From Collimonas humicola (GTDB lineage: Bacteria; Pseudomonadota; Gammaproteobacteria; Burkholderiales; Burkholderiaceae_D), in NCBI RefSeq assembly GCF_018304945.1, contig NZ_JAGQEE010000001.1:186001-250000 (forward strand): a stretch of DNA of 64,000 nt, in the 5' to 3' direction. How positions within the stretch are numbered: the stretch's first letter is position 1; each line of letters opens with the position of its first letter. Under the pieces are notes generated by a model that saw nothing but the letters and a program-made list of their open reading frames with translations, was not told the DNA's origin and did not search any database. Made by a program: the position numbers and the translations under genes. This document shows, in pieces, positions 1 to 64,000 of this stretch.

Positions 1-410
1 ACCGCGGTGTAGTGCTCGAAGGCGGCGGTAACCGCCAGCCTGCTCATGGGAGACACGCCGCGCTGGCGCCCCAGTTCGATCAAATCGGCTGCCCAGTATT
101 GCCAGTGATTGACCAGGCCTTGTTTTTCCAGCTCGGCGTTATACAGCGTATGGACCCGGCGGTGAGTCGCTTCCTGGCCGATGAAATCGCGGATGGTCGC
201 CTGCAACTGCGCGTGTTCGGCGCCGTCCGGCAAGGCCAGCGCGGCTTCGCGCACGGAATCGATGAAATCTTGCTCGCCGACCGGGAAGCTCATCGACAAG
301 GCATTGAAAAACTGGGTGCGGAAGGCTTTGCCGGCCAGCCAGTGGCGGGGAAAGCCTTGTGACAGGTCGATGAGTAGTTTTCTTACCAACAAGGGACTGG
401 ATGTATTCAC
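1..410 (-). CDS. Metal-dependent hydrolase, PF10118-like (partial, C-terminus outside window)
   Basis: Reading the minus strand from a GTG at 410 gives an open frame that runs off the left edge. The protein begins with the stretch SQGFPRHWLAGKAF and continues with RTQFFNALSMSFPVGEQDF, typical of the PF10118 'predicted metal-dependent hydrolase' family of membrane-associated four-helix proteins. A candidate ligand stretch, GQEATHRRVHTLYNAE, supplies a Glu and two His. About 136 residues are visible, roughly half of a usual family member. It is divergent from the TetR gene at 505, so the two are probably regulated together. The GTG start is inferred; no in-frame ATG lies just upstream. The family is fairly sure, the substrate unknown. 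Confidence 0.72.
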   Translation of the reverse strand, partial: MNTSSPLLVRKLLIDLSQGFPRHWLAGKAFRTQFFNALSMSFPVGEQDFIDSVREAALALPDGAEHAQLQATIRDFIGQEATHRRVHTLYNAELEKQGLVNHWQYWAADLIELGRQRGVSPMSRLAVTAAFEHYTA

Positions 411-441
411 GGGCTTGCCTCTGGCGATTGACGATGGAATC

Positions 442-463
442 AGTATACTGAGCATTATTCAGT
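442..463. promoter_or_regulatory. Candidate TetR operator between divergent genes
   Basis: The 94-base gap between the GTG at 410 (minus) and the ATG at 505 (plus) holds the 8-bp palindrome AGTATACT at 442-449. Overlapping it is an inverted repeat with arms ACTGA (447-451) and TCAGT (459-463). A TetR-family regulator with a divergent neighbour usually binds such a site and represses both genes. Assignment is by position and symmetry only. Confidence 0.4.
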
Positions 464-504
464 TTTTAAACTCGCAACTTGCTCAGTTTTTCAAAGGCGC
501 CAGC

Positions 505-1158
505 ATGACCAAGAAAATTCCCGGTTCCTCCTCTGAAACAATGCGAAAATTGCCGACCCAGGAGCGGGCGCAGCGCACCATAGAAACCATTTTCGAGACC
601 ACTGCTCAGATTTTGGAAAGCGAAGGCGCGGCCGGCCTGACCACCAACAAGGTGTCGGAAAAAGCCGGTTTTTCGATCGGCACCCTGTATCAATATTTTC
701 CCAGCAAGGATGCCATCCTGTCGGCCTTGATCGCCCGCGAGCGGCGGCGCGTGATGGATGAGCTGGACGCCTTGATGGAAAGCGCCGAGACCCAGATCGA
801 CCAGCTCGACCCGAAAGCCTTTCTGCGCCAGTTCATCCGCATCAATATCGAGGGCCTGGGCAGCGGCAGGAGCGCCAAGCGGGCGATGATCCGCTTTGCC
901 TGGCAGCACGATCACCACGAAGACATCACCCAGGCCTTGCGCGAGACGGCGGAACGGATCGCCATCAGCATGCAGCGCATCCATCACCCCAACCTGCGGC
1001 CGCCGACGCCGGCCATGATGTTCGTGGTGACGCGCGCGGTGATCGGCGCCATCCGCAGCGCCTCGCTGGAGAAGTCGCCGCTGCTGGGCAGCATCGAATT
1101 TGAAGACGAACTGGTGCAACTGGCCTGGGGCATGCTGGCGCGCGCGCCCGATTTTTAA
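505..1158 (+). CDS. TetR/AcrR family transcriptional regulator
   Basis: A 217-residue one-component repressor. The N-terminal helix-turn-helix (about residues 20-65) shows TTNKVSEKAGFSIGTLYQYF followed by PSKDAILSAL, a textbook TetR DNA-recognition segment. The C-terminal part is helical and should hold the ligand and dimer surfaces. I chose the ATG at 505 because the frame upstream overlaps the opposite gene; an ATG at 541 is the alternative. It is divergent from the PF10118 hydrolase gene, its most likely target. The inducer cannot be told from sequence. mnmH follows 73 bases downstream on the same strand, but a shared function is not implied. Confidence 0.88.
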   Translation: MTKKIPGSSSETMRKLPTQERAQRTIETIFETTAQILESEGAAGLTTNKVSEKAGFSIGTLYQYFPSKDAILSALIARERRRVMDELDALMESAETQIDQLDPKAFLRQFIRINIEGLGSGRSAKRAMIRFAWQHDHHEDITQALRETAERIAISMQRIHHPNLRPPTPAMMFVVTRAVIGAIRSASLEKSPLLGSIEFEDELVQLAWGMLARAPDF

Positions 1159-1231
1159 GCAGATTGCCGGACTGCCCGCGAAATACCGGATAATGACGGT
1201 TCCGGTGTGGCCCCAACCAACAGAAACGTAC

Positions 1232-2293
1232 ATGAAATACCCCGCATTGCTTTCCTTTGAAGAAGTGTTCCCCCAGATCAGGCAGTTCGATACCATCATC
1301 GATGCCCGCACGCCTGCGGAGTTTGCCGAAGACCGGATTCCGGGCGCCATCAATTGCCCGGTGCTGAGCGACGCCGAGCGCGTGCAGGTCGGCACGCTGT
1401 ACAAGCAGGTCAGCGCGTTTGAAGCGAAGAAGCTGGGGGCGGTGCTGGTCGCGCGCAATATTGCGCAGCATATCGAAACCCAGTTCATCGGCAAGCCGCG
1501 TGAATGGACGCCGCTGATCTATTGCTGGCGCGGCGGCAACCGCAGCGGCGCGATGGCGCATATCATGGCCAGGATCGGCTGGCCGGTGGTGCAGCTGGAT
1601 GGCGGCTACAAGGAATTCCGCCGCTATGTGATCGGCAGCCTGGCGCAGCTGCCGCAGCAATTCGCCTTCAAGGTGATTTGCGGACCTACCGGCAGCGGCA
1701 AGAGCCGCCTGCTGCAGGTGCTGGAGCAGCAGGGCGCGCAGGTGCTCGACCTGGAGCGGATCGCGGCCCACCGCGGTTCGGTGCTGGGCAATCTGCCGCA
1801 GGAAGCGCAGCCGTCGCAGAAGGCGTTTGAAAGCAGGATCTGGGACAAGCTGCAATACTTCGATCTGCGCTACCCGGTATTTGTCGAATCGGAAAGCAAG
1901 AAGATCGGCAACCTGCGGGTGCCGGAGGCATTGATGGAACAGATCCGCAAGTCGGCCTGCATCGCGCTGACGCTGCCGCGTACCGAGCGGGTCCGGCTGC
2001 TGATGGATGACTATGCGCATTTCGTCGCCGACCCGGCCTTGCTGAATACGCAACTGGCTTGCCTGAGCTACCAGCATGGCCGCGAGAAGGTCGGCGAATG
2101 GCAGCAGATGGCCACGGCCGGGCAGGTCGAGCCGCTGGTTGATGAGCTGTTGCTGAAGCACTATGATCCGGCCTATGCGCAATCGATCAAGCGCAATTTC
2201 GGCCAGTTCTCGACGGCGCAGATACTCGATCTGGCGGATATTTCACCAGAGGCTTTTTTGCAGGCTGCAAGGCAGTTGCATCAAGATAAATAA
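1232..2293 (+). CDS. mnmH: tRNA 2-selenouridine synthase MnmH (SelU/YbbB)
   Basis: This enzyme replaces the sulfur of 2-thiouridine at the tRNA wobble position with selenium, using selenophosphate from SelD, by way of a geranylated intermediate. The 353-residue protein has an N-terminal rhodanese domain with the catalytic loop CWRGGNRSG (Cys98) and a C-terminal P-loop domain with GPTGSGKS (about 151-158), the diagnostic two-domain layout. Length is normal. The ATG at 1232 was chosen because the earlier frame overlaps the TetR gene. selD follows 70 bases downstream on the same strand, so the donor and user of selenophosphate are adjacent and probably cotranscribed. Confidence 0.95.
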   Translation: MKYPALLSFEEVFPQIRQFDTIIDARTPAEFAEDRIPGAINCPVLSDAERVQVGTLYKQVSAFEAKKLGAVLVARNIAQHIETQFIGKPREWTPLIYCWRGGNRSGAMAHIMARIGWPVVQLDGGYKEFRRYVIGSLAQLPQQFAFKVICGPTGSGKSRLLQVLEQQGAQVLDLERIAAHRGSVLGNLPQEAQPSQKAFESRIWDKLQYFDLRYPVFVESESKKIGNLRVPEALMEQIRKSACIALTLPRTERVRLLMDDYAHFVADPALLNTQLACLSYQHGREKVGEWQQMATAGQVEPLVDELLLKHYDPAYAQSIKRNFGQFSTAQILDLADISPEAFLQAARQLHQDK

Positions 2294-2363
2294 CCGGGCG
2301 GCCAGGCGCTTGCCGGCCGCCAACCGACGCTTGTTCCAGGCCACCTTTATCCCCAGGAATCGT

Positions 2364-3422
2364 ATGTCAGATCTCTCCGCAAACAGCATCAAACTCACTT
2401 CCTTTTCCCACGGCGGCGGCTGCGGCTGCAAGATCGCGCCCGGCGTGCTGGCGCAGATCCTCAAGGGCTCCAGCGGCTTTCCTGTGCCCAAGGAATTGCT
2501 GGTCGGGATTGAAACCGCCGACGACGCCGCCGTCTACCAGCTCAATGAAGAGCAGGCGCTGATCGCCACCACCGACTTCTTCATGCCCATCGTCGACGAT
2601 CCCTTCGACTTCGGCCGCATCGCCGCCACCAACGCCATTTCCGATGTCTACGCCATGGGCGGCACGCCGATCATGGCGCTGGCGCTGGTCGGCATGCCGG
2701 TCAACAAACTGCCGCTGGAAGTGATCGCCAGCATCCTCAAGGGCGGCGAGTCGGTCTGCGCGCAGGCCGGGATTCCGATTGCCGGCGGCCACACCATCGA
2801 TTCGGTCGAGCCTATCTACGGCCTGGTGGTGCTGGGCCTGGTCCATCCTTCCAAGGTCAAGCGCAATGCCGGCGCCAAGGCCGGCGACAAGCTGATCCTG
2901 GGCAAGCCGATCGGCGTCGGTGTGCTCTCCGCCGCTCTTAAAAAAGAAGCGCTGGATGCGGCAGGCTATGCGGCGCTGATAGACAACACCACCAAGCTGA
3001 ACAAGCCAGGCAAGCTGCTGTCGGAGATGGAAGCCGTACACGCGCTGACCGACGTCACCGGCTTCGGCCTGCTCGGCCATACGCTGGAACTGGCGCGCGC
3101 GGCCAAGCTGTGCGCCCGGCTCAGCATGGGCGCGGTGCCCTTGCTGCCGGGAGTGCAGCAGTTGGCGGAGCAAGGCTGCGTCACCGGCGCCTCGCCGCGC
3201 AACTGGGATGGCTACGGCCATGAAGTGACGCTGGCCGCGGCCATTACAGATGTCCAGCGCAGCCTGCTGACCGATCCGCAAACCTCGGGCGGCCTGCTGG
3301 TGTCTTGCGGCGCCGGCGCGGTTGACGAAGTGCTGGCGTTGTTCCGGCGCGAAGGCTTTGCCGATGCCGCCGTCATCGGCGAGATGACGGCGGGCGTGGC
3401 AGGCGTCGAAGTGATTGCCTGA
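2364..3422 (+). CDS. selD: Selenide, water dikinase (selenophosphate synthetase)
   Basis: SelD makes selenophosphate from selenide and ATP. The 352-residue protein has the N-terminal active-site loop SHGGGCGCK, where Cys20 and Lys23 correspond to the essential Cys17 and Lys20 of the E. coli enzyme; the active-site residue is Cys, not selenocysteine. AIR-synthase-like ATP-binding motifs follow (ETADDAAVY, TTDFFMP, DVTGFGLLGH, TDPQTSGGLL). It lies directly after mnmH, which points to tRNA selenation as its main use. No selA, selB, selC or selenoprotein gene was seen in the window. Its stop is 6 bases from the stop of the convergent PepSY gene. Confidence 0.96.
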   Translation: MSDLSANSIKLTSFSHGGGCGCKIAPGVLAQILKGSSGFPVPKELLVGIETADDAAVYQLNEEQALIATTDFFMPIVDDPFDFGRIAATNAISDVYAMGGTPIMALALVGMPVNKLPLEVIASILKGGESVCAQAGIPIAGGHTIDSVEPIYGLVVLGLVHPSKVKRNAGAKAGDKLILGKPIGVGVLSAALKKEALDAAGYAALIDNTTKLNKPGKLLSEMEAVHALTDVTGFGLLGHTLELARAAKLCARLSMGAVPLLPGVQQLAEQGCVTGASPRNWDGYGHEVTLAAAITDVQRSLLTDPQTSGGLLVSCGAGAVDEVLALFRREGFADAAVIGEMTAGVAGVEVIA

Positions 3423-3428
3423 TGCAGC

Positions 3429-4913
3429 TCAGGCCCGTTTCCTGAAAAACAGCGTGTCGCCCAGCCATACCGCGATCATGCTCGCGCCCATCAGCGGGAA
3501 GATGATGCCGAGCAGCGCCATATAGCTTTTCCAGCGCACGATGGACGGCGGCGGCTGCGATACCCGCTTGGGTGCGCCTAGCGAATCTTGCGGGCGGCGC
3601 AGCCACCACATCACGAAGCCGGTGACGGCCATGCCCAGCAGCGCCAACGAAACCGCCGCGCACAGCAGCTGGTTGGCCAGGCCGAAATATTCCCCCATGT
3701 GCAGCGCCACCCCTAGCGTCACCAGTTTCGAGACCGGGTTATAGTCGGCAAAGCGCAGGTCCTTGACGATGTTGCCGCTGTACTGGTCGATATGCAGGGT
3801 GCGCTGGCGGTCCAGGTCGGAACGTACAAACTCGCCGGCGCCGGGGGCGTAGGACGCCGTGAACACGCCGGAACTCTTGCCCGGCAGCGCCAGCTGATAA
3901 GTCGCCATGCCGTTGCGCGCGGCGATTTCCACTGCCTGATCGATGTCCAGGGCTTGCCGCGGTATGCGGCGCGACTGCGGCACCGGCGTTGCGCCTACCG
4001 CCCACGGAACGTTCGCCAGCGGCAGATCCTGCATTTTCATGGAAGGCATGTCGTCCATGGCGGCCATGTCATGCGCAGGCGGCGCTTGCGCGACAACTTT
4101 GGGTTGGCTGGCGCCGGCCCAGGTCACCACGGCCTGGAAATTCTTGCCCCAGAAGCTGGACCACGGCATGCCGCTCAGGATGAAAAACAGCGCGCCTATC
4201 GACACCCAGATGCCGGCCACCAGATGGAGTTCGCGCCAGATTGCGCGGCCGCGCAGACCGAGCCGCGGCAGCAGCGTGCCCCATATGGAAAACCGCTTGC
4301 GCGGCCACCATAAGGCGATGCCGGTGCCGACCATGATCAAGGTCCAGCAGGCAGCCAGTTCCATCAGCCAGCCGCCCCAGCGTCCCAGCAGCAGGTCGCG
4401 ATGGATTTGCCGTACCTGCTTCATCAAGCGGTGCTCGACGCTGAGCGTGCCGAGCAGCCGGCCGCTGTACGGATCGAGGTAGACGCTGGTGCTGTCGCCG
4501 GACGGCAGGCGGAACACTGCTTCGGTGCTGCGCGATGGATCGGCGCTGACCGAAACCGACGTTGGCGCGGCGTCTGCGGGCAGGGCGCCGGCGGCAATTC
4601 CGAGCAGCTTGCCGTAGGCCAGCCGCGGCTGGCCGCCGGCGGCGACGTGCAGCATGTCGCCATACAAGAAGTTTTCGATCTGCGGCTTGAAGACATAGAT
4701 GGCCCCGGTGATCGCCAGCACCATCAGGAAGGGCATGACAAACAGGCCGGCATAGAAATGCCAGCGCCACAGGATGCGGTAGTTGCGCGATGCGACTGAA
4801 CTGCTGTCGTCTGGCGTCGCTTGCTGAGGTAGGGTTTGAGAAGCGGTTTTAGATGCGGCTTGAGATGCGGCTTGAGATGCGGCTTGAGATGCGGCTTGAG
4901 ATGCGGCTTGCAT
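3429..4913 (-). CDS. PepSY-associated transmembrane protein
   Basis: A 494-residue inner-membrane protein of the PepSY_TM family, often encoded beside TonB-dependent receptors and thought to act in metal reduction or handling. The first membrane helix lies in HFYAGLFVMPFLMVLAITGA; further helices follow at WLMELAACWTLIMVGTGIAL, WVSIGALFFILSGMPW and near the C-terminus. A periplasmic loop contains a Met/His/Asp-rich stretch (AHDMAAMDDMPSMKMQD), suggestive of copper or another soft metal. I chose the ATG at 4913 because it has a good AAGGA ribosome site; a GTG at 4961 overlapping the receptor stop would add 16 residues. The N-terminus carries an AASQ repeat coded by five 12-base units. Last gene of the minus-strand cluster. 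Confidence 0.85.
   Translation of the reverse strand: MQAASQAASQAASQAASQAASKTASQTLPQQATPDDSSSVASRNYRILWRWHFYAGLFVMPFLMVLAITGAIYVFKPQIENFLYGDMLHVAAGGQPRLAYGKLLGIAAGALPADAAPTSVSVSADPSRSTEAVFRLPSGDSTSVYLDPYSGRLLGTLSVEHRLMKQVRQIHRDLLLGRWGGWLMELAACWTLIMVGTGIALWWPRKRFSIWGTLLPRLGLRGRAIWRELHLVAGIWVSIGALFFILSGMPWSSFWGKNFQAVVTWAGASQPKVVAQAPPAHDMAAMDDMPSMKMQDLPLANVPWAVGATPVPQSRRIPRQALDIDQAVEIAARNGMATYQLALPGKSSGVFTASYAPGAGEFVRSDLDRQRTLHIDQYSGNIVKDLRFADYNPVSKLVTLGVALHMGEYFGLANQLLCAAVSLALLGMAVTGFVMWWLRRPQDSLGAPKRVSQPPPSIVRWKSYMALLGIIFPLMGASMIAVWLGDTLFFRKRA
4851..4910. repeat. Five tandem 12-bp units inside the PepSY gene
   Basis: The unit AGATGCGGCTTG (plus strand) is repeated five times without change from 4851 to 4910. 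On the coding strand it gives repeats of A-A-S-Q near the protein start, just before the first membrane helix. Because 12 is a multiple of 3, copy-number change would alter length and not frame. Confidence 0.95.
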
Positions 4914-4957
4914 GATTTTTCCTTGCTGAAAATAATCGGCTTGAATGGACCGACGGC

Positions 4958-7315
4958 TCACAGGCTGACCTTGGCTTCCAGGTAGAAGGTCCGGCCAGGG
5001 TAGGGGTAGTAGACGTAGTAGCGGCGGTTGGTCAGGTTGTCGACGCCGATGCCAAGCTCGGTATGCCTGTCTGGCCTGAACGTGAGCTTGCTGTCGAACA
5101 CCAGGAAGGAACTGGTGCCGCCGAAGGTGTCCGGGTTGACATCGCTGTTGGTCAGGGTGTTGTACTGGCGGCCGGAATAACGTCCGGCCAGCGTCGCCGT
5201 GGCCTGCTCGCTGATGCGGTAGCTGCCGACCAGGTTGCTGCGCCAGAGAGGGATGCGGTAGAAATTCTTGCCGACCGTCGCCGGGTTCTTGCTGTTCTCA
5301 AGGATGATGGAACGGGTATAGCCGACGCTGGCGCTGAGATCCAGGCCGCGCAGCAGGACATCCTCGGCGGCATAGCTGAGCTCGATGCCGCGCGACCTGA
5401 CGCGGTCGATGTTCTGGATGCTGCTCACGTTGGGAAATACCGTGGTGTTGGTCTGGCTGAACAAGGTGTTCTTGACGTCGTCTTCAAACAGCGACATGCG
5501 CAGCAGGCCGTTGAAATGCGCCCACTCAGCGCTCAGTTCCTTGGCCAGGTCGTTTTCCGGTTTCAGGTTGGGATCGTTGTTGACCAGCGTCGAGCCGGTC
5601 AGGCTGCCCTGGAACAGTTCGCTGACGGTCGGAAAACGATAGGCGCGGCCGCTTGAAAAGCGCAGGGTCAGGTCGGAACCGGCCTTGTAGGAGAGCGCTA
5701 CCTTGGGCGACCAGTAAGAGAGACTGCGGTCGGCGTAGCGCCGGGCCGATCCGGTGACGGCGCGGGCGCCGTCGTAGGCGCGCCAGTCTTCGTAGCGCAG
5801 GCCGTAAGTCAGTTTCCATAACTGGTTCAGCTGCCAGGCATCCTGGGCAAACAGCGCCTGTGTTTCGGTCTTGCCGGCAAAGGCGTTGTTGAAGCTGTCG
5901 CTGCCGTCGCTGCGGCGCCAGTTGCTCAAGTTATAGGTCGTGTTTTCAAGAAAATAATTGTCGTAGTGATAGCCGAAGGTCGGCCAGTGGCTGCCGGCGG
6001 CAACGGCTGCGGGTTTGTAGTCGGCGGCCAGGTCCAGCGTTTTCCAGCCGGAGCCGTCGCCGAAGGTGGCCACGCCGCCCGGATTGCCGGCCAGCGCGCT
6101 GTTGGCGGAGCGGGAGATGCTTTTTGCGACATCGAAATATGAGGCGATTGCTGAATAGTTCCAGCCGCTGGCGTTGCGGCTTTTCAGCGTCAGTCCGTAC
6201 AGCTGGTTTTCGCTCTCGCTGGCCGCCGGAGCAAAGAACGACTCCGGCAGCTTGTACTGGTAGCCGCCGATGTTCACCAGCCCTGAATAGACCGGATTGC
6301 CCTTGGCGTCGCGCAGGAAAGTCTGGGTGCTGTTGCTGACTTGCTGGCGCCAGTAGCCGAAGGTGAAGCCGGCTTGCAAGGTGGGTGTGATGTCGTAGGC
6401 AGCCTTGAACTTGAACTGGTCCTGCAGCGCGCGTTCGGCGCCTTCGGCGTTGACGCCGAAGATGGTGGCCGGGGCGCCGTTCGGATCGGTATAGGAATAA
6501 GCCCCGGTGACAGGAATTGCCGCAGCCCCGGCAGCCTGCGTCGAGCGCGGCTGGCTGGCATAGACGAAGGGCTGGCCGGCGTTGCTCAGGTGATCGATGC
6601 CGAGCAGGAAGGAGAGGTCGCCGACTTTGTTGCCGATCGCCGCGGTGCTTTTGTTGCCGTCGAAATGGCCGTCGACGCCGAACAGCTTGAATTGCTGGCT
6701 GAATACCTGTGTCTTCAGCATCGCCTCCAGCCTGGTCGGCATTTTGGTAGTGATGGCGACGGTCGCACCCATCGAATTGCCCGGATACAGGGCGGAGAAC
6801 GGGCCGTAGACCACATCTACCTGCGCAATATCTTCCGGAAAAACCATGGACCAGCGCGGCGGAAAGCTGTGGGTATTGCCTAGCAGGTTGCTGAGCAGCA
6901 GGCCGTCGGCGTACACCAGGCCGCGCGCAGTCTGCGAAGTGCCGTTGCCGCGCACCGACATGGTGGCGTTTTCATCGCCGATGAAGCGCTTGCGGATCGC
7001 CATGTTCGGCATGTATTTCAAGGCGTCTTCGGTGTTGACGACGTTCAGGTTTTGCAACTGCTCGGCAGTGATGCGCTCGCTGCTGGCCGGCAGGTTGGGA
7101 TCGAGCACCCGCTTTTCGCGGGCGCCGGTGACGAATACTTCCGGCACCGCGTGCACGTCGTCGGCGGCGTGGGCGCTTTGCGCAAATATGGGCAAGCTGA
7201 ATGACAGCGGCAGCAACGCTGCCGATAGTGCGCATGAACGGCGTAAAGAAAAAGGCGGCGGCGACTGGCGAGGGCGCGACAAGGCGCCCTCAGTTTGCGT
7301 GAGCAAATCAAGCAT
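4958..7315 (-). CDS. TonB-dependent outer-membrane receptor
   Basis: A 785-residue receptor that imports a chelated metal or similar ligand using TonB energy. A signal peptide ends near AQSAHA|ADD (about residue 50). The plug domain follows, with VPEVFVTGAREKR as TonB-box-like region, then ERITAEQLQNLNVVNTEDALKYMPN, GLVYADGLLLSN and AQVDVVYGPFSALYPGNSMG. The C-terminal beta-barrel ends in YPGRTFYLEAKVSL with the usual aromatic-rich last strand. It lies between the DUF2946 gene upstream and the PepSY gene downstream, all on the minus strand, as in metal-uptake operons. The ligand cannot be set from sequence; copper or a siderophore are the leading options. Confidence 0.93.
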   Translation of the reverse strand: MLDLLTQTEGALSRPRQSPPPFSLRRSCALSAALLPLSFSLPIFAQSAHAADDVHAVPEVFVTGAREKRVLDPNLPASSERITAEQLQNLNVVNTEDALKYMPNMAIRKRFIGDENATMSVRGNGTSQTARGLVYADGLLLSNLLGNTHSFPPRWSMVFPEDIAQVDVVYGPFSALYPGNSMGATVAITTKMPTRLEAMLKTQVFSQQFKLFGVDGHFDGNKSTAAIGNKVGDLSFLLGIDHLSNAGQPFVYASQPRSTQAAGAAAIPVTGAYSYTDPNGAPATIFGVNAEGAERALQDQFKFKAAYDITPTLQAGFTFGYWRQQVSNSTQTFLRDAKGNPVYSGLVNIGGYQYKLPESFFAPAASESENQLYGLTLKSRNASGWNYSAIASYFDVAKSISRSANSALAGNPGGVATFGDGSGWKTLDLAADYKPAAVAAGSHWPTFGYHYDNYFLENTTYNLSNWRRSDGSDSFNNAFAGKTETQALFAQDAWQLNQLWKLTYGLRYEDWRAYDGARAVTGSARRYADRSLSYWSPKVALSYKAGSDLTLRFSSGRAYRFPTVSELFQGSLTGSTLVNNDPNLKPENDLAKELSAEWAHFNGLLRMSLFEDDVKNTLFSQTNTTVFPNVSSIQNIDRVRSRGIELSYAAEDVLLRGLDLSASVGYTRSIILENSKNPATVGKNFYRIPLWRSNLVGSYRISEQATATLAGRYSGRQYNTLTNSDVNPDTFGGTSSFLVFDSKLTFRPDRHTELGIGVDNLTNRRYYVYYPYPGRTFYLEAKVSL

Positions 7316-7405
7316 AAAACTCCCCTGGACTTCAATGGATAAGCATCCCCGTATTGCCGCGGCAACAGGGGATTCGCGGCAGCTCAGCTGCCGCCAGACG
7401 GCTGG

Positions 7406-7798
7406 TCAGGAGAGGGCAGGAGGCGGATCCAGCGGATGGGTGCGGCCGCGAAACGGCCGTGGCGGAATGTAGTCGTACAGCAGCGGGCTGGCATGCGACA
7501 GCGTCGCCGAAGTCGCCAGAAGGAGATCGAAAGACGCCGTCGGCGGCGGGCTGTTGGCCAGCAGCGAGCAGTAGCCGCAGGCATTCCAGTGGTCACCGGC
7601 CGGCATGGACGATTTGCCGCTGCCGCCATGGTCCTGGACCAGCCCGGCCGAGGTGCAGATCTCGTTGTATATCTGGTTGTAAGCCTGGATCGCGCCGCTC
7701 GCCTTGAGCGACTGCGAAACTGTCGGCATCAGGATGCCTAGCCAGATGGCAAACAGGCAGCTCCAGACAACAATTTTTTGGCGGCGGATGCGGAACAT
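7406..7798 (-). CDS. DUF2946 family protein
   Basis: A 130-residue small protein with an N-terminal hydrophobic segment (VVWSCLFAIWLGILMPTVS), a central Cys pair in HWNACGYCSLL and a Pro-rich tail ending PPRPFRGRTHPLDPPPALS. The paired-Cys plus nearby His pattern and the position directly upstream of a TonB receptor and PepSY gene fit DUF2946, whose members sit next to copper-related or other metal receptors. The function is not established; the CxxC could bind metal. It is probably the first gene of the three-gene minus-strand transcript. Confidence 0.75.
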   Translation of the reverse strand: MFRIRRQKIVVWSCLFAIWLGILMPTVSQSLKASGAIQAYNQIYNEICTSAGLVQDHGGSGKSSMPAGDHWNACGYCSLLANSPPPTASFDLLLATSATLSHASPLLYDYIPPRPFRGRTHPLDPPPALS

Positions 7799-8105
7799 GG
7801 ATAGCTAACGAAGGCTTGCGGGAGGATGCTGTGCGGCAAAGCCCGTCGATTATAGGGGGAGGCCCGGATGAGCACAAGACCGTAAGCCGCCAGGCCGGCG
7901 AGAGGGTGGCTTGCAGCAATTCTGCAGAACTGCCCTTGTGTGAAAATAGTACAAGCCGGCCCTGGCTTTTGTGGTAGCGCCCTTCAGGCCGGCAATCCTA
8001 TAGTCTCCCTGCGTCACAAAGACGCGGCCGGTGCAGCCGGTCCATGGTAATCGCCGGCGGCTTGCACTTCGCTGGGGTGCTCAAAAAACAGAGGAGACAA
8101 TAGTG
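7799..8105. other. Intergenic region between divergent DUF2946 and ABC operons
   Basis: These 307 bases carry the promoters of two divergent operons. A TATAGT hexamer at 7999-8004 is a possible -10 for the plus-strand ABC operon but lacks a clear -35. The first ABC gene has a good AGAGGAG ribosome site just before 8106. I saw no convincing Fur box, repeat or small gene. Confidence 0.4.
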
Positions 8106-9383
8106 ATGAACAAACTCGCCTATGCCGGTGCGCTTGCCGGCCTGGTGTTCCTGATGCCGGCCGCTTCCGCGGCCGATTCCTGCAGCGTTCCGCAATTGAA
8201 AGTACTGGCCCAGAAAACCCTGGGTCTCACCACGCTCGAAAAGTCGCTGGCCGATTATCGCAAGGCCAGCGGCACCCAGGTCGACCTGGTGTATTTCGGC
8301 GAGAACGATCGCCGCGGCAAGTCGCGCCTGGATGCTTCCACCAAGGCCGGGGCCTACCAGGTCTACTACGTGGACGAAGCCAATGTGGCGGAATTCGCCG
8401 CCGCCGGCTGGATCCTGCCCTTGCTGAAATATTATCCGAAGGAATACGATTTCAGCGATTTCCTGCCCGGCCGCCGCGCCGTCGCCAGTTACAAGGATGT
8501 CGCTTACTTTGCGCCGCTGTACGGCGGCGGCGACTTTCTTTATTACCGCAAGGACTTGCTCGACAAGGCGCACATCGCCGTGCCGAAAACGCTGGAAGAA
8601 CTGCAGGCCGCCATCAGGAAGCTGCACAATCCGCCCTCCGTCTACGGCTGGGTGGCGCGCGGCCAGCGCGGTTCGGGCATGAACGTGTGGCGCTGGTCGC
8701 CTTTCTTTACCGCCATGGGCGGCGCATGGGTCGGCAAGGACGGCAAGGCCGGCTTCAATTCCGCGTCCGGAGTGAAAGCCACGCAAACCTATATGGATCT
8801 GTTGAAGTATGCGCCGCCCGGCTCCGCCACCTACGACTGGAGCAATGCTGTCGAAAGTTTTCGTGCCGGCAAGGTCGCCTTCATGATCGAGTCGACGCCG
8901 TTCGCCGACTGGATGGAAGACCCGACCAAATCGTCAATCGTGGACAAGGTCGGCTACGCGCGGCCGCCGGCGCCGCTGTCTTCGGCAGGTTTCGGCCACG
9001 GCTTTGCGATTGCCGCCTACGGCAGCAAGGATGAATGCACGCGCCAGGCGGCCGGCAAATTCATCGCCTGGGCCAGCAGCAAGGAACAGGAGCAGGCGCG
9101 CCTCAAGGATGGCGTGTTCAGCGACTATAACCGCAGCAGCACGATCGGCAGCCCGTACTTCCAGCAGCATGTGAAGCCGGGGATCGTCGCCGGCCTGAAC
9201 GCGATCACCGATACCACCAGGCTGAATATCTGGTCGTCGCCGCTGTGGCCGCAGGTCGGCGACAACCTTGGCGTTGTGCTGGAAGAACTGTTCACCGGCA
9301 CCCGCACCGACGCCAAGGCCGCGCTGGACGACGCCGCCAAGTACACCGACGCCGTCATCGCCCGCGCCGGCCGCCGCAACTGA
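8106..9383 (+). CDS. ABC transporter extracellular solute-binding protein, family 1 (sugar/polyol type)
   Basis: A 425-residue periplasmic binding protein. The signal peptide MNKLAYAGALAGLVFLMPAA is cleaved near ASA|ADS. The mature protein has the MalE-like pattern of carbohydrate binders (YFGENDRRGKSRLDASTKAG, then YVDEANVAEFAAAGWILPL, SFRAGKVAFMIESTPFADW). It opens an operon of two permeases, a polyol-type dehydrogenase and a MalK-like ATPase, so it should capture a sugar alcohol or sugar. The ATG at 8106 has an AGAGGAG site before it. The dehydrogenase suggests a xylitol, sorbitol or mannitol-like substrate, which is inference. Confidence 0.9.
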   Translation: MNKLAYAGALAGLVFLMPAASAADSCSVPQLKVLAQKTLGLTTLEKSLADYRKASGTQVDLVYFGENDRRGKSRLDASTKAGAYQVYYVDEANVAEFAAAGWILPLLKYYPKEYDFSDFLPGRRAVASYKDVAYFAPLYGGGDFLYYRKDLLDKAHIAVPKTLEELQAAIRKLHNPPSVYGWVARGQRGSGMNVWRWSPFFTAMGGAWVGKDGKAGFNSASGVKATQTYMDLLKYAPPGSATYDWSNAVESFRAGKVAFMIESTPFADWMEDPTKSSIVDKVGYARPPAPLSSAGFGHGFAIAAYGSKDECTRQAAGKFIAWASSKEQEQARLKDGVFSDYNRSSTIGSPYFQQHVKPGIVAGLNAITDTTRLNIWSSPLWPQVGDNLGVVLEELFTGTRTDAKAALDDAAKYTDAVIARAGRRN

Positions 9384-9450
9384 ACGTCACTCAGGATTGC
9401 CAGGCGGCCCCGGTCCGGCGCCGCCTGGCGCAGCCTTTCGAGAAACGACA

Positions 9451-10329
9451 ATGAATAAACGCCATAGCACCTCCTTGCCCTATGTGTTCCTGCTGCCGCC
9501 TTTGCTGATCCTGGCCGTACTGGCGCTGGTGCCCACCGTCGGCGCGATCTACCTGGCGCTGCGTGACCGCATGCTGCAATACGCCGACAGCCATTTCGTC
9601 TGGTTCGAGAATTTTTCCCGGCTGGCGGCGGACCGCCGCTTCCTCAACGCCATCAAGGTCTCGGCGCAATGGGAAGCCGTCACCGTGCTCGGCACCCTGG
9701 TGGTGGGCGTGCTGCTCGCGGTCTGGCTGTTCGAGAAGACTTCGCCTCGCACCCGCAATCTGCTGTCGGTGCTGCTGATCATTCCGGTGCTGCTGCCGCG
9801 GGTGTCGGCGGCCTTCCTGTGGAAATTCATGTTCTCGCCCTTGCTGGGCATCGTCAGCTGGCTGCTGGGTTTTGTCGGCCTGGGCAACATCGCCTTCCTG
9901 TCAGATCCCGCCCTGGCGTTGCTGGCGGTGGCCTTTGTCGACGTCTGGCAATGGGGCTTGTTCTTTGCCGTGATCGTGCTCAAGCTGCTGGAGACCTTGC
10001 CGCCGGAACCGCTGGAGGCGGCGCGCATCGACTATGCCCGCAGCTGGGAGGTGTATGCACTGGTGGCGTTGCCGATGCTGCGGGCGCCGCTGGTCAGCCT
10101 GGCGCTGATCAAGATGATCGAGTCGCTGCGTTCTTTCGACCTGATCTATGTCATGACCAAGGGCGGTCCCGGCATCGCCACCGAAACGCTGGACATGTAT
10201 GCCTATTCGCAGGGCATCGGTTTGTCCGGCGATATCTCCTACGCCTCGGCGATGGCGGTCCTGATGATGGTGCTGACCACCGCGTTGTTCACAATCATTT
10301 GGAAGCGAGCAAAAAAATGGCAAGAATAA
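9451..10329 (+). CDS. ABC transporter permease, MalF-like
   Basis: A 292-residue inner-membrane permease with about six helices, first at LPYVFLLPPLLILAVLALVP. The cytoplasmic EAA loop reads LEAARIDYARSWEVYALVAL, close to the MalF family but with Tyr-Ala where many members have Gly-Ala. It pairs with the permease starting at 10317, whose frame overlaps its end by 13 bases, so the two are translationally linked. It moves the substrate delivered by the 8106 protein. Confidence 0.93.
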   Translation: MNKRHSTSLPYVFLLPPLLILAVLALVPTVGAIYLALRDRMLQYADSHFVWFENFSRLAADRRFLNAIKVSAQWEAVTVLGTLVVGVLLAVWLFEKTSPRTRNLLSVLLIIPVLLPRVSAAFLWKFMFSPLLGIVSWLLGFVGLGNIAFLSDPALALLAVAFVDVWQWGLFFAVIVLKLLETLPPEPLEAARIDYARSWEVYALVALPMLRAPLVSLALIKMIESLRSFDLIYVMTKGGPGIATETLDMYAYSQGIGLSGDISYASAMAVLMMVLTTALFTIIWKRAKKWQE

Positions 10330-11210
10330 TTGCAGGCCTGCCGGCAGGGGGCAAGATGCAACTGGCAGCGCCCCGCAAAGCTGCCGCTCGGGGCAGCCTC
10401 GTGCGCGGATTATCCAAGGCCTTCAGCTGGCTGGGCTTGGCGCTGCTGGTGACGGTGGCCCTGTTCCCGGTGCTGTGGGCGCTGCTCAATTCGCTCAAGG
10501 AATTGATGGACATCGTCTCGCCGACGCCGCGTTTCCTGTTCCGGCCGACCCTGGACAACTATCGGCAGGTGCTGCACACGCCGGAAGTTTTGTCCGGCCT
10601 GTACAACAGCATCCTGGTGGTCGGTTCGGCGGTCGCGCTGGGCGCGCTGCTGGGCGTGCCCGCCGCTTACGCTATCGCCCGCTATCCCTTCCGCCGGCGC
10701 GACGACGTCCAGTTCTTCGTGCTGTCGCTGCGCTTCCTGCCGCCGGTGGCGGTGGCGATTCCGCTGATGGCGACCTGGATCGACCTTGGCGTCTACGACA
10801 CCCGCTTTTCGCTGATCGTGACTTATCTGCTGACCACCTTGTCGACCATTATCTGGCTTTCCATCCCAGCCTTCCAGCGGGTCCCGCGCGAAGTCGAGGA
10901 AGCTGCAACCATCGATGGCTACGGTCCGTATGCAGTGTTCTGGCGCATCGCCTTGCCGATTGCGTCCAAGACCTTGCTGGGCGGCGTTGTATTCAGCTTC
11001 GTGCTGGTCTGGAACGAACTGATGATGGCGCTGACCCTGACTTCGCAGCAGGCCGCCACCTTGCCGGTGATTGCCGCCACGTTCACCTCGATGGGGCAGG
11101 AAGTGCCGTGGGGCGTGGTCAACGCCTCCACCGTGCTGCTGGCCTTGCCGCCGCTGGTGTTCCTGGGATTGCTCAGTCAGTTGCTCAATTCCATGCTGAA
11201 GCATCGCTGA
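10317..11210 (+). CDS. ABC transporter permease, MalG-like
   Basis: A 297-residue permease, second half of the carbohydrate channel. The first helix is in LGLALLVTVALFPVLWALLN, and the EAA loop is EEAATIDGYGPYAVFWRIAL with the conserved Gly. I chose the ATG at 10317, which overlaps the end of the preceding permease gene; an in-frame ATG twelve codons later is possible. The dehydrogenase gene follows after 64 bases. Confidence 0.92.
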   Translation: MARIIAGLPAGGKMQLAAPRKAAARGSLVRGLSKAFSWLGLALLVTVALFPVLWALLNSLKELMDIVSPTPRFLFRPTLDNYRQVLHTPEVLSGLYNSILVVGSAVALGALLGVPAAYAIARYPFRRRDDVQFFVLSLRFLPPVAVAIPLMATWIDLGVYDTRFSLIVTYLLTTLSTIIWLSIPAFQRVPREVEEAATIDGYGPYAVFWRIALPIASKTLLGGVVFSFVLVWNELMMALTLTSQQAATLPVIAATFTSMGQEVPWGVVNASTVLLALPPLVFLGLLSQLLNSMLKHR

Positions 11211-11274
11211 GTGTTGTGTAAGACAAAAAAACGGAGCAGCGCCGTCCCGCTGCACTAACAAGATAATGGAGTAG

Positions 11275-12312
11275 ATGATGAAAGCCCTGGTTCTCGAAAA
11301 ACAGCATGACATCCAGTTGCGAGAGATTGATTTGCCGCTGGCGATCGGTCCGCGCGACGTCAAGATCAAGATCCATACGGTCGGCGTCTGCGGCAGCGAT
11401 GTGCATTACTACCAGCACGGCAATATCGGTTCCTTCGTGGTGCACGAGCCGATGGTGCTAGGGCATGAGGCCGCCGGCGTGGTGGCCGAAGTCGGCGCCG
11501 CGGTCCGTCACCTGCAGGTGGGCGACCGCGTCTGCATGGAGCCAGGGGTGCCGGATTTTGAATCGAGGGCGGCCCGGCTCGGCTTGTACAACCTCGATCC
11601 GGCGGTGCGCTTCTGGGCGACACCGCCGGTCCATGGATGCCTGACGCCGTTCGTCTCGCATCCGGCCGCTTTCACGTTCAAGCTGCCGGATAACGTCAGC
11701 TTCGCCGAAGGCGCAATCGTCGAGCCGCTGGCGATCGGCTTGCAGGCTGCCACCAAGGCCAGGATCAAGCCGGGCGACCTGGCAGTCGTGATGGGCGCCG
11801 GCACGATCGGCATGATGACGGCGCTGGCGGCGCTGGCCGGCGGCTGCAGCCGGGTGGTGATCTGCGACCTGATGCAGGAAAAGCTGGACCTGATCCATGC
11901 CTATCCCGGCATCACCACCGTCAACCTGCGCCGGCAATCGCTGCTGGAAACCGTGATTGGCCTGAGCGGCGAGTGGGGCGCCGACATCGTGTTCGAAGCC
12001 AGCGGCAGCGACAAGGCTTACGATGGCATCTTCGACCTGCTGTGCCCGGGCGGCTGCCTGGTGCTGGTGGGCATGCCGGCCGCCAAGGTGGCCATCGATA
12101 TCGTTGCAATCCAAGCCAAGGAAATCCGCATCGAATCGGTATTCCGCTATGCCAATATCTTTCCGCGCGCGCTGGCCCTGATCGCCTCCGGCAAGATCGA
12201 CGTCAAGCCCTTCATTTCGCGCTCGTTCAAATTCGCCGACGGCGTCGCCGCTTTCGATGCGGCGGCCAGCAGCAATCCGCACGATGTCAAGATCCAGATC
12301 GAATTGGAGTAA
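11275..12312 (+). CDS. Zinc-dependent polyol dehydrogenase (xylitol/sorbitol dehydrogenase type, MDR family)
   Basis: A 345-residue medium-chain dehydrogenase that should oxidise a polyol to a ketose with NAD+. Catalytic zinc residues are in place: Cys39 in [11 protein letters not shown], His64-Glu65 in GHEAAG and Glu150 in VEPLAIG. The Rossmann motif GAGTIG is at 174-179, and an acidic residue follows the second strand ([10 protein letters not shown]), which fits NAD. The lobe that normally carries four structural-zinc cysteines reads [18 protein letters not shown] and has none. It lies between the permeases and the ATPase, so the imported solute is probably its substrate. The exact polyol is unknown. 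Confidence 0.88.
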
Positions 12313-12317
12313 GCGCC

Positions 12318-13409
12318 ATGGCCAGCATTGTTTGCGATAAGTTGGTAAAACATTATGAAGGCAACCCGGTAGTCCACGATTTCAGCATGGAGATCGCGGA
12401 CGCGGAATTCATCGTGCTGCTCGGCCCCTCCGGCTGCGGCAAATCGACCATCCTGCGCATGATGGCCGGGCTGGAAGAAATCAGCGGCGGCGCCCTGCAT
12501 ATCGGCGCCCGTCAGGTGAATGACTTGCCGCCGCGCGAGCGCGATATCGCCATGGTGTTCCAGAATTACGCCCTGTATCCGCACATGACGGTGTACGACA
12601 ACATGGCCTTCGGCCTGCGCCGCCTGAAGACGCCGGAGAGCGAGATCGGCCGGCGGGTCGGACAGGTGGCGCAGATGCTCAACCTGGAGCCGCTGCTGCA
12701 GCGCAAGCCAAAGCAGATGTCAGGCGGCCAGCAGCAGCGGGTGGCGATCGGCCGCGCCATGATCAAGACGCCGGCGGTATTCTTGTTCGACGAGCCGCTC
12801 TCCAACCTGGATGCCAAGCTGCGCGCCCAGCTGCGCGGCGACATCAAGCGCCTGCACCGGCAACTGGCGACCACGTCGGTCTATGTTACCCACGACCAGC
12901 TGGAAGCGATGACGCTGGCCGACCGCATCGTGCTCCTGAAAGCGGGACGGATCGAACAGGTCGGCACGCCGGCGGAAATTTACAACCACCCGGTATCCAA
13001 GTTCGCCGCAGGATTCATCGGCACCCCGGCCATGAATTTCATCGATTGCACCGCCAGCCATGAGGATGGAATGACAGTGCTGGACAGCGGCCAGGCCAGG
13101 TGGCGTTTGCCGCAATCCTTGTTCGCCATCGGCGACGGCCAGTCCGTCGTGCTGGGAGTAAGGCCCAATCACATGCTCACCTCCAGCACCGGCGACCGGC
13201 AGATTGAAATACTGGGCCGGATCGACCTGGTGGAACTGCTGGGGGCCGAATCACTGGTCAGCCTGTTGCATGCCGAGCGCGAAATCACTGCGCTGGTGCC
13301 GGCCAGCCGTTGCCCGCGGGTAGGGGACCAAGTATGCTTTAATGCCTTGATGAACGACCTGCATGTGTTCGATGCAGAGACAGGTCGCAGCCTGGTGTTG
13401 CGTCATTGA
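12318..13409 (+). CDS. ABC transporter ATP-binding protein, MalK/UgpC-like
   Basis: A 363-residue ATPase of the carbohydrate importer. Walker A is GPSGCGKST (36-44), the Q-loop is MVFQNYALYPHMT, the signature is MSGGQQQRVAIGRA, Walker B is VFLFDEPLSNLDAKLR and the switch His is in VYVTHDQLEAMT. The C-terminal third is the TOBE/MalK regulatory domain (GTPAMNFIDC, VLGVRPNHM). It starts 5 bases after the dehydrogenase stop. The order of binding protein, two permeases, dehydrogenase and ATPase is that of polyol importer operons. Confidence 0.94.
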   Translation: MASIVCDKLVKHYEGNPVVHDFSMEIADAEFIVLLGPSGCGKSTILRMMAGLEEISGGALHIGARQVNDLPPRERDIAMVFQNYALYPHMTVYDNMAFGLRRLKTPESEIGRRVGQVAQMLNLEPLLQRKPKQMSGGQQQRVAIGRAMIKTPAVFLFDEPLSNLDAKLRAQLRGDIKRLHRQLATTSVYVTHDQLEAMTLADRIVLLKAGRIEQVGTPAEIYNHPVSKFAAGFIGTPAMNFIDCTASHEDGMTVLDSGQARWRLPQSLFAIGDGQSVVLGVRPNHMLTSSTGDRQIEILGRIDLVELLGAESLVSLLHAEREITALVPASRCPRVGDQVCFNALMNDLHVFDAETGRSLVLRH

Positions 13410-13447
13410 CATCTATTTAAGCCCAGGCAACAACAGGAGGCGACATC

Positions 13448-14341
13448 ATGCGGCCGGACCTTGAGCTTATCCAGAAAGTGCAATACCAGTCGTTCCGCGT
13501 CTGGTCCCACGGCTATCCGCACCAGGTGGCGCGCTGGCATTACCATCCCGAGTACGAGCTGCATTATTTGCGCGAGACCCGCGGCAAGATGTTTGTCGGC
13601 GACTACATCGGCGATTGCGGACCTGGCAACCTTGTGTTCACCGGCCCCAATATCCCGCACAACTGGGTGAGCGAACTGACGCCCGGCGCCAGCGTGGCGG
13701 AGCGCGACCTGGTGCTGCAGTTCGGCGCCGAGTTCATGCAGGATTGCATGCGGCTGTTTCCCGAATTCGGCCAGGTGCAGAAACTGCTCGACGAGGCGCG
13801 CTTTGGCGTACAGTTCGGCAAAGAAGCCGAGCCGCGGGCGCATGAGACCTTGAGCGCCATGCTCGGCGCCAGCGACGCCCGGCGCGTGATCCTGTTCCTG
13901 GACTTGCTGGACTACCTGTCGCATGCGCCGCGCGTGCGGCTGGCCAGCCCCAGCTACGATGCCAGCGCCGACCAGCGCCGCAACGCTGTCATCAACCAAG
14001 TGCTGGCCTATATCCTGGAAAACTATACCGCCAACCTGAGGGAAGCCGAGGTTGCCGAACTGGCTGGCATGGCCGGCGCCGCCTTTTCGCGCTTTTTCCG
14101 CAAGCGCACCGGCGTGACCTTCGTCCAGTACGTCAACCACCTGCGGCTCAACCGCGCCTGCGAGCTGCTGATGAACAGCGGGCTGTCGGTGACCGATATC
14201 TGCTACCGGGTGGGGTTCAATAATGTCTCGCACTTCAATCATCAGTTCCTGCAGAAAAAGCAGATGTCGCCGTCCAAGTTCAGGGCTTGTCATCTGACGC
14301 AACAAGGCGACACAGGCCCAAGCCGTCCAGCGCTGCTGTAA
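13448..14341 (+). CDS. AraC family transcriptional regulator
   Basis: A 297-residue regulator with an N-terminal cupin-like sensing domain (WHYHPEYELHYL, GPNIPHNW) and a C-terminal AraC double helix-turn-helix (about 185-285), including LREAEVAELAGMAGAAFSRF and VTDICYRVGFNNVSHFNHQF. It is the last gene of the plus-strand ABC operon, 38 bases after the ATPase, with an AGGAGG site before its ATG. It most likely activates this operon in response to the imported polyol. No operator could be identified. Confidence 0.9.
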   Translation: MRPDLELIQKVQYQSFRVWSHGYPHQVARWHYHPEYELHYLRETRGKMFVGDYIGDCGPGNLVFTGPNIPHNWVSELTPGASVAERDLVLQFGAEFMQDCMRLFPEFGQVQKLLDEARFGVQFGKEAEPRAHETLSAMLGASDARRVILFLDLLDYLSHAPRVRLASPSYDASADQRRNAVINQVLAYILENYTANLREAEVAELAGMAGAAFSRFFRKRTGVTFVQYVNHLRLNRACELLMNSGLSVTDICYRVGFNNVSHFNHQFLQKKQMSPSKFRACHLTQQGDTGPSRPALL

Positions 14342-14437
14342 AAATCGGAATTCATTCATCTATCCAGGCAGCGGCCCCAGTACTTCCAAGATCAAGGCCA
14401 TGCTGGCAGAGGGCGAGTACAAGCCGCTCGCTTATTT

Positions 14438-14797
14438 TCACGGCCGGACATTTGTCAGCGGGCAGGCCGCCGCGGCACGCTGCAGCAGCTCTTGCTTGAG
14501 CTGGACCAGTTCGGCGATTTTTTGATCGATGATTGCCGCCTTCTCGCGCAGCAGCGCCGCTACCGCCTGGTCCGGCTCGGGCGCATCCCACAAGGCCGGC
14601 AGGCTGGCGCCGATTTCGTTCAGGCTGAAGCCGAGCTTTTGCGCGCTGCGGATGTAGCCCAGCAGCTGCAGCGTCTCGGGCTGGTAGATGCGATAGCCGT
14701 TGCTGCCGCGCGCTGAACGTATCAGTCCGCGCTCCTCGTAGAAGCGCAAGGTGTCGCGGCTCAGGCCGCTGGCTTCGGCCAGGCTTCCGATGCGCAT
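14438..14797 (-). CDS. MerR family transcriptional regulator
   Basis: A 119-residue regulator. The N-terminal winged helix reads MRIGSLAEASGLSRDTLRFY then EERGLI, typical of MerR; a coiled-coil dimer helix follows (KAAIIDQKIAELVQLKQELL). There is one C-terminal Cys (AAAACPLT) and no metal-binding Cys cluster, so a CueR-like metal sensor is unlikely. I chose the ATG at 14797, preceded by GGGGGAAAC, over an upstream start that would add 63 unrelated residues. It is divergent from a small membrane protein gene, and a MerR-type promoter lies between them. Confidence 0.88.
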   Translation of the reverse strand: MRIGSLAEASGLSRDTLRFYEERGLIRSARGSNGYRIYQPETLQLLGYIRSAQKLGFSLNEIGASLPALWDAPEPDQAVAALLREKAAIIDQKIAELVQLKQELLQRAAAACPLTNVRP

Positions 14798-14816
14798 GTT
14801 TCCCCCGTTTTTTTGC

Positions 14817-14847
14817 TTGACCTTGGAGTGTACCCGAGGCTTTACCT
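14817..14847 (+). promoter_or_regulatory. Candidate MerR-type promoter with 19-bp spacer
   Basis: TTGACC at 14817-14822 and TTACCT at 14842-14847 are 19 bases apart, the over-long spacer typical of MerR-activated promoters. Between them sits the imperfect palindrome CCTTGG...CCGAGG (14821-14839). It points toward the membrane protein frame at 14886 and lies just upstream of the divergent MerR gene. Confidence 0.5.
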
Positions 14848-14885
14848 TGCTTGCTCGTCGATATTTTTTTGAAGAGAGGGTAAAC

Positions 14886-15308
14886 ATGTTCGATCCCAAG
14901 TAATACCGCCGCATCATCCGCGCCAGCGCCTGGTATGACCTGCTGGCGACCATCGGCTTCGCCACCCCGTGGAGTTTCGCCGCCATTCACGCTGGCTTGC
15001 TGTGGCTGACGCAGAGATGGCAGCTGGCGGGAATATTTCCGGCGTTCGCGCCGGCGCATGTGCTGATGGCAAACCTGCTCGGTTCGGTGGTGACGATATG
15101 GGCGTTGCTGCGCATCCGCGATCCGCAACTGCAATTCGGCCGTTACGACGCTGCCGCGCGCTTTTTGTTTGCGGTGTGGCAGATATACGCCGTAGTCCAT
15201 GGCGCCAGCGTGATCATCCTGGCTTTCACGGCGATGGAAATCGTGTTCGGCATCTTGCAGAGCATGCCGGTGCGCGCCGCCGCGCCGGGCGAGGGCAAAG
15301 CGGCCTAG
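14886..15308 (+). pseudogene. Small membrane protein gene with in-frame stop at codon 6
   Basis: An ATG at 14886 with a strong AGAGAGGG ribosome site opens the frame M-F-D-P-K and then meets TAA at 14901-14903. The same frame continues open to 15308 with a convincing product: YRRIIRASAWYDLLATIGFA, then PWSFAAIHAGLLWL, VLMANLLGSVVTIWALLRI and FAVWQIYAVVHGASVIILAF, a protein of about 140 residues with four hydrophobic segments. Downstream initiation at a TTG (14997) would lose the first helix. So this is either a recent nonsense mutation, a sequencing error or a recoded gene. It is divergent from the MerR gene, its probable regulator. The family is not recognised with confidence; it resembles small multi-helix proteins of unknown role. 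Confidence 0.7.
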
Positions 15309-15360
15309 CTGCATTTGTGTCGCAGTCCCAGCCCCAGCCTTGGCGTCACAGCCGGGGCCG

Positions 15361-15400
15361 GCTGACCAAGAATGTCACCCGGCTGACCCTCTTGGTCAGC
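15361..15400. repeat. 11-bp perfect inverted repeat
   Basis: GCTGACCAAGA at 15361-15371 pairs exactly with TCTTGGTCAGC at 15390-15400 across an 18-base loop. No T-run follows, so it is not a standard terminator. It lies between the interrupted membrane gene and the lipoprotein gene at 15559. Confidence 0.6.
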
Positions 15401-15558
15401 ATCGAGGCAAGCGCTAGACGCTAATGCCCGCCTGTCTTGCTGTAATGCGGTGGCACGATGTTTGCGATACCTCGCCAGATCCGCGGGCGCGCTTCATTCC
15501 GGAGCCTGCGATACGGCGTGAACAATGGGTTCGCGCATCTACAGCAAAGATTAAAACA

Positions 15559-17145
15559 ATGTCTTCATTTAGCTATTCTCCGAAATCATCTGACCGGAGC
15601 CCTCCGTTCGTATTGCCGCTGCTGCTTTCCTTGCCTTTGCTGCTTGCGGCCTGCGGCGGCGGTTCGTCCGATTCGTCTGCCAGCCAGGTATCGCCATCGA
15701 CTGTGGCGCCAGCCACGGCGCCGCCGACGACCGCCACGCCGGCAGCTCCGCCGGCAGCTCCGCCGGCCACGGCTCCGGCATCGGTCCCTGTCGCGGATTT
15801 CAAGGTGACGACGCAGGTGATCGCCACTGGCGCAACGGGCAAGGTCTTTGGCCTGAAAGCCAATTTTTTCAATGACGGCCTGGTGCCGCCGAGCCCGATG
15901 TCGAACTACGGCTTTCCCAATCCGGTCATCCCGGTGGTCAACGCGGATGGCAGCCTGGATGTGGCATGGCTGGATTATTCCGGCGCGACCCAGTCTTCGG
16001 TTTCCGGCCTGGGAACGCCTGCCACGATCAGCATCACCCACGTTAACCCTGATCTCAGCACCGGCGCCACAACGGCGACCAGCCTGCGCTCATACAAACT
16101 GCTGGGCTTTGCCAAGGATGCTGTCGGCGCCTTCTATATAGCCTATAACGTCGACCATCCGTACCGCAACGCGGTCGCGGGCGACGTCAACAACGTCAAC
16201 GGCAACGAGCTGCATATCGCCAAGGCTTCCAGCGCCGGCTTCACGGCGACGGCGTGGGATACCCTGGTGTTCGGCAACCAGGACAACAGCAAGGACAAGA
16301 GCAAGGGCAACCCCGGCACGGCAGGAGGCGGCGTCTTGAGCTACGACGCGGTGAACCAGAAGCTGGTGCTGTACGTTGCGCATCAGATGGCTTGGGGCGA
16401 TAACGGCACGCGTCACCAGGCCGGCTATTTCCGCTACTTCGATGCCGCTACCGGAAACGTCGTTGCGCCTGCCGGCAATTCGATGAACATGGGCTCTGCC
16501 TGGTTCTATTCGCACAATTTCAACCAGCGCCTGCTGATCGACAACGGCGTCGCCTACACGCTGGCGCATGGCGACGCCTATCCGCGTCAGCTGGGCTTGT
16601 CGGCGCGTACCTTGGCCAGCTATCTCGGCAGCGACGGCACCGTTTTCGATAAGCCATACCAAGCCATCGACGGCGCCGAGGGCGACAATACCACCAACGC
16701 CGAGACCGGCCAGTTCATCAAGCTGAGCAGCGGCGATTTCGCGATCGTGCACGCGACCTCGCAAGGCCGCGCCGCCCGCGATGTGCGCATCAGCCTGGTC
16801 AGCGGCGCCGACGGCAGCGTGCGTTCCAGCGCCTGGCTGACCAGCAACGCCGCCAATACGCAAGCCATCATGCCTAAGCTGGAAGCCTACGGCAGCGGCT
16901 TTGTGGTGTCCTACGGCCTGTGGAATTCGAGCAACCGCACCAACCGTGCGATCGAGTGGCATTTCATTCAGCTCGACGCCAGCTTGAATCCGCTGGTGCT
17001 TTCAAATCCGGTGCCGGGCATCGAATTCATCGCCGATCTGCCGCTGCTGCGCTTCACGGGCGGCCCCAACGCCGGCCGCGTGGGCTGGGTTTCCGGCAAT
17101 GACCAGGGGACCTTGAGCGTGAATTTGGCGCCCGCTGCGCACTAA
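15559..17145 (+). CDS. Large lipoprotein of unknown function
   Basis: A 528-residue protein with a lipoprotein signal: hydrophobic stretch FVLPLLLSLPLLLAAC with Cys32 as the lipidation site, followed by GGGSSDS. A low-complexity Ala/Pro/Thr linker (about 45-85) leads to a domain with repeated beta-rich segments such as SNYGFPNPVIPVVNADGSLD, then VAWLDYSG, GNELHIAKASSAGF and GWVSGNDQGTLSV, which could be a beta-propeller of sialidase-like type. I do not recognise a family or catalytic residues. It is probably anchored in the outer membrane. The ATG at 15559 was chosen because the upstream part of the frame lacks coding character. It stands alone, convergent with the GntR gene. Confidence 0.8.
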   Translation: MSSFSYSPKSSDRSPPFVLPLLLSLPLLLAACGGGSSDSSASQVSPSTVAPATAPPTTATPAAPPAAPPATAPASVPVADFKVTTQVIATGATGKVFGLKANFFNDGLVPPSPMSNYGFPNPVIPVVNADGSLDVAWLDYSGATQSSVSGLGTPATISITHVNPDLSTGATTATSLRSYKLLGFAKDAVGAFYIAYNVDHPYRNAVAGDVNNVNGNELHIAKASSAGFTATAWDTLVFGNQDNSKDKSKGNPGTAGGGVLSYDAVNQKLVLYVAHQMAWGDNGTRHQAGYFRYFDAATGNVVAPAGNSMNMGSAWFYSHNFNQRLLIDNGVAYTLAHGDAYPRQLGLSARTLASYLGSDGTVFDKPYQAIDGAEGDNTTNAETGQFIKLSSGDFAIVHATSQGRAARDVRISLVSGADGSVRSSAWLTSNAANTQAIMPKLEAYGSGFVVSYGLWNSSNRTNRAIEWHFIQLDASLNPLVLSNPVPGIEFIADLPLLRFTGGPNAGRVGWVSGNDQGTLSVNLAPAAH

Positions 17146-17220
17146 GCAGAAAGCAGGCAGCGGGGTGGGGCAAGCCGTGCCGCGCCGCCCGGCTGTCTGA
17201 GCCGTCGCTGCCGGCGGCGT

Positions 17221-17910
17221 TCAGTTATAGGTGTACTGCGGCTCCGGCATTGCAGTCAGCTGCTGCAGCGAGGCAATCAGGTCGGCGAAGCGCTGCCCCT
17301 GCACCGTGACGTGCTGGCGCAGCAGGTCGGCGGTCTGATCGCTGTTGCCGGCGATGATGGCTTGCACCACGCCGTCATGCTCCTGGTAAGAGACATTGAG
17401 GCGGTCGCGCACCCGCAGCTGCAGCCGCCGGTAGGGTCGCAGGCGGCGCTGCAGCGAGCGCGCCTGGGTCGCCAGGAAGGCATTGTGGCTGCCTTCATAG
17501 ATGGCGTCATGGAAGGCTTCATTCTTGTAGAAATAACTGTCCGGATCGTGCGCATCGCGCGCTTCCATGCATGCCTGGTGCGCCGCCAGCAGGCGCGCAT
17601 GCTCCTCGCCGGACATCCTGCGCGCCGCCAGGCGTCCGCACATCGCTTCCAGCTCTGCCATCACCTCGAACATTTCCACCAGCTGGCGCGGACCGATTTC
17701 GGCGACCACGGTGCCGCGCCGCGGCCGCGTCACCACGATGCCCATGGAAGCCAGCTGGATCAAGGCTTCGCGCACCGGCGTGCGGGACACGCCGAACTTG
17801 ATAGCCAGGTCGGTTTCATCAAGATGCTGGCCTGGGCGAAACTCACCAACCGCGATCATCTCTTCGATGGTTTCGCGTAGCGATTCCGAGCGATTTTTTG
17901 TCGTGAGCAT
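17221..17910 (-). CDS. GntR family regulator, FadR/FCD subfamily (MdcY-like candidate)
   Basis: A 229-residue regulator. The winged helix (about 1-70) shows EFRPGQHLDETDLAIKFGVS then RTPVREALIQLASMG and RPRRGTVV; the C-terminal FCD helical domain includes YKNEAFHDAIYEGSHN, whose Asp and His can bind metal or a carboxylate. The ATG at 17910 is used, since the longer frame upstream is not coding-like. It is divergent from the TRAP-malonate decarboxylase operon, and GntR regulators of malonate operons (MdcY) are known in Acinetobacter, so control of this operon by malonate or malonyl-CoA is the best inference. Confidence 0.9.
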   Translation of the reverse strand: MLTTKNRSESLRETIEEMIAVGEFRPGQHLDETDLAIKFGVSRTPVREALIQLASMGIVVTRPRRGTVVAEIGPRQLVEMFEVMAELEAMCGRLAARRMSGEEHARLLAAHQACMEARDAHDPDSYFYKNEAFHDAIYEGSHNAFLATQARSLQRRLRPYRRLQLRVRDRLNVSYQEHDGVVQAIIAGNSDQTADLLRQHVTVQGQRFADLIASLQQLTAMPEPQYTYN

Positions 17911-17923
17911 AATTTGGCCGTTT

Positions 17924-18007
17924 CTGGGATTATGTGTATTCCAGATTTGATTGTAAGGCGTATTTATTCGTTGACATAAAAATGTTTTATGGAATATTGT
18001 GTATACA
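17924..18007 (+). promoter_or_regulatory. Promoter and candidate GntR operators of the malonate operon
   Basis: A good -35, TTGACA (17971-17976), is followed after 18 bases by TATTGT (17995-18000). The perfect palindrome TGTATACA (18000-18007) overlaps the end of the -10, where FadR-type repressors often bind. A second imperfect inverted repeat, CTGGGAT with ATTCCAG (17924-17944), lies closer to the GntR gene. The position suggests autoregulation and repression by the divergent GntR protein. Confidence 0.5.
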
Positions 18008-18100
18008 AGGAAATGTAATAAGAATACATAGCATCTATCTTCAGCAATAAACGCATGAAAAGTAGCTAACAGGAACATCAATAAACCTACTGCGCGACCC

Positions 18101-18190
18101 AATCTCTGGTCTGCGATGCTCGCTGTACACTCTCGTACAGCTGCGCTTCTCAACCAGACCTTGGGCCGCTCGCTACGGTTTCTAGAGATT
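18101..18190. repeat. Nested imperfect palindrome in the malonate operon leader
   Basis: Three nested arm pairs share one centre: AATCTCT (18101-18107) with AGAGATT (18184-18190), GGTCTG (18108-18113) with CAGACC (18155-18160), and CTGTAC (18123-18128) with GTACAG (18135-18140). It lies 45-135 bases before the first TRAP gene, so it could fold in the leader RNA. It could also be a dispersed REP-like element. No terminator T-run follows. Confidence 0.6.
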
Positions 18191-18234
18191 CCCGAAAATT
18201 GTATCGATAGTTTTTCCACCAGAGGAGAGGGGAT

Positions 18235-19254
18235 ATGTCTTTAGTCAGCAGAAGAACGGTGCTGGGCGCACTTGCGAGCACGCCGTTCTGGTCCATGTCG
18301 TCAGTCTGGGCGCAATCCAGCGCCCTTAAGATATCCCATCAGTTTCCCGGCGGTAGCATCAGCGAAGGCGACTTCCGCGACCGCCTGACCCGCATGTTTG
18401 CCGCAGAAGTCGGCAAGCGCACCAACGGCAGCCTGAAATTCGAGATTTATCCGGGCTCCTCCCTGATGAAAACCAACTCCCAGTTCTCCGCGCTGCGCAA
18501 GGGGGCGCTGGATTTCTCGCTGGTGCCGCTCAACTACGCCGGCGGCGAAGTGCCGGAAGTCAATATCGGCCTGATGCCTGGCCTGGTGACTTCGTACGAA
18601 CAAGGCGCGGCCTGGAAGAATGCGGAAGTCGGCAAGGAACTGTCGCGCATCCTGCTGGACAAGGGCGTGATCATCGTCAGCTGGATCTGGCAGGCGGGCG
18701 GCGTTGCTTCCCGCACCAAGCCGATCGTCGATCCTGCCGACGCCAAGGGCTTGAAGATACGCGGCGGTTCGCGCGAGATGGACCTGATCCTGAAGGAAGC
18801 CGGCGCCGCCGTGGTGACGCTGCCGTCCAATGAAATCTATGCGGCGATGCAGACCGGCGCGATGGACGCCGCCATGACGTCGTCGACCTCGCTGATTTCC
18901 TTCCGCCTGGAGGAAGTCTCGAAGAGCCTGACCAGCGGCCGCGACAAGGCCTATTGGTACATGCTGGAACCGCTGATGATCTCGAAAGCCACCTTCGACC
19001 GCCTGACCAAGGAGCAGCAGGCGGCGGTGATGGCGGTCGGCGCCGACATGGAAAAATTCGCCGAAAGCGCGGCGCGGCTGGACGATTCCGGCGTCGCCGC
19101 GGTGTACATGAAGGCCGGCGCCAAAGTGGTCGACCTGAACGCCGCCACCGTCAAGAAATGGCAGGACATTGCGCGCAACACCGCCTGGAAAGACTATGCG
19201 GCCAAGAACGAGAATTGCGCCAAGCTGCTGAAACTGGCTGAGAAACTCCTATGA
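18235..19254 (+). CDS. TRAP transporter substrate-binding protein, DctP family
   Basis: A 339-residue periplasmic binding protein of a TRAP importer. The N-terminus SRRTVLGALASTPFWSM resembles a twin-arginine signal, with cleavage near VWA|QSS. The body shows the DctP pattern (LKISHQFPGGS, then FEIYPGSSLMK, LKIRGGSREMDLILKEAGAA, PSNEIYAAMQTGAMDA), and a conserved Arg in the RGG segment usually salt-bridges a carboxylate. It heads an operon of DctQ, DctM and malonate decarboxylase genes, so malonate is the likely substrate, as for MatPQM of Sinorhizobium. Its stop overlaps the DctQ start. Confidence 0.93.
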   Translation: MSLVSRRTVLGALASTPFWSMSSVWAQSSALKISHQFPGGSISEGDFRDRLTRMFAAEVGKRTNGSLKFEIYPGSSLMKTNSQFSALRKGALDFSLVPLNYAGGEVPEVNIGLMPGLVTSYEQGAAWKNAEVGKELSRILLDKGVIIVSWIWQAGGVASRTKPIVDPADAKGLKIRGGSREMDLILKEAGAAVVTLPSNEIYAAMQTGAMDAAMTSSTSLISFRLEEVSKSLTSGRDKAYWYMLEPLMISKATFDRLTKEQQAAVMAVGADMEKFAESAARLDDSGVAAVYMKAGAKVVDLNAATVKKWQDIARNTAWKDYAAKNENCAKLLKLAEKLL

Positions 19255-19829
19255 GCCACGGCTTCGACGCGAAGCCGACCGCTGCCGACTTGCCTGCCAT
19301 GCCGGATAATCCGGTAGTGGCGGTGCTGGCCGGCGCACTTGCGCGCTTCAATCAACTTGCCCTTTACCTGTCGATGGTAGCGCTAATGCTGACGGCGTTG
19401 ATCATGACGTATTCCGTGGTGGCGCGCTATTTCTTCCACGTGCCGACCGACTGGCAGGACGACGCCACCGTCTTCATGCTGGTCGGCGTGATCTTCCTGT
19501 GCGCCGGCTACGCGCAATCGTATCGCGGCCATATCGGCATCGAAGCCCTGTCGTCGATCTTGCCGGCTGGCGTGAACAGGATGCGGCTGCTGCTGGTCGA
19601 CGTGGTGTCTTTCCTGTTCTGCGGTTTCTTTTCGTGGAAGTCATGGACCTTGTTCCATGAGGCCTGGTCCGAAGGACAGACTACCTCGTCCACGTTCGCG
19701 CCGCCGCTGTGGATCCCTTATTCCTTGATGGCGCTCGGCATGACCGTGCTGACCTTGCAGATCCTGGCGCAGGTGCTGGCGCGCCTGACCGATCGCGGCG
19801 CCAACCATCCAACCGTCACGGGAGTGTAA
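19251..19829 (+). CDS. TRAP transporter small permease, DctQ family
   Basis: A 192-residue inner-membrane protein with four helices (for example FNQLALYLSMVALMLTALIM and FLLCAGY-type segment VFMLVGVIFLCAGYAQS). The family motif of a Trp-Asp pair is present in VPTDWQDDATVF. Its ATG overlaps the preceding stop (ATGA at 19251-19254), and its own stop overlaps the DctM start. It forms the membrane complex with DctM. Confidence 0.92.
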   Translation: MSHGFDAKPTAADLPAMPDNPVVAVLAGALARFNQLALYLSMVALMLTALIMTYSVVARYFFHVPTDWQDDATVFMLVGVIFLCAGYAQSYRGHIGIEALSSILPAGVNRMRLLLVDVVSFLFCGFFSWKSWTLFHEAWSEGQTTSSTFAPPLWIPYSLMALGMTVLTLQILAQVLARLTDRGANHPTVTGV

Positions 19830-21178
19830 TGAGTCCGCTTGCCCTTGGTGCCCTGTATGGCATCGTCACGATTGTCGTGATGTGTTCCGGCATGCCGATT
19901 GCGTTTGCACTCGGTGTGGTCGCCACCAGTTTCATGTATTTCTTCATGCCGGCTTCCTCGCTGGATACCGTCACCCAGAACGTCTACGAGGAAATCGCCT
20001 CCGTCACCTTGCTCTCCATCCCTCTGTTCATCCTGAAGGGGGCGGCCATCGGCAAATCGCCGGCCGGGCGCGACCTGTACTCGGCGATCCACGCCTGGCT
20101 GAGCCGGGTTCCGGGCGGCCTCGGCATCGCCAACGTCTTTGCCTGCGCCTTGTTTGCGGCGATGGCAGGCTCCTCGCCGGCGACCTGTTCAGCGATCGGT
20201 TCCGCCGGCATCCCGGAGATGCGGCGGCGCGGCTACTCGCCGGGATTCGCGGCCGGCATCATCGCCGCCGGCGGCACGCTGGGGATCCTGCTGCCGCCAT
20301 CGATCACCATGATCCTGTATGCGGTGGCGTCGGAACAATCGCTGGGACGCCTGTTCCTGGCCGGCATCGGCCCCGGCGTCCTGCTGGTAGTCATGTTCGC
20401 CGGCTACGCCGTCTACCGCGCCCGCAAGGAATACCGGCTGGCGCACGAGATCTATCGCCAGGGCGGCGTCAAGTCGGCCTACCTGGATGACGAACATTTC
20501 ACGCTTGCCCAGAAGGTCGAGATGCTGCCGCGCGTGCTGCCGTTCCTGATCCTGCTGATCGGCGTCATGATTGCCTTGTACGGCGGCTTCGCCACGCCGT
20601 CGGAGACTGCCGGCCTCGGCGCCTTGCTGGCGATCGTGCTGATCGCCGTGGTCTACCGCATGTGGCGGCCGCGCGACCTGATGCCGTTCCTGAACTCGAC
20701 CATCAAGGAATCCTGCATGCTGCTGCTGATCATCGGCATGTCGCTGCTGTATTCGTATGTGATGAGCTATCTGCACATCAGCCAGTCGGCGGCGCAATGG
20801 GTGGTTGCCCTGCATCTGTCGAAATGGCTGCTGCTGGCGGTGATCCTGCTGATGGTGATCGTGCTCGGCTTCTTCCTGCCGCCGGTGTCGATCATCCTGA
20901 TGACCGCGCCGATCATCCTGCCGCCGCTGCGCGAAGCCGGCTTCGACCTGATCTGGTTCGGCGTGGTGATGACGGTGGTGATGGAGATGGGCCTGATCCA
21001 TCCGCCGGTCGGCCTGAACCTGTTCGTGATCAAGAACATCGCGCCCGACATTCCGCTGTCCGACGTGATCAAGGGCACGCTGCCGTTCCTGCTGCTGATG
21101 TTCGCGGCGATCATCCTCCTGTGCCTGTTTCCGGGCATCGTCACCGGCTTGCCGGATATCTTGATGGGAGCCAGATAA
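19829..21178 (+). CDS. TRAP transporter large permease, DctM family
   Basis: A 449-residue sodium-coupled membrane transporter with about twelve helices, starting at LGALYGIVTIVVMCSGMPIA. Family segments include VTLLSIPLFILKGAAIGKS, AGSSPATCSAIGS, GGTLGILLPPSITMILYAV and MEMGLIHPPVGLNLFVIKN. The start overlaps the DctQ stop (TAATG). It ends 1 base before mdcA, so uptake and decarboxylation are one transcript. The substrate is inferred to be malonate. Confidence 0.94.
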   Translation: MSPLALGALYGIVTIVVMCSGMPIAFALGVVATSFMYFFMPASSLDTVTQNVYEEIASVTLLSIPLFILKGAAIGKSPAGRDLYSAIHAWLSRVPGGLGIANVFACALFAAMAGSSPATCSAIGSAGIPEMRRRGYSPGFAAGIIAAGGTLGILLPPSITMILYAVASEQSLGRLFLAGIGPGVLLVVMFAGYAVYRARKEYRLAHEIYRQGGVKSAYLDDEHFTLAQKVEMLPRVLPFLILLIGVMIALYGGFATPSETAGLGALLAIVLIAVVYRMWRPRDLMPFLNSTIKESCMLLLIIGMSLLYSYVMSYLHISQSAAQWVVALHLSKWLLLAVILLMVIVLGFFLPPVSIILMTAPIILPPLREAGFDLIWFGVVMTVVMEMGLIHPPVGLNLFVIKNIAPDIPLSDVIKGTLPFLLLMFAAIILLCLFPGIVTGLPDILMGAR

Positions 21179-21179
21179 C

Positions 21180-22841
21180 ATGGAAGGCCGCCGCTGGGAC
21201 TTGCGCAACGCCAATCGCGAGCAGCGCCTGCGGCGCGCCGCCGAGATGCTCGGCAGCGGCTGCCAGGGCAAGATAGTGGAAACCGGGCGCATCCAGGACC
21301 TGTTGTACAGCGTGCTGGAAGCGGGTGACAAAGTCTGCCTGGAAGGGAATAACCAGAAGCAGGCCGATTTCCTCGCCAAGGCGCTGGCCCGGCTCGATCC
21401 GGCGCGCATCAGCGGCCTGCACATGCTGCTGTCGGTGCTGGCCTTGCCGGAGCACCTGGATATCTTTGAAAACGGCGTCGCCGCCCGTCTGGACTTTTCT
21501 TTCTCCGGTCCGCAGGCGGGGCGCCTGGCGGGGCTGGTCGCGGCCGGCAAGCTGAACATCGGCGCCATCCATACCTATCTTGAACTGTTCGGCCGCTACT
21601 TTGTCGACCTGACGCCGCGCGTGGCGCTGGTGGCGGCGCAGGCGGCGGACCGCCACGGCAACCTGTACACCGGGCCGAATACCGAAGACACGCCGGCGAT
21701 CGTCGAAGCCACGGCCTTCAGCGGCGGCATCGTGATCGCCCAGGTCAATGAGATCGTCGATGTCCTGCCGCGGGTGGATATCCCGGCGGACTGGGTCGGC
21801 TTCGTGGTGCAGGCGCCGACGCCGCACTATATCGAGCCGCTGTTCACGCGCGATCCGGCGCAGATCTCCGACATCCAGGTGCTGATGGCGATGATGGCCA
21901 TCAAAGGCATCTACGCCGAGTATGCAATCCAGCGGCTCAACCACGGCATCGGCTTTGATACCGCAGCGATCGAGCTGCTGCTGCCGACCTACGCCGCGTC
22001 GCTGGGACTGAAAGGCAAGATCTGCCAGCACTGGGCGCTCAATCCGCATCCGGCGCTGATCCCGGCGATCGAGGCCGGCTTTGTCGAGTCCATCCATTCC
22101 TTCGGTTCCGAACTTGGCATGGAAGACTATATCCGGGCGCGCTCCGACGTATTTTTCGTCGGCGCCGACGGCTCGATGCGCAGCAACCGCGCCTTCAGCC
22201 AGATGGCCGGCCACTACGCCTGCGACATGTTCATCGGCTCCACCTTGCAGATCGACTTGCAGGGTAATTCGTCTACCGCTACCGCCGGCCGCATTGCCGG
22301 TTTCGGCGGCGCGCCCAACATGGGCGCCGATGCGCGCGGGCGGCGCCACGCCAGCCTGGCTTGGCTGAAGGCCGGCAAGCAGGCACGCGACGGCAGGAAC
22401 CTGATTCCGCGCGGGCAAAAGCTGGTGGTGCAGATAGTCGAGACCTTCCGCGAACACATGCAACCGGCCTTCGTCGAAAAACTGGATGCCTGGGAGCTGG
22501 CCGAGCAGGCCGGCATGGCGATTCCGCCGGTGATGATCTACGGCGAAGACGTCAGCCATATCCTGACCGAGGAAGGGCTGGCCAACCTGCTGCTGTGCCG
22601 CAGCGACGAAGAACGCGAGCAGGCCGTGCGCGGCGTCGCCGGCTACACCGCCATCGGCCTGGGACGCGACAAGCGCATGGTCGAAAACCTGCGCGACCGC
22701 GGCATCATCCGGCGCCCGGAAGACCTGGGCATCGACAAGCGGCTGGCCACGCGCGACCTGCTGGCAGCCAAGAACATGAAAGACCTGGTGCGCGCCTCGG
22801 GCGGCTTGTACCAGCCGCCGAAGCGTTTCAGGAACTGGTGA
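21180..22841 (+). CDS. mdcA: Malonate decarboxylase subunit alpha (acetyl-S-ACP:malonate ACP transferase)
   Basis: MdcA swaps malonate for acetate on the acyl carrier protein MdcC, giving malonyl-S-ACP for decarboxylation. The 553-residue protein opens with RRWDLRNANREQRLRRAAEM and has the family segments LHMLLSVLALPEHLDIFENG, IHTYLELFGRYFVDLTPRVA and GIGFDTAAIELLLPTYAASL. Length matches known MdcA. It begins 1 base after the TRAP permease stop and is followed by mdcC and mdcDE. Confidence 0.96.
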   Translation: MEGRRWDLRNANREQRLRRAAEMLGSGCQGKIVETGRIQDLLYSVLEAGDKVCLEGNNQKQADFLAKALARLDPARISGLHMLLSVLALPEHLDIFENGVAARLDFSFSGPQAGRLAGLVAAGKLNIGAIHTYLELFGRYFVDLTPRVALVAAQAADRHGNLYTGPNTEDTPAIVEATAFSGGIVIAQVNEIVDVLPRVDIPADWVGFVVQAPTPHYIEPLFTRDPAQISDIQVLMAMMAIKGIYAEYAIQRLNHGIGFDTAAIELLLPTYAASLGLKGKICQHWALNPHPALIPAIEAGFVESIHSFGSELGMEDYIRARSDVFFVGADGSMRSNRAFSQMAGHYACDMFIGSTLQIDLQGNSSTATAGRIAGFGGAPNMGADARGRRHASLAWLKAGKQARDGRNLIPRGQKLVVQIVETFREHMQPAFVEKLDAWELAEQAGMAIPPVMIYGEDVSHILTEEGLANLLLCRSDEEREQAVRGVAGYTAIGLGRDKRMVENLRDRGIIRRPEDLGIDKRLATRDLLAAKNMKDLVRASGGLYQPPKRFRNW

Positions 22842-22872
22842 ACCGAACTGGCAAAGGTGATAGGGCGTTGCG

Positions 22873-23187
22873 ATGGAAACCTTGAATTTTCGTTTTGAAC
22901 ATGGCCAGCGCCAGCTGCCCGCGACCGCGCAGCTGTCGGGCGTGGTCAGCTCGGGCAACCTGGAGGTGCTGATCGAATCGGCGCCGCTGAACGGCGCCTG
23001 CACGATTGAAATCAGGACCGCCGCGCGCGGCTTCGGCAAGATCTGGCAAGCGGTGCTGAGCGATTTCCAGCAGCGCTGGCAGCTGGCCGATACGCGCATC
23101 GCCATCAACGACATGGGCGCCACGCCGGCAGTGGTCAGCCTGCGCCTGGACCAGGCGGTGGAAGCGGCGCTGGGAGGTCAGCCATGA
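22873..23187 (+). CDS. mdcC: Malonate decarboxylase acyl carrier protein (delta subunit)
   Basis: A 104-residue carrier whose serine holds the 2'-(5''-triphosphoribosyl)-3'-dephospho-CoA group. The site is VVSSGNLEVLIE, with Ser27 the likely attachment point by comparison with the Klebsiella SGDLEVL site; Ser26 is adjacent. The rest fits family length. The stop overlaps the mdcD start (ATGA). It needs MdcB and MdcG, both encoded downstream, for cofactor loading. Confidence 0.94.
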   Translation: METLNFRFEHGQRQLPATAQLSGVVSSGNLEVLIESAPLNGACTIEIRTAARGFGKIWQAVLSDFQQRWQLADTRIAINDMGATPAVVSLRLDQAVEAALGGQP

Positions 23188-24083
23188 ACAGTTATCTGGA
23201 AGCGCATGCGCGCGAGCGCCTCGATGCGGTGCTGGATGCCGGCAGTTTCCGCGAATTCCTGCCGCCGTCGCTGCGCATCGTCAGCCCGCATCTGGGCCAG
23301 CTGGATGCGCCGGTGTCGTTCGACGACGGCGTCGCCATCGGCGCCGGGCGGCTGTTCGGCGAGCCGATACTGGTGGCGGCGCAAGAGGGCGGTTTCATGG
23401 GCGGCGCGGTGGGCGAGGTGCACGGCGCCAAGCTGACAGGCCTGCTGCAGCGCGCGCTGCTGGAGCGTCCGTATGCGGTGCTGCTGCTGCTGGAAAGCGG
23501 CGGCGTGCGCCTGCACGAAGCCAATGCCGGCCTGATTGCAGTATCCGAAGTGATGCGCGCCCTGCTTGAGGTGCGCGCCGCCGGCATCCCTGTGATCGCG
23601 CTGGTCGGCGGTTCCAACGGCTGTTTCGGCGGCATGGGCATCGTCGCCTGCTGCGCCAATGCGATCGTGATGTCGGAAGAAGGGCGGCTGGCGATGTCCG
23701 GGCCGGAAGTGATAGAAACCGCCAACGGCGTCGAAGAATTCGACGCGCGCGACCGCGCGCTGGTCTGGCGCACCACCGGCGGCAAGCACCGCTACCTGCT
23801 GGGCGATTGCCAGATGCTGGTGGCCGACGACAGCGCCGTGTTCCGGCAGGCAGCCTTTGCCTTGATGCAGGAATGCCATGCCGGCGTCGACGCTATCGCC
23901 TTGACGCTGGAAGCGCTGGAGGCCGAACAGCAGTTCTTGCAGGACCGTGTCGATGCCTTCGGCGCTGCCGTCGACCCGCTCGACATCTGGCAAAAAATCG
24001 GCGTCGCCGATGCGGTCAATCTACCCATGCTGGAAGCCGACGTCTTTGTCGCCGCCACAGCGCAACTGCGACGGAGGCCGTGA
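23184..24083 (+). CDS. mdcD: Malonate decarboxylase beta subunit
   Basis: With MdcE this subunit decarboxylates malonyl-S-MdcC to acetyl-S-MdcC. The 299-residue protein has a crotonase/carboxyltransferase fold, with LLLLESGGVRLHEANAG, ALVGGSNGCFGGMGIVACCA and MSGPEVIETANGVEEFDARD. Length is as expected. The ATG overlaps the mdcC stop, and mdcE follows with no gap. Confidence 0.95.
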   Translation: MNSYLEAHARERLDAVLDAGSFREFLPPSLRIVSPHLGQLDAPVSFDDGVAIGAGRLFGEPILVAAQEGGFMGGAVGEVHGAKLTGLLQRALLERPYAVLLLLESGGVRLHEANAGLIAVSEVMRALLEVRAAGIPVIALVGGSNGCFGGMGIVACCANAIVMSEEGRLAMSGPEVIETANGVEEFDARDRALVWRTTGGKHRYLLGDCQMLVADDSAVFRQAAFALMQECHAGVDAIALTLEALEAEQQFLQDRVDAFGAAVDPLDIWQKIGVADAVNLPMLEADVFVAATAQLRRRP

Positions 24084-24794
24084 ATGGATTGGATTTCACT
24101 GGCAGGGCAGCTGTTCCCGCAAGGCCATACCATCGTCGAGCAGGATAATTTCCTGACCGGCACCGCGCAAGTCGACGGCGCCACGGTGAACGTGATCGGC
24201 AGCAGCGGCCACGCGCCGATCGGCGTCGAAATCGCCTTGCTGCAGGCGCAGGCGGTGCTGGCCACGGTGCGCAACTTCCCGCAGCGGCCTATCGTCATCC
24301 TGGTCGATACTCAAGGCCAGCGCCTGCGGCATCGCGATGAAATGCTAGGCATTAACAGCTATATGGCGCATCTGGGAAAATGCATCGCGCTGGCGCGCAG
24401 CCAGGGACACAAGATCATCGGCCTGGTGTACGACCAGGCGCTGTCGGGCGGCTTCATCACCAGCGGCCTGATGGCCGACGCCTGTTTTGCCCTGCCGCAG
24501 GCGACCATCCGCGTGATGGGCTTGCCGGCCATGGCGCGCATCACCAAGGTGCCGCTGGAGCGCCTGACGGAACTAGCCAAGAGCAATCCGGTGTTTGCGC
24601 CGGGACCGGTGAATTACCTGCACATGGGCGGCATCGAAGCGATCTGGGATGGCGATCTGGCCTTGCAGATGGCGCAGGCCTTGCGCGACGCCAACCCGCA
24701 GGACCGGCGCAGCGCCGCAGGCTTGCAGCGCGGCGGCCGCAGCCAGGCGTTTCCGGTGGCGCAGGCGGTGCTGGCCCATGCTGACGCGCCATAG
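24084..24794 (+). CDS. mdcE: Malonate decarboxylase gamma subunit
   Basis: A 236-residue partner of MdcD in the decarboxylase. Family features include IVILVDTQGQRLRHRDEMLG, GLVYDQALSGGFITSGLMAD and LPQATIRVMGLPAMARITK. It starts directly after the mdcD stop, and its end overlaps the start of mdcG by 17 bases. Size agrees with known MdcE. Confidence 0.95.
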   Translation: MDWISLAGQLFPQGHTIVEQDNFLTGTAQVDGATVNVIGSSGHAPIGVEIALLQAQAVLATVRNFPQRPIVILVDTQGQRLRHRDEMLGINSYMAHLGKCIALARSQGHKIIGLVYDQALSGGFITSGLMADACFALPQATIRVMGLPAMARITKVPLERLTELAKSNPVFAPGPVNYLHMGGIEAIWDGDLALQMAQALRDANPQDRRSAAGLQRGGRSQAFPVAQAVLAHADAP

Positions 24795-25455
24795 CCTGGT
24801 CTGGCTTAGCGCCGACGGCTGGCAGCGGTCGGCGCAAGCAGTGGCGGCGGATTGCCGCGCGGCGCTGGAACGCTGGCAGCAGGAGGATTGGCCGCTGGTG
24901 CTGCGGCGGCGCGAAGCGGATGCACCGGAACATGAGTTGTGCCTGGGACTGGCGCTGCCGCCGGACAGCAATGGCGACAAGCTGAGGATTCCGCTGCGGG
25001 CGCAACTGGCGGATATCCAGCGAATTGAAGCACCGCTGACGCTGCGCCAGGCGCTGGCGCACATGCCGGCCGGCTGGAGCGGCCCGCTGCGCGCGTTTGC
25101 CGGCGATTGCCTGCACAGCGGCATCGCGCTGCGCTTGTACGGTTCCTGGGCCTGGCAAATCCTGACCCGCCAAAATTATGTCACCGCCGCTTCGGATATC
25201 GACCTGTTGTTTGCGCCCAGGAGCGCGCCGGAATTTTCGCGCGGCATGGCCTTGCTGGCGCAGCACGCGGCACGCTTGCCGCTGGATGGCGAAGTGATCT
25301 TTCCGGATGGCCGGGCCGTAGCCTGGAAGGAGTGCTGGCAAGCCATGCAGGCCGGCGCCGAAGGCGGCACTGCTGCGCGCGTGCTGGTGAAGACGGCAGC
25401 CGCGGTGCAGCTGAGCGCGCTGGCCAGCCTGATCTCCAGCCTGGAGCCGGCATGA
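24778..25455 (+). CDS. mdcG: Phosphoribosyl-dephospho-CoA transferase
   Basis: MdcG attaches the dephospho-CoA-derived prosthetic group to apo-MdcC. The 225-residue protein has the nucleotidyltransferase-like motif YGSWAWQILTRQNYVTAASD followed by IDLLF, with the metal-binding Asp pair of the SDID segment. The ATG at 24778 lies within the end of mdcE, a usual overlap in these operons. The stop overlaps the start of mdcB. Confidence 0.93.
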   Translation: MLTRHSLVWLSADGWQRSAQAVAADCRAALERWQQEDWPLVLRRREADAPEHELCLGLALPPDSNGDKLRIPLRAQLADIQRIEAPLTLRQALAHMPAGWSGPLRAFAGDCLHSGIALRLYGSWAWQILTRQNYVTAASDIDLLFAPRSAPEFSRGMALLAQHAARLPLDGEVIFPDGRAVAWKECWQAMQAGAEGGTAARVLVKTAAAVQLSALASLISSLEPA

Positions 25456-26426
25456 GGATCGACGCGAGAGCCGCCATGAGAGCCGACATGACACGCGCAG
25501 CCTGCCATCCCCCCTTGCATCCTCCGGCCTCGCCGCAGTTGCGCCGGCACAGCCTGCCGCAACAAAGCGCACGTCAGCAGCAAGTCTTCTGCCTGCAAGT
25601 CGCACGGCTCGCCTTGCGCAGTCTGTATCGCGAATTGCAGTTGTATCCGAAACCCGGCCTGGTGTCCCTGGTTGATAACGGCAGCCACAGCGACATGGAT
25701 GCCGGCACATTCATGCGCAGCCTGTTTTCGCTGCGTCATTATTTCGCTCGCATCACGCAAGCTGGCGTGGCAGGCAAGGAATTCGCCGTATTGCGGCAAC
25801 TCGGCATTGGCGCTGAACAGACCATGCTGAAGGCGACCGCCGGCGTCAACACTCACCGCGGCGCGATTTTTTGCCTCGGCCTGTTGTGCGCGGCGGCCGG
25901 CTATTGCCATGGCCGCGGCATGTCCTTGTCGGCGCCGGCCATCCGCGCCACATTGCTGATACAGTGGGGCGATGCCTTGACCCGGCATATGCAGGAAAGA
26001 GCGGCGAGCACGCATTGCGCCGAACCTTCGCATGGGCGGCTGGCGGCGGAAAAATATGCGGTCAGCGGCGCCAGCGAAGAAGCGGCGCTGGGATTTCCAT
26101 CGCTATTCGAAGCGGCTTTGCCGCGCTTCCTGTCGACGCTGGGAGCAGGCCGCGGCTACGACGCCGCCGCGGTGGACGCCTTGTTCGTCCTCATGGCGAG
26201 CATCAGCGACACCAATCTCTACCACCGGGGCGGCCCGGCGGCGGCCGACAAGGTGAAAGCATGCGCGCGGGCTTTCCTGGAAATGGGAGGCAGTGCGATA
26301 AAAGATTGGCGTGAACAAGCAATTAGTTGCCATAAAGTATTTATTCAGGATAAGCTGTCGCCCGGTGGCGCTGCCGATTTATTGGCCGCCACTTATTTGC
26401 TGCATGGATTAAGTTACCTGCGCTGA
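25452..26426 (+). CDS. mdcB: Triphosphoribosyl-dephospho-CoA synthase
   Basis: MdcB makes the precursor of the MdcC prosthetic group from ATP and dephospho-CoA. The 324-residue protein shows the CitG/MdcB pattern: ELQLYPKPGLVSLVDNGSHS, DMDAGTFMRSL, GVNTHRGAIFCLGLLCAAAG and SDTNLYHRGG. The ATG at 25452 overlaps the mdcG stop; ATGs nine and thirteen codons later are also possible, as the first 40 residues look non-conserved. A large palindromic element starts right after its stop, and mdcH comes only after an inserted binding-protein gene. Confidence 0.93.
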   Translation: MRIDARAAMRADMTRAACHPPLHPPASPQLRRHSLPQQSARQQQVFCLQVARLALRSLYRELQLYPKPGLVSLVDNGSHSDMDAGTFMRSLFSLRHYFARITQAGVAGKEFAVLRQLGIGAEQTMLKATAGVNTHRGAIFCLGLLCAAAGYCHGRGMSLSAPAIRATLLIQWGDALTRHMQERAASTHCAEPSHGRLAAEKYAVSGASEEAALGFPSLFEAALPRFLSTLGAGRGYDAAAVDALFVLMASISDTNLYHRGGPAAADKVKACARAFLEMGGSAIKDWREQAISCHKVFIQDKLSPGGAADLLAATYLLHGLSYLR

Positions 26427-26572
26427 GAATCTGTCCACGATCTTACTGCGCCCGCGTGACCTGGCGCTAAACGGTGCTCAAAACCACGGTGTACAAAAAA
26501 AAGTACACTCCGGTTTTTCTGCGCCGTTTAGCGCCAGGTCACGCGGGCTCGTTAGAGATCGTGAACAGGTTC
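26427..26572. repeat. 146-bp palindromic element (MITE-like candidate)
   Basis: The element has near-perfect inverted ends of 17 bases: GAATCTGTCCACGATCT (26427-26443) matches the reverse complement of 26556-26572 at 15 of 17 positions. Inside are perfect 24-base arms at 26451-26474 and 26524-26547, and a core with GTGTAC (26489-26494) and GTACAC (26503-26508) around eight A's. It begins at the first base after the mdcB stop and ends 55 bases before the next ATG. The terminal sequence resembles insertion-sequence ends, and no transposase is present. It could also act as a transcription terminator or RNA processing site. Confidence 0.85.
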
Positions 26573-26627
26573 TGCGCGGGCGGCCTTCCATGCGGATACT
26601 GCGTCGACGAATATCTCTGGAGAACAA

Positions 26628-27782
26628 ATGAAAGTGCATCAGAAGTTGTCTTTGGCTGTCAGCATCAGCGCGTTGGGCCTGTTTGGCTTGCTTGCGGCTG
26701 GTAGCGCTATCGCGGAACCGGGCATCACCAGCAACACCATCGTGATCGGCCAGTCTGCCGGTTTTACAGGCACCACGGCGGAAGAAGTGAAGCAAGCCAC
26801 GGCAGGCGCCCAGCTGTATTTCGATATCGTCAACAAGCAAGGCGGCGTGTTCGGCCGCAAGATCGTGCTGGAGTCGCTGGACGACGGTTTCGAGCCGAAG
26901 CGCACCGTCGAAAATACCCGCAAGCTGCTCAATGAAAAGAATGCGTTCGCGCTGTTCCTGTATCGCGGCACCCCGACCACCGAATCCATCCTGGGCGCCA
27001 TCAACGACGCTAAGGTGCCGCTGATTGCACCGGTCAGCGGCGCGACCTCGCTGCACGAGCCTATGCAGCACTATCTGTTCAATGTGCGTTCCAAGTATCG
27101 CGACGAAGTCGGCACCGCGATCGAGCAGCTGTCCGGCATGGGCCTGCAGCGCTATGCGGTGCTGGTCTCCAACGATTCCTTCGGCAATGACGCGCTGGAA
27201 GGCTTGAAGCAAGCGATCAAGAAGAATAAATTGCCGGAGCCGTTAGTCGCCAACTATGAACGCAACACCGTGGCGGTGGAGGGCGCGGTCAAGAAGATCT
27301 TCGATGCCAAGCCACAGGCAGTCCTGATGATTTGCACCGCCAAGCCGTGCGCTGCCTTCATCAAGCAGTATCGCGAAGCCGGCGGCCAGCAGCAGCTGAT
27401 CACCTTGTCCAACGTCAGCTCGCAGGTGTTCCTGCAAGGCCTGGGGAAAGACGCGCGCGGCCTGGGCATGACGCAAGTGTTTCCGAATCCAAGAAGCTCC
27501 AGCACGCAGATTTCCAAGGAATTCATGACTGCGCTGAAGACCCGCAGCGAATTGTCCGATTCCTACCCGACGCTGGAAGGCTTCATCTCGGCCAAGGTGC
27601 TGGTGGAAGGCTTGCGCCGCGCCGGCAACAAGCCGACCCGCGACAGCCTGGTCAGCGGCCTGGAAAGCATGGGCGGTTACGATATCGGCGGCATGGCCCT
27701 CAAGTATGGCCCGAACAGCCGCGACGGCTTGAATTTCATTGAGTTGACCGTGATCGGCAAGGATGGCTACGTACTGCGCTAA
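26628..27782 (+). CDS. ABC transporter substrate-binding protein, branched-chain amino-acid type (Peripla_BP_6)
   Basis: A 384-residue periplasmic protein with signal peptide LSLAVSISALGLFGLLAAGS ending AIA|EPG. The family pattern is clear: TIVIGQSAGFTGTTAEEVKQ, AGAQLYFDIVNKQGGVFGRK, LESLDDGFEPKRTVENTRKL and NDSFGNDALEGLKQAI. No permease or ATPase genes accompany it, so it is an orphan binding protein that may feed another importer or serve as a sensor. It lies inside the malonate operon between mdcB and mdcH, just after the palindromic element, which suggests insertion there. The ligand is unknown. Confidence 0.9.
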   Translation: MKVHQKLSLAVSISALGLFGLLAAGSAIAEPGITSNTIVIGQSAGFTGTTAEEVKQATAGAQLYFDIVNKQGGVFGRKIVLESLDDGFEPKRTVENTRKLLNEKNAFALFLYRGTPTTESILGAINDAKVPLIAPVSGATSLHEPMQHYLFNVRSKYRDEVGTAIEQLSGMGLQRYAVLVSNDSFGNDALEGLKQAIKKNKLPEPLVANYERNTVAVEGAVKKIFDAKPQAVLMICTAKPCAAFIKQYREAGGQQQLITLSNVSSQVFLQGLGKDARGLGMTQVFPNPRSSSTQISKEFMTALKTRSELSDSYPTLEGFISAKVLVEGLRRAGNKPTRDSLVSGLESMGGYDIGGMALKYGPNSRDGLNFIELTVIGKDGYVLR

Positions 27783-27815
27783 GCCGCAATCGCAGCAAAC
27801 CGCGGCGAGTCAGCC

Positions 27816-28754
27816 ATGACGCCGCGGCTGGCGCTGCTGTGCTCAGGGCAGGGCGGGCAGCATGCGTCGATGTTCGAGTTGGCGCGCAGCGATCCCGCAA
27901 GCGCGGGGTTGCTGGCGCAGTTGCTCGATCCTTGGCTGGCTGCAACGCTGCCGGGCCTGTCGCTGCCAGAGGTCCTGCAGGACCAGGATCTGCTGTTCTC
28001 CAACCGCCTGGCGCAACCGCTGATCGTAGCTGCTACGGCCGCGATCTGGTCCGCATTGCAGGCGCAATTGCCGCCGCCGGAGCTGGTGGCCGGATACAGC
28101 ATCGGCGAGCTGGCGGCCTGGCATGTCGCCGGCGCCATGTCCGCGCCGCAGGCGATCGCCCTGGCGCAGGCGCGGGCGCAGCTGATGGACGCATGCCTGC
28201 TGCCGGGATCGCCGCAAGTCTTGTTTGCCGTCAGCGGCATCGCCTTGCGGCCGCTGGCAGCCTTGCTGGCGTCGCAGCAGCTGCACGTGGCGATAGAAAC
28301 CGATGCCGACAGCTGCATCGCGGGCGGCCTGCAGCAGGATTTGCCGGGCGCTGCCGCCGAAATCGAAAGGCAGGGCGGAAGAATAACGCTGCTGCCGGTG
28401 ACGGTGGCTTCGCATACTCCCTTGATGGCAGCCGCGGTCGCGCCGTTTGCGCAGCAGCTCAAGCAGCAATTGTCGCGCGATCCCTCGCTGCCGCTGCTGT
28501 CCGGCCTTGATGCCCGTATCCTGACACGAAAAGAACAAGCGATAGAGACGCTGTCGCGGCAGCTGGCGCACACCATCCGCTGGAACGCATGCATGGATGC
28601 CTGCGCCGAGCGCGGCATTACGGCAGCGCTGGAACTGGGGCCGGGGGCAGCGCTGTCGCGCATGCTGGCGGCGCGCCATCCTCATATCGCATGCCGCTCG
28701 GCGAGCGAGTTCCGTTCGCTGCAGGGCATTGTCAACTGGCTGCAGCGCTTGTGA
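27816..28754 (+). CDS. mdcH: Malonate decarboxylase malonyltransferase subunit
   Basis: MdcH transfers malonyl from malonyl-CoA to MdcC to prime the enzyme. The 312-residue acyltransferase has the N-terminal CSGQGGQHASMF motif, the active-site serine in GYSIGEL (Ser95) and the partner His in VTVASHTPLM. Length is normal. It starts 33 bases after the binding-protein gene and converges with mdcR, with a 12-base gap. It is separated from mdcACDEGB by the palindrome and the binding-protein gene. Confidence 0.93.
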   Translation: MTPRLALLCSGQGGQHASMFELARSDPASAGLLAQLLDPWLAATLPGLSLPEVLQDQDLLFSNRLAQPLIVAATAAIWSALQAQLPPPELVAGYSIGELAAWHVAGAMSAPQAIALAQARAQLMDACLLPGSPQVLFAVSGIALRPLAALLASQQLHVAIETDADSCIAGGLQQDLPGAAAEIERQGGRITLLPVTVASHTPLMAAAVAPFAQQLKQQLSRDPSLPLLSGLDARILTRKEQAIETLSRQLAHTIRWNACMDACAERGITAALELGPGAALSRMLAARHPHIACRSASEFRSLQGIVNWLQRL

Positions 28755-28766
28755 CGGCCAGGCCGC

Positions 28767-29672
28767 TCAGGCTTGCTCCGCATGCGGCATCAGCAGCAGG
28801 AATGCGGCGATAAAGGCGGCTACCATGGGTGCGGCATCGCGCCGGTAAATCACGGCAACGTCGGATTGCGCATCCTGCGGCGGCAGTTGCAGGAAACGGA
28901 TCCCCGCCGGCGCGATCTCTTGCATGCTTTCCGGCACGATCGCAATCCCCAGGTTGGCTTCAATCAGATTCAGCAGCGAGGCCTTGCGCGAGGTGGCGCG
29001 CGAAGCCTTGGGGAAGAAATCATGCCGCATGCACAGCGCCGCCACCAGGTTGCTGAGGCCGCCGCGGTCCTTGTGCGGCACCGATACAAAGTGTTCGTCG
29101 CGCAGCTCGGCGATGCCGATCGTGCTTCTGTGGGCAAAGCGATGATCCTTGGACAGCGCCACCACCAGTTTTTCAGAAAATATTTTCTTGACCTGGATGT
29201 TCGGCAGCTGGCGCAATATCGGCAGCCGCACCAGGCCGAAATCGGCGCGGCCTTCGTCGATGTCCAGCGCCTGGTGCTCTGAGGGCGCGCGGGAAAAATC
29301 CAGCGATACGCCGGGAAACTGCGTCAGCAGCGTATTGAAAATATTGCCCATGGCGGCGGACAAGGTGACCGAACTCGAATGCAGTACGCGGATGCGGCCC
29401 TGTTCGCCCTTGCCGACCTGATGCGCCTGGACAATGGCGTCTTCGATATCTTCCAGGATCCGTTTGCTTCTTTCATAGAACAGTTGCCCCGCCTCGGTCA
29501 GCTCGATATGGCGCGAATCGCGCTGCAGCAGGCTGACCTGCATGTCGATTTCCAGTTCCTTCATCTGGCGGCTCAAGGCCGACTGCGCGATGAACAGGTG
29601 TTCGGCGGCGCGGGTATAGCTGCCGGCGTCGACAATTTCGACGAAATACTTGAGCTGTCTGAGTGAAATCAT
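28767..29672 (-). CDS. mdcR: LysR family regulator, MdcR-like
   Basis: A 301-residue LysR regulator. The helix-turn-helix (about 1-60) is MISLRQLKYFVEIVDAGSYT then RAAEHLFIAQSALSRQMKEL; the effector-binding domain follows, with SRATSRKASLLNLIEANLGI and AIVPESM. It sits at the 3' end of the malonate genes in convergent orientation, the position of mdcR in other malonate loci, where it activates with malonate. The window therefore has two candidate malonate regulators, this one and the GntR gene at 17221. The symbol rests on context and family. Confidence 0.85.
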   Translation of the reverse strand: MISLRQLKYFVEIVDAGSYTRAAEHLFIAQSALSRQMKELEIDMQVSLLQRDSRHIELTEAGQLFYERSKRILEDIEDAIVQAHQVGKGEQGRIRVLHSSSVTLSAAMGNIFNTLLTQFPGVSLDFSRAPSEHQALDIDEGRADFGLVRLPILRQLPNIQVKKIFSEKLVVALSKDHRFAHRSTIGIAELRDEHFVSVPHKDRGGLSNLVAALCMRHDFFPKASRATSRKASLLNLIEANLGIAIVPESMQEIAPAGIRFLQLPPQDAQSDVAVIYRRDAAPMVAAFIAAFLLLMPHAEQA

Positions 29673-29845
29673 TGTGAAGTCATTGCTATGCCGTTTCGAG
29701 ATAGATGGCCGCCATATTCGGTATTGGCGCTGGCCTTGCCTGTAACGCTACAGTGAAGGCATGCGGCGCTTGCCGATATCGTGTTCGGCGCGTTGCCGCC
29801 ACGCTGTTTTACCTTGGCTTTTCGAGGTGGTCAACATAAAAATCG

Positions 29846-29861
29846 CTGGTGCTTTCACCAG
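29846..29861 (+). repeat. Small hairpin upstream of the 29880 small gene
   Basis: CTGGTG (29846-29851) and CACCAG (29856-29861) form a perfect 6-bp stem with a CTTT loop, ending 18 bases before the ATG at 29880 and just before its AGGGGAA ribosome site. It could influence translation of the small gene. Confidence 0.45.
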
Positions 29862-29879
29862 GACGATCAGGGGAATCTC

Positions 29880-30017
29880 ATGTCCGAAATTTTACTCATT
29901 GTGATCGGCGCGAGCGGCGTCGCGATCAGCATTTTCGCCAATTTAACCTTTGCGCGGCGGAGCGGCTCCGCCGAGGTCCCGCCTGCCGTCGACGGATCGA
30001 AGCAGGGCGACCCTTGA
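29880..30017 (+). CDS. Tiny single-helix membrane protein
   Basis: A 45-residue frame beginning MSEILLIVIGASGVAISIFA, a single membrane helix, followed by a polar tail NLTFARRSGSAEVPPAVDGS. It has its own AGGGGAA ribosome site and a hairpin just upstream. It does not overlap another gene. Small one-helix proteins like this are often regulators of membrane complexes or stress responses, but no family is recognised. The short length leaves some doubt that it is real. Confidence 0.5.
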   Translation: MSEILLIVIGASGVAISIFANLTFARRSGSAEVPPAVDGSKQGDP

Positions 30018-30422
30018 TCCTCGTCAAAGCTCTTGCTGCTGACGGCGGCTTGCCTTCAGCGGCTGCGCCGAAAATCGCATGCAAGCCTGCCCGCGCAACT
30101 GGTAATATTTGCGCATAGGGTATCAGTACATACAGGTCTGTATATGGCTGTGCGGCGGCAGGAAATAAATTTCACGAACTTGCTGGCCGCCACCTTGAAT
30201 ACCTCGCGTTCTTTGCATATATTGTCATACGACAACAAATTTTCACCCGTTTCACCACTTCCTTTCAGTCCGTAAAAATACATCTTGCATATGCATGACT
30301 GACTCAGGCCCTGGTCATGAGTCGATGTCGAATTCCCGTGACAAGCATCAGCTGCCTGTCGCAGGTGGGATTTTTATTGTTTGCCGCCGGCAGCATCGGT
30401 GAATACAACTTGCGAGGACTAC
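30018..30422. other. Intergenic region before the S10 carboxypeptidase gene
   Basis: These 405 bases hold no convincing gene. A perfect inverted repeat, ATACAG and CTGTAT with a 2-base centre, lies at 30130-30143 and could be an operator. The region 30200-30300 is notably AT-rich compared with its surroundings and may hold the promoter. No clear terminator was seen. Confidence 0.4.
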
Positions 30423-31988
30423 ATGTCGATTAAACGAAAACTTTTGTTTGGCCTGGCCGTTTCCCTACAATTATGTGCGCTGGCATTTGCCGCCCATCAG
30501 GCGCTGGCGCAGGAGACGCTGCAAGGCGAGGCGGTGGCGGCGCGGCTGCCGGCCGACCAGCCTTATAACGACAAGACGCTGTACGGCTTCGGCGCCGGCG
30601 ATGCGCTTACTGCCGCGCAGGTGACGGAAAACGCCGCGGTCACCCACAACAGCATTTCGATCAACGGCAGGACCATCCGCTACACCGCGACCGCAGGCCA
30701 TCTGACCGCCGCCGATCCGAAAACAGGCAAGCCGGAGGCCTCGATTTTCTACGTTGCCTATACCGCTGACAAACAGGACGCCGGCAAGCGGCCGGTCACC
30801 TTTTTCTATAATGGCGGCCCGGGCTCGTCGTCGGTATGGCTGCACCTCGGCTCCTTCAGCCCCAAGCGCATCGTGACCGGCGATCCGGCCACCACGGAGC
30901 CGCTGCCATTCCCGTTTGTCGACAACAAGCAAAGCCTGATCGACACCACTGACATGGTGTTCGTCGATGCGGTCGGCACCGGCTTCTCCGAAGCCATCAG
31001 CCCCAACACCAACCAGACTTTCTGGGGTGTGGACAGCGATGCGGCGGTGTTCCGGGATTTCGTCACGCGCTACCTCAATGCCAATCACCGGCTGGAATCG
31101 CCCAAGTACCTGTTTGGCGAATCGTATGGCACGCCGCGCACCGACGTCCTCGCCAACCTGCTGGAAATGGCCGGCACCAAGCTGACTGGCGTGGTGCTGC
31201 AATCGGCCATCCTGAACTACAACTCGAACGCCGACTTTAACGGCGGCTCGTATGGACCGTACTTCCCAGGCTATGCAGCAGTGGGAGCCTATTTCAACCT
31301 GGTGACGCCGGCGCCGGCCAATCTCACCAAGTTCGCCAAGCAGATGCGCACTTTCGTGGCCGGCAGCTATGAGCCAGCGGTGGATGCCTTCCTGGCTTCG
31401 AATACGCAACCCTCGGCCGACCTGCTGAACCAGCTGTTCTTCAACAGCGGTTATACCGTGCCGCAATGGAAGGCCGATTTCAACCTGGACGAAACCACTT
31501 TCCGCGCCAACCTGATTCCCGGTTCCGTGATCGGCCGCTATGACGGCCGGGTGGTGGCGGTCAACGGCAGCCCGCTGGCGGCCGATGGCGACCCTTCCAG
31601 CACCCTGATCACACAGCCGTTCACCGACCGCATGAATGACTATCTGCCGCACGGTTTGAAATACACCGCGGTCTCGGCCTACAACATAGAAAACGGCGAC
31701 ACCATCCAGAACTGGGTCTGGACCCACGATGGCCTGCCTCTGCCGGATACGATTCCCGACCTGGCGGCAGCCATCTATCAGAATCCCAAGCTCAAGGTAT
31801 TGTCGGCGAACGGCTACCATGACCTCGCCACGCCTTTCTACAATACGGAGCTGGACCTGGGCCGCCTGGGGCCGATTTCCGGCTTGCAGATCACGCATTA
31901 TCGCGGCGGCCACATGATTTACCTGTTCGATCCGTCGCGCCTGATGATGAAAGACGATCTGGTGCGGTATTACGGCAGCCGCTCATGA
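30423..31988 (+). CDS. Secreted serine carboxypeptidase, peptidase S10 family
   Basis: A 521-residue exported protease with signal peptide LLFGLAVSLQLCALAFAAHQ ending ALA|QET. S10 landmarks are all present: the oxyanion segment FFYNGGPGSSSVWLHLGSF, the nucleophile in LFGESYGTPR (Ser about 233), the Asp in SANGYHDLATPF and the His in YRGGHMIYL near the C-terminus. The order Ser-Asp-His is complete, so it should be active, removing C-terminal residues from peptides in the periplasm or outside. The ATG at 30423 has a weak GAGGAC site. A small EF-hand-like secreted protein follows 60 bases later. Confidence 0.93.
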   Translation: MSIKRKLLFGLAVSLQLCALAFAAHQALAQETLQGEAVAARLPADQPYNDKTLYGFGAGDALTAAQVTENAAVTHNSISINGRTIRYTATAGHLTAADPKTGKPEASIFYVAYTADKQDAGKRPVTFFYNGGPGSSSVWLHLGSFSPKRIVTGDPATTEPLPFPFVDNKQSLIDTTDMVFVDAVGTGFSEAISPNTNQTFWGVDSDAAVFRDFVTRYLNANHRLESPKYLFGESYGTPRTDVLANLLEMAGTKLTGVVLQSAILNYNSNADFNGGSYGPYFPGYAAVGAYFNLVTPAPANLTKFAKQMRTFVAGSYEPAVDAFLASNTQPSADLLNQLFFNSGYTVPQWKADFNLDETTFRANLIPGSVIGRYDGRVVAVNGSPLAADGDPSSTLITQPFTDRMNDYLPHGLKYTAVSAYNIENGDTIQNWVWTHDGLPLPDTIPDLAAAIYQNPKLKVLSANGYHDLATPFYNTELDLGRLGPISGLQITHYRGGHMIYLFDPSRLMMKDDLVRYYGSRS

Positions 31989-32048
31989 TGCGCGCGGATA
32001 TTTCGCACATCCTGCTGGCCATTCAACCCGATAGGTACTGGAGCTGAT

Positions 32049-32453
32049 ATGAAATCATTCCTGACACTTTTGGCGGTCTCGTCTCTCGCCATCATCCTGC
32101 CTGCTGCGGCGCTGGCGCAAAGCACCGTCAACGCCACCACCACGCCCGCGCGCCAGGGCATGGCGCAGCTGGGCGATCCTTACGTGCCGGCGCACGTCAA
32201 GGCCGCCGCCCGCATCGCCGCCAGGCCGGCCGCGGCTGGCGCCTCGCTGCAAGAACGGGCCCTGCAGAAGCTGCAAGCGAAATTCAGCGAAGCCGACAGC
32301 AGCAACAGCGGTTCCGTCACCAAGGCCCAGGCGCAGCAGGCGGGCTTCGGCTTTGTCGCCAACAATTTCGAGCAGATCGATGTCAATCACGCCGGCAGGG
32401 TCACCTTCGACAACGTCAAGGCTTATATGCGCGCCAATGGGGCGAACTTCTAG
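32049..32453 (+). CDS. Secreted EF-hand-like protein
   Basis: A 134-residue exported protein with signal peptide SFLTLLAVSSLAIILPAAAL ending ALA|QST. The C-terminal half has a helix-loop-helix pair: KFSEADSSNSGSVTKAQAQQ and NFEQIDVNHAGRVTFDNVKA. The loops keep Asp/Asn/Ser ligands and the central Gly, though the second loop (DVNHAGRVTFD) departs from the ideal calcium pattern. It follows the S10 carboxypeptidase and may be cotranscribed. The role is unknown. Confidence 0.75.
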   Translation: MKSFLTLLAVSSLAIILPAAALAQSTVNATTTPARQGMAQLGDPYVPAHVKAAARIAARPAAAGASLQERALQKLQAKFSEADSSNSGSVTKAQAQQAGFGFVANNFEQIDVNHAGRVTFDNVKAYMRANGANF

Positions 32454-32489
32454 GTCTTGACGAATCGCTGCGGCAGCAAAGTCACGTCG

Positions 32490-32526
32490 ACGGCATGGAC
32501 GGCAAACTGTCATCCATGCCGTTTAT
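32490..32526 (+). terminator. Candidate terminator after the EF-hand gene
   Basis: ACGGCATGGA (32490-32499) pairs with TCCATGCCGT (32513-32522) around a 13-base loop, followed by a short TTTAT. It lies 36 bases after the stop at 32453. The stem is strong but the T-run is short. Confidence 0.5.
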
Positions 32527-32619
32527 CCGTGTTAAATTACCTCGACGTCACCAGACCAAAAGGGGAATGCCGATGCGCCCATTGTTGCCTGTCTTGCCCG
32601 CCGAGAAGGCGGGTCCTTG

Positions 32620-33387
32620 ATGCAGATTGCCGATACCTTCTACGATGACATGGCCTCCGCCTATCATCTGATTTTCGCCGACTGGGCTGCAACGATAGAA
32701 CAGCAGGGAATGATTTTGTCCGCGTTGCTGCCGGCGCCGGCGGCGGTCGGCAAGGTGCTGGATTGCGCCTGCGGCATCGGCACCCAGGCGCTGGGACTGG
32801 CAGGCCGCGGTTATCAGGTCGAAGGCAGCGATCTTTCCTGGGCCGAGATCGAGCGCGCTAGGCTGGAAGCAGGCAAGCGTGGTCTGTCTATTCCATTCCG
32901 CACGGATGACATGCGCCTGCTGGACACCTCGGCTTCCGGTGAATACGGCGTGGTGCTGGCTTTCGATAACGCCTTGCCGCATCTCGATAGCGAAGAAGAT
33001 ATCGACCAGGCGCTGGCGGCGATGTACCAGAGGCTGCGGCCCGGCGGCAGGCTCATGCTCAGCCTGCGTGACTACGGGCCGTTGATGGAGCAGCGGCCGG
33101 AAATGATGCCGCCGGCGATGTTCATGGACGACGGCCGCCGCCGTATCGTGCATCAGGTCTGGGACTGGCTGGATGAGCGCCGTTACATGGTCCATCTGTA
33201 TATCACGCGCCAGATGCCGGACATGGCATGGCAGACCAGCCACTTTGCCGGTCGTTATCGCGCGATTACGCCGCAGGAAGTGGCTGCTCATGCGAGCAAG
33301 GCGGGCTTTAAGCAAGTGCAAATCCTGCCACCGGCTGCGACTGGATATTACCAGCCGATTGTCGCAGCCATGCGTCCCGCTGCCTGA
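32620..33387 (+). CDS. Class I SAM-dependent methyltransferase
   Basis: A 255-residue cytoplasmic methyltransferase. Motif I is KVLDCACGIGTQALGLAGRG (about 46-65) and the acidic SAM residue follows in YQVEGSDLSW; later motifs are VVLAFDNALPHL and LRPGGRLMLSLRDYG. I chose the ATG at 32620, preceded by AAGGCGGG, and not the TTG one codon before. The substrate is unknown; the fold resembles small-molecule methyltransferases such as glycine or sarcosine N-methyltransferases. It converges with ndvB, 23 bases apart. Confidence 0.87.
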   Translation: MQIADTFYDDMASAYHLIFADWAATIEQQGMILSALLPAPAAVGKVLDCACGIGTQALGLAGRGYQVEGSDLSWAEIERARLEAGKRGLSIPFRTDDMRLLDTSASGEYGVVLAFDNALPHLDSEEDIDQALAAMYQRLRPGGRLMLSLRDYGPLMEQRPEMMPPAMFMDDGRRRIVHQVWDWLDERRYMVHLYITRQMPDMAWQTSHFAGRYRAITPQEVAAHASKAGFKQVQILPPAATGYYQPIVAAMRPAA

Positions 33388-33410
33388 ATTTCCCACCTGC
33401 TGCATCGAGG

Positions 33411-36400
33411 CTATGTAGCTGCTGCCGGCCGAGCCGGCAGCAATATCTCCACCGCATGCTCGCGCTTGTCGTCGATCAGCGCAATCGCGGCGTCCGTCTG
33501 CATCGCGCCGTCGACCTTGATGTAGCTGGCGACGCCATCGGCGACACCCTGGTGCAGCACTATCTGATAGGTGGTGTCGCGATAGCGGTAGGCCAGGCGG
33601 CAGGATGTCCAGTTGTCCGGCAAGCAGGGCGCTACGTACAGCTTATCGCCGGCCAGGCGCAGGCCGAGCAGCGATTCGACGATCAGGCGATACATCCATC
33701 CAGCCGATCCGGTATACCAGGTCCAGCCGCCGCGGCCGACGTGCGGTACGCCGGCATAGACGTCGGCGGCGACCACGTAGGGCTCGACCTTGTACCTGGC
33801 GATCTTGCTTGCAGTCTTGCCGTGGCCGAGCGGATTGATCAGCCGCATCAGTTCCCAGGCGCGTTTCTGGTCGCCCAGCTTGGCGAAAGCCATCACGGTC
33901 CAGATTGCCGCGTGGGTGTACTGGCCGCCGTTCTCACGCACGCCGGGTACGTAGCCGCGGATGTAGCCGGGGTTCTGGTCGGATTTGTCGAACGGCGGAT
34001 CGAGCAGCTGGATGATGCCGTCCTTGCGCCGCACCAGGCGTTCATCCACCGCCTGCATCGCCATCAGGCTGCGCTGGGGATCGCCGCCGCCGGACAGCAC
34101 CGACCAGCTTTGCGAAATCGAATCGATCTGGCATTCGACATTCTTGGCAGAGCCGAGCGGCGTGCCGTCGTCGAAATAGGCGCGCCGGTACCAGGCGCCG
34201 TCCCAGCCGTTGGCGGCGATGTTTTTCTTCAGCTTCGCGGCCTCAGCCCGGCAACGCTCGGCGAAGGCCTGGTCCTGGCGGCCGGCGGCGATTTCGGTAA
34301 AACTGGTCAGGACCTCGTACAGGAAGAAGCTGAGCCAGACGCTTTCGCCTTTGCCCTTTTCGCCGACCTTGTCCATGCCGTCGTTCCAGTCGCACGAACC
34401 CATCAGCGATAGCCCATGCGCACCGAAGCGCAAGCCGTGTTCGATGGCGCGCACGCAATGGGCATACAGCGTCGCCACCTCGCTGGAGCGGCCCGGCAGG
34501 TCGTAGTAGGAATCTTCATCCGGGTTCACTGCCCGTCCTTCCAGGAAGTGCGCGGTTTCGTCCAGCACGGTAATGTCACCGGTGGTGCTGACATAGCGAT
34601 GCACCGCCAGCGGCAGCCACAGGAAATCGTCGGAACAATGGGTGCGGACGCCGCGGTCGGTGGGCGGATGCCACCAGTGCTGGACATCGCCTTCGATGAA
34701 CTGGTGGGCGGCGCACAGCAGCAGATGCTCGCGCAGCAGCTGCGGCTGGCTATGCACCAGGGCCATGGCGTCCTGCAGCTGGTCGCGGAAGCCGAACGCG
34801 CCGCCCGACTGGTAGTAGCCGCTGCGCGCCCACATGCGGCAAGAAATCACCTGATACATCAGCCAGCCGTTGGCCAGCAGGTTCAGCGCCGGGTCCGGCG
34901 TTTCTATCTGTATTGCACCCAGGGTACGCTCCCAGAACGCATGGACCGCTTGCAACGCCGTTTGCGCCGCAGCTGCGCCGCGGCGACGTTGCAGCAGCTC
35001 GCCCAGGTTGTCGTGATGGCTATCGGCGACGCCGAGCATGAACACGATTTCTCGCTGCTGGCCGGGACTGAGTTCGAACTTCTGCTGGATCGCGGCGCAA
35101 GGATCGAGTCCGGCGCCGACCTTGCCCGACAAGCGTATCCGTTCCATCGCCGCCGGGCTTTGCAGGGAACCGTTGCGGCCGATGAATTCGTAGCGGTCGC
35201 CGCTGACGCTGCGGACACTAGCGTCGACATCGAAGAAGGCGGTGCGGTCGGGGAATTCGGTGTTGTAGCGATTGCGCGCCAGCAGGGCGCCGCTGGCAGG
35301 ATCGATTTCAGTGACGATATGCATCACCGACTTTGGGCGCAATTCGCCCAGCACCCATTCGGCATAGCCGGTGGCGGACAGCTTGCGCACCCCATCCGAT
35401 TCGTTGCGCACGCGCAGCACGGAGTATTTGACCGGGGCATCGATAGCGACATAGACCGTCAGTTCAGAGACGATGCCTTCCTCGATATGCTCGAAGACGC
35501 TGTAGCCGAAACCGTGGCGCGTCACATAGCCGCCGGCGCCGCGGCGCGGCAATGGCGCCGGCGACCAATAGCGGCCGCTTTCTTCGTCGCGCAGGTAGAA
35601 GGCTTCGCCGCCGCTATCGCTGACCGGATCGTTGGCCCAGGGAGTCAGGCGGAATTCGTGGGCGTTCTCGCCCCAGGTGTAGGCTTGTCCGCTTTCGGAA
35701 ACGACCGTGCCGAACTGCGGATTGGCGATCACGTTGCTCCATGGCGCCGGCGTGGTTTGCGTGGGCGAGGTGGCGATGACATATTCGCGGCCGTCGGCGC
35801 TGAAGCCGCCCAGGCCGTTTGCCATCAGCAGCTGTCGGCTGGCCAGGGCCAGCCCGTCGGGCACGCTGAATGCTTGCGGCCGGAGTGTCGGCGTCAGGCG
35901 CGGCACCCGGATCTCCATCAGGTCGCGGCGGTTGATCTGTTCGGCCAGCGTGCCGCGGCTGTCGGTCAGGATCACCCGCGCCACAGCCTTGAACAGGATC
36001 CGGTCTTCGTCGGAAATCTGGTCCACCAGCCGCAGGAAAATGCCGCCCGGGCGGTCGATTGCATTGGCGCCGGTGACCGAGGAAATCAAGCCCATGATCT
36101 GTTCCTGCAACAGCTGGCGGTAGCCGGCATGGTCTTCGTTCCAGATCACCAGGTCGACCGCCAGCCCTTTCGAGCGCCAGTAGGCATGGGCTTGCACCAG
36201 TTGCCGCACCAGTTCGATATTCTCCTTGCTCTTGATCTGCACCAGCACGATCGGCAGGTCGCCGGAAATGGCGTAGCCCCACAGGCCCGACTGCCCGCGA
36301 TGGTTGCGGATCAGCACGCTGGCGTCGGCGCGCAGCAGCGGGTTGACAAAGATCACCGAATTCGCCAGGCGGCCATACAGCTGGGCGTCGGCCTCGCTGG

Positions 36401-39400
36401 CGTTAAGCTGGCGCAGCACCACCTGGCTATGCGGCCAGGACAGTTCGACCACGCGGTCGGCCAGATGGCGGTCCTGGTATTTTTCGATCAGGCCGAGGCA
36501 GATATCGCGCGAGTCGGCGATGCCGGTCACCATGTCGATGGTGACCACCTGTTCCGGCTCCAGCGTGATCTGGCAGCGGATCGCCACGATCGGATCGAGC
36601 ACCGGCCCGGCGCTGCCGCCGAGGGGGCCGGGCTTGCGCATGGCTTGCGGCGCCGCGACGGTGTTGCCGCGGCCGAGGAATTCCATGCGGTCGGTCTCGT
36701 ACGATACCGCATCCAGTTCCGCGCCGTGGATCGCCATCAGATGGAACATCCAGGGCATTTTCTCGTTCATCGAACGCGGCCGGCGGGTGCACAGGATGGC
36801 GCGTTGCGGACCGAGGATCTCGGTCTGCACGAACAGGTTGCTGAAGGCCGGGTGGGTGGCGTCGGCCGGCGCAGGCGCCAGCACCACCTCGGCATAGCTG
36901 GTGATGTCGATGGTCCTGTGCGTGCGCGAGCGGTTGATGATGCGGGTCCGGCGCAATTCGATATCGTCCTCCTGCGACACCACGATCTCGGTGTGCATGT
37001 CGAGATTGTTGTCGCGCCGGCGGAATTCCGCCCGGCCTTCGGAAAAGATCACCTCGTAATTCCTGGGCGGCGCCAGTGTCGGCTGGTAAGCGGTCGACCA
37101 GAAGTAGGCGCTGTCTTCGTTGCTGCTTTCGTCGACGTCGCGCACGTAGCAGAAGGCGCCCCAGTTGTCGCGCGTGCTGTCTTCGCGCCAGCGGGTGACC
37201 GCCAGGTCGTTCCAGCGGCTGTGGCCGCCGCCGGCGCTGGTGACCATCACATGGTAGCGGCCGTTCGACAGCAGCTGGATTTCCGGCGTACGCGGATCGG
37301 TGCGCTGCAAGACGCGCATCTGTATGCCCTGGTCGCCGCCCGCGGTGCGGATATCGGCCAGGTCGGAGGTGTTGGAATAAGTCGCGCTGGCTTTGGGCAC
37401 GCGCTCGTGCAGCAGGGACATGGTGGCCTGGAACAGGGGATCGGATTCGAAGCGCTTTTGCATGGGGCGGTCGAGCAGCAGGTAGGCCAGCGCCAGGAGT
37501 CCCATGCCCTGGTGATGCGCCATGAAGGAGCGGATCACGGCATTGTTCTGTCCGCGCGGCAGGCGCGATGGCGTGTAGTCGATGGCTTCAAAGAAGCCGT
37601 ACTCGCCTTCGAACCCTTCCGCCGCCAGTTGCTGCAGGTTGCTGCACGCCTGTTCCGGCGCCACCATCAGGGCCATCATCGAGGCGTAGGGAGCGATCAC
37701 CAGGTCGTCGCCCAGGCCGCGCTTGAAGCCCAGGCCCGGCACGCCGAACGCGCGGTATTGATAATTGAGGCTGGCATCGAAGGTGTGGTAGCCCGATTCT
37801 GAAATGCCCCACGGCACGTTGCGCTGGGCGCCGTACTCGATCTGGCGCTTGATGGCGGAGTCGTAGGTCTGGTCCAGCAGGGTATTGGCGAAAGTCGGCA
37901 TCACCAGCAGCGGCATCAGGTATTCGAACATCGACCCGCTCCACGACAGCAGGATCGGCTCGCCGCCGGCGATGGTCAGCTGGCGGCCGAGGGCGAACCA
38001 GCTTTCCTGCGGCAGCTGGCCCTGGGCGATGGCGATGAAGGTCGTCATGCGGGCTTCCGAGGCCAGCAGATCGTAGAAGCTGAGGTCGCGCCGGCGTTCG
38101 CTGACGTTGTAGCCGATCGCCAGCAGATGGGTGGCGGGATCGTACAGGAAACCGTACTCCATCCTGGCGAACTCTTCGGCCTGGGTCGCCAGCTGCTCGA
38201 TCAGCAGGATGTTTTCACTGGCGCGCCTGCTGCCTTCGGCCAGCAGGCGCTGCAGCGTGGACAGGCGTTCGATCTGCGGTACATTGCCTTGCTCGGCCAG
38301 CTTTCTTTCAAATTTCCCGGTCAACTCCGTATGCAGGCGCGCGAGCTGGCGCAAGGTCGGGATCTGGTCGAGCTCGGGAAAGTCGTCCAGCCAGTCCGCC
38401 GGCGCCAGCATCCGGCCCCATGGCGCCAGCTGATCGAGTTCTTCCTGCGCTTCCCGGCACTGGCTGGCGAGCGCGCGCGCCCAGACGTTGAGCTGGGTAT
38501 CGGGCACGGCGTCAAGCCCGGCAACAAAGCTGGTCGCACAATGGCTCAGGCGTTGCAGGAAATCGTGGGCCACGGTCAAGGTGGCAGGCGTGGACTGGCA
38601 GGCCGAATCGAGATCTTTTTCGAACTGGACCAGCTTGGCCAGCGGGCCGCCGCCGGCGGTGTCGCGCAGGATTTCGTAAGTGTCGCGCAAGCCCGGAAAG
38701 ACGCGCGCGCCGATGATGGCGCTGTCCAGCAAGCCTTCCAGGCCGGGGCGCAGCGTCAGCAGATGCCCGGCCAGGTTGCCGCTGTCCACGGTCGAGACAT
38801 AGATGGGGTGCAGCGGTCTCAGGTACTGGGTGTCGTACCAGTTGTAGAAATGGCCCTGGTAGCGTTCCAGGGCGGCGAGGGTCTGAAAGGTGTTCTGGGT
38901 GCGTATGATCAGTTGCCCCGCCGGGATGTAGCCAAAGTCGTAGGCTGCCAGATTGGCCAGCAGCGACAGGCCGATATTGGTCGGCGAGGTACGCCGCGCC
39001 ACCACGGCGACAGGGTGTTCCTGGACATTGTCCAGCGGCAGCCAGTTGTCTTCCGGACCGACATAGGTTTCAAAGAAGAGCCATATCTTGCGCGACAGCG
39101 AACGCAGGAATTGCGTTTGCTCGCTAGTCAGCTGCGCCTGGCGGCGGACGACAGGCTGGCTGATCCACCAGGCGATGAAGGGCGACGCCAGCCATAGCAG
39201 CAGGATAGGAGCGGCGGCTGGCAGCGCCGGCGGCTGGGCGACGCTCAGGCAGGCGGTTGCCGCGGCGGCGATGGCGGGGGCGATCCACATGTCGCGAAAA
39301 TAGGACAGCAGGCCGTTGCCGGACTGGCGGCTGGTTTCGCTGGAGGGTTGCCATTCCAGCAGTTTCCTGTGCGTGACCAGTATCCGCCACTGGGTGCGGA

Positions 39401-42188
39401 TCACGGCGTCCAGATTGACGGCGGCTTCATAGGGCAGAAAAATCAGCGTCAGCGCCGCATGGCTGAAATGCTGGCCGGCGGCTTTCAGGGTGGCTGAGAA
39501 ATGCTGGCGCAGCAAGACGTCGGCAGGCTTGCGCAGCAGGCTGACGATGCTGGCGCAGATCGATGGAATCAGGATGATCGCCAGCACCGCGCCGCTCCAG
39601 AACCAGGCCGATGGCAGCAGCCAGCCGGCCAGCAGCAAGGCCGTCAGCGCAAACGGCGCCATGCTGCGGCGCAGGTTGTCGAACAGCTTCCAGCGCGACA
39701 AGGCGGACAGCGGATTGCGGTGGCGCAGGATCTTGCCGCTCGCCGGATCGCGCGCGCCCGGCACGCTGGGCAGCAGCCAGGAAGCGATCTGCCAGTCGCC
39801 GCGTATCCAGCGATGGCGGCGGCGGACGTCGGCGCTGTAGCGGGACGGATACTGCTCATACAGCTGGACGTCGCTCAGCAGGCCGGCGCGGGCATAGCAG
39901 CCTTCCAGCAGATCGTGGCTGAGCACCCGGTTTTCCGGCATGCGCTTGCCCAGCACCTGCTCGAAGGCATCGATGTCGTAGATCCCCTTGCCGACGAAAG
40001 AACCTTCGCCGAACACGTCCTGGTATACATCCGAGACGGTGCGGGTGTAGGGATCGATGCCGATCTCGCCGCCGCACAGCAGTTCATAGCGCGACGCCGA
40101 GGCGCTCGGCAGGCTGACCGCCACTCGCGGCTGCAGGATGCCGTAGCCGTCGACCACGCGTTCGCGGCTGGCGTCATACTGCGGCCGGTTCAGCGGATGG
40201 GCCATGGTGGCGACGAACTGCCTGGCGGCGTCGCGCGGCAATTCCGTATCGGTATCCAGCGTGATGACGTAGCGGACGTTGCTGAGGCTGTCGGTATCGC
40301 CGGCAATCAGCGAATAGGCATCTGCTTCGCCGCCGCGCAGGAAGGCGTTCAGGTCGGCCAGCTTGCCGCGCTTGCGTTCGTACCCCATCCATGTTTTTTC
40401 CTGCGGGTTCCAGCGCCGCGGACGATGCAGCAGCAGGAAACGGTCGTCATGGGCCTTGCTGTATTCCTGGCGGTATTTCTGGTTCAGTTCGGTAATATTA
40501 TTATTGATATGTTCCAGCAGGCTGTCTTCGCCGGCCAGGTTTTCGCTGTCGGCATCCGCGAAATCGGTGAGCAGGCAGAAGCGCAGGTTGTCATCGCGGT
40601 TGGCGAGGTAGCGCACCTCCAGCGTTTCGGTCAGCTCGTCGATGTTTTGCCGGGTGAACAGCATGGTGGGCACCACTACCAGCGTACGCGACTCACGCGG
40701 TATGCCTTCCGAGAAATCCATGCGCGGCAGCGGCCGCGGCACCGTGATCAGCGTGGCGAACCAGTTGACCATGGCCAGCGCCAGCTGGCTGGCGGCGAGC
40801 AGCGCGACGATTGCCAGCCCCGCCAGCTGCCAGTCGCCGGCGCCGTCGGCATAAGTCCTGGCAAGCATCAGGCCGGCCACCAGCAGGCTCAGCAGCAAGA
40901 TGCTGGCGAGGTACGCCGCCAGCGGCGAATCGCGGCCGGCGCTGCGCAGCCGTTCCGGCAACGGCGGCCTGTAAGCGGTTGCCGCCTCCAGCTGCGGCAA
41001 GCCTTTGCCAATCAGGTAATAGCCGACATGGCTGCTGCGCGTTTCGTTGTCGCCCGGCTGCATATTGGCTGCCGCCAGCCGCAGCGCCTGCTGCGCTACT
41101 TCGATTTCGGACATGCGGCTGTGCTTGGCGAGCTTTTCAACCACATGGCGGTAGCAGTCGCGCGTGGCGAAATCCATGCGCGCATAGACATCGCCCGGGT
41201 CCTTGCGCAAGGTATGGTCGACCATGCTCATGGTTTCGACGAATTCGCGCCAGTCCATGGCGCCCAGGAAGCGCAGGCTGCCGATGCTGTTGCTGATGGA
41301 GACCTGGTCGGCGGCCTGTTGCTGGGTTTCGGACTGGACCAGCTGTTCAATGGTGTGGCCGGATTCGTTCAGGCGCTGAGACAGCCAGGTCATGGGCAGC
41401 GTCAGCGCCGGGCTCTGTCCTTGCAGGCGCCGCACCAGCTCGGCTACGAAGGAGCTGTCGAGCGGTGGATTGGAGCGTGCCATGTCAGCCACCAGCAGGA
41501 TCAGGTTGCTGGGATCGTTTTCGGCGCTTTCCGCCATCGCGTCGGCCCAGGATTCTGCCAGGTTGCGGTTGAGGCGGGTCTGCGCCAAGTGGGCGGCGAC
41601 CCGCCGCAGGTTCTCGATCAAGGCCAGGCGCAGCATGATGGGAATCGCCCACAGCTCGCCCAGCGTCAGCGGCGCCACCTGCTGGTAGGCAGCGACGAAG
41701 CGGCTCAGGTTTTCCGGATCGACGCGGCCGTCGCCGTGTGAAATGGTTTCCAGCGCGATATCGTACACGCGCGGGCGGCCGGCGGAATTGCCGCGCAGCA
41801 GGCGCGGCAATGCGCGGCTGTAGTTTTTCGGCAGGTGCCGTTTGGCGGTGCGGATCTGTTCTTCGATCAGGTAAAAATTGTCGAGCAGCCATTCCGCCGC
41901 CGGCGTTACCTGGCGGCCGATTTTGATGGCCTCGGTCAGCTGGCTGCAGGCATCGATGATGACGCTTTCGTTTTCGGCCAGGCGCGCCAGCAGCTGGTCG
42001 CGGCCGCGTTCCGGGCTGAGCTTGTGCGCATTGGCCAGGATGCGGCCGTGCTGCTCCATTTGCAGGGCGCTGAACAATTCGGCGCGCAAGGGAAGCTCGT
42101 CATCGTCCCGGCCGCCGCCATTATCCGAGCGTAGCGCGGTTTTAATGCCGAGCAGGTAATCGAATACGGATTTGTGGTCTGTTTTCAA
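33411..42188 (-). CDS. ndvB: Cyclic beta-1,2-glucan synthase (NdvB/ChvB family)
   Basis: A 2925-residue multidomain inner-membrane enzyme that makes cyclic beta-1,2-glucan from UDP-glucose, a periplasmic osmoprotectant and host-interaction glucan. Order: N-terminal helical region; membrane helices (about 415-480); GT84 glycosyltransferase domain with the metal motif in LDTDTELPRDAARQF (about 645), LLEGCYARAGLLSD (about 765) and RHRWIRGDWQ (about 790); more helices (about 835-1010); a glycoamylase-like domain (about 1300-1600, GFKRGLGDDLVIAPYASMMA); and a C-terminal GH94-type phosphorylase domain controlling length, with SCDWNDGMDKVGEKGKGESV (about 2600). Full length for the family. The start is a TTG at 42188, with a stop codon five codons upstream. 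It is divergent from a cluster with phosphoglucomutase. Confidence 0.95.
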   Translation of the reverse strand: MKTDHKSVFDYLLGIKTALRSDNGGGRDDDELPLRAELFSALQMEQHGRILANAHKLSPERGRDQLLARLAENESVIIDACSQLTEAIKIGRQVTPAAEWLLDNFYLIEEQIRTAKRHLPKNYSRALPRLLRGNSAGRPRVYDIALETISHGDGRVDPENLSRFVAAYQQVAPLTLGELWAIPIMLRLALIENLRRVAAHLAQTRLNRNLAESWADAMAESAENDPSNLILLVADMARSNPPLDSSFVAELVRRLQGQSPALTLPMTWLSQRLNESGHTIEQLVQSETQQQAADQVSISNSIGSLRFLGAMDWREFVETMSMVDHTLRKDPGDVYARMDFATRDCYRHVVEKLAKHSRMSEIEVAQQALRLAAANMQPGDNETRSSHVGYYLIGKGLPQLEAATAYRPPLPERLRSAGRDSPLAAYLASILLLSLLVAGLMLARTYADGAGDWQLAGLAIVALLAASQLALAMVNWFATLITVPRPLPRMDFSEGIPRESRTLVVVPTMLFTRQNIDELTETLEVRYLANRDDNLRFCLLTDFADADSENLAGEDSLLEHINNNITELNQKYRQEYSKAHDDRFLLLHRPRRWNPQEKTWMGYERKRGKLADLNAFLRGGEADAYSLIAGDTDSLSNVRYVITLDTDTELPRDAARQFVATMAHPLNRPQYDASRERVVDGYGILQPRVAVSLPSASASRYELLCGGEIGIDPYTRTVSDVYQDVFGEGSFVGKGIYDIDAFEQVLGKRMPENRVLSHDLLEGCYARAGLLSDVQLYEQYPSRYSADVRRRHRWIRGDWQIASWLLPSVPGARDPASGKILRHRNPLSALSRWKLFDNLRRSMAPFALTALLLAGWLLPSAWFWSGAVLAIILIPSICASIVSLLRKPADVLLRQHFSATLKAAGQHFSHAALTLIFLPYEAAVNLDAVIRTQWRILVTHRKLLEWQPSSETSRQSGNGLLSYFRDMWIAPAIAAAATACLSVAQPPALPAAAPILLLWLASPFIAWWISQPVVRRQAQLTSEQTQFLRSLSRKIWLFFETYVGPEDNWLPLDNVQEHPVAVVARRTSPTNIGLSLLANLAAYDFGYIPAGQLIIRTQNTFQTLAALERYQGHFYNWYDTQYLRPLHPIYVSTVDSGNLAGHLLTLRPGLEGLLDSAIIGARVFPGLRDTYEILRDTAGGGPLAKLVQFEKDLDSACQSTPATLTVAHDFLQRLSHCATSFVAGLDAVPDTQLNVWARALASQCREAQEELDQLAPWGRMLAPADWLDDFPELDQIPTLRQLARLHTELTGKFERKLAEQGNVPQIERLSTLQRLLAEGSRRASENILLIEQLATQAEEFARMEYGFLYDPATHLLAIGYNVSERRRDLSFYDLLASEARMTTFIAIAQGQLPQESWFALGRQLTIAGGEPILLSWSGSMFEYLMPLLVMPTFANTLLDQTYDSAIKRQIEYGAQRNVPWGISESGYHTFDASLNYQYRAFGVPGLGFKRGLGDDLVIAPYASMMALMVAPEQACSNLQQLAAEGFEGEYGFFEAIDYTPSRLPRGQNNAVIRSFMAHHQGMGLLALAYLLLDRPMQKRFESDPLFQATMSLLHERVPKASATYSNTSDLADIRTAGGDQGIQMRVLQRTDPRTPEIQLLSNGRYHVMVTSAGGGHSRWNDLAVTRWREDSTRDNWGAFCYVRDVDESSNEDSAYFWSTAYQPTLAPPRNYEVIFSEGRAEFRRRDNNLDMHTEIVVSQEDDIELRRTRIINRSRTHRTIDITSYAEVVLAPAPADATHPAFSNLFVQTEILGPQRAILCTRRPRSMNEKMPWMFHLMAIHGAELDAVSYETDRMEFLGRGNTVAAPQAMRKPGPLGGSAGPVLDPIVAIRCQITLEPEQVVTIDMVTGIADSRDICLGLIEKYQDRHLADRVVELSWPHSQVVLRQLNASEADAQLYGRLANSVIFVNPLLRADASVLIRNHRGQSGLWGYAISGDLPIVLVQIKSKENIELVRQLVQAHAYWRSKGLAVDLVIWNEDHAGYRQLLQEQIMGLISSVTGANAIDRPGGIFLRLVDQISDEDRILFKAVARVILTDSRGTLAEQINRRDLMEIRVPRLTPTLRPQAFSVPDGLALASRQLLMANGLGGFSADGREYVIATSPTQTTPAPWSNVIANPQFGTVVSESGQAYTWGENAHEFRLTPWANDPVSDSGGEAFYLRDEESGRYWSPAPLPRRGAGGYVTRHGFGYSVFEHIEEGIVSELTVYVAIDAPVKYSVLRVRNESDGVRKLSATGYAEWVLGELRPKSVMHIVTEIDPASGALLARNRYNTEFPDRTAFFDVDASVRSVSGDRYEFIGRNGSLQSPAAMERIRLSGKVGAGLDPCAAIQQKFELSPGQQREIVFMLGVADSHHDNLGELLQRRRGAAAAQTALQAVHAFWERTLGAIQIETPDPALNLLANGWLMYQVISCRMWARSGYYQSGGAFGFRDQLQDAMALVHSQPQLLREHLLLCAAHQFIEGDVQHWWHPPTDRGVRTHCSDDFLWLPLAVHRYVSTTGDITVLDETAHFLEGRAVNPDEDSYYDLPGRSSEVATLYAHCVRAIEHGLRFGAHGLSLMGSCDWNDGMDKVGEKGKGESVWLSFFLYEVLTSFTEIAAGRQDQAFAERCRAEAAKLKKNIAANGWDGAWYRRAYFDDGTPLGSAKNVECQIDSISQSWSVLSGGGDPQRSLMAMQAVDERLVRRKDGIIQLLDPPFDKSDQNPGYIRGYVPGVRENGGQYTHAAIWTVMAFAKLGDQKRAWELMRLINPLGHGKTASKIARYKVEPYVVAADVYAGVPHVGRGGWTWYTGSAGWMYRLIVESLLGLRLAGDKLYVAPCLPDNWTSCRLAYRYRDTTYQIVLHQGVADGVASYIKVDGAMQTDAAIALIDDKREHAVEILLPARPAAAT

Positions 42189-42675
42189 TTCTGGTATTTC
42201 TATTTTTATAACGAAAAAGAACCGGATCGCAGGGCGCGGAAGAGTTTGCAGTGATCAGATTCTGGCCCTGCTGGATATCGCTTCTGGCAAGCGGAAGGGC
42301 GCCGCGTCAGGAGAAGACGTTCGACAGGGGACGGTAGAAATGCGGCCCGCAGGAGATACGTGACAGTACTGGCGCCGGCAGCGCGGATTGCTGACCTGCG
42401 GACCGTCCTACGTTTTACAGATTAGCAGATTCTCGGACGAAGCTCCAAGCCAAGCGCCCGGAGGAATGGCAGGACCTGGCGCTCTGGTGCGCTGAGGCAC
42501 ATCGCTTGGCAGCATGATGTCTTGCGGGAACAGCAAGCCTATTTGCGGGCGGGCAGATGCTTGTGTGCGCTGCCGTACGGAATGCGGGCATTTGCGGGGC
42601 TATCCTGCATATAGCCGACAGTGCATCGGCAGCAGGCGCAAGAATATTGAACAGTCGCACATACTGGAGCCCAGC
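42189..42675. other. Intergenic region between ndvB and the RcnB-like gene
   Basis: These 487 bases separate the divergent ndvB and RcnB-like genes and must contain both promoters. Opposite-strand open frames here look like chance reading. I saw no clear promoter, repeat or RNA gene. Confidence 0.4.
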
Positions 42676-43140
42676 ATGAAAACGAAAACAGTTGTCTCCG
42701 CCATCATGGCGATGTCGCTGCTCACGAGCGGCCTGGCGTTCGGCCAGGAACGTGACAGGCCGGCGCAGCGCTACGATCAGCAGCAGCGCAACGATGATCA
42801 GCAACGTAACGATCAGGACCGGCAGCCGGATCGCCGGGATTACAATGACCAGCGCCGCCAGCCGGATCGTGGCAATTACAACGATCAGCGTCGTCAGCCG
42901 GATCGCCGCGATTACGGTGACCAGCGCCGCGACGAGCGCGGAGCCGGTCCCGACCACGCGTTCTATCGGGGCCAGCGGCTGCCGCCAGAATACCGCGGCC
43001 GCCAGTACGTGGTCGACGACTGGCGCGCTCACCACCTGAATGCGCCGCCGCGCGGCTATCATTGGGTGCAGACCGGCGGCGACTATGTGCTGGTGGCGAT
43101 ATCCACAGGCATCATCTTGCAGATGTTGTTGGGTAACTGA
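42676..43140 (+). CDS. RcnB family periplasmic protein
   Basis: A 154-residue exported protein with signal peptide TKTVVSAIMAMSLLTSGLAF cleaved near FG|QER. A long polar middle, rich in Gln, Asn, Asp and Arg, contains three 12-residue repeats of the type QPDRRDYNDQRR. The C-terminal domain, YRGQRLPPEYRGRQYVVDDW then RAHHLNAPPRGYHWV and GDYVLVAISTGIILQ, is the RcnB-like (PF11776) fold, whose E. coli founder helps nickel and cobalt homeostasis. Many members act in general envelope stress, so the metal role is not assured. It is the gene next to ndvB across the divergent promoter. Confidence 0.85.
   Translation: MKTKTVVSAIMAMSLLTSGLAFGQERDRPAQRYDQQQRNDDQQRNDQDRQPDRRDYNDQRRQPDRGNYNDQRRQPDRRDYGDQRRDERGAGPDHAFYRGQRLPPEYRGRQYVVDDWRAHHLNAPPRGYHWVQTGGDYVLVAISTGIILQMLLGN
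42823..42930 (+). repeat. Three 36-bp tandem repeats in the RcnB-like gene
   Basis: Units start at 42823, 42859 and 42895, each opening with CAGCCGGATCG and coding a 12-residue Arg/Asp/Gln-rich segment. Units differ by a few bases. Changes in copy number would keep the frame. Confidence 0.9.
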
Positions 43141-43628
43141 CAAATACAGCCAAGTGCATTTCAGCAGCAAGCCTGAAGAAATTCTCCGCGCCCATTTGAG
43201 CGCGGGGGATTTTGCTTTGTGCCGTCGCTGCGTAGGGGAGTCGCATTATTATCCAAGTGTCATGAGCATGGTCAGCACCGCCGCAGTCATGACGGCGGCG
43301 CTGGTGATCAGGCGCGGCATCGTGGCCGGCGAGCAGCGTCGCTGTCAGGATGACGACGTTCAGGCCGGAGACGCCGCTGCCCGGTGCGGCGAACCGGAGG
43401 CCGCACACGCCGGTCCCGAGTTCATATACACTGGCCGAGGAGCAAAGGAATTCTTTGGAAGATCGGCGCGCGGGTTCGCTTTTCCTACTTTCAAATGCGG
43501 GGTTGTCGGACACGCGATGGCGCTGCAATTGTTTACAGTGTTGAAAACTGGAAAAACGTGATCTGATCGGAAGCGCTTTGGTGTTTATCTGCCGCCCGGA
43601 TTTCCCCTGCTACCGTCTGGAGACTGCC
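43141..43628. other. Intergenic region after the RcnB-like gene
   Basis: These 488 bases contain a candidate terminator near their left end (43184-43214). The rest has open frames on several strands that look like chance, with no ribosome site or family match that I can see. Confidence 0.4.
43184..43214 (+). terminator. Candidate terminator after the RcnB-like gene
   Basis: CCGCGC (43186-43191) pairs with GCGCGG (43200-43205) across an 8-base loop and is followed by GGGATTTTGCTTT. It lies about 45 bases after the stop codon at 43140. Confidence 0.5.
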
Positions 43629-43877
43629 ATGCATTCAGAAACAATTGGTGACTACGAAATAGAATGTTCCGGGCTGCAATTGCCTGACAGCGAAGGCTGG
43701 GTCGCCAACCTGGTGATCTACGCGCCTTCTTGCAATCCCATGCATAGAAACGATATCTTCCCGTCGCAGCGGGTGGCGGTCGACACGGTCTTCGCCAGCG
43801 AGCAGGAAGCGGAGGCCGAGGCCCGCGCCTGCGCCATCGCGCTCATAGAAAAAGGCCGCAAGAAAGCAGTGCATTAA
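43629..43877 (+). CDS. Small conserved-looking hypothetical protein
   Basis: An 82-residue cytoplasmic protein without signal or membrane helix: MHSETIGDYEIECSGLQLPD, then WVANLVIYAPSCNPMHRNDI and a helical end EQEAEAEARACAIALIEKGR. The composition and codon use look coding. The alternating beta then helix layout resembles small proteins of unknown function common in Burkholderiales. It precedes gnd by 109 bases on the same strand. No function can be assigned. Confidence 0.65.
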   Translation: MHSETIGDYEIECSGLQLPDSEGWVANLVIYAPSCNPMHRNDIFPSQRVAVDTVFASEQEAEAEARACAIALIEKGRKKAVH

Positions 43878-43986
43878 TCAAGGCAAACGTTGCGATCGAC
43901 GGAATAAAAGACATTAAAAAAACATAAAAAAACGGCAGCGGGTAACATGGCTGTCGTTGTCATATTTATTCAGCGAGGAGAACAGG

Positions 43987-45012
43987 ATGCAGCTTGGCAT
44001 GATTGGATTGGGGCGCATGGGCGCCAATATGGTCAGGCGTCTGACCAATGGCGATCACCAGTGCGTGGTTTATGACTTGCACCCGGACGCTGTCAAGGCC
44101 GCGGTGCATCCGGGCGCGACCGGCGCTTCATCCCTGCAGGACCTGGTCAGCCAGCTGCGCGCGCCACGCGTGCTGTGGCTGATGCTGCCGGCTGCGGTGG
44201 TCGATGAAAACCTGGCGCTGCTGCTGCCTTTGCTGGAAGCCGGCGACATCGTGATCGATGGCGGCAACTCCTATTACCACGACGATATCCGCCGCGGCGC
44301 CGAACTGAAAGCGCGCCAGCTGCATTACGTCGATGTCGGCACCAGCGGCGGCGTCGCCGGCTTTGACCGCGGCTATTGCCTGATGATAGGCGGCGAAAAG
44401 GAAGTGGTGGACCATCTGGCGCCGATTTTCGCCACGCTGGCGCCCGGCGCTGGCGCCGCAGCGCCGACTCCCGGCCGCACCGTGAGCAGCAGCGCCGAAC
44501 AAGGCTATCTGCATTGCGGCCCGCATGGCGCCGGGCATTTCGTCAAGATGGTTCACAACGGCATCGAGTACGGCATCATGGGCGCTTATGCCGAAGGCTT
44601 GAATATCCTGCGCCACGCCAATGTCGGTAAGCAGGGCAGCGTGGCTGACGCCGAAACCACGCCGCTGCGCCATCCTGAGCACTATCAGTACGACCTCGAT
44701 CTGCCGGAGATTACCGAACTGTGGCGGCGCGGCAGCGTGATCGGTTCGTGGCTGCTGGACCTGACCGCCGGCGCGCTGCAGAAAGATCCGGCGCTGGAAC
44801 ACTACGCCGGCCATGTCGCCGATTCGGGCGAGGGCAGGTGGACCATCAATGCCGCGGTCGACGAAGCGGTCCCGGTGCCTATCCTGAGCGCCGCCTTGTT
44901 TGCGCGCTTCAGTTCACGCGGCGAGGACGATTTTTCCAACAAAGTGCTGTCGGCCATGCGGCAAGGATTCGGCGGCCATGTAGAAAAACCGGTCAAGCCG
45001 CAGGGCGATTAA
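43987..45012 (+). CDS. gnd: 6-phosphogluconate dehydrogenase, decarboxylating (short type)
   Basis: It oxidises 6-phosphogluconate to ribulose-5-phosphate and CO2. The 341-residue protein is the short bacterial form. The Rossmann start is [19 protein letters not shown]; the acidic end of the next strand (VYDLHPDAV) favours NAD+ over NADP+. Substrate motifs are [19 protein letters not shown] and [20 protein letters not shown]. In this family a Trp usually follows GTSGGV; here it is Ala. The ATG at 43987 has an AGGAG site. Phosphoglucomutase follows 35 bases later, so sugar-phosphate supply genes are grouped beside the glucan synthase. Confidence 0.93.
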
Positions 45013-45047
45013 CGACTGCGCACGGCCGATCCGCCAGGAGCCCTATC

Positions 45048-46721
45048 ATGAAAATCAGTCCTCTGGCCGGTCAGCCGGCGCCATCGGCATCGCTGGTGGA
45101 TGTGCCGAAGCTGGTCTCGGCCTACTACAGCAATATTCCCGATCCGGAGGTGGCCGAGCAGCGGGTGGCTTTCGGCACCTCCGGCCATCGCGGTTCATCC
45201 TTCGACTGCAGCTTTAACGAAGCGCATGTGCTGGCCATCAGCCAGGCGATTTGCGCTTACCGCGGCAAGCAGGGCATCAGCGGGCCGCTGTTCATCGGCA
45301 TCGATACCCATGCCTTGTCGGTGCCTGCCTGCGCCAGCGCGGTCGAAGTGCTGGCGGCCAACGGCGTCGACATCATGCTGGCCGAAGGCGACGAATACAC
45401 GCCGACGCCGGCGGTATCGCATGCTATCGTCAAATACAACCGCGGCCGCAAGAGCGGCCTGGCGGACGGCATCGTCATCACACCTTCGCACAATCCGCCG
45501 GAAGACGGCGGCTTCAAGTACAACCCGCCCAATGGCGGCGCGGCGGATACCGCTGTCACCGGCTGGATCGAGGCCGCTGCCAACGCGCTGCTGCGCGGCG
45601 GCCTCAAGGAGGTCAAGAGAGTGCCGCTGCAGAAGGCCTTGCGGCAGGACAGCACGCACCGCTACGATTATCTGAATACCTACGTCAATGAACTCGACCA
45701 GGTGATCGACATGGCAGCGATCCGCGACGCCGGCATCCATCTCGGCGTCGATCCGCTGGGCGGCGCCGGGGTCCACTATTGGCGGCGCATCGGCGAGCGC
45801 TACCGGCTGAACCTGAGCGTGGTCAGCGCGGAGGTCGATCCGGCCTTCCGCTTCATGACGGCCGACTGGGATGGCCGCATCCGCATGGATCCCTCATCGT
45901 CCTACGCCATGCAGCGCCTGCTGGCAATGAAGGATCGCTACGACATCGCCTTCGCCTGCGACACCGACCACGACCGCCACGGCATCGTTACGCGGAGCGC
46001 CGGCCTGCTGCCGGCCAATCACTACCTGGCGGCAGCCATCGATTATCTGTTCCAGCACCGCAGCCAGTGGCCGCAGGCGGCAGGCATCGGCAAGACCGTG
46101 GTCAGCAGCCAGATCATCGACCGCATCGCCGCCAGGCTCAAGCGCAGGCTGTACGAAGTGCCGGCCGGCTTCAAATGGTTCGCGCCGGGCCTGAGCGACG
46201 GTTCGCTCGGCTTCGGCGGCGAGGAGAGCGCCGGCGCTGCCTTCCTGCGCCTGGACGGCTCGGCCTGGACTACCGACAAGGATGGCCTGGCGCCGGCTTT
46301 GCTGGCGGCCGAGATCACCGCCCGCGGCGGCCGCGATCCCGGCGAAGCGTATCGCCGGCTGGCCGGCGAGCTGGGCGATCCGCTGGCGACCCGGGTAGAG
46401 GCGAGCGCCACGCCGGCGCAAAAGAAGCTGCTGGCCGCCTTGTCGCCGCAACAGATCCAAAGCACCGAGCTGGCCGGCGAAAAGATCCGCAGCATCATCA
46501 GCAAGGCGCCCGGCAACGATGCGCCCATCGGCGGCGTCCGGGTGGCGACGGACAGCGGCTGGTTTGCGGCGCGGCCCTCCGGCACGGAAGACATCTACAA
46601 GATCTACGCGGAGAGTTTTCAGGGCGCCGGACACTTGCAGCGCATCGTGCAGGAGGCGCAGGCGATTGTCGACGCTGCCCTGGCCGCTATGCCGCAATCG
46701 CCAGGCGCAGCCGCAAAATGA
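45048..46721 (+). CDS. pgm: Phosphoglucomutase (alpha-D-glucose phosphate-specific)
   Basis: Interconverts glucose-6-phosphate and glucose-1-phosphate, the precursor of UDP-glucose for the ndvB product. The 557-residue protein has VAFGTSGHRGSS at the N-terminus, the phosphoserine loop VITPSHNPPEDGG, the metal loop FACDTDHDRHGIV, the sugar-binding loop GFGGEESAGAAF and the phosphate-binding RPSGTEDIYKIYAESF. All are intact. The stop overlaps the start of the next gene (ATGA), so it is coupled to the glycoamylase-domain protein. Confidence 0.95.
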   Translation: MKISPLAGQPAPSASLVDVPKLVSAYYSNIPDPEVAEQRVAFGTSGHRGSSFDCSFNEAHVLAISQAICAYRGKQGISGPLFIGIDTHALSVPACASAVEVLAANGVDIMLAEGDEYTPTPAVSHAIVKYNRGRKSGLADGIVITPSHNPPEDGGFKYNPPNGGAADTAVTGWIEAAANALLRGGLKEVKRVPLQKALRQDSTHRYDYLNTYVNELDQVIDMAAIRDAGIHLGVDPLGGAGVHYWRRIGERYRLNLSVVSAEVDPAFRFMTADWDGRIRMDPSSSYAMQRLLAMKDRYDIAFACDTDHDRHGIVTRSAGLLPANHYLAAAIDYLFQHRSQWPQAAGIGKTVVSSQIIDRIAARLKRRLYEVPAGFKWFAPGLSDGSLGFGGEESAGAAFLRLDGSAWTTDKDGLAPALLAAEITARGGRDPGEAYRRLAGELGDPLATRVEASATPAQKKLLAALSPQQIQSTELAGEKIRSIISKAPGNDAPIGGVRVATDSGWFAARPSGTEDIYKIYAESFQGAGHLQRIVQEAQAIVDAALAAMPQSPGAAAK

Positions 46722-48025
46722 GTCGCAGGGCGCTGAGCGAAACGGCTGAACTGGACCTGCTGCAATGCGAGTCGTTCAGCTACTTCATGCATGAAACCAA
46801 TCCGCGCAACGGCCTGGTGATCGATAAGACCGCGCCCGACTGGCCGGCCAGCATCGCCGCCGTGGGGCTGGCGCTGGCAGCCTATCCGGTGGCGATAGAG
46901 CGCGGTTTCATCACGCGCGCTGCGGCGCTCAAGCGGGTGCTGGCTGCCTTGCGGTTTTTCTGGAACAGCCCGCAGGGGCCGGAACCTGACGCCAGCGGTT
47001 ATCGGGGTTTCTACTATCACTTCCTCGACATGCAAAGCGGGCGCCGCGCCTGGCAGTGCGAGCTGTCCACCATCGACACCACGTTTTTCCTGGCCGGCGC
47101 GCTGACTGCCGGCTGCTATTTCGATGGGCCGGGCGCCGACGAGGCCGAGTGCCGCCGGCTGGCCGACGCGTTGTACCTGCGCGTCGACTGGGCCTGGGCG
47201 CAGGATGGCGGCGGCGCGGTTTCCATGGGCTGGAAGCCGGAGTCCGGCTTCTTGCCGAATCGCTGGAATGGTTACGACGAGGCCTTGCTGCTGTATGTGC
47301 TGGGACTTGGTTCGCCTTCGCATCCGCTGGCCCAGGACAGCTATGGCGACTGGGCCGCGGCTTACCGGTGGCAGCAGAGCTACGGCATCGAATACGTCTA
47401 CGCCGGCTCGCTGTTCACCCATCAGCTGTCGCATATCTGGATCGATTTTCGCGGCATCCAGGACAGCGCCATGCGCGCCAAGGGCCTCGATTATTTCGAG
47501 AACAGCCGCCGCGCCACCCTGGTGCAGCAGCGATATGCGATAGACAATCCCCGCGGCTTCGCCGGCTACAGCGCCCTGTGCTGGGGCATCACCGCCAGCG
47601 ACGGGCCGGGACCCGCCGTGCTGGAGGTCAACGGCAGCCGGCGCGAGTTCTACGACTATGTGGCGCGTGGCGTGCCGCTTGGCCCCGACGACGGCACCAT
47701 CGCGCCGTGGGTGGTCGTGTCGTCGCTGCCGTTCGCGCCGGAAATCGTGCTGCCGACCATCGATTTCTTTATCCACCAGGTCGGATTGAAGGCTGGCAAT
47801 CCGTATGGCTTCAAGTCCACCTTCAATCCGAGTTTTCCCTGCAACTGCGATAACCCTTACGGCTGGGTCTCGCCCTGGCATTTTGGCATCGACCAGGGGC
47901 CGATCATTTTGATGATCGAGAACTACCGCAGCGAAATGCTGTGGCGCCTGATGCGCAACTGTCCGTATATCGTCAATGGGCTGAAATGCGCAGGCTTTAC
48001 AGGCGGCTGGCTGCCGTCCGCTTAG
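46718..48025 (+). CDS. Glycoamylase-domain protein (PF10091; GH144-like)
   Basis: A 435-residue alpha/alpha-barrel hydrolase. Signature segments are LSTIDTTFFLAGALTAGCYF, AVSMGWKPESGFLPNRWNGY followed by DEALLLYVLGLGSPSHPL, and NPYGWVSPWHFGIDQGPII. GH144 members with this pattern include endo-beta-1,2-glucanases, and a related domain lies inside the NdvB protein of this window. No signal peptide is visible, so it would be cytoplasmic unless exported otherwise, unusual for a glucan hydrolase. The ATG at 46718 overlaps the pgm stop. The neighbourhood supports action on beta-1,2-glucan, but the substrate is inference. It converges with the GST gene. Confidence 0.88.
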   Translation: MSRRALSETAELDLLQCESFSYFMHETNPRNGLVIDKTAPDWPASIAAVGLALAAYPVAIERGFITRAAALKRVLAALRFFWNSPQGPEPDASGYRGFYYHFLDMQSGRRAWQCELSTIDTTFFLAGALTAGCYFDGPGADEAECRRLADALYLRVDWAWAQDGGGAVSMGWKPESGFLPNRWNGYDEALLLYVLGLGSPSHPLAQDSYGDWAAAYRWQQSYGIEYVYAGSLFTHQLSHIWIDFRGIQDSAMRAKGLDYFENSRRATLVQQRYAIDNPRGFAGYSALCWGITASDGPGPAVLEVNGSRREFYDYVARGVPLGPDDGTIAPWVVVSSLPFAPEIVLPTIDFFIHQVGLKAGNPYGFKSTFNPSFPCNCDNPYGWVSPWHFGIDQGPIILMIENYRSEMLWRLMRNCPYIVNGLKCAGFTGGWLPSA

Positions 48026-48050
48026 CCGCTGGCAGCTTTTCCCCTCTTTT

Positions 48051-48668
48051 TCAGGATTGCGCCCGATACAGCGCCAGTTCTTCGGCCAATGCTTTCGCCA
48101 TGCTCGGGCGCTGCAGCTGCCGGCCATGGTATTCCTTGACCCGCGGCCATTGCGCCAGATCGATGCCGCCATACGCGGCCCAGTTGAGCACAGTGGCCAG
48201 ATAGGCATCGGCCACGCTGAAGCGGTCCAGCAGGAATTCGTGGCTGGCGAAATGGTTTTCCAGAAGGCCGAGGCGCGATGCCGCCTTGTCGCGCGCATAG
48301 GCTTTTACCGCGTCGGCGGCGTGCGCATCGAGCAGCGGCACGAACAGTGCCTTGTGCAGTTCCGTGCTGACGAAGCCCAGCCATTGCTGCATCCTGGCGC
48401 GCTGCGGACGATCCGTCGGCGCCAGCTGCGCTTGCGGGAACAGGTCCGCAACATAGGGCAGGATGGCGGTGTTTTCAGTCAGCAGATAGCCATCGTCGGT
48501 ATGCAATACCGGCACTTGTCCCAGTGCGCTGACAGGGTAGAAGTCGGCGCCGTCCTGCAATTTTTTCGACTTGGTGTCGACCTGGATATAGTCAGCCTCG
48601 GCGCCGGCTTCGTACAGGGCGATGCGGGTGGCGAGCGAACAGGCCAGCGGGGAAAAATACAGTTTCAT
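48051..48668 (-). CDS. Glutathione S-transferase, beta-class-like
   Basis: A 205-residue cytoplasmic enzyme that conjugates or exchanges glutathione. The thioredoxin-like N-domain reads MKLYFSPLACSLATRIALYE with Cys10, the catalytic Cys of bacterial beta-class GSTs; VPVL supplies the cis-Pro and TENTAILPYVADL the Glu-Asn pair for glutathione. The C-terminal domain is helical (FSVADAYLATVLNW). The ATG at 48668 is preceded by GGAGATTCC; the longer frame overlaps the operator. It is divergent from a TetR gene and most likely controlled by it. Confidence 0.92.
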   Translation of the reverse strand: MKLYFSPLACSLATRIALYEAGAEADYIQVDTKSKKLQDGADFYPVSALGQVPVLHTDDGYLLTENTAILPYVADLFPQAQLAPTDRPQRARMQQWLGFVSTELHKALFVPLLDAHAADAVKAYARDKAASRLGLLENHFASHEFLLDRFSVADAYLATVLNWAAYGGIDLAQWPRVKEYHGRQLQRPSMAKALAEELALYRAQS

Positions 48669-48691
48669 CTGGAATCTCCATGGGTGGTTTG

Positions 48692-48715
48692 TTTTTGTAC
48701 TATAATGTACAAAAA
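48692..48715. promoter_or_regulatory. Palindromic operator of the GST/TetR pair
   Basis: Perfect 9-bp arms TTTTTGTAC (48692-48700) and GTACAAAAA (48707-48715) flank TATAAT (48701-48706), itself a consensus -10 box. The site is in the 73-base gap between the divergent GST and TetR genes, so one bound repressor dimer could block a promoter. Confidence 0.75.
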
Positions 48716-48741
48716 TACCTCGGTCAACATTTTTATACTGT

Positions 48742-49365
48742 ATGGAACAAAAAGAAAACAAGCGAGCCCGCGGCCGGCCGCGCGCCTACGATCCGGAGCA
48801 GGCGCTGGACAATGCGCGCGATGTCTTCTGGCGGCTGGGCTATGGCAGCAGCTCGCTGGACGACCTCAGCGCGGCCACCGGCATGAACCGGCCCAGCCTG
48901 TATGCCGCCTTCGGCGACAAGCATGCGCTCTACCTGCAAACGCTGGAGCGCTACATCGAGCTCGGCCGCCTCGGGATGATCGAGGCGATGGCCGGCGATC
49001 TGCCGCTGGCGCAGGCGCTGCTGCGGGTATACCAGCTGGCGCTGGGCATGTATCTGCCGTCCGGCAGCGCCGCGCGCGGCTGCCTGCTGATCGGCACCGC
49101 CGCCACCCAGGCGGTGGTCGATGTGGAGGTGCGCGCGCGCCTCGGCGATGGCTTGCGCTGTTTCGACCAGGTCTTTGAGGAGCGCTTCCAGCGCGCCGTG
49201 GAGCAGGGCGAATTGAATGCCGCACTGGAGCCGGCGCTGCTGGCAAAGATGGCGTCGGCGATCCTGCATACCCTGGCGCTGCGTTCGCGCGCGGGCGACA
49301 GCCGCGCATCGCTGGAGGCGACCGCCGCAGCCGGCGTCGAGTTGATTTGCGGCCAGGCGCGCTAG
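48742..49365 (+). CDS. TetR/AcrR family regulator (AcrR/YxaF-like)
   Basis: A 207-residue regulator. The helix-turn-helix (about 20-65) includes FWRLGYGSSSLDDLSAATGM and NRPSLYAAFGDKHALYLQTL. The C-terminal domain, with GCLLIGTAATQAVVDVEVR, is of the TetR_C family typical of regulators beside oxidoreductase or GST genes. The basic N-terminus (KRARGRPRAYD) is usual. It is divergent from the GST gene with the 48692-48715 palindrome between. The inducer is probably an electrophile or similar, by context only. Confidence 0.9.
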   Translation: MEQKENKRARGRPRAYDPEQALDNARDVFWRLGYGSSSLDDLSAATGMNRPSLYAAFGDKHALYLQTLERYIELGRLGMIEAMAGDLPLAQALLRVYQLALGMYLPSGSAARGCLLIGTAATQAVVDVEVRARLGDGLRCFDQVFEERFQRAVEQGELNAALEPALLAKMASAILHTLALRSRAGDSRASLEATAAAGVELICGQAR

Positions 49366-49432
49366 GCGCAGCCGGTATCAATACCACTGCGGGACTGCGC
49401 CAGCACCGCCGCGGCGTCGTGCCTCCAAATTC

Positions 49433-49446
49433 AAAACCACTTGCAA
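49433..49446 (+). promoter_or_regulatory. Half-site of the chitin-locus motif upstream of the cupin gene
   Basis: AAAACCACTTGCAA contains the core ACCACTTG (49436-49443) that also occurs in the promoters of both chitin-binding lipoprotein genes. It lies about 105 bases before the ATG at 49551. ATACCACT at 49381-49388 is a nearby relative. Only a half of the bipartite element is seen here. Confidence 0.4.
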
Positions 49447-49550
49447 TTTGATCCGTATTATCCCAATGTTGCTCTCTGCTGCCCGACAGCAGGGAGCGGC
49501 GGCAGCGTGATTGACAATACTAACCGGCGCGCGGCATATGGAGACGAGTC

Positions 49551-50591
49551 ATGGCGCAAGCGAAGCAGAATGCAAGCATCATCATCAACGACGACTGGCG
49601 CCGCTGGATAGGCGAAAACCTGGCGCTCGACGCCGCTCCGCAAGACCTGTTCAACGTCCTGGTCGCGCAAGGCGTGGCCGCGGGCGAGGCGCAGCGCGAA
49701 GTGCAGGCCGCGCTGGCCAGCCCCTACCTGCTGGGCGCGCGCCAGGCCGGCCAGCGCCTCAAGAACCGCCTGAAGAAGCATGACTGGGTGCTCGACATCT
49801 ACCGCACCCTGAACCGGCAGACTGCTGGCAGCAGCGTGATTGAACGCCGTCACCGGCTGTCGCGCGAGGAGTTCTATCGCCAGTATTATCTGTTGAACAA
49901 GCCGGTGATCATCACTGGCATGCTGGATGACTGGCCGGCGCTGAGGAAATGGAATTTCGATTTCCTGCGTGCGCACTTCGGCGCGCGCGAAGTCGAAGTG
50001 CAGATGGGGCGTTCGCAGGACGCCAACTATGAAATCAATTCCAGCCAGCACAAGCGCAAGATGCCGCTGGCAAGCTATCTGGACATGATCGAGGGCGCGC
50101 AGGAGAGCAACGATTTCTACATGACGGCGAACAACTCGTCGTCCAATCGCCAGGCGCTGGCGGAGTTGTGGCAGGACATCGGCCGCCTGCCGGAATACCT
50201 GAACCCGGATTCGGTGGACGACGGTTTTCTCTGGCTGGGGCCGAAAGGCACGCGTACGCCGTTCCACCACGACCTGACCAATAACTTCATGGCGCAGGTG
50301 GCCGGCCGCAAGCGCGTCAGGCTGATTCCCGCCTGCGAACTGGCGTATGTCTATAACCACCATCATTGCTATTCGCCGGTCGACGGCGCCGCCATCGACT
50401 ACGAGCGTTTTCCGCTGATGCGCAATGCGCAGCTGCTCGAATGCGAACTGGCCGCAGGCGAACTGCTGTTCCTGCCGGTCGGCTGCTGGCACTACGTGGA
50501 AGGGCTGGAGGCAAGCATCACCGTGTCGCTGATCAACTTCCAGCCGGACAATAATTTCGGCGCCTTCTATTCGACCTACGACGAACTGTAG
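49551..50591 (+). CDS. Cupin-like / JmjC-domain protein (PF13621)
   Basis: A 346-residue probable Fe(II)/2-oxoglutarate-dependent oxygenase. The C-terminal two-thirds forms the cupin_8 fold: KPVIITGMLDDWPALRKWNF, the metal-binding motif TPFHHDLTNNFMAQVAGRKR, LIPACELAYVYNHHHCYSPV and the distal His in LFLPVGCWHYVEGL. The HxD and distal His complete a facial triad, so catalysis is plausible. The N-terminal 90 residues are a separate helical part (EAQREVQAALASPYLLGARQ). Such proteins hydroxylate proteins or small molecules; the substrate is unknown. It shares a motif half-site with the chitin genes downstream. Confidence 0.88.
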   Translation: MAQAKQNASIIINDDWRRWIGENLALDAAPQDLFNVLVAQGVAAGEAQREVQAALASPYLLGARQAGQRLKNRLKKHDWVLDIYRTLNRQTAGSSVIERRHRLSREEFYRQYYLLNKPVIITGMLDDWPALRKWNFDFLRAHFGAREVEVQMGRSQDANYEINSSQHKRKMPLASYLDMIEGAQESNDFYMTANNSSSNRQALAELWQDIGRLPEYLNPDSVDDGFLWLGPKGTRTPFHHDLTNNFMAQVAGRKRVRLIPACELAYVYNHHHCYSPVDGAAIDYERFPLMRNAQLLECELAAGELLFLPVGCWHYVEGLEASITVSLINFQPDNNFGAFYSTYDEL

Positions 50592-51132
50592 CCAGGCGCC
50601 GGCTGTTGCCGTAGCTCTGCCTGATATCGAAAATCCGCGCCGATCCTGATGCCGTGCACAGCCTGATCCGGGCTGTTTGCCGGCGTGATTTTTCAGGTTG
50701 GCGCCGCAAAACCGTAAAGATGGCGTTCGGATCTCTAAGACCACATGCATACATCTGCGGAAGTGGTATCGCACCGATTGTCACACTTTTTTCCGCCGAT
50801 TTTCCGGCAGCGGCGGATTGTGCTTTCTTCATATGAGAAAAACAGGGATCTTTAGAAGTTTTTTATTGCCGCAAGGCATTGTATTGCAAATGAAAATTTC
50901 TTTTCGATTATGGAAAACCATAGAATTTTCCGATTCGAAATTCCGAGTTGTTTGCAAGTGGTATGGCATATGCCGTCAAATTTTTAAACCACTTGACGTT
51001 GATTTTTCAGGCCTCCATTCTCAGTCCAGCTGCCAGTTAAACATATAACGGATTCAGCTTAGGGAGTGCGCAGGCGCCGGTCGGATCGACCTGCTTCTCG
51101 CACATTGTCATTTGATAGAGGAGGAGTGGCGC
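50592..51132. other. Intergenic region upstream of the chitinase gene
   Basis: These 541 bases are AT-rich relative to neighbours and hold the chitinase promoter element (50951-51021). An additional AAGTGGTATC lies at 50761-50770. Short open frames here have no coding features that I trust. Confidence 0.5.
50951..51021 (+). promoter_or_regulatory. Chitinase promoter: bipartite element with overlapping -35
   Basis: TTTGCAAGTGGTATGG (50951-50966), 19 bases, then AAACCACTTGACG (50986-50998). The two halves contain the inverted pair CAAGTGGT (50955-50962) and ACCACTTG (50988-50995). TTGACG (50993-50998) is a good -35, followed after 17 bases by CATTCT (51016-51021). The same layout with identical spacings is found before the minus-strand gene at 57006, which argues for a common regulator. 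The regulator is not identified in this window. Confidence 0.7.
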
Positions 51133-52455
51133 ATGAGAACAACTGTATGCAATACCTTGTTGATGGGATTGATAGGCGGCCTGCTGGCAGGCTGTAGCGA
51201 CGGCGGATCGGCAGGTGCCGCGGCCGTCAGCCAAAAGCAGGTTTCTGCCACCGTGAAATCGAGCGTGCCGGTCTGCGCTCCCGCCTGGAGCGCTTCCGCC
51301 GTCTACACCGGCGGCAACCAAGCCAGCTACAGCAGCGTGAACTACACGGCCAACTGGTGGACTCAGGGGAATAATCCATCGACCAACAATGGCGGCAGCG
51401 GCAGCGGACAGCCGTGGACTTCGAACGGCGCCTGCAGTACAACGCCGACTCCTACGCCAACCCCGACTCCCACACCGACCCCGACCCCGACGCCAACTCC
51501 GACGCCAACTCCGACGCCTACTCCAACACCGACTCCGACGCCAACGCCAACGCCAGGTTTTGTGTTCAGCGCATACAAGGACGTCACCGCCGACGCCAAC
51601 TGGAACACCGGCGCCATGCAGAGCACGGCAACCGGCACCTCCTTGCCGGTCACTACCGCCATGCCGGCGCATAACAGCGTGCTGACCTGGGCCTTCGCCA
51701 CCGGCGGCTGCGGTTCCGAGACCTGGGCCGGCATCACGCCGGCGATGATTGCCACCAACGTCCAGTCCTTCGTGGCCGCAGGCAAGAAATACATCGTTTC
51801 AACCGGCGGAGCGGCAGGGTCGTTCACCTGTACCTCGGATGCCGGCTTCGACGCCTTCATCAACACGTATAACTCGGCCAACCTGATCGGCATCGATTTC
51901 GATATCGAAAACGGCCAGAGCCAGTCTGACATCAACAACCTGGTGGCGCGGGTCCAGGCGGCCCAGGTCAAGTATCCGAACCTGCGCTTCAGCTTCACCA
52001 TCGCCACGCTGGCGACCAGCCAGAGCGGTTCCTCGGTGGCGGTGGACATGGGCTCGGCTTCGCCTAATCCGCTGGGTTCGATGGGGATAGCGGTGATGCA
52101 GGCGATCCAGTCCGCAGGCCTCAAGAACTACTATGTCAACCTGATGGTGATGGATTACGGCTCGGCTACCGCGGTCAACTGCGTGATCAGCGGCGGCGTT
52201 TGCCAGATGGGGCAGTCGGCGATCCAGGCGGCGATGGATTTCCGCGGCTTCTACAATGTGCCGTACAGCCAGATCGAGCTGACGCCGATGATAGGCGCCA
52301 ACGACACCCCCGGTGAAACTTTCACCCTGGCCGATACCGATACCTTGTCGGCCTGGTCCAAGGCCAACGGCATCGCCGGCCTGCACCACTGGTCGTTCGA
52401 CCGCGACACCGGCATGAGTTACACCAACCGCTTCATCTCGGATCTCGGCCTCTGA
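51133..52455 (+). CDS. Chitin-binding GH18 chitinase lipoprotein
   Basis: A 440-residue surface lipoprotein that should cleave chitin. Lipobox LLAGC gives lipidation at Cys21. A CBM5/12-type chitin-binding module follows (about 48-101) with APAWSASAVYTGG, NYTANWWTQGN and PWTSNGAC. Then comes a linker of 19 Thr-Pro units (104-141), then a GH18 barrel with the catalytic motif LIGIDFDIENG (Asp255, Asp257, Glu259), intact. The end, GIAGLHHWSFDRDTGMSYTN, supplies the barrel's last strand. Its first 101 residues align without gaps to those of the gene at 55489-57006. The ATG at 51133 has an AGAGGAGGAG site. A strong terminator follows. Confidence 0.93.
   Translation: MRTTVCNTLLMGLIGGLLAGCSDGGSAGAAAVSQKQVSATVKSSVPVCAPAWSASAVYTGGNQASYSSVNYTANWWTQGNNPSTNNGGSGSGQPWTSNGACSTTPTPTPTPTPTPTPTPTPTPTPTPTPTPTPTPTPTPTPGFVFSAYKDVTADANWNTGAMQSTATGTSLPVTTAMPAHNSVLTWAFATGGCGSETWAGITPAMIATNVQSFVAAGKKYIVSTGGAAGSFTCTSDAGFDAFINTYNSANLIGIDFDIENGQSQSDINNLVARVQAAQVKYPNLRFSFTIATLATSQSGSSVAVDMGSASPNPLGSMGIAVMQAIQSAGLKNYYVNLMVMDYGSATAVNCVISGGVCQMGQSAIQAAMDFRGFYNVPYSQIELTPMIGANDTPGETFTLADTDTLSAWSKANGIAGLHHWSFDRDTGMSYTNRFISDLGL
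51442..51555 (+). repeat. Nineteen Thr-Pro hexanucleotide units (linker)
   Basis: A 114-base run of ACN-CCN codons encodes (TP)19 between the chitin-binding module and the GH18 domain. Third-base variation breaks perfect repetition, but the 6-base period is kept. It could change length without a frame shift. Confidence 0.95.
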
Positions 52456-52480
52456 TCCGCTGCTGCTTGCCTTGTCATCA

Positions 52481-52508
52481 AGCCGGCTCGCAAGAGCCGG
52501 CTTTTTTC
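52481..52508 (+). terminator. Rho-independent terminator of the chitinase gene
   Basis: AGCCGGCTC (52481-52489) pairs perfectly with GAGCCGGCT (52494-52502) around GCAA, followed by a T-run. It lies 26 bases after the chitinase stop and is the clearest terminator in the window. Confidence 0.92.
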
Positions 52509-52683
52509 ATGGCGCCGGCCGGGCGATCTGCAATGCCTTGCATGACAGGCATCGGGCGTATCCGATCCTTGCCAACTTTCTTGTATACATGGAGTTGGAC
52601 TTGCGACATCATATTCCTCACGCCGCATGGCGGGCGGCGTGAAACGCCGTTGTCCGCTGTATCCGATGCGCCAGGGAAAAGCC

Positions 52684-54294
<1,611 letters not shown>

Positions 54295-54371
54295 CTCCTG
54301 CCGGCGCGCCGCCTTGTTACAATCTCGCATCTGCCGCTTTGCACTACATACCGATCAATAAGGAAAGCAAA

Positions 54372-55229
54372 ATGCCTGAAGCAGTCGACCTTACCCGCAT
54401 CTGTCCGGTGATCATGACGCCTAGCCATGACGGGAAATTTTTCCGCAACTATGTGATGTCCCTATTGAATTTTACGGTGGAGGCCGCACGCTGCGGCATG
54501 CCGATGCAAGTGGTCATGCATCAAGGCGAAAGCCTGGTGACGCGGGCGCGCAACAACTGCGTCGCCGATTTTCTCGCCAATCCGCAATGGACGCACCTGT
54601 TCTGGATCGACGCCGACATCGGTTTTTCCGCCGAGGCGGCGTTCCGCTTGCTGCGTTCAGGCTACGATATCGCCGCCGGCGTCTATCCGCTCAAGCACGA
54701 AACCTGGCCTCAGGAAGGCCTGCCGCAGGGCACGACCCGGCAGCAATTCGAAGCGACCTATGCCCGTTACACCGTCAACGCCAAGGTTGCCGACGGCAGC
54801 AAGCAGGTCAACCTGGAAGTGCAGGCCGACGGTTTCATGCGCATGGAAGAAGCGCCGACCGGCTTCATGGTGATCAAGCGCAGCGTGTTCGAGCGGCTGA
54901 TCGCCAGCTACCCTGAGCTCAACTATGTGCCCGACAGCATCGGCGTTCCCGACCAGGGGCTGCACTACCGCTTTTTCGACGTCATGGTCGATCCGGAGAC
55001 GCGCCGCTATCTGTCGGAAGACTATGGTTTCTGCCGCCTATGGTCAGGGCTGGGCGAGTCCATCTATATCGACGCCAATTCCAACCTGAGCCACCAGGGC
55101 TCCAAGCTGTACACGGGCGATTTCGCCAATTCCCTGCGTACTTCCTTGCCTTACGCGATAGGCGCGCCGGAAGGCGCGCAGATGCAGCTCACCGGGCTGG
55201 AATATTTGCGTTCCAATCCCTTGTTCTGA
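54372..55229 (+). CDS. Glycosyltransferase-like protein, GT-A fold
   Basis: A 285-residue protein with a GT-A type nucleotide-sugar fold. The metal motif is HLFWIDADIGF (DAD), preceded by SLVTRARNNCVADF, and an acceptor-side acidic motif occurs in YLSEDYGFCRLW. Segments like GYDIAAGVYPLK resemble a family of uncharacterised transferases also found in phages and capsule loci. The ATG at 54372 follows AAGGAAAG; a start at 54339 would add eleven residues. No partner glycan genes adjoin it, so the acceptor is unknown. It converges with the gene ending at 55489. Confidence 0.8.
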   Translation: MPEAVDLTRICPVIMTPSHDGKFFRNYVMSLLNFTVEAARCGMPMQVVMHQGESLVTRARNNCVADFLANPQWTHLFWIDADIGFSAEAAFRLLRSGYDIAAGVYPLKHETWPQEGLPQGTTRQQFEATYARYTVNAKVADGSKQVNLEVQADGFMRMEEAPTGFMVIKRSVFERLIASYPELNYVPDSIGVPDQGLHYRFFDVMVDPETRRYLSEDYGFCRLWSGLGESIYIDANSNLSHQGSKLYTGDFANSLRTSLPYAIGAPEGAQMQLTGLEYLRSNPLF

Positions 55230-55271
55230 GCAAAATCGTAAGCCGGTTTTCGCTGCGCTTAAGCTACATAG

Positions 55272-55336
55272 CTAAGTGGGGTCAGAGTAAATTTTCTGCG
55301 CGCTTTTTGCAGAAACTGCACTCTGACCCCACTTAG
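55272..55336. repeat. Palindromic repeat 1 (GGGGTCAGAGT type)
   Basis: CTAAGTGGGGTCAGAGT (55272-55288) and its exact reverse complement (55320-55336) enclose an inner stem TTTCTGC / GCAGAAA. It follows the stop at 55229 and may end transcription. GGGGTCAGAGT palindromes recur in betaproteobacterial intergenic regions as REP-like elements. Confidence 0.85.
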
Positions 55337-55408
55337 CGGGTTACGGAGTGCATGCCTCGCCGTTGAAAAAACATGCAGCGCGCTCTGCCTTTCTCCGAAT
55401 CCGTCATG

Positions 55409-55463
55409 TGGGGTCGGAGTCAAGTTTCGCGATAAAACACCGCGAAATTTGACTCCGACCCCA
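55409..55463. repeat. Palindromic repeat 2 (GGGGTCGGAGT type)
   Basis: Arms of 23 bases at 55409-55431 and 55441-55463 pair with a single mismatch around a 9-base loop. The core TGGGGTCGGAGTC differs from repeat 1 by A to G. Positioned just after the end of the minus-strand gene at 55489, it could serve both converging genes as a terminator. Confidence 0.85.
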
Positions 55464-55488
55464 GATGACTGCCCCCAGATGACTCCGA

Positions 55489-57006
55489 TTACAGCTGCAC
55501 GCTGGTAGTAGCGCTGAACTTGGTGTTCAGGTTGGTTTCCAGGTTGCCGATGGCTTTTTCCAGGATGCTGAAGATTTGCGCCCGGTCGGCGGCGTTGCTC
55601 AAGTCCAGCGTGGCGCTGGCGGTCACGCCGACGCTGGCCAGGGCGCTGTTGAACGCGGTTTGCGCCTGCGCCGCCGAAATGTAGACCGAGGTTCCTGTGC
55701 CGTTGACATACGCTAGCGTCTGGAACACGTTCGAGAACACGGTTTCCAGCGCCGGCATGCCGAAGGCGACATGGTTGGCCGGCGTCGTGAAGGTAGTGGG
55801 GCTGGTGGTCGGGATCGGGTTGCCGTACAGCTGGTCGAGGTAGTAGCGCACCTGATACGGATATTGCTGGTAAGTGTCGGTCGCGCCCCACACCGAGCTG
55901 TAGGCGTTGACGCTGCTGACCGTCGCTGCGGTCGCCGTCGCTCCCAGTTTGCTGTAGCTGGTCATCAGGGGGCCGTAGTAACCCTGGTTGTAGGCGACAT
56001 TCAGCAAGACGTCCAGGAAATTGCCAGGCAGCTTGGTGAAGTTGGCCAGCGTATTGTCATAGTAAGGCTGCCACGGCGTCGTCCAGCCGCCGGCGCCCTT
56101 GCCGGTGAGGATCAGGGCGACGAAATCGTTGTAATGGAAATACGCGGTCAGCATCGGCCCGTAGTATTTATTGTTGAACGAGGGCGGCGTCACCTTGGTG
56201 TACTGCTGGGCCGCGGTGGCCATGGTGTAGCCGATGTTTTTCTGGATGGCGACGTAGTTGATCAGCGAATGGCCGGCCGGCGCATAGGAGCCGGAAACCA
56301 TGTCGGCGGCGTAGTTGTTGATCTGGTAGGGGCCGCCCTGGCCGGCGCCCATCACGGCTTGCTGGTCCGGCGAGGGATCGATCAGGCTGCCGCTGCTGGC
56401 GTACAGCCCGGTCTCGATGTTTTCCTGCAGCAGCTGGCCCATGATCGAGCCGTACATGTAATCCTTCTGGAACTGCATGCCTGGATAATATTGTTGCACC
56501 AGGTGGCCATACATGACGCCGGCGATGATGTTCGACATGATCAGGTCGTTGTAGTTGCCGCCATCCAGCACCAGCTGGTCCTGGGCGCTGCCGGCGCCCA
56601 GCAGCAGGTGATAGCTGATGGTGCCGGTGGTGCTGCCAGGCGTGGCGGGCGGCGGATTCACCGGAGGCGGCGTGACTGGCGGCGGGGTGGGCGTGCCGCT
56701 GCCGCATACGCCGTTGGAAGTCCATGGTTTGCCGCTGCCGCTGCCGCCGCTGTCGGTAACCGGGTCGTTGCCCTGGGTCCACCAGTTGGCGGTGTAGTTG
56801 GTGCTGTTGGCGCTGGCGCTGTTGCCGCCGACATAGACGGTGCTGGCGTTCCAGGCAGGCGCGCAGGCCGGCGCGCTGGCCTTGCCGGTGGCGGCAATCT
56901 GCTTCTGGCTGGCGCTGCCCGCATCGCTCGAGCCGCCGTCGCCGCAACCTGCCAGCATGCTGCCGATCGCGGTGCACAGCACGGTGCTGACTATTCTTGT
57001 TTTCAT
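55489..57006 (-). CDS. Chitin-binding lipoprotein with lysozyme-superfamily-like catalytic domain
   Basis: A 505-residue lipoprotein with lipobox MLAGC (Cys21) and a CBM5/12 chitin-binding module (about 48-101: APAWNASTVYVGG, NYTANWWTQGN, PWTSNGVC). A Pro-rich linker (105-123) leads to a domain of about 370 residues. There, GQLLQENIETGLYASSG offers Glu195 or Glu198 as catalytic acid, and VMGAGQGGPYQINNY recalls the substrate-binding signature of GH19/GH23/chitosanase-like enzymes. So it may cut chitin, chitosan or peptidoglycan; the exact family is unsure. Its N-terminal module and promoter match those of the GH18 gene at 51133, strongly suggesting co-regulation on chitin. Confidence 0.82.
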   Translation of the reverse strand: MKTRIVSTVLCTAIGSMLAGCGDGGSSDAGSASQKQIAATGKASAPACAPAWNASTVYVGGNSASANSTNYTANWWTQGNDPVTDSGGSGSGKPWTSNGVCGSGTPTPPPVTPPPVNPPPATPGSTTGTISYHLLLGAGSAQDQLVLDGGNYNDLIMSNIIAGVMYGHLVQQYYPGMQFQKDYMYGSIMGQLLQENIETGLYASSGSLIDPSPDQQAVMGAGQGGPYQINNYAADMVSGSYAPAGHSLINYVAIQKNIGYTMATAAQQYTKVTPPSFNNKYYGPMLTAYFHYNDFVALILTGKGAGGWTTPWQPYYDNTLANFTKLPGNFLDVLLNVAYNQGYYGPLMTSYSKLGATATAATVSSVNAYSSVWGATDTYQQYPYQVRYYLDQLYGNPIPTTSPTTFTTPANHVAFGMPALETVFSNVFQTLAYVNGTGTSVYISAAQAQTAFNSALASVGVTASATLDLSNAADRAQIFSILEKAIGNLETNLNTKFSATTSVQL

Positions 57007-57535
57007 GCATATCTCCTGTATTGAATGGGGAAGTGCGTGAAACCAGATAGTTTCCGCACGCCAACTAATCCGGGCCGAGGATGAGGGCAGCGAAATTGGG
57101 CGTCAAGTGGTTTGCACGGTTTTTTACAGCGACCATACCAGTTGCAAAGCGGTATTGACTTTCATTTGCCGCGGGTGGCGATTTAAGTCACAGATAGCAC
57201 GCCGGGCGAGGCGATGTTATTTCCCTGTGGCAATGAATTAGTTTTTGTGAAAATACCTTCTTGATAATTTTCTTGAGGGGGTGCTGTGCTGGCGGAGAAA
57301 GTGCGCGTCTGTCAGGCGATAGACAGGTGTAATACCACTTTTCCATTTTTTTGCATGTGGTCTTGGTGCTTTTGCAGAGGATTCTTGCCGGGCAGGCGAT
57401 GCCAGTCATGAAAACAATCCGCCAGGGACGGAGTGTGGCAATATGCCGGATATTTCCCTGCTGACATATTTCTCAATCGGCTCGTTGACGCGGCAGGGCT
57501 GAGTCCATCGTCTTACAGAACAGAAGGTTTCTTTC
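57007..57535. other. Divergent intergenic region between the chitin lipoprotein and PQQ-type dehydrogenase
   Basis: These 529 bases hold the minus-strand promoter element (57078-57148) and, nearer the plus-strand gene, AATACCACTT (57331-57340) and TTGCATGTGGTCTTGG (57351-57366), weaker relatives of the same motif. A common regulator could act in both directions. No small gene was seen. Confidence 0.5.
57078..57148 (-). promoter_or_regulatory. Promoter of the second chitin lipoprotein, same bipartite element
   Basis: On the minus strand TTTGCAACTGGTATGG (57148-57133), 19 bases, then AAACCACTTGACG (57113-57101), containing the -35 TTGACG. After 17 bases comes CATCCT (57083-57078). Against the chitinase promoter the left half has one mismatch in 16 and the right half none in 13, and both spacings are equal. 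The 19-base spacer sequences are unrelated, which shows the halves are selected. Confidence 0.7.
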
Positions 57536-58753
57536 ATGCGAGCAGCATCTTTTCTCCGCAATCTCCTTGGCGCGCTGTTCCTGCTCGCTTGCGCAGCAGC
57601 GTCGGCGCAAAGCACTTACCGCACCGCCGGCAGCTGCGACGGCTTTCCGCGTCTCGACCTGAAGGTGGCCAAGGGCATGTGCATGGGGCTGGTCGCCGAT
57701 CACCTCGGCTTTGTGCGCGGGGTAGCCGCGATCGGTCAGGATATCTATGTGCTGGACATGGGCGGCTGGGCCAGCAAGCGCGGCCGCCTGCTGCACCTGA
57801 ACCTGAAGCAGAAGGGCCAGCCGGAAGTGCTGCTGAGCCAGCTTGACATGCCCAATGGGATCGTCGCTACCCCGGACAAGAAGCTGCTGATCGGCATGCA
57901 CGGCCGCATCGTCCGCATCGATCCTGCCGCCAAGAACCTGCTTGGCAGCGCCCAGGATATCGTAGTCAACCTGCCGACTACCGGCCGCCATCCGCTGACG
58001 GCGATGGTGCTCGGCGACGACGGTGCGCTGTACATCAATGTCGGTTCCGCCACCGACAATTGCGAAAGCCGGCCCGACCAGCCCGGCAAGGCGGATTCGC
58101 CTTGCCCCGAAATCAAGGAGATGCCGCCGCGCGCCAGCGTGCTGCGCGCCAGCCTGGCAAACGCTCACCTGCCGCTGGATGCGCGCACGCTGCCGGTGCA
58201 CGCGCGCGGCTTGCGCAACAGCATGGCGCTGGCGCTCACTGCCAACGGCACGCTGGTTGCCGCCACCAATTCGCGCGACAACATCAATGTCGCCGATCCC
58301 AAGCTGTCCGACGCTGAGCTGCCGCACGACACTCTCAGCTGGCTCAGCGCCGGCGCCGACTACGGTTGGCCCTATTGCTTCGACAAGCTCAGGGCCAGCC
58401 CGGAATATCCAGAATTCGACTGCCGCGCCAAAACACCGCCCGGCCGTCTTCTGCCGCCGCATGCAGCGCCGCTGGGCATGCTGATCTATAACGGCAAGAG
58501 CCTGCCGGCGCTGAACGGCCATCTGATCATCGGCTATCACGGCTACCGCGCCGCCGGCCACCGGCTGGTCAGCCTGGCTCTGGATGCGGCTTATCAGCCG
58601 GTGGGCGAGCCGCGCGATCTGGTGGCGGGATGGAACTACCGGCACGGCGGCTATCCGATGGGCGCGCCGGTGGCGCTGGCTACGCTGGACGACGGGAGCC
58701 TGGTGATTACCGAGGATCGGAACGGGACGTTGTTGCGGCTGGCGCCGGACTGA
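57536..58753 (+). CDS. PQQ-dependent sugar dehydrogenase-like protein (sorbosone/glucose dehydrogenase family)
   Basis: A 405-residue exported beta-propeller oxidoreductase. A signal peptide ends at AAASA|QST. Six-bladed propeller segments include FVRGVAAIGQDIYVLDMGG, PNGIVATPDKKLLIGMHGRI, ALYINVGSATDNCESRPD and HDTLSWLSAGADYGWPYC. The ADYGWP segment and the HGLR-like HARGLRNSMALALT are usual in this family. It should oxidise a sugar or related alcohol in the periplasm if PQQ is bound. No PQQ synthesis genes are in the window. It lies across a divergent promoter from the chitin lipoprotein, so chitin-derived sugars are a possible substrate, by inference. Confidence 0.87.
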   Translation: MRAASFLRNLLGALFLLACAAASAQSTYRTAGSCDGFPRLDLKVAKGMCMGLVADHLGFVRGVAAIGQDIYVLDMGGWASKRGRLLHLNLKQKGQPEVLLSQLDMPNGIVATPDKKLLIGMHGRIVRIDPAAKNLLGSAQDIVVNLPTTGRHPLTAMVLGDDGALYINVGSATDNCESRPDQPGKADSPCPEIKEMPPRASVLRASLANAHLPLDARTLPVHARGLRNSMALALTANGTLVAATNSRDNINVADPKLSDAELPHDTLSWLSAGADYGWPYCFDKLRASPEYPEFDCRAKTPPGRLLPPHAAPLGMLIYNGKSLPALNGHLIIGYHGYRAAGHRLVSLALDAAYQPVGEPRDLVAGWNYRHGGYPMGAPVALATLDDGSLVITEDRNGTLLRLAPD

Positions 58754-58838
58754 CCCAGCAGTGAAATCAGCTTTAATTTAAGGCATGTTCTTGAGCCTTT
58801 AACCATAAACCACCGTCCTGGATACGGGAGCAACAGCC

Positions 58839-59240
58839 ATGGCACATTCCACAATTGAACGCTGGCACGAGATAGTCAAGTCGCGCGACATCGCTGCCTT
58901 GAAAGCATTGCTCGCCGACGACGTGGTCTTCGAATCTCCGGTTGTTCACACGCCTCAAAGCGGCAATGCGATCACAGTCAAATACCTTGCTGCCGGCTTG
59001 CATGTCTTGAATAACGGCAGCTTCCAATATGTGAATGAATGGCGCGGACCGCATTCGGCCGTGCTGGAGTTCCAGTCAAGCTGCGACGGCATCCTGATCA
59101 ACGGCGTGGACATGATCACGTGGAACGACGAGGGCCTGATCACTCACTTTAAGGTGATGATCCGCCCGCTAAAGGCTGTCAATAAAATCCACGAATTGAT
59201 GGGCCGGATGCTCCAGCCTGAAGCCGGACAACAACGCTAA
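58839..59240 (+). CDS. NTF2/SnoaL-like family protein
   Basis: A 133-residue cytoplasmic protein of the NTF2-like fold: TIERWHEIVKSRDIAALKAL, then LADDVVFESPVV, GSFQYVNEWRGPHSAVLEF and MITWNDEGLITHFKVMIRPL. Members include isomerases, hydrolases and carrier-like binding proteins. The end HELMGRML is common in uncharacterised ones. No catalytic set can be named. The ATG at 58839 has a weak site. Another NTF2-like gene lies at 60713, but the two are not close paralogues. Confidence 0.85.
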   Translation: MAHSTIERWHEIVKSRDIAALKALLADDVVFESPVVHTPQSGNAITVKYLAAGLHVLNNGSFQYVNEWRGPHSAVLEFQSSCDGILINGVDMITWNDEGLITHFKVMIRPLKAVNKIHELMGRMLQPEAGQQR

Positions 59241-59290
59241 GCAACGGTACGCAACGGCAAGCAACGGCAAGCAACAGCAAGCAACAGCAA
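59241..59290. repeat. Five tandem 10-bp units before the MFS gene
   Basis: The units GCAACGGTAC, GCAACGGCAA (twice) and GCAACAGCAA (twice) lie directly after the stop at 59240 and 61 bases before the MFS start. The 10-base period matches about one DNA helical turn, so a protein array or simple slippage repeat is possible. Confidence 0.9.
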
Positions 59291-59351
59291 GTAAAGGCGG
59301 CCGGCATACGGTAGTAAGCTAGCCGCACTCGATTTTCCGCCACCCAGAACA

Positions 59352-60557
59352 ATGAATAATCTGAAAATTGCATCAGCTTCCAGTGACTCAGACTTCACCG
59401 ATATTTCCATCCGCCGCCGTTCCCTGATGGCCGCCTGCGGCGCCCACGCAATACATGACGGCCTGACAGACCTCATCTACGTGTTGTTGCCGATCTGGCA
59501 GACGCAATTTTCCATCAGCTACGCATTGGTGGGGCTGTTGCGCGGATCCTATTCGGGCGTGATGGCCGGCTTTCAGCTGCTGGCCAGCCGGCTGGCAAAG
59601 CGCTGGGGGCGGCACCGCATGCTGGCGGGAGGGACGGCGCTGGCCGGCGTCGCATACCTGGTGGCCGGCCAGGCCGGCGGCCTGGCGATGCTGCTGATCG
59701 CGCTTTTGCTGGGAGGCTTGGGAGCCAGCACGCAGCACCCGCTGGCGTCTTCAATCGTCACGGATACTCACGAAGCGGGCGGTGGAGTCAAAGAGGCGCT
59801 GGCGCAATACAATTTTGCCGGCGACGTCGGCAAGACTCTGATCCCGGGGCTGGTGGGCTTGTCGCTCGTTGTCGTCAGCTGGCAGACCAGCGTTACGTTG
59901 ATGGGGCTGCTGGGCCTGGCCGCAGCCGGCCTGCTGTGGTGGCTTATTCCGACACGGCTTGAAGCGGTATCCGAGAAGAAAGCGAGCAAGGCAATCACCA
60001 GAACCGGCTCGGCCAGCGGGTTGCGTGCGCTGCTGCTGACAGGAACTTTGGACAGCGCGGTCCGGATGGGATTTCTAACCTTCCTGCCATTCCTGTTGAA
60101 AAGCAAAGGCGCCGGCACGGCTGGCATCGGTTTGGCGCTGTCGCTGTTGTTTGTTGGCGGGGCGTTCGGCAAGCTGTTGTGCGGTTACCTGGGCGCGCGC
60201 ATCGGCATGATGAAAACGGTGTGGCTCACAGAGTCCGCCACCTCACTGCTGATCCTGCTGGCGGTGTGGTTGCCGCTTTCCGCAATGATGGCAATGCTGC
60301 CGCTGCTGGGACTTGCCTTGAACGGGACGTCGTCGGTACTGTACGGCGCGGTGCCAGAACTGGCCGGCGCAGGCAAACGCGAGCAAACCTTCGCGCTGTT
60401 CTATACCGGCACCATAGGCGGCGGGGCGCTCTCACCTGTGTTGTTCGGCCGGCTAGGCGACGTCGCTGGAGTCCCCGTTGCAGTGATAACGTTGGCAGCG
60501 ATCTTGCTGTTCACATTGCCATTGTCGTGGCGGGTGCAGAAAGGACTGGGCGGCTGA
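59352..60557 (+). CDS. MFS transporter, fosmidomycin-resistance (Fsr)-like
   Basis: A 401-residue inner-membrane exporter with twelve predicted helices. The Fsr subfamily start is GAHAIHDGLTDLIYVLLPIW, followed by LVGLLRGSYSGVMAGFQLLA; other segments are LGGLGASTQHPLASSIVTD and GTIGGGALSPVLFGRLGD. The cytoplasmic loop between helices 2 and 3 is LAKRWGRHRMLAGG. Substrates of relatives include fosmidomycin and other small drugs. A 10-bp repeat array precedes it. The actual substrate is unknown. Confidence 0.91.
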   Translation: MNNLKIASASSDSDFTDISIRRRSLMAACGAHAIHDGLTDLIYVLLPIWQTQFSISYALVGLLRGSYSGVMAGFQLLASRLAKRWGRHRMLAGGTALAGVAYLVAGQAGGLAMLLIALLLGGLGASTQHPLASSIVTDTHEAGGGVKEALAQYNFAGDVGKTLIPGLVGLSLVVVSWQTSVTLMGLLGLAAAGLLWWLIPTRLEAVSEKKASKAITRTGSASGLRALLLTGTLDSAVRMGFLTFLPFLLKSKGAGTAGIGLALSLLFVGGAFGKLLCGYLGARIGMMKTVWLTESATSLLILLAVWLPLSAMMAMLPLLGLALNGTSSVLYGAVPELAGAGKREQTFALFYTGTIGGGALSPVLFGRLGDVAGVPVAVITLAAILLFTLPLSWRVQKGLGG

Positions 60558-60712
60558 TATGAAAGTAAGATGATTTATGAATATAGCTGAAGCGACGATC
60601 AGGCACGCGCTGGAATCTGACGGTGTGGAAGCCGTAGATTGAATATGGCTTGCAGCTTGGCGACGACAACACCCACAATTGATGGTCAACTTACCCCGAG
60701 ACGGAATCCCGC

Positions 60713-61162
60713 ATGAAAGATATATTCAAATCAGTCATCTCCCCCGCATTGATTTTTCGCGCTTTAGCGATGCCTCAGTCCGCATCGGCTGTCAAGACGG
60801 ACTCTGCCGAGGACATCGTCCAGAAACAGCTCGACGCCTACAATGCGCGCGACATGGATGCCTTCCTTGCCACGTATGCGGACGAGGCCGAGCTTTTTGG
60901 ATTTCCGAATACACCATCGGCGAAGGGAAAGGAGGAAATGCGCAAGAGATATACGGTGCGCTTCAGCGACACGCTTTTGCATTGCATCATCGTAAAGCGC
61001 ATTGTCATGGGAAATACCGTCATCGACCATGAGCGCGTTCGCGTCACGCTGCCGGAAGGGCCGGGCGTCATGGAGGCGATTGCAATTTATGAAGTTCACG
61101 ATGGAAAAATCGCCAAAGTAACATTTATTTCCGGGAAAAAAACACCAGGCGAAAACCTGTGA
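60713..61162 (+). CDS. NTF2/SnoaL-like family protein, probably exported
   Basis: A 149-residue protein. The N-terminus FKSVISPALIFRALAMPQSA then SA|VK looks like a weak signal peptide. The NTF2 fold is seen in IVQKQLDAYNARDMDAFLAT, YADEAELFGFPNTPSAKGKE and AIAIYEVHDGKIAKVTFISG, close to the SnoaL/steroid delta-isomerase-like group. The function is unknown. GC in and around this gene is lower than in the first 59 kb. Confidence 0.85.
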   Translation: MKDIFKSVISPALIFRALAMPQSASAVKTDSAEDIVQKQLDAYNARDMDAFLATYADEAELFGFPNTPSAKGKEEMRKRYTVRFSDTLLHCIIVKRIVMGNTVIDHERVRVTLPEGPGVMEAIAIYEVHDGKIAKVTFISGKKTPGENL

Positions 61163-61232
61163 ACGGATGAATGGCCGACGCATCGCGGCCAGAAGCAGCC
61201 CGTCGCAAGTCTTCGCTCAAACCTGAATAATC

Positions 61233-61745
61233 ATGACTATTCTCGAAACGCAGCGGTTAAAGCTGATTCCACTTTCTGACGAACACCTTGCTGGCTTAAC
61301 AGCGATTAATAGCGACCCAGAGGTCATGGCTTACATCGGCAACGGCGCCCCAATGTCCGAGGCTGAAAGCCAAGCAATGATCGATCGCGTAAAACCAAGG
61401 TGGACCTCGCACGGATTCTCGTGGTGGGGTGTGTTCCGTAAAGACGACAATCTGATGATTGGCGCAGCGACATTGCAACCATTGGCTGCCCAGGCAGGCG
61501 CCGTCCCGGAAATCGGCTGGCGGCTGAGGCGGGACTGTTGGGGGAAGGGCTATGCGACCGAAGCTGCCGAACGGATCGTTTTGTTCGCAAAGGAACTGGG
61601 CATTCCAGAAGTAGTGGCCGTGGCAAATCCCGGCAACACTGCCTCCATCGCGGTGATGAAGCGGCTTGGCATGCGGTATCGCGGCATTGAAACCCACTAC
61701 AACGTTCCATGTGCAGTCTACCAAGCATTCCTGAGCGTCGAATGA
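61233..61745 (+). CDS. GNAT family N-acetyltransferase
   Basis: A 170-residue acetyltransferase of the RimJ/RimL-like group. Features are TILETQRLKLIPLSDEHLAG, the fourth-strand segment EIGWRLRRDCWGKGYATEAA with the acetyl-CoA loop RRDCWGKG, and VAVANPGNTASIAVMKRLGM then RYRGIE. It could acetylate a protein N-terminus or a small amine. It is the first of two GNAT genes in the low-GC right end. Confidence 0.92.
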   Translation: MTILETQRLKLIPLSDEHLAGLTAINSDPEVMAYIGNGAPMSEAESQAMIDRVKPRWTSHGFSWWGVFRKDDNLMIGAATLQPLAAQAGAVPEIGWRLRRDCWGKGYATEAAERIVLFAKELGIPEVVAVANPGNTASIAVMKRLGMRYRGIETHYNVPCAVYQAFLSVE

Positions 61746-62273
61746 CTATCCGCAAAAGGTCGAAGCCAGTTTGTCGCGACGAAGATGCCGGCGGACAGTA
61801 CGCACCGGCTATCTTCTTGGCTCCGATATGGAAAAATACTGAGCTTGCGCACAGATATTGGCGACGTTCATAGGGAAGCCCTGCGCTCAGGTCCTGCGGC
61901 CAAGACAATGCACAAATCACTCTCGAAATCACCTGCCACGAGGAGCAATTTCTAATGTTGATGCAGACGCTACAAGACGGGGTTGATTCATTCCAGGTAG
62001 AGCACGGATTGCCGCGGAGAGGTACATTCCAGTCCAAAGTTCAATCGCGGGTCCGGTCGTCAACGTTAGTCCGGTCGACCTCTTTGGCATAGGTCCTGGC
62101 TTCTCCGCTTTGGGTCAAGCCCGCCGTCAATGTTTGAGTGCGGACAGTTACTATCGGTCAGGAGCGGTCTGCGGTGCATCCCGCGAATTTGAGGGTGTTT
62201 TTACAATTTCCATGGCAGCTTACCCAGCATTCGACAGGTGGGTACGTTTAGGTGAACTACTACAGGAGGGAAT
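61746..62273. other. Gene-poor gap in the right-end accessory stretch
   Basis: These 528 bases have no convincing gene on either strand; a long minus-strand frame crosses it but overlaps the GNAT gene antisense. A strong AGGAGGG ribosome site at the right edge belongs to the lipocalin-like gene. It may hold decayed sequence. Confidence 0.4.
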
Positions 62274-62699
62274 ATGTCTGAGCGCGACGCTAAGCTCCAC
62301 GGTTGCTGGCGGTTGGTTTCTCTTGATACTGAGCTTCAGGAGTCAAAGGAGCGCACTCAACCGTGGGGCGCCGACCCCAATGGGTATCTTATTTTCGGCT
62401 CTGACGGGCGAATGATGGTACTAGTTACCGCACAGGCGCGGGAGCCTGGGAATACAGATGAGAAACTGGTGGCACTTTTCCGTACCGTGATGGCCTATAC
62501 AGGACGATACCGGATAGATGGAGATAGGTTCATCACAAAGGTTGACTCATCTTGGAATGAGGCCTGGAACGGCAGTGAGCAGGAACGATTCTACAAGCTT
62601 GATGGAGACACGCTCGACGTCTTTACGGCCTGGATGCCGAATCCGTTAGTATCAGGAAATCCAATAGGACGGGCTATTCTCAGTTTTAGACGCGAGTAA
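62274..62699 (+). CDS. Lipocalin-like domain protein (PF13924)
   Basis: A 141-residue beta-barrel protein with HGCWRLVSLDTELQE, PNGYLIFGSDGRMMVLVTAQ, YTGRYRIDGDRFITKVDSSW and LDVFTAWMPNP, typical of the lipocalin_5 family. It lacks a signal peptide. Ligand and role are unknown. An AGGAGGG ribosome site fixes the ATG at 62274. It is isolated from its neighbours. Confidence 0.85.
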   Translation: MSERDAKLHGCWRLVSLDTELQESKERTQPWGADPNGYLIFGSDGRMMVLVTAQAREPGNTDEKLVALFRTVMAYTGRYRIDGDRFITKVDSSWNEAWNGSEQERFYKLDGDTLDVFTAWMPNPLVSGNPIGRAILSFRRE

Positions 62700-62938
62700 T
62701 TTCCCCTACGCTGCGTTCGCGCCACAGTCGCTAGTTTGCGGGTCATCAAGTCGCCGGCGAGTCTGGCAGCCAGACGTCCACCTTTGAATGACCGCATTGT
62801 GGCGGCCTCTAGGTCGGCTCTGGGTCGAAATCAACCCGTCGCGACCGGTTCAAAACGGCCAGCAGCAGTCACTGACGAATCCGGTTCAGAGCAGATATCT
62901 GACGCCATCGTCGCATGCTAATCCAAGGAAAATAACGA

Positions 62939-63499
62939 ATGCCGAATGACGATCGCACCAAGATAATTAACAGCAGGACACCGGAGTCAGCGGCCATGTT
63001 GGCAAACATCAAGCGAGCGATGACGATCACTGCCAGACTTAATCGTTTGACGTTCAACGATGCGGACGAAGTTCGGGCTTTGTTCAGCGAACTTATCGGT
63101 AAAAAAGTAGACGAGAGCTTTTTATTGATCCCTCCATTTTATACCGCCGGTGGGAACGAAATCCGCGTCGGGCATAATGTCTTCGTAAATCAAAACTGCA
63201 CTTTCTATGATCTTGGCGGCCTCGACATCGCAGACGACGTGATGATCGGGCCGAACGTGAGTATCATCACGGCGGGTCATCCCCTTGAACCATCGCGGCG
63301 ACGCAGCACCACAATCGGAAAGCCTATCGTGATTGAGAAAAACGTGTGGATCGCAGCCGGCGCGACCATCATCGGTGGCGTAACAGTAGGCGAGAATTCG
63401 GTCGTCGCGGCAGGTTCGGTAGTCACCAAGGAAGTTCCCCCGAATACTCTTGTAGGCGGAAATCCGGCGCAAATAATTCGTTCGATTGGCGACGAATAA
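62939..63499 (+). CDS. Sugar O-acetyltransferase, hexapeptide-repeat (LacA/NodL-like)
   Basis: A 186-residue acetyltransferase. The N-terminal Mac domain (TITARLNRLTFNDADEVRAL) leads to a left-handed beta-helix with hexapeptide repeats: GGNEIRVGHNVFVNQNCTFY, LDIADDVMIGPNVSIITAGH and IGGVTVGENSVVAAGSVVTK. The His of TAGHPL is the catalytic base of this family. It transfers acetyl from acetyl-CoA to a sugar such as maltose, galactoside or a Nod-like oligosaccharide. The specific acceptor is unknown. Confidence 0.93.
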   Translation: MPNDDRTKIINSRTPESAAMLANIKRAMTITARLNRLTFNDADEVRALFSELIGKKVDESFLLIPPFYTAGGNEIRVGHNVFVNQNCTFYDLGGLDIADDVMIGPNVSIITAGHPLEPSRRRSTTIGKPIVIEKNVWIAAGATIIGGVTVGENSVVAAGSVVTKEVPPNTLVGGNPAQIIRSIGDE

Positions 63500-63608
63500 G
63501 AGGATGTTCGCAAGGAGGGCAGTTCTGAGCTTCACGAATGACGCAATTCCAAAATCGGACGGTCGAAGACGTCCGCTAAACTGATGACGATGCTGGAGGA
63601 ATTTGATC

Positions 63609-63827
63609 ATGAAATTTGATTGGCACGGCGGAGTAATTTTACGGACAACGTTGGTCGATTCCGCCTACAAAAATACGCAGAACGTTCGGCGCTTTCTTTC
63701 ACATCAGTGTGGACCGGAGTTCAAATTTGACCGCGATCTGATGGCATGGATACGAAACGATGATGAGAAGAACATGGGCGACGTTGTGGACGAATGGATC
63801 CGTCGACGTACAATGGCGCAAGACTAG
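63609..63827 (+). CDS. DUF6434 domain protein
   Basis: A 72-residue protein: MKFDWHGGVILRTTLVDSAY then KNTQNVRRFLSHQCG and FKFDRDLMAWIRNDDEKNMG. The YKNTQNVRRF and FMxWI-like pattern matches DUF6434, often joined to or near SAP-like DNA-binding segments. The function is unknown. The ATG at 63609 follows GGAGGAATTTGATC. Its small size is normal for this family. Confidence 0.82.
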   Translation: MKFDWHGGVILRTTLVDSAYKNTQNVRRFLSHQCGPEFKFDRDLMAWIRNDDEKNMGDVVDEWIRRRTMAQD

Positions 63828-63928
63828 CAAATGACTCATTCCGGCCAGTTGCAGACATTCGAACATGCGTTTCGCGGCACTCAGGTTGAGTGTGTCGTAT
63901 GGAAATACAACATAAAACGTCAACGCCA

Positions 63929-64000
63929 ATGAACCAACTTGATGAAAAGATTATCAGCACCGAGCGCTTGGTCCTGTACCCACTGAACGTATCGCACGCT
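63929..64000 (+). CDS. Second GNAT-type acetyltransferase (start only, cut by window end)
   Basis: The frame opens at the ATG 63929 and runs to the edge, giving 24 residues: MNQLDEKIISTERLVLYPLN then VSHA. The pattern ISTERLVLYPL is the usual first strand of GNAT acetyltransferases. The rest is outside the window, so only the family is suggested. Confidence 0.6.
   Translation, partial: MNQLDEKIISTERLVLYPLNVSHA

What the first reader, a model, noticed from the sequence alone, without database searches (positions are those of the whole stretch)
50951..57148. Shared bipartite promoter element in front of two chitin-binding lipoprotein genes
Upstream of the GH18 gene (50951-51021) and of the minus-strand lipoprotein gene (57078-57148) the same layout occurs: TTTGCAASTGGTATGG, exactly 19 bases, AAACCACTTGACG with TTGACG as -35, exactly 17 bases, CATYCT. 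The halves match 15/16 and 13/13 while the 19-base spacers are unrelated. The halves contain inverted CAAGTGGT/ACCACTTG cores, and half-sites recur before the cupin gene (49436-49443) and near the PQQ-type dehydrogenase (57331-57366). This suggests an activator-dependent chitin regulon whose regulator is elsewhere in the genome.
Basis: partly seen in the sequence, partly recalled or inferred. Interest (0 to 1): 0.78.

Follow-up and report, generated by a model that had tools for sequence, protein, structure and literature searches.

The report
Chitinase promoter switch in Collimonas relatives
Two chitin-binding protein genes share a multi-part DNA control switch that recurs almost only in front of chitin-degrading genes in related soil and freshwater bacteria, and its core word also marks the genes for using the chitin sugar GlcNAc, which points to the known sugar regulator NagQ.

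Summary
In detail: TTTGCAASTGGTATGG-N19-AAACCACTTGACG-N17-CATYCT lies at 50951-51021 (+) and 57078-57148 (-), with no third copy in the 5.62-Mb genome at up to 3 mismatches. An exact-pattern scan of 84,980 genomes gave 91 stretches, 89 in Burkholderiales. Of 85 downstream proteins scanned, 78 match CBM5/12, 6 LPMO_10 and 1 a permease family. With gaps of 8-38 allowed, all 101 matches in 294 genomes have 19, 20 or 21. The half-site ATACCASTT also marks this genome's nag operon, a TonB receptor and two other GH18 genes. That operon encodes a GntR/UTRA regulator; 49 of 50 element-bearing genomes have an ortholog of 66% identity or more. It fits NagQ, which papers describe as binding TGGTATT direct repeats. 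Best reading: a chitin/GlcNAc regulon under NagQ with a new operator layout on secreted-chitinase promoters. 'Chitin regulon' and 'regulator elsewhere' are supported; 'activator' is not shown. No binding or expression was measured.

The parts
50951..50966 (+). Proximal element of the GH18 gene, left half TTTGCAAGTGGTATGG (inverted half-site ASTGGTAT)
   Evidence: conserved family-wide
50986..50998 (+). Proximal element of the GH18 gene, right half AAACCACTTGACG; last six bases are the -35 hexamer
50999..51005 (+). Place of the second repeat (family consensus ACCAMTT); degenerate here (TTGATTT, 3 of 7)
   Evidence: logo; compared by eye
51016..51021 (+). -10 element CATTCT of the GH18 gene
50737..50769 (+). 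Distal dyad of the GH18 gene, AAGACCACATGCA-N11-AAGTGGTAT
51124..52455 (+).
57133..57148 (-). Proximal element of the lipoprotein gene, left half TTTGCAACTGGTATGG
57101..57113 (-). Proximal element of the lipoprotein gene, right half AAACCACTTGACG with -35 hexamer
57094..57100 (-). Second repeat CCCAATT (6 of 7 to ACCAMTT)
   Evidence: logo; compared by eye
57078..57083 (-). -10 element CATCCT of the lipoprotein gene
57332..57364 (-). Distal dyad of the lipoprotein gene, AAGACCACATGCA-N11-AAGTGGTAT
55489..57006 (-). Lipoprotein gene with CBM5/12 (score under the curated cut-off) and a C-terminal region without a family match
49380..49444 (+). Two direct half-sites before the cupin gene: AATACCACTGC (49380-49390) and AAAACCACTTGC (49433-49444); not the full element

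Best explanation
The element is the control region of a chitin/GlcNAc regulon in Collimonas and relatives (Oxalobacteraceae), read by the GntR/HutC-family regulator NagQ encoded in the nag operon. Shown by sequence: one half-site, ATACCASTT, occurs in two layouts. Nag-type (nag operon, TonB-receptor gene, some chitinases): ATACCASTT followed 11 bp later by a second repeat that runs into TTGACA, usually with a third. Chitinase-type (secreted CBM5/12 proteins and LPMOs, the reported element): an inverted half-site 28-30 bp upstream of one that runs into TTGAC, usually a second repeat 11 bp further, a -10 of the form CATNCT, and in most cases a distal dyad. Inferred: NagQ binds these half-sites; without chitin sugar it covers the -35 box, helped by contact with the distal dyad through a DNA loop; GlcNAc-6-phosphate made from imported chitin sugar releases it and the chitinase genes are expressed.
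For: Specificity for chitin genes. Fixed spacing with 0 reversed-pattern controls. Columns not used in the search are conserved: second repeat and CATNCT. Distal dyad in strict form in 39 of 69 non-redundant upstream regions, shuffle mean 0.005, 0 of 100 downstream controls. Half-site shared with the nag-type element in 27 of 30 loci around orthologs of the regulator and with 4 sites in this genome, each before a chitin/GlcNAc gene, 0 controls. Ortholog of 66% identity or more in 49 of 50 element-bearing genomes against 55 of 244 others. Papers give NagQ direct repeats TGGTATT and chitin genes in its regulon.
Against: No binding or expression data. The chitinase-type element is not the published direct repeat: its strong half-site is inverted. 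G237 carries two elements but no ortholog of 66% or more, only a 60% paralog; it is a single contig with an estimated completeness of 48%. G061 and G186, same genus, have the regulator but no element at up to 3 mismatches. The association is not corrected for relatedness. 30 of 69 upstream regions lack the strict distal dyad. Plain repression does not explain the conserved C positions of the -10. The phasing test for a loop is not usable.
Confidence: 0.6

Rival explanations
1. A separate, unidentified activator reads the inverted dyads of the chitinase promoters, and NagQ reads only the direct-repeat sites on the nag-type promoters; the half-sites look alike by kinship of the two proteins or by convergence.
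For: The layout differs from the published NagQ repeat. The -10 CATNCT is far from consensus in all but a few positions and conserved, as activator-dependent promoters can be. Some genera carry a second NagQ-like paralog at 58-62% identity.
Against: Same 9-letter half-site with the same C/G freedom. No paralog of that class is listed for the window's genus, which does carry the element (a listing cut at about 58% identity). No regulator gene cluster is found beside the element in more than 7 of 91 loci.
Confidence: 0.2
2. The two window promoters are alike only because the genes arose by duplication; the blocks have no regulatory role.
For: The genes are paralogous at their 5' ends.
Against: The same blocks and spacing stand before GH18, GH19 and LPMO genes in several genera while spacers and flanks differ.
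Confidence: 0.03
3. Quorum sensing through the JAI-1 motif TTGAN6/7TCAA controls these promoters, as proposed for Janthinobacterium chiA.
For: The motif lies at the element in 10 of 91 loci, all of the 21-base-gap class; PMC5080296 reports it before chiA genes (passages).
Against: Absent at the other 81 loci, among them Collimonas; 1 of 43 non-redundant sites.
Confidence: 0.05
4. A dedicated sigma factor reads TTGAC and CATNCT, and the upstream half-sites are secondary.
For: The distance from TTGAC to CATNCT is constant and two C positions of the -10 are nearly invariant (36 and 37 of 38).
Against: A and T at positions 2 and 6 of the -10 (38 of 38) fit an ordinary sigma-70-type -10 (recalled); the distal dyad is conserved far upstream.
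Confidence: 0.1

Closest known systems
NagQ (GntR/HutC) regulon of GlcNAc and chitin use in proteobacteria (PMC4494728, PMC5343134; passages seen)
   Same: Regulator of the same domain make-up in a nag operon; half-site TGGTAT; target genes for GlcNAc and chitin use; nag-type sites in this genome are direct repeats
   Different: The chitinase-type element joins an inverted half-site at a 28-30 bp distance with direct repeats and a distal dyad; in the passages seen the papers describe only direct (tandem) repeats and do not name Oxalobacteraceae
DasR / NagR (YvoA) and their dre sites
   Same: Closest solved relatives of the regulator; half-site resembles the dre half (dre consensus recalled)
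   Different: No compact palindrome in excess of control in the genome and none scored in the nag locus
JAI-1 quorum-sensing motif of Janthinobacterium (PMC5080296; abstract and passages seen)
   Same: Reported before chiA genes of related bacteria; overlaps the element in 10 of 91 loci
   Different: Different sequence; absent from the window sites and from the other 81 loci

Membership tests
NagQ regulator (protein P0001) | GntR DNA-binding domain with UTRA effector domain (HutC subfamily) | tested here: met
   PF00392 and PF07702 over cut-off
NagQ regulator (protein P0001) | Encoded with GlcNAc-use genes | tested here: met
   BadF-type kinase, NagA-like frame, SIS protein, GH3, AmpG-like permease in one run of genes (NagA and AmpG by eye)
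NagQ regulator (protein P0001) | Named by a curated family model as NagQ | tested here: inconclusive
   No NCBIfam model over its cut-off; 23 weaker GntR matches. No NagQ reference sequence was compared
NagQ regulator (protein P0001) | Releases DNA on GlcNAc-6-phosphate | not testable with these tools
   needs protein work
NagQ operator, nag-type sites | Direct (tandem) repeats of TGGTATT before nag genes | tested here: met
   AATACCASTT with further ACC repeats at 11-bp steps, 20 non-redundant examples; the second repeat is weaker (ACCTRTT)
NagQ operator, the reported chitinase-type element | Direct repeats of TGGTATT | tested here: not met
   The full half-site is inverted relative to the one at -35; only the -35 half and the ACCAMTT after it are direct. 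Filed as a variant, not as a canonical member
DasR/NagR dre site | Compact palindrome ASTGGTMTAGACCAST (recalled) | tested here: not met
   46 rows (23 places on both strands) against 76 control rows for a relaxed form in the genome; none scored in the nag locus
JAI-1 motif | TTGAN6/7TCAA at the promoter | tested here: not met
   Not at the window sites; 10 of 91 loci, 1 of 43 non-redundant sites

The most novel reading that the evidence does not exclude
One GlcNAc regulator (NagQ) uses two operator grammars in the same genome: direct repeats over the -35 box to repress catabolic genes, and a looped pair of inverted dyads on a deliberately weak CATNCT promoter to switch secreted chitinases, where it also acts as an activator. 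Chitinase output would then need both the sugar signal and the regulator itself. I found no account of this for NagQ in the searches or in the passages.
Probability: 0.27. Interest if true: 0.68.

Novelty: new variant of a known kind. Interest (0 to 1): 0.5.

Why it matters
Chitin breakdown by Collimonas, Janthinobacterium, Massilia and Duganella bears on soil nitrogen, fungus-feeding and biocontrol, and the searches showed me no paper on a chitinase-specific regulator in Collimonas. The element gives a sequence test for regulon membership with 2 hits outside Burkholderiales in 84,980 genomes, names a testable regulator, and offers a case where one HutC-type protein may read two differently arranged operators.

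Tried and rejected
Compact DasR-type palindromes as the operator: no excess over control, none scored in the nag locus. JAI-1 quorum-sensing motif: 10 of 91 loci. A PhoB/OmpR-type response regulator, which the 11-bp direct repeats suggested: dropped without a test once the NagQ direct-repeat literature was found. A regulator gene beside the chitinase genes: among clustered neighbours in the 8-kb loci the most frequent regulator-like cluster is a TetR-like one in 7 of 91 loci; a receiver-domain cluster is in 4 and others in 2 (by eye). More regulon members from the right half plus -10 alone: 60 matches against 50 controls at up to 3 mismatches, not informative beyond the two known sites. Distal dyad as a genome-wide search term: 12 matches against 13 controls at 1 mismatch; 3 exact, two of them the window sites. 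Helical phasing of the distal dyad: 25 hand-picked representatives gave p about 0.06 at 10.5 bp and 0.0008 at 11.0 bp, and a subset over 110 bp, chosen afterwards, about 8e-5 at 10.5; the period and subset were free choices, so not used. Structure of the C-terminal region of the 55489-57006 protein: mean pLDDT 39.6, not interpretable, no fold search made.

Rows dropped before counts; 6 of 51 genomes looked chance-like to me (G096, G161, G073, G277, G107, G063); the association count does not use that set but; 6 of 91 downstream genes were not scanned (L035, L079 as chance-like; L042, L047 with broken frames; L108, L109 at the end of the fetched stretch). One search collapsed 90 sites to 38 and left out L035, L079, L070, L003-L031 and sites near stretch ends. 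(motif part) and 84 left out L035, L079 and L013-L031, and searches also sites with under 300 bases upstream (the 100 downstream controls were not collapsed).

Full report
Setting. The window is contig 11, 186001-250000, of a 5.62-Mb genome. Three genomes of its genus have contigs of the same length as named Collimonas records (G175:C16 and NZ_FOLC01000001.1, 557,355 bases; G164:C42 and NZ_FOQI01000006.1, 249,365; G217:C345 and NZ_JAQGLV010000384.1, 8,863), so I take the window to be Collimonas (inference).

Observation. The two sites are as described: left blocks 15/16, right blocks 13/13, spacer 5/19 identical. The genome has no third copy at up to 3 mismatches and the reversed pattern has none. 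Both genes encode lipoproteins with CBM5/12, in the second under the curated cut-off.

Distribution. Among 294 genomes of the family, 51 had a match at up to 3 mismatches, of which I judge 6 chance-like. A scan of 84,980 genomes for ASTGGTATK-N18-22-AAACCASTTGAC gave 91 stretches (80 were listed there, all 91 titles are): 89 are Burkholderiales (Janthinobacterium, Massilia, Duganella, Rugamonas, Collimonas, Undibacterium, Pseudoduganella, Herbaspirillum and unnamed members), 2 are not (L035 Roseivirga, L079 Firmicutes; their next genes look unrelated). Raw gaps were 20 in 63, 21 in 15 and 19 in 13. Of 91 downstream genes 85 were scanned: 78 match CBM5/12, 45 GH18, 19 GH19, 6 LPMO_10 and 1 MFS_1, which looks like AmpG. 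Allowing gaps of 8-38 in the 294 genomes, 50 genomes had 101 matches, with gaps 20 (72), 21 (22), 19 (7) and no other; the reversed pattern had 0.

Proximal element. In 38 non-redundant sites columns that no search used are also conserved: ACCAMTTT beginning 11 bp after the first ACCA, and CATNCT 17 bp after the -35 hexamer (C 36, A 38, T 32, C 37, T 38 of 38). In the window the second repeat is 6 of 7 for the lipoprotein gene and 3 of 7 for the GH18 gene.

Distal dyad. In 67 non-redundant upstream regions there are 51 further ATACCAST/ASTGGTAT words, about 1.2 expected. They form a second dyad, ACCA before TGGT at 23 or 24 bp: by a loose rule in 49 of 69 upstream regions, its ACCA 65-231 bp before the proximal element. 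In strict form it is in 39 of 69, against a shuffle mean of 0.005 (maximum 1 in 200 rounds) and 0 of 100 downstream regions; other spacings have at most 1, except 28-30 with 12. In a looser clustering 28 of 48 clusters have it. Some regions without a hit carry a near form ending in CGGTATT (L052 and others, by eye). The window dyads are 50737-50769 and 57332-57364. As a stand-alone search term it is not specific in this genome (12 against 13 controls).

GlcNAc genes. Five UTRA-domain regulators were found in the genome. One lies among a BadF-type kinase, a NagA-like frame, a SIS protein, a GH3 enzyme and an AmpG-like permease, behind tonB/exbB/exbD-like genes (several names by eye). Upstream stands AATACCACTTAAAGGCCGGTTGACA. 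This nag-type element is in 27 of the 30 loci fetched for the best matches to the regulator (missing by that pattern in L183, L185, L192). The logo of 20 non-redundant examples, fetched around the regulator or from this genome, reads AATACCASTTAAATACCTRTTGACA, a further CCACT, and a TANAGT -10. This genome has 4 such sites, with 0 reversed-pattern controls: before a TonB receptor, the nag operon, a CBM5/12-GH18 gene and a GH18 gene. With the two window sites that makes six predicted promoters, all before chitin or GlcNAc genes.

Regulator. The protein (P0001) has GntR and UTRA domains; no NCBIfam model passes its cut-off. Its closest solved relatives are B. subtilis YvoA and DasR. Orthologs of 66% identity or more (my threshold) are in 104 of 294 genomes, and in 49 of the 50 with the element; 55 of the other 244 have one. 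Fisher p is 2.5e-25, without correction for relatedness. The exception, G237, is a single contig of 48% estimated completeness, with two elements and a 60% paralog. Of 15 genomes in the window's genus, 12 have the ortholog and 10 of these the element; the 3 without it lack the element.

Literature (passages only unless stated). PMC4494728 lists NagQ as a HutC-subfamily regulator with 'direct repeats TGGTATT'. PMC5343134 gives NagQ a tandem-repeat motif, places it in alpha- and betaproteobacteria and some gammaproteobacteria, and reports chitin genes in these regulons, such as Reinekea chiA and cdxA; the words Oxalobacteraceae and Janthinobacterium do not occur in its main text. PMC5080296 (abstract and passages) reports TTGAN6/7TCAA before vioA, jqsA and chiA of Janthinobacterium and Duganella. 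PMC4690342 mentions two Collimonas chitinase loci and a LuxR-type system resembling CepIR, which regulates chitinases elsewhere. PMC6141813 and PMC13055268 were seen in passages. Searches for NagQ with regulon, with chitinase, or with the repeat showed no account of this element; the library lacks most subscription papers, including the original NagQ paper.

Interpretation. Shown: a composite element specific to chitin genes, with two dyads, sharing its half-site with GlcNAc genes, in bacteria that nearly all carry a NagQ-type regulator. Inferred: that NagQ binds it, that binding over -35 represses, that the dyads are linked by a loop, that GlcNAc-6-phosphate is the signal. The conserved -10 is not explained by plain repression and leaves a positive role for NagQ or a partner open.

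Noticed in passing
window 55489-57006 (-), C-terminal about 390 residues: No Pfam match outside CBM5/12, no PDB sequence match, and among 85 downstream proteins only two relatives, both Collimonas, 87-88% identical. The predicted model was too poor to use.
   Followed up: partly
window 49551-50591 (+): Cupin_8/JmjC-type protein gene beside the GH18 gene; a relative lies near the element in 21 of 91 loci (cluster 2; families).
   Followed up: partly
L213:9071-9820 (+) and L216:8979-9740 (-): The second NagQ-like paralog (about 59-61% identity) lies near a MurQ-like and an AmpG-like gene (by eye), so it may serve another amino sugar.
   Followed up: no
L214:497-2008 (-): A tryptophan-halogenase-family gene follows a TonB-receptor-like gene that has a nag-type element upstream.
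   Followed up: no
L042 and L047: Two genes behind the element have broken reading frames.
   Followed up: no
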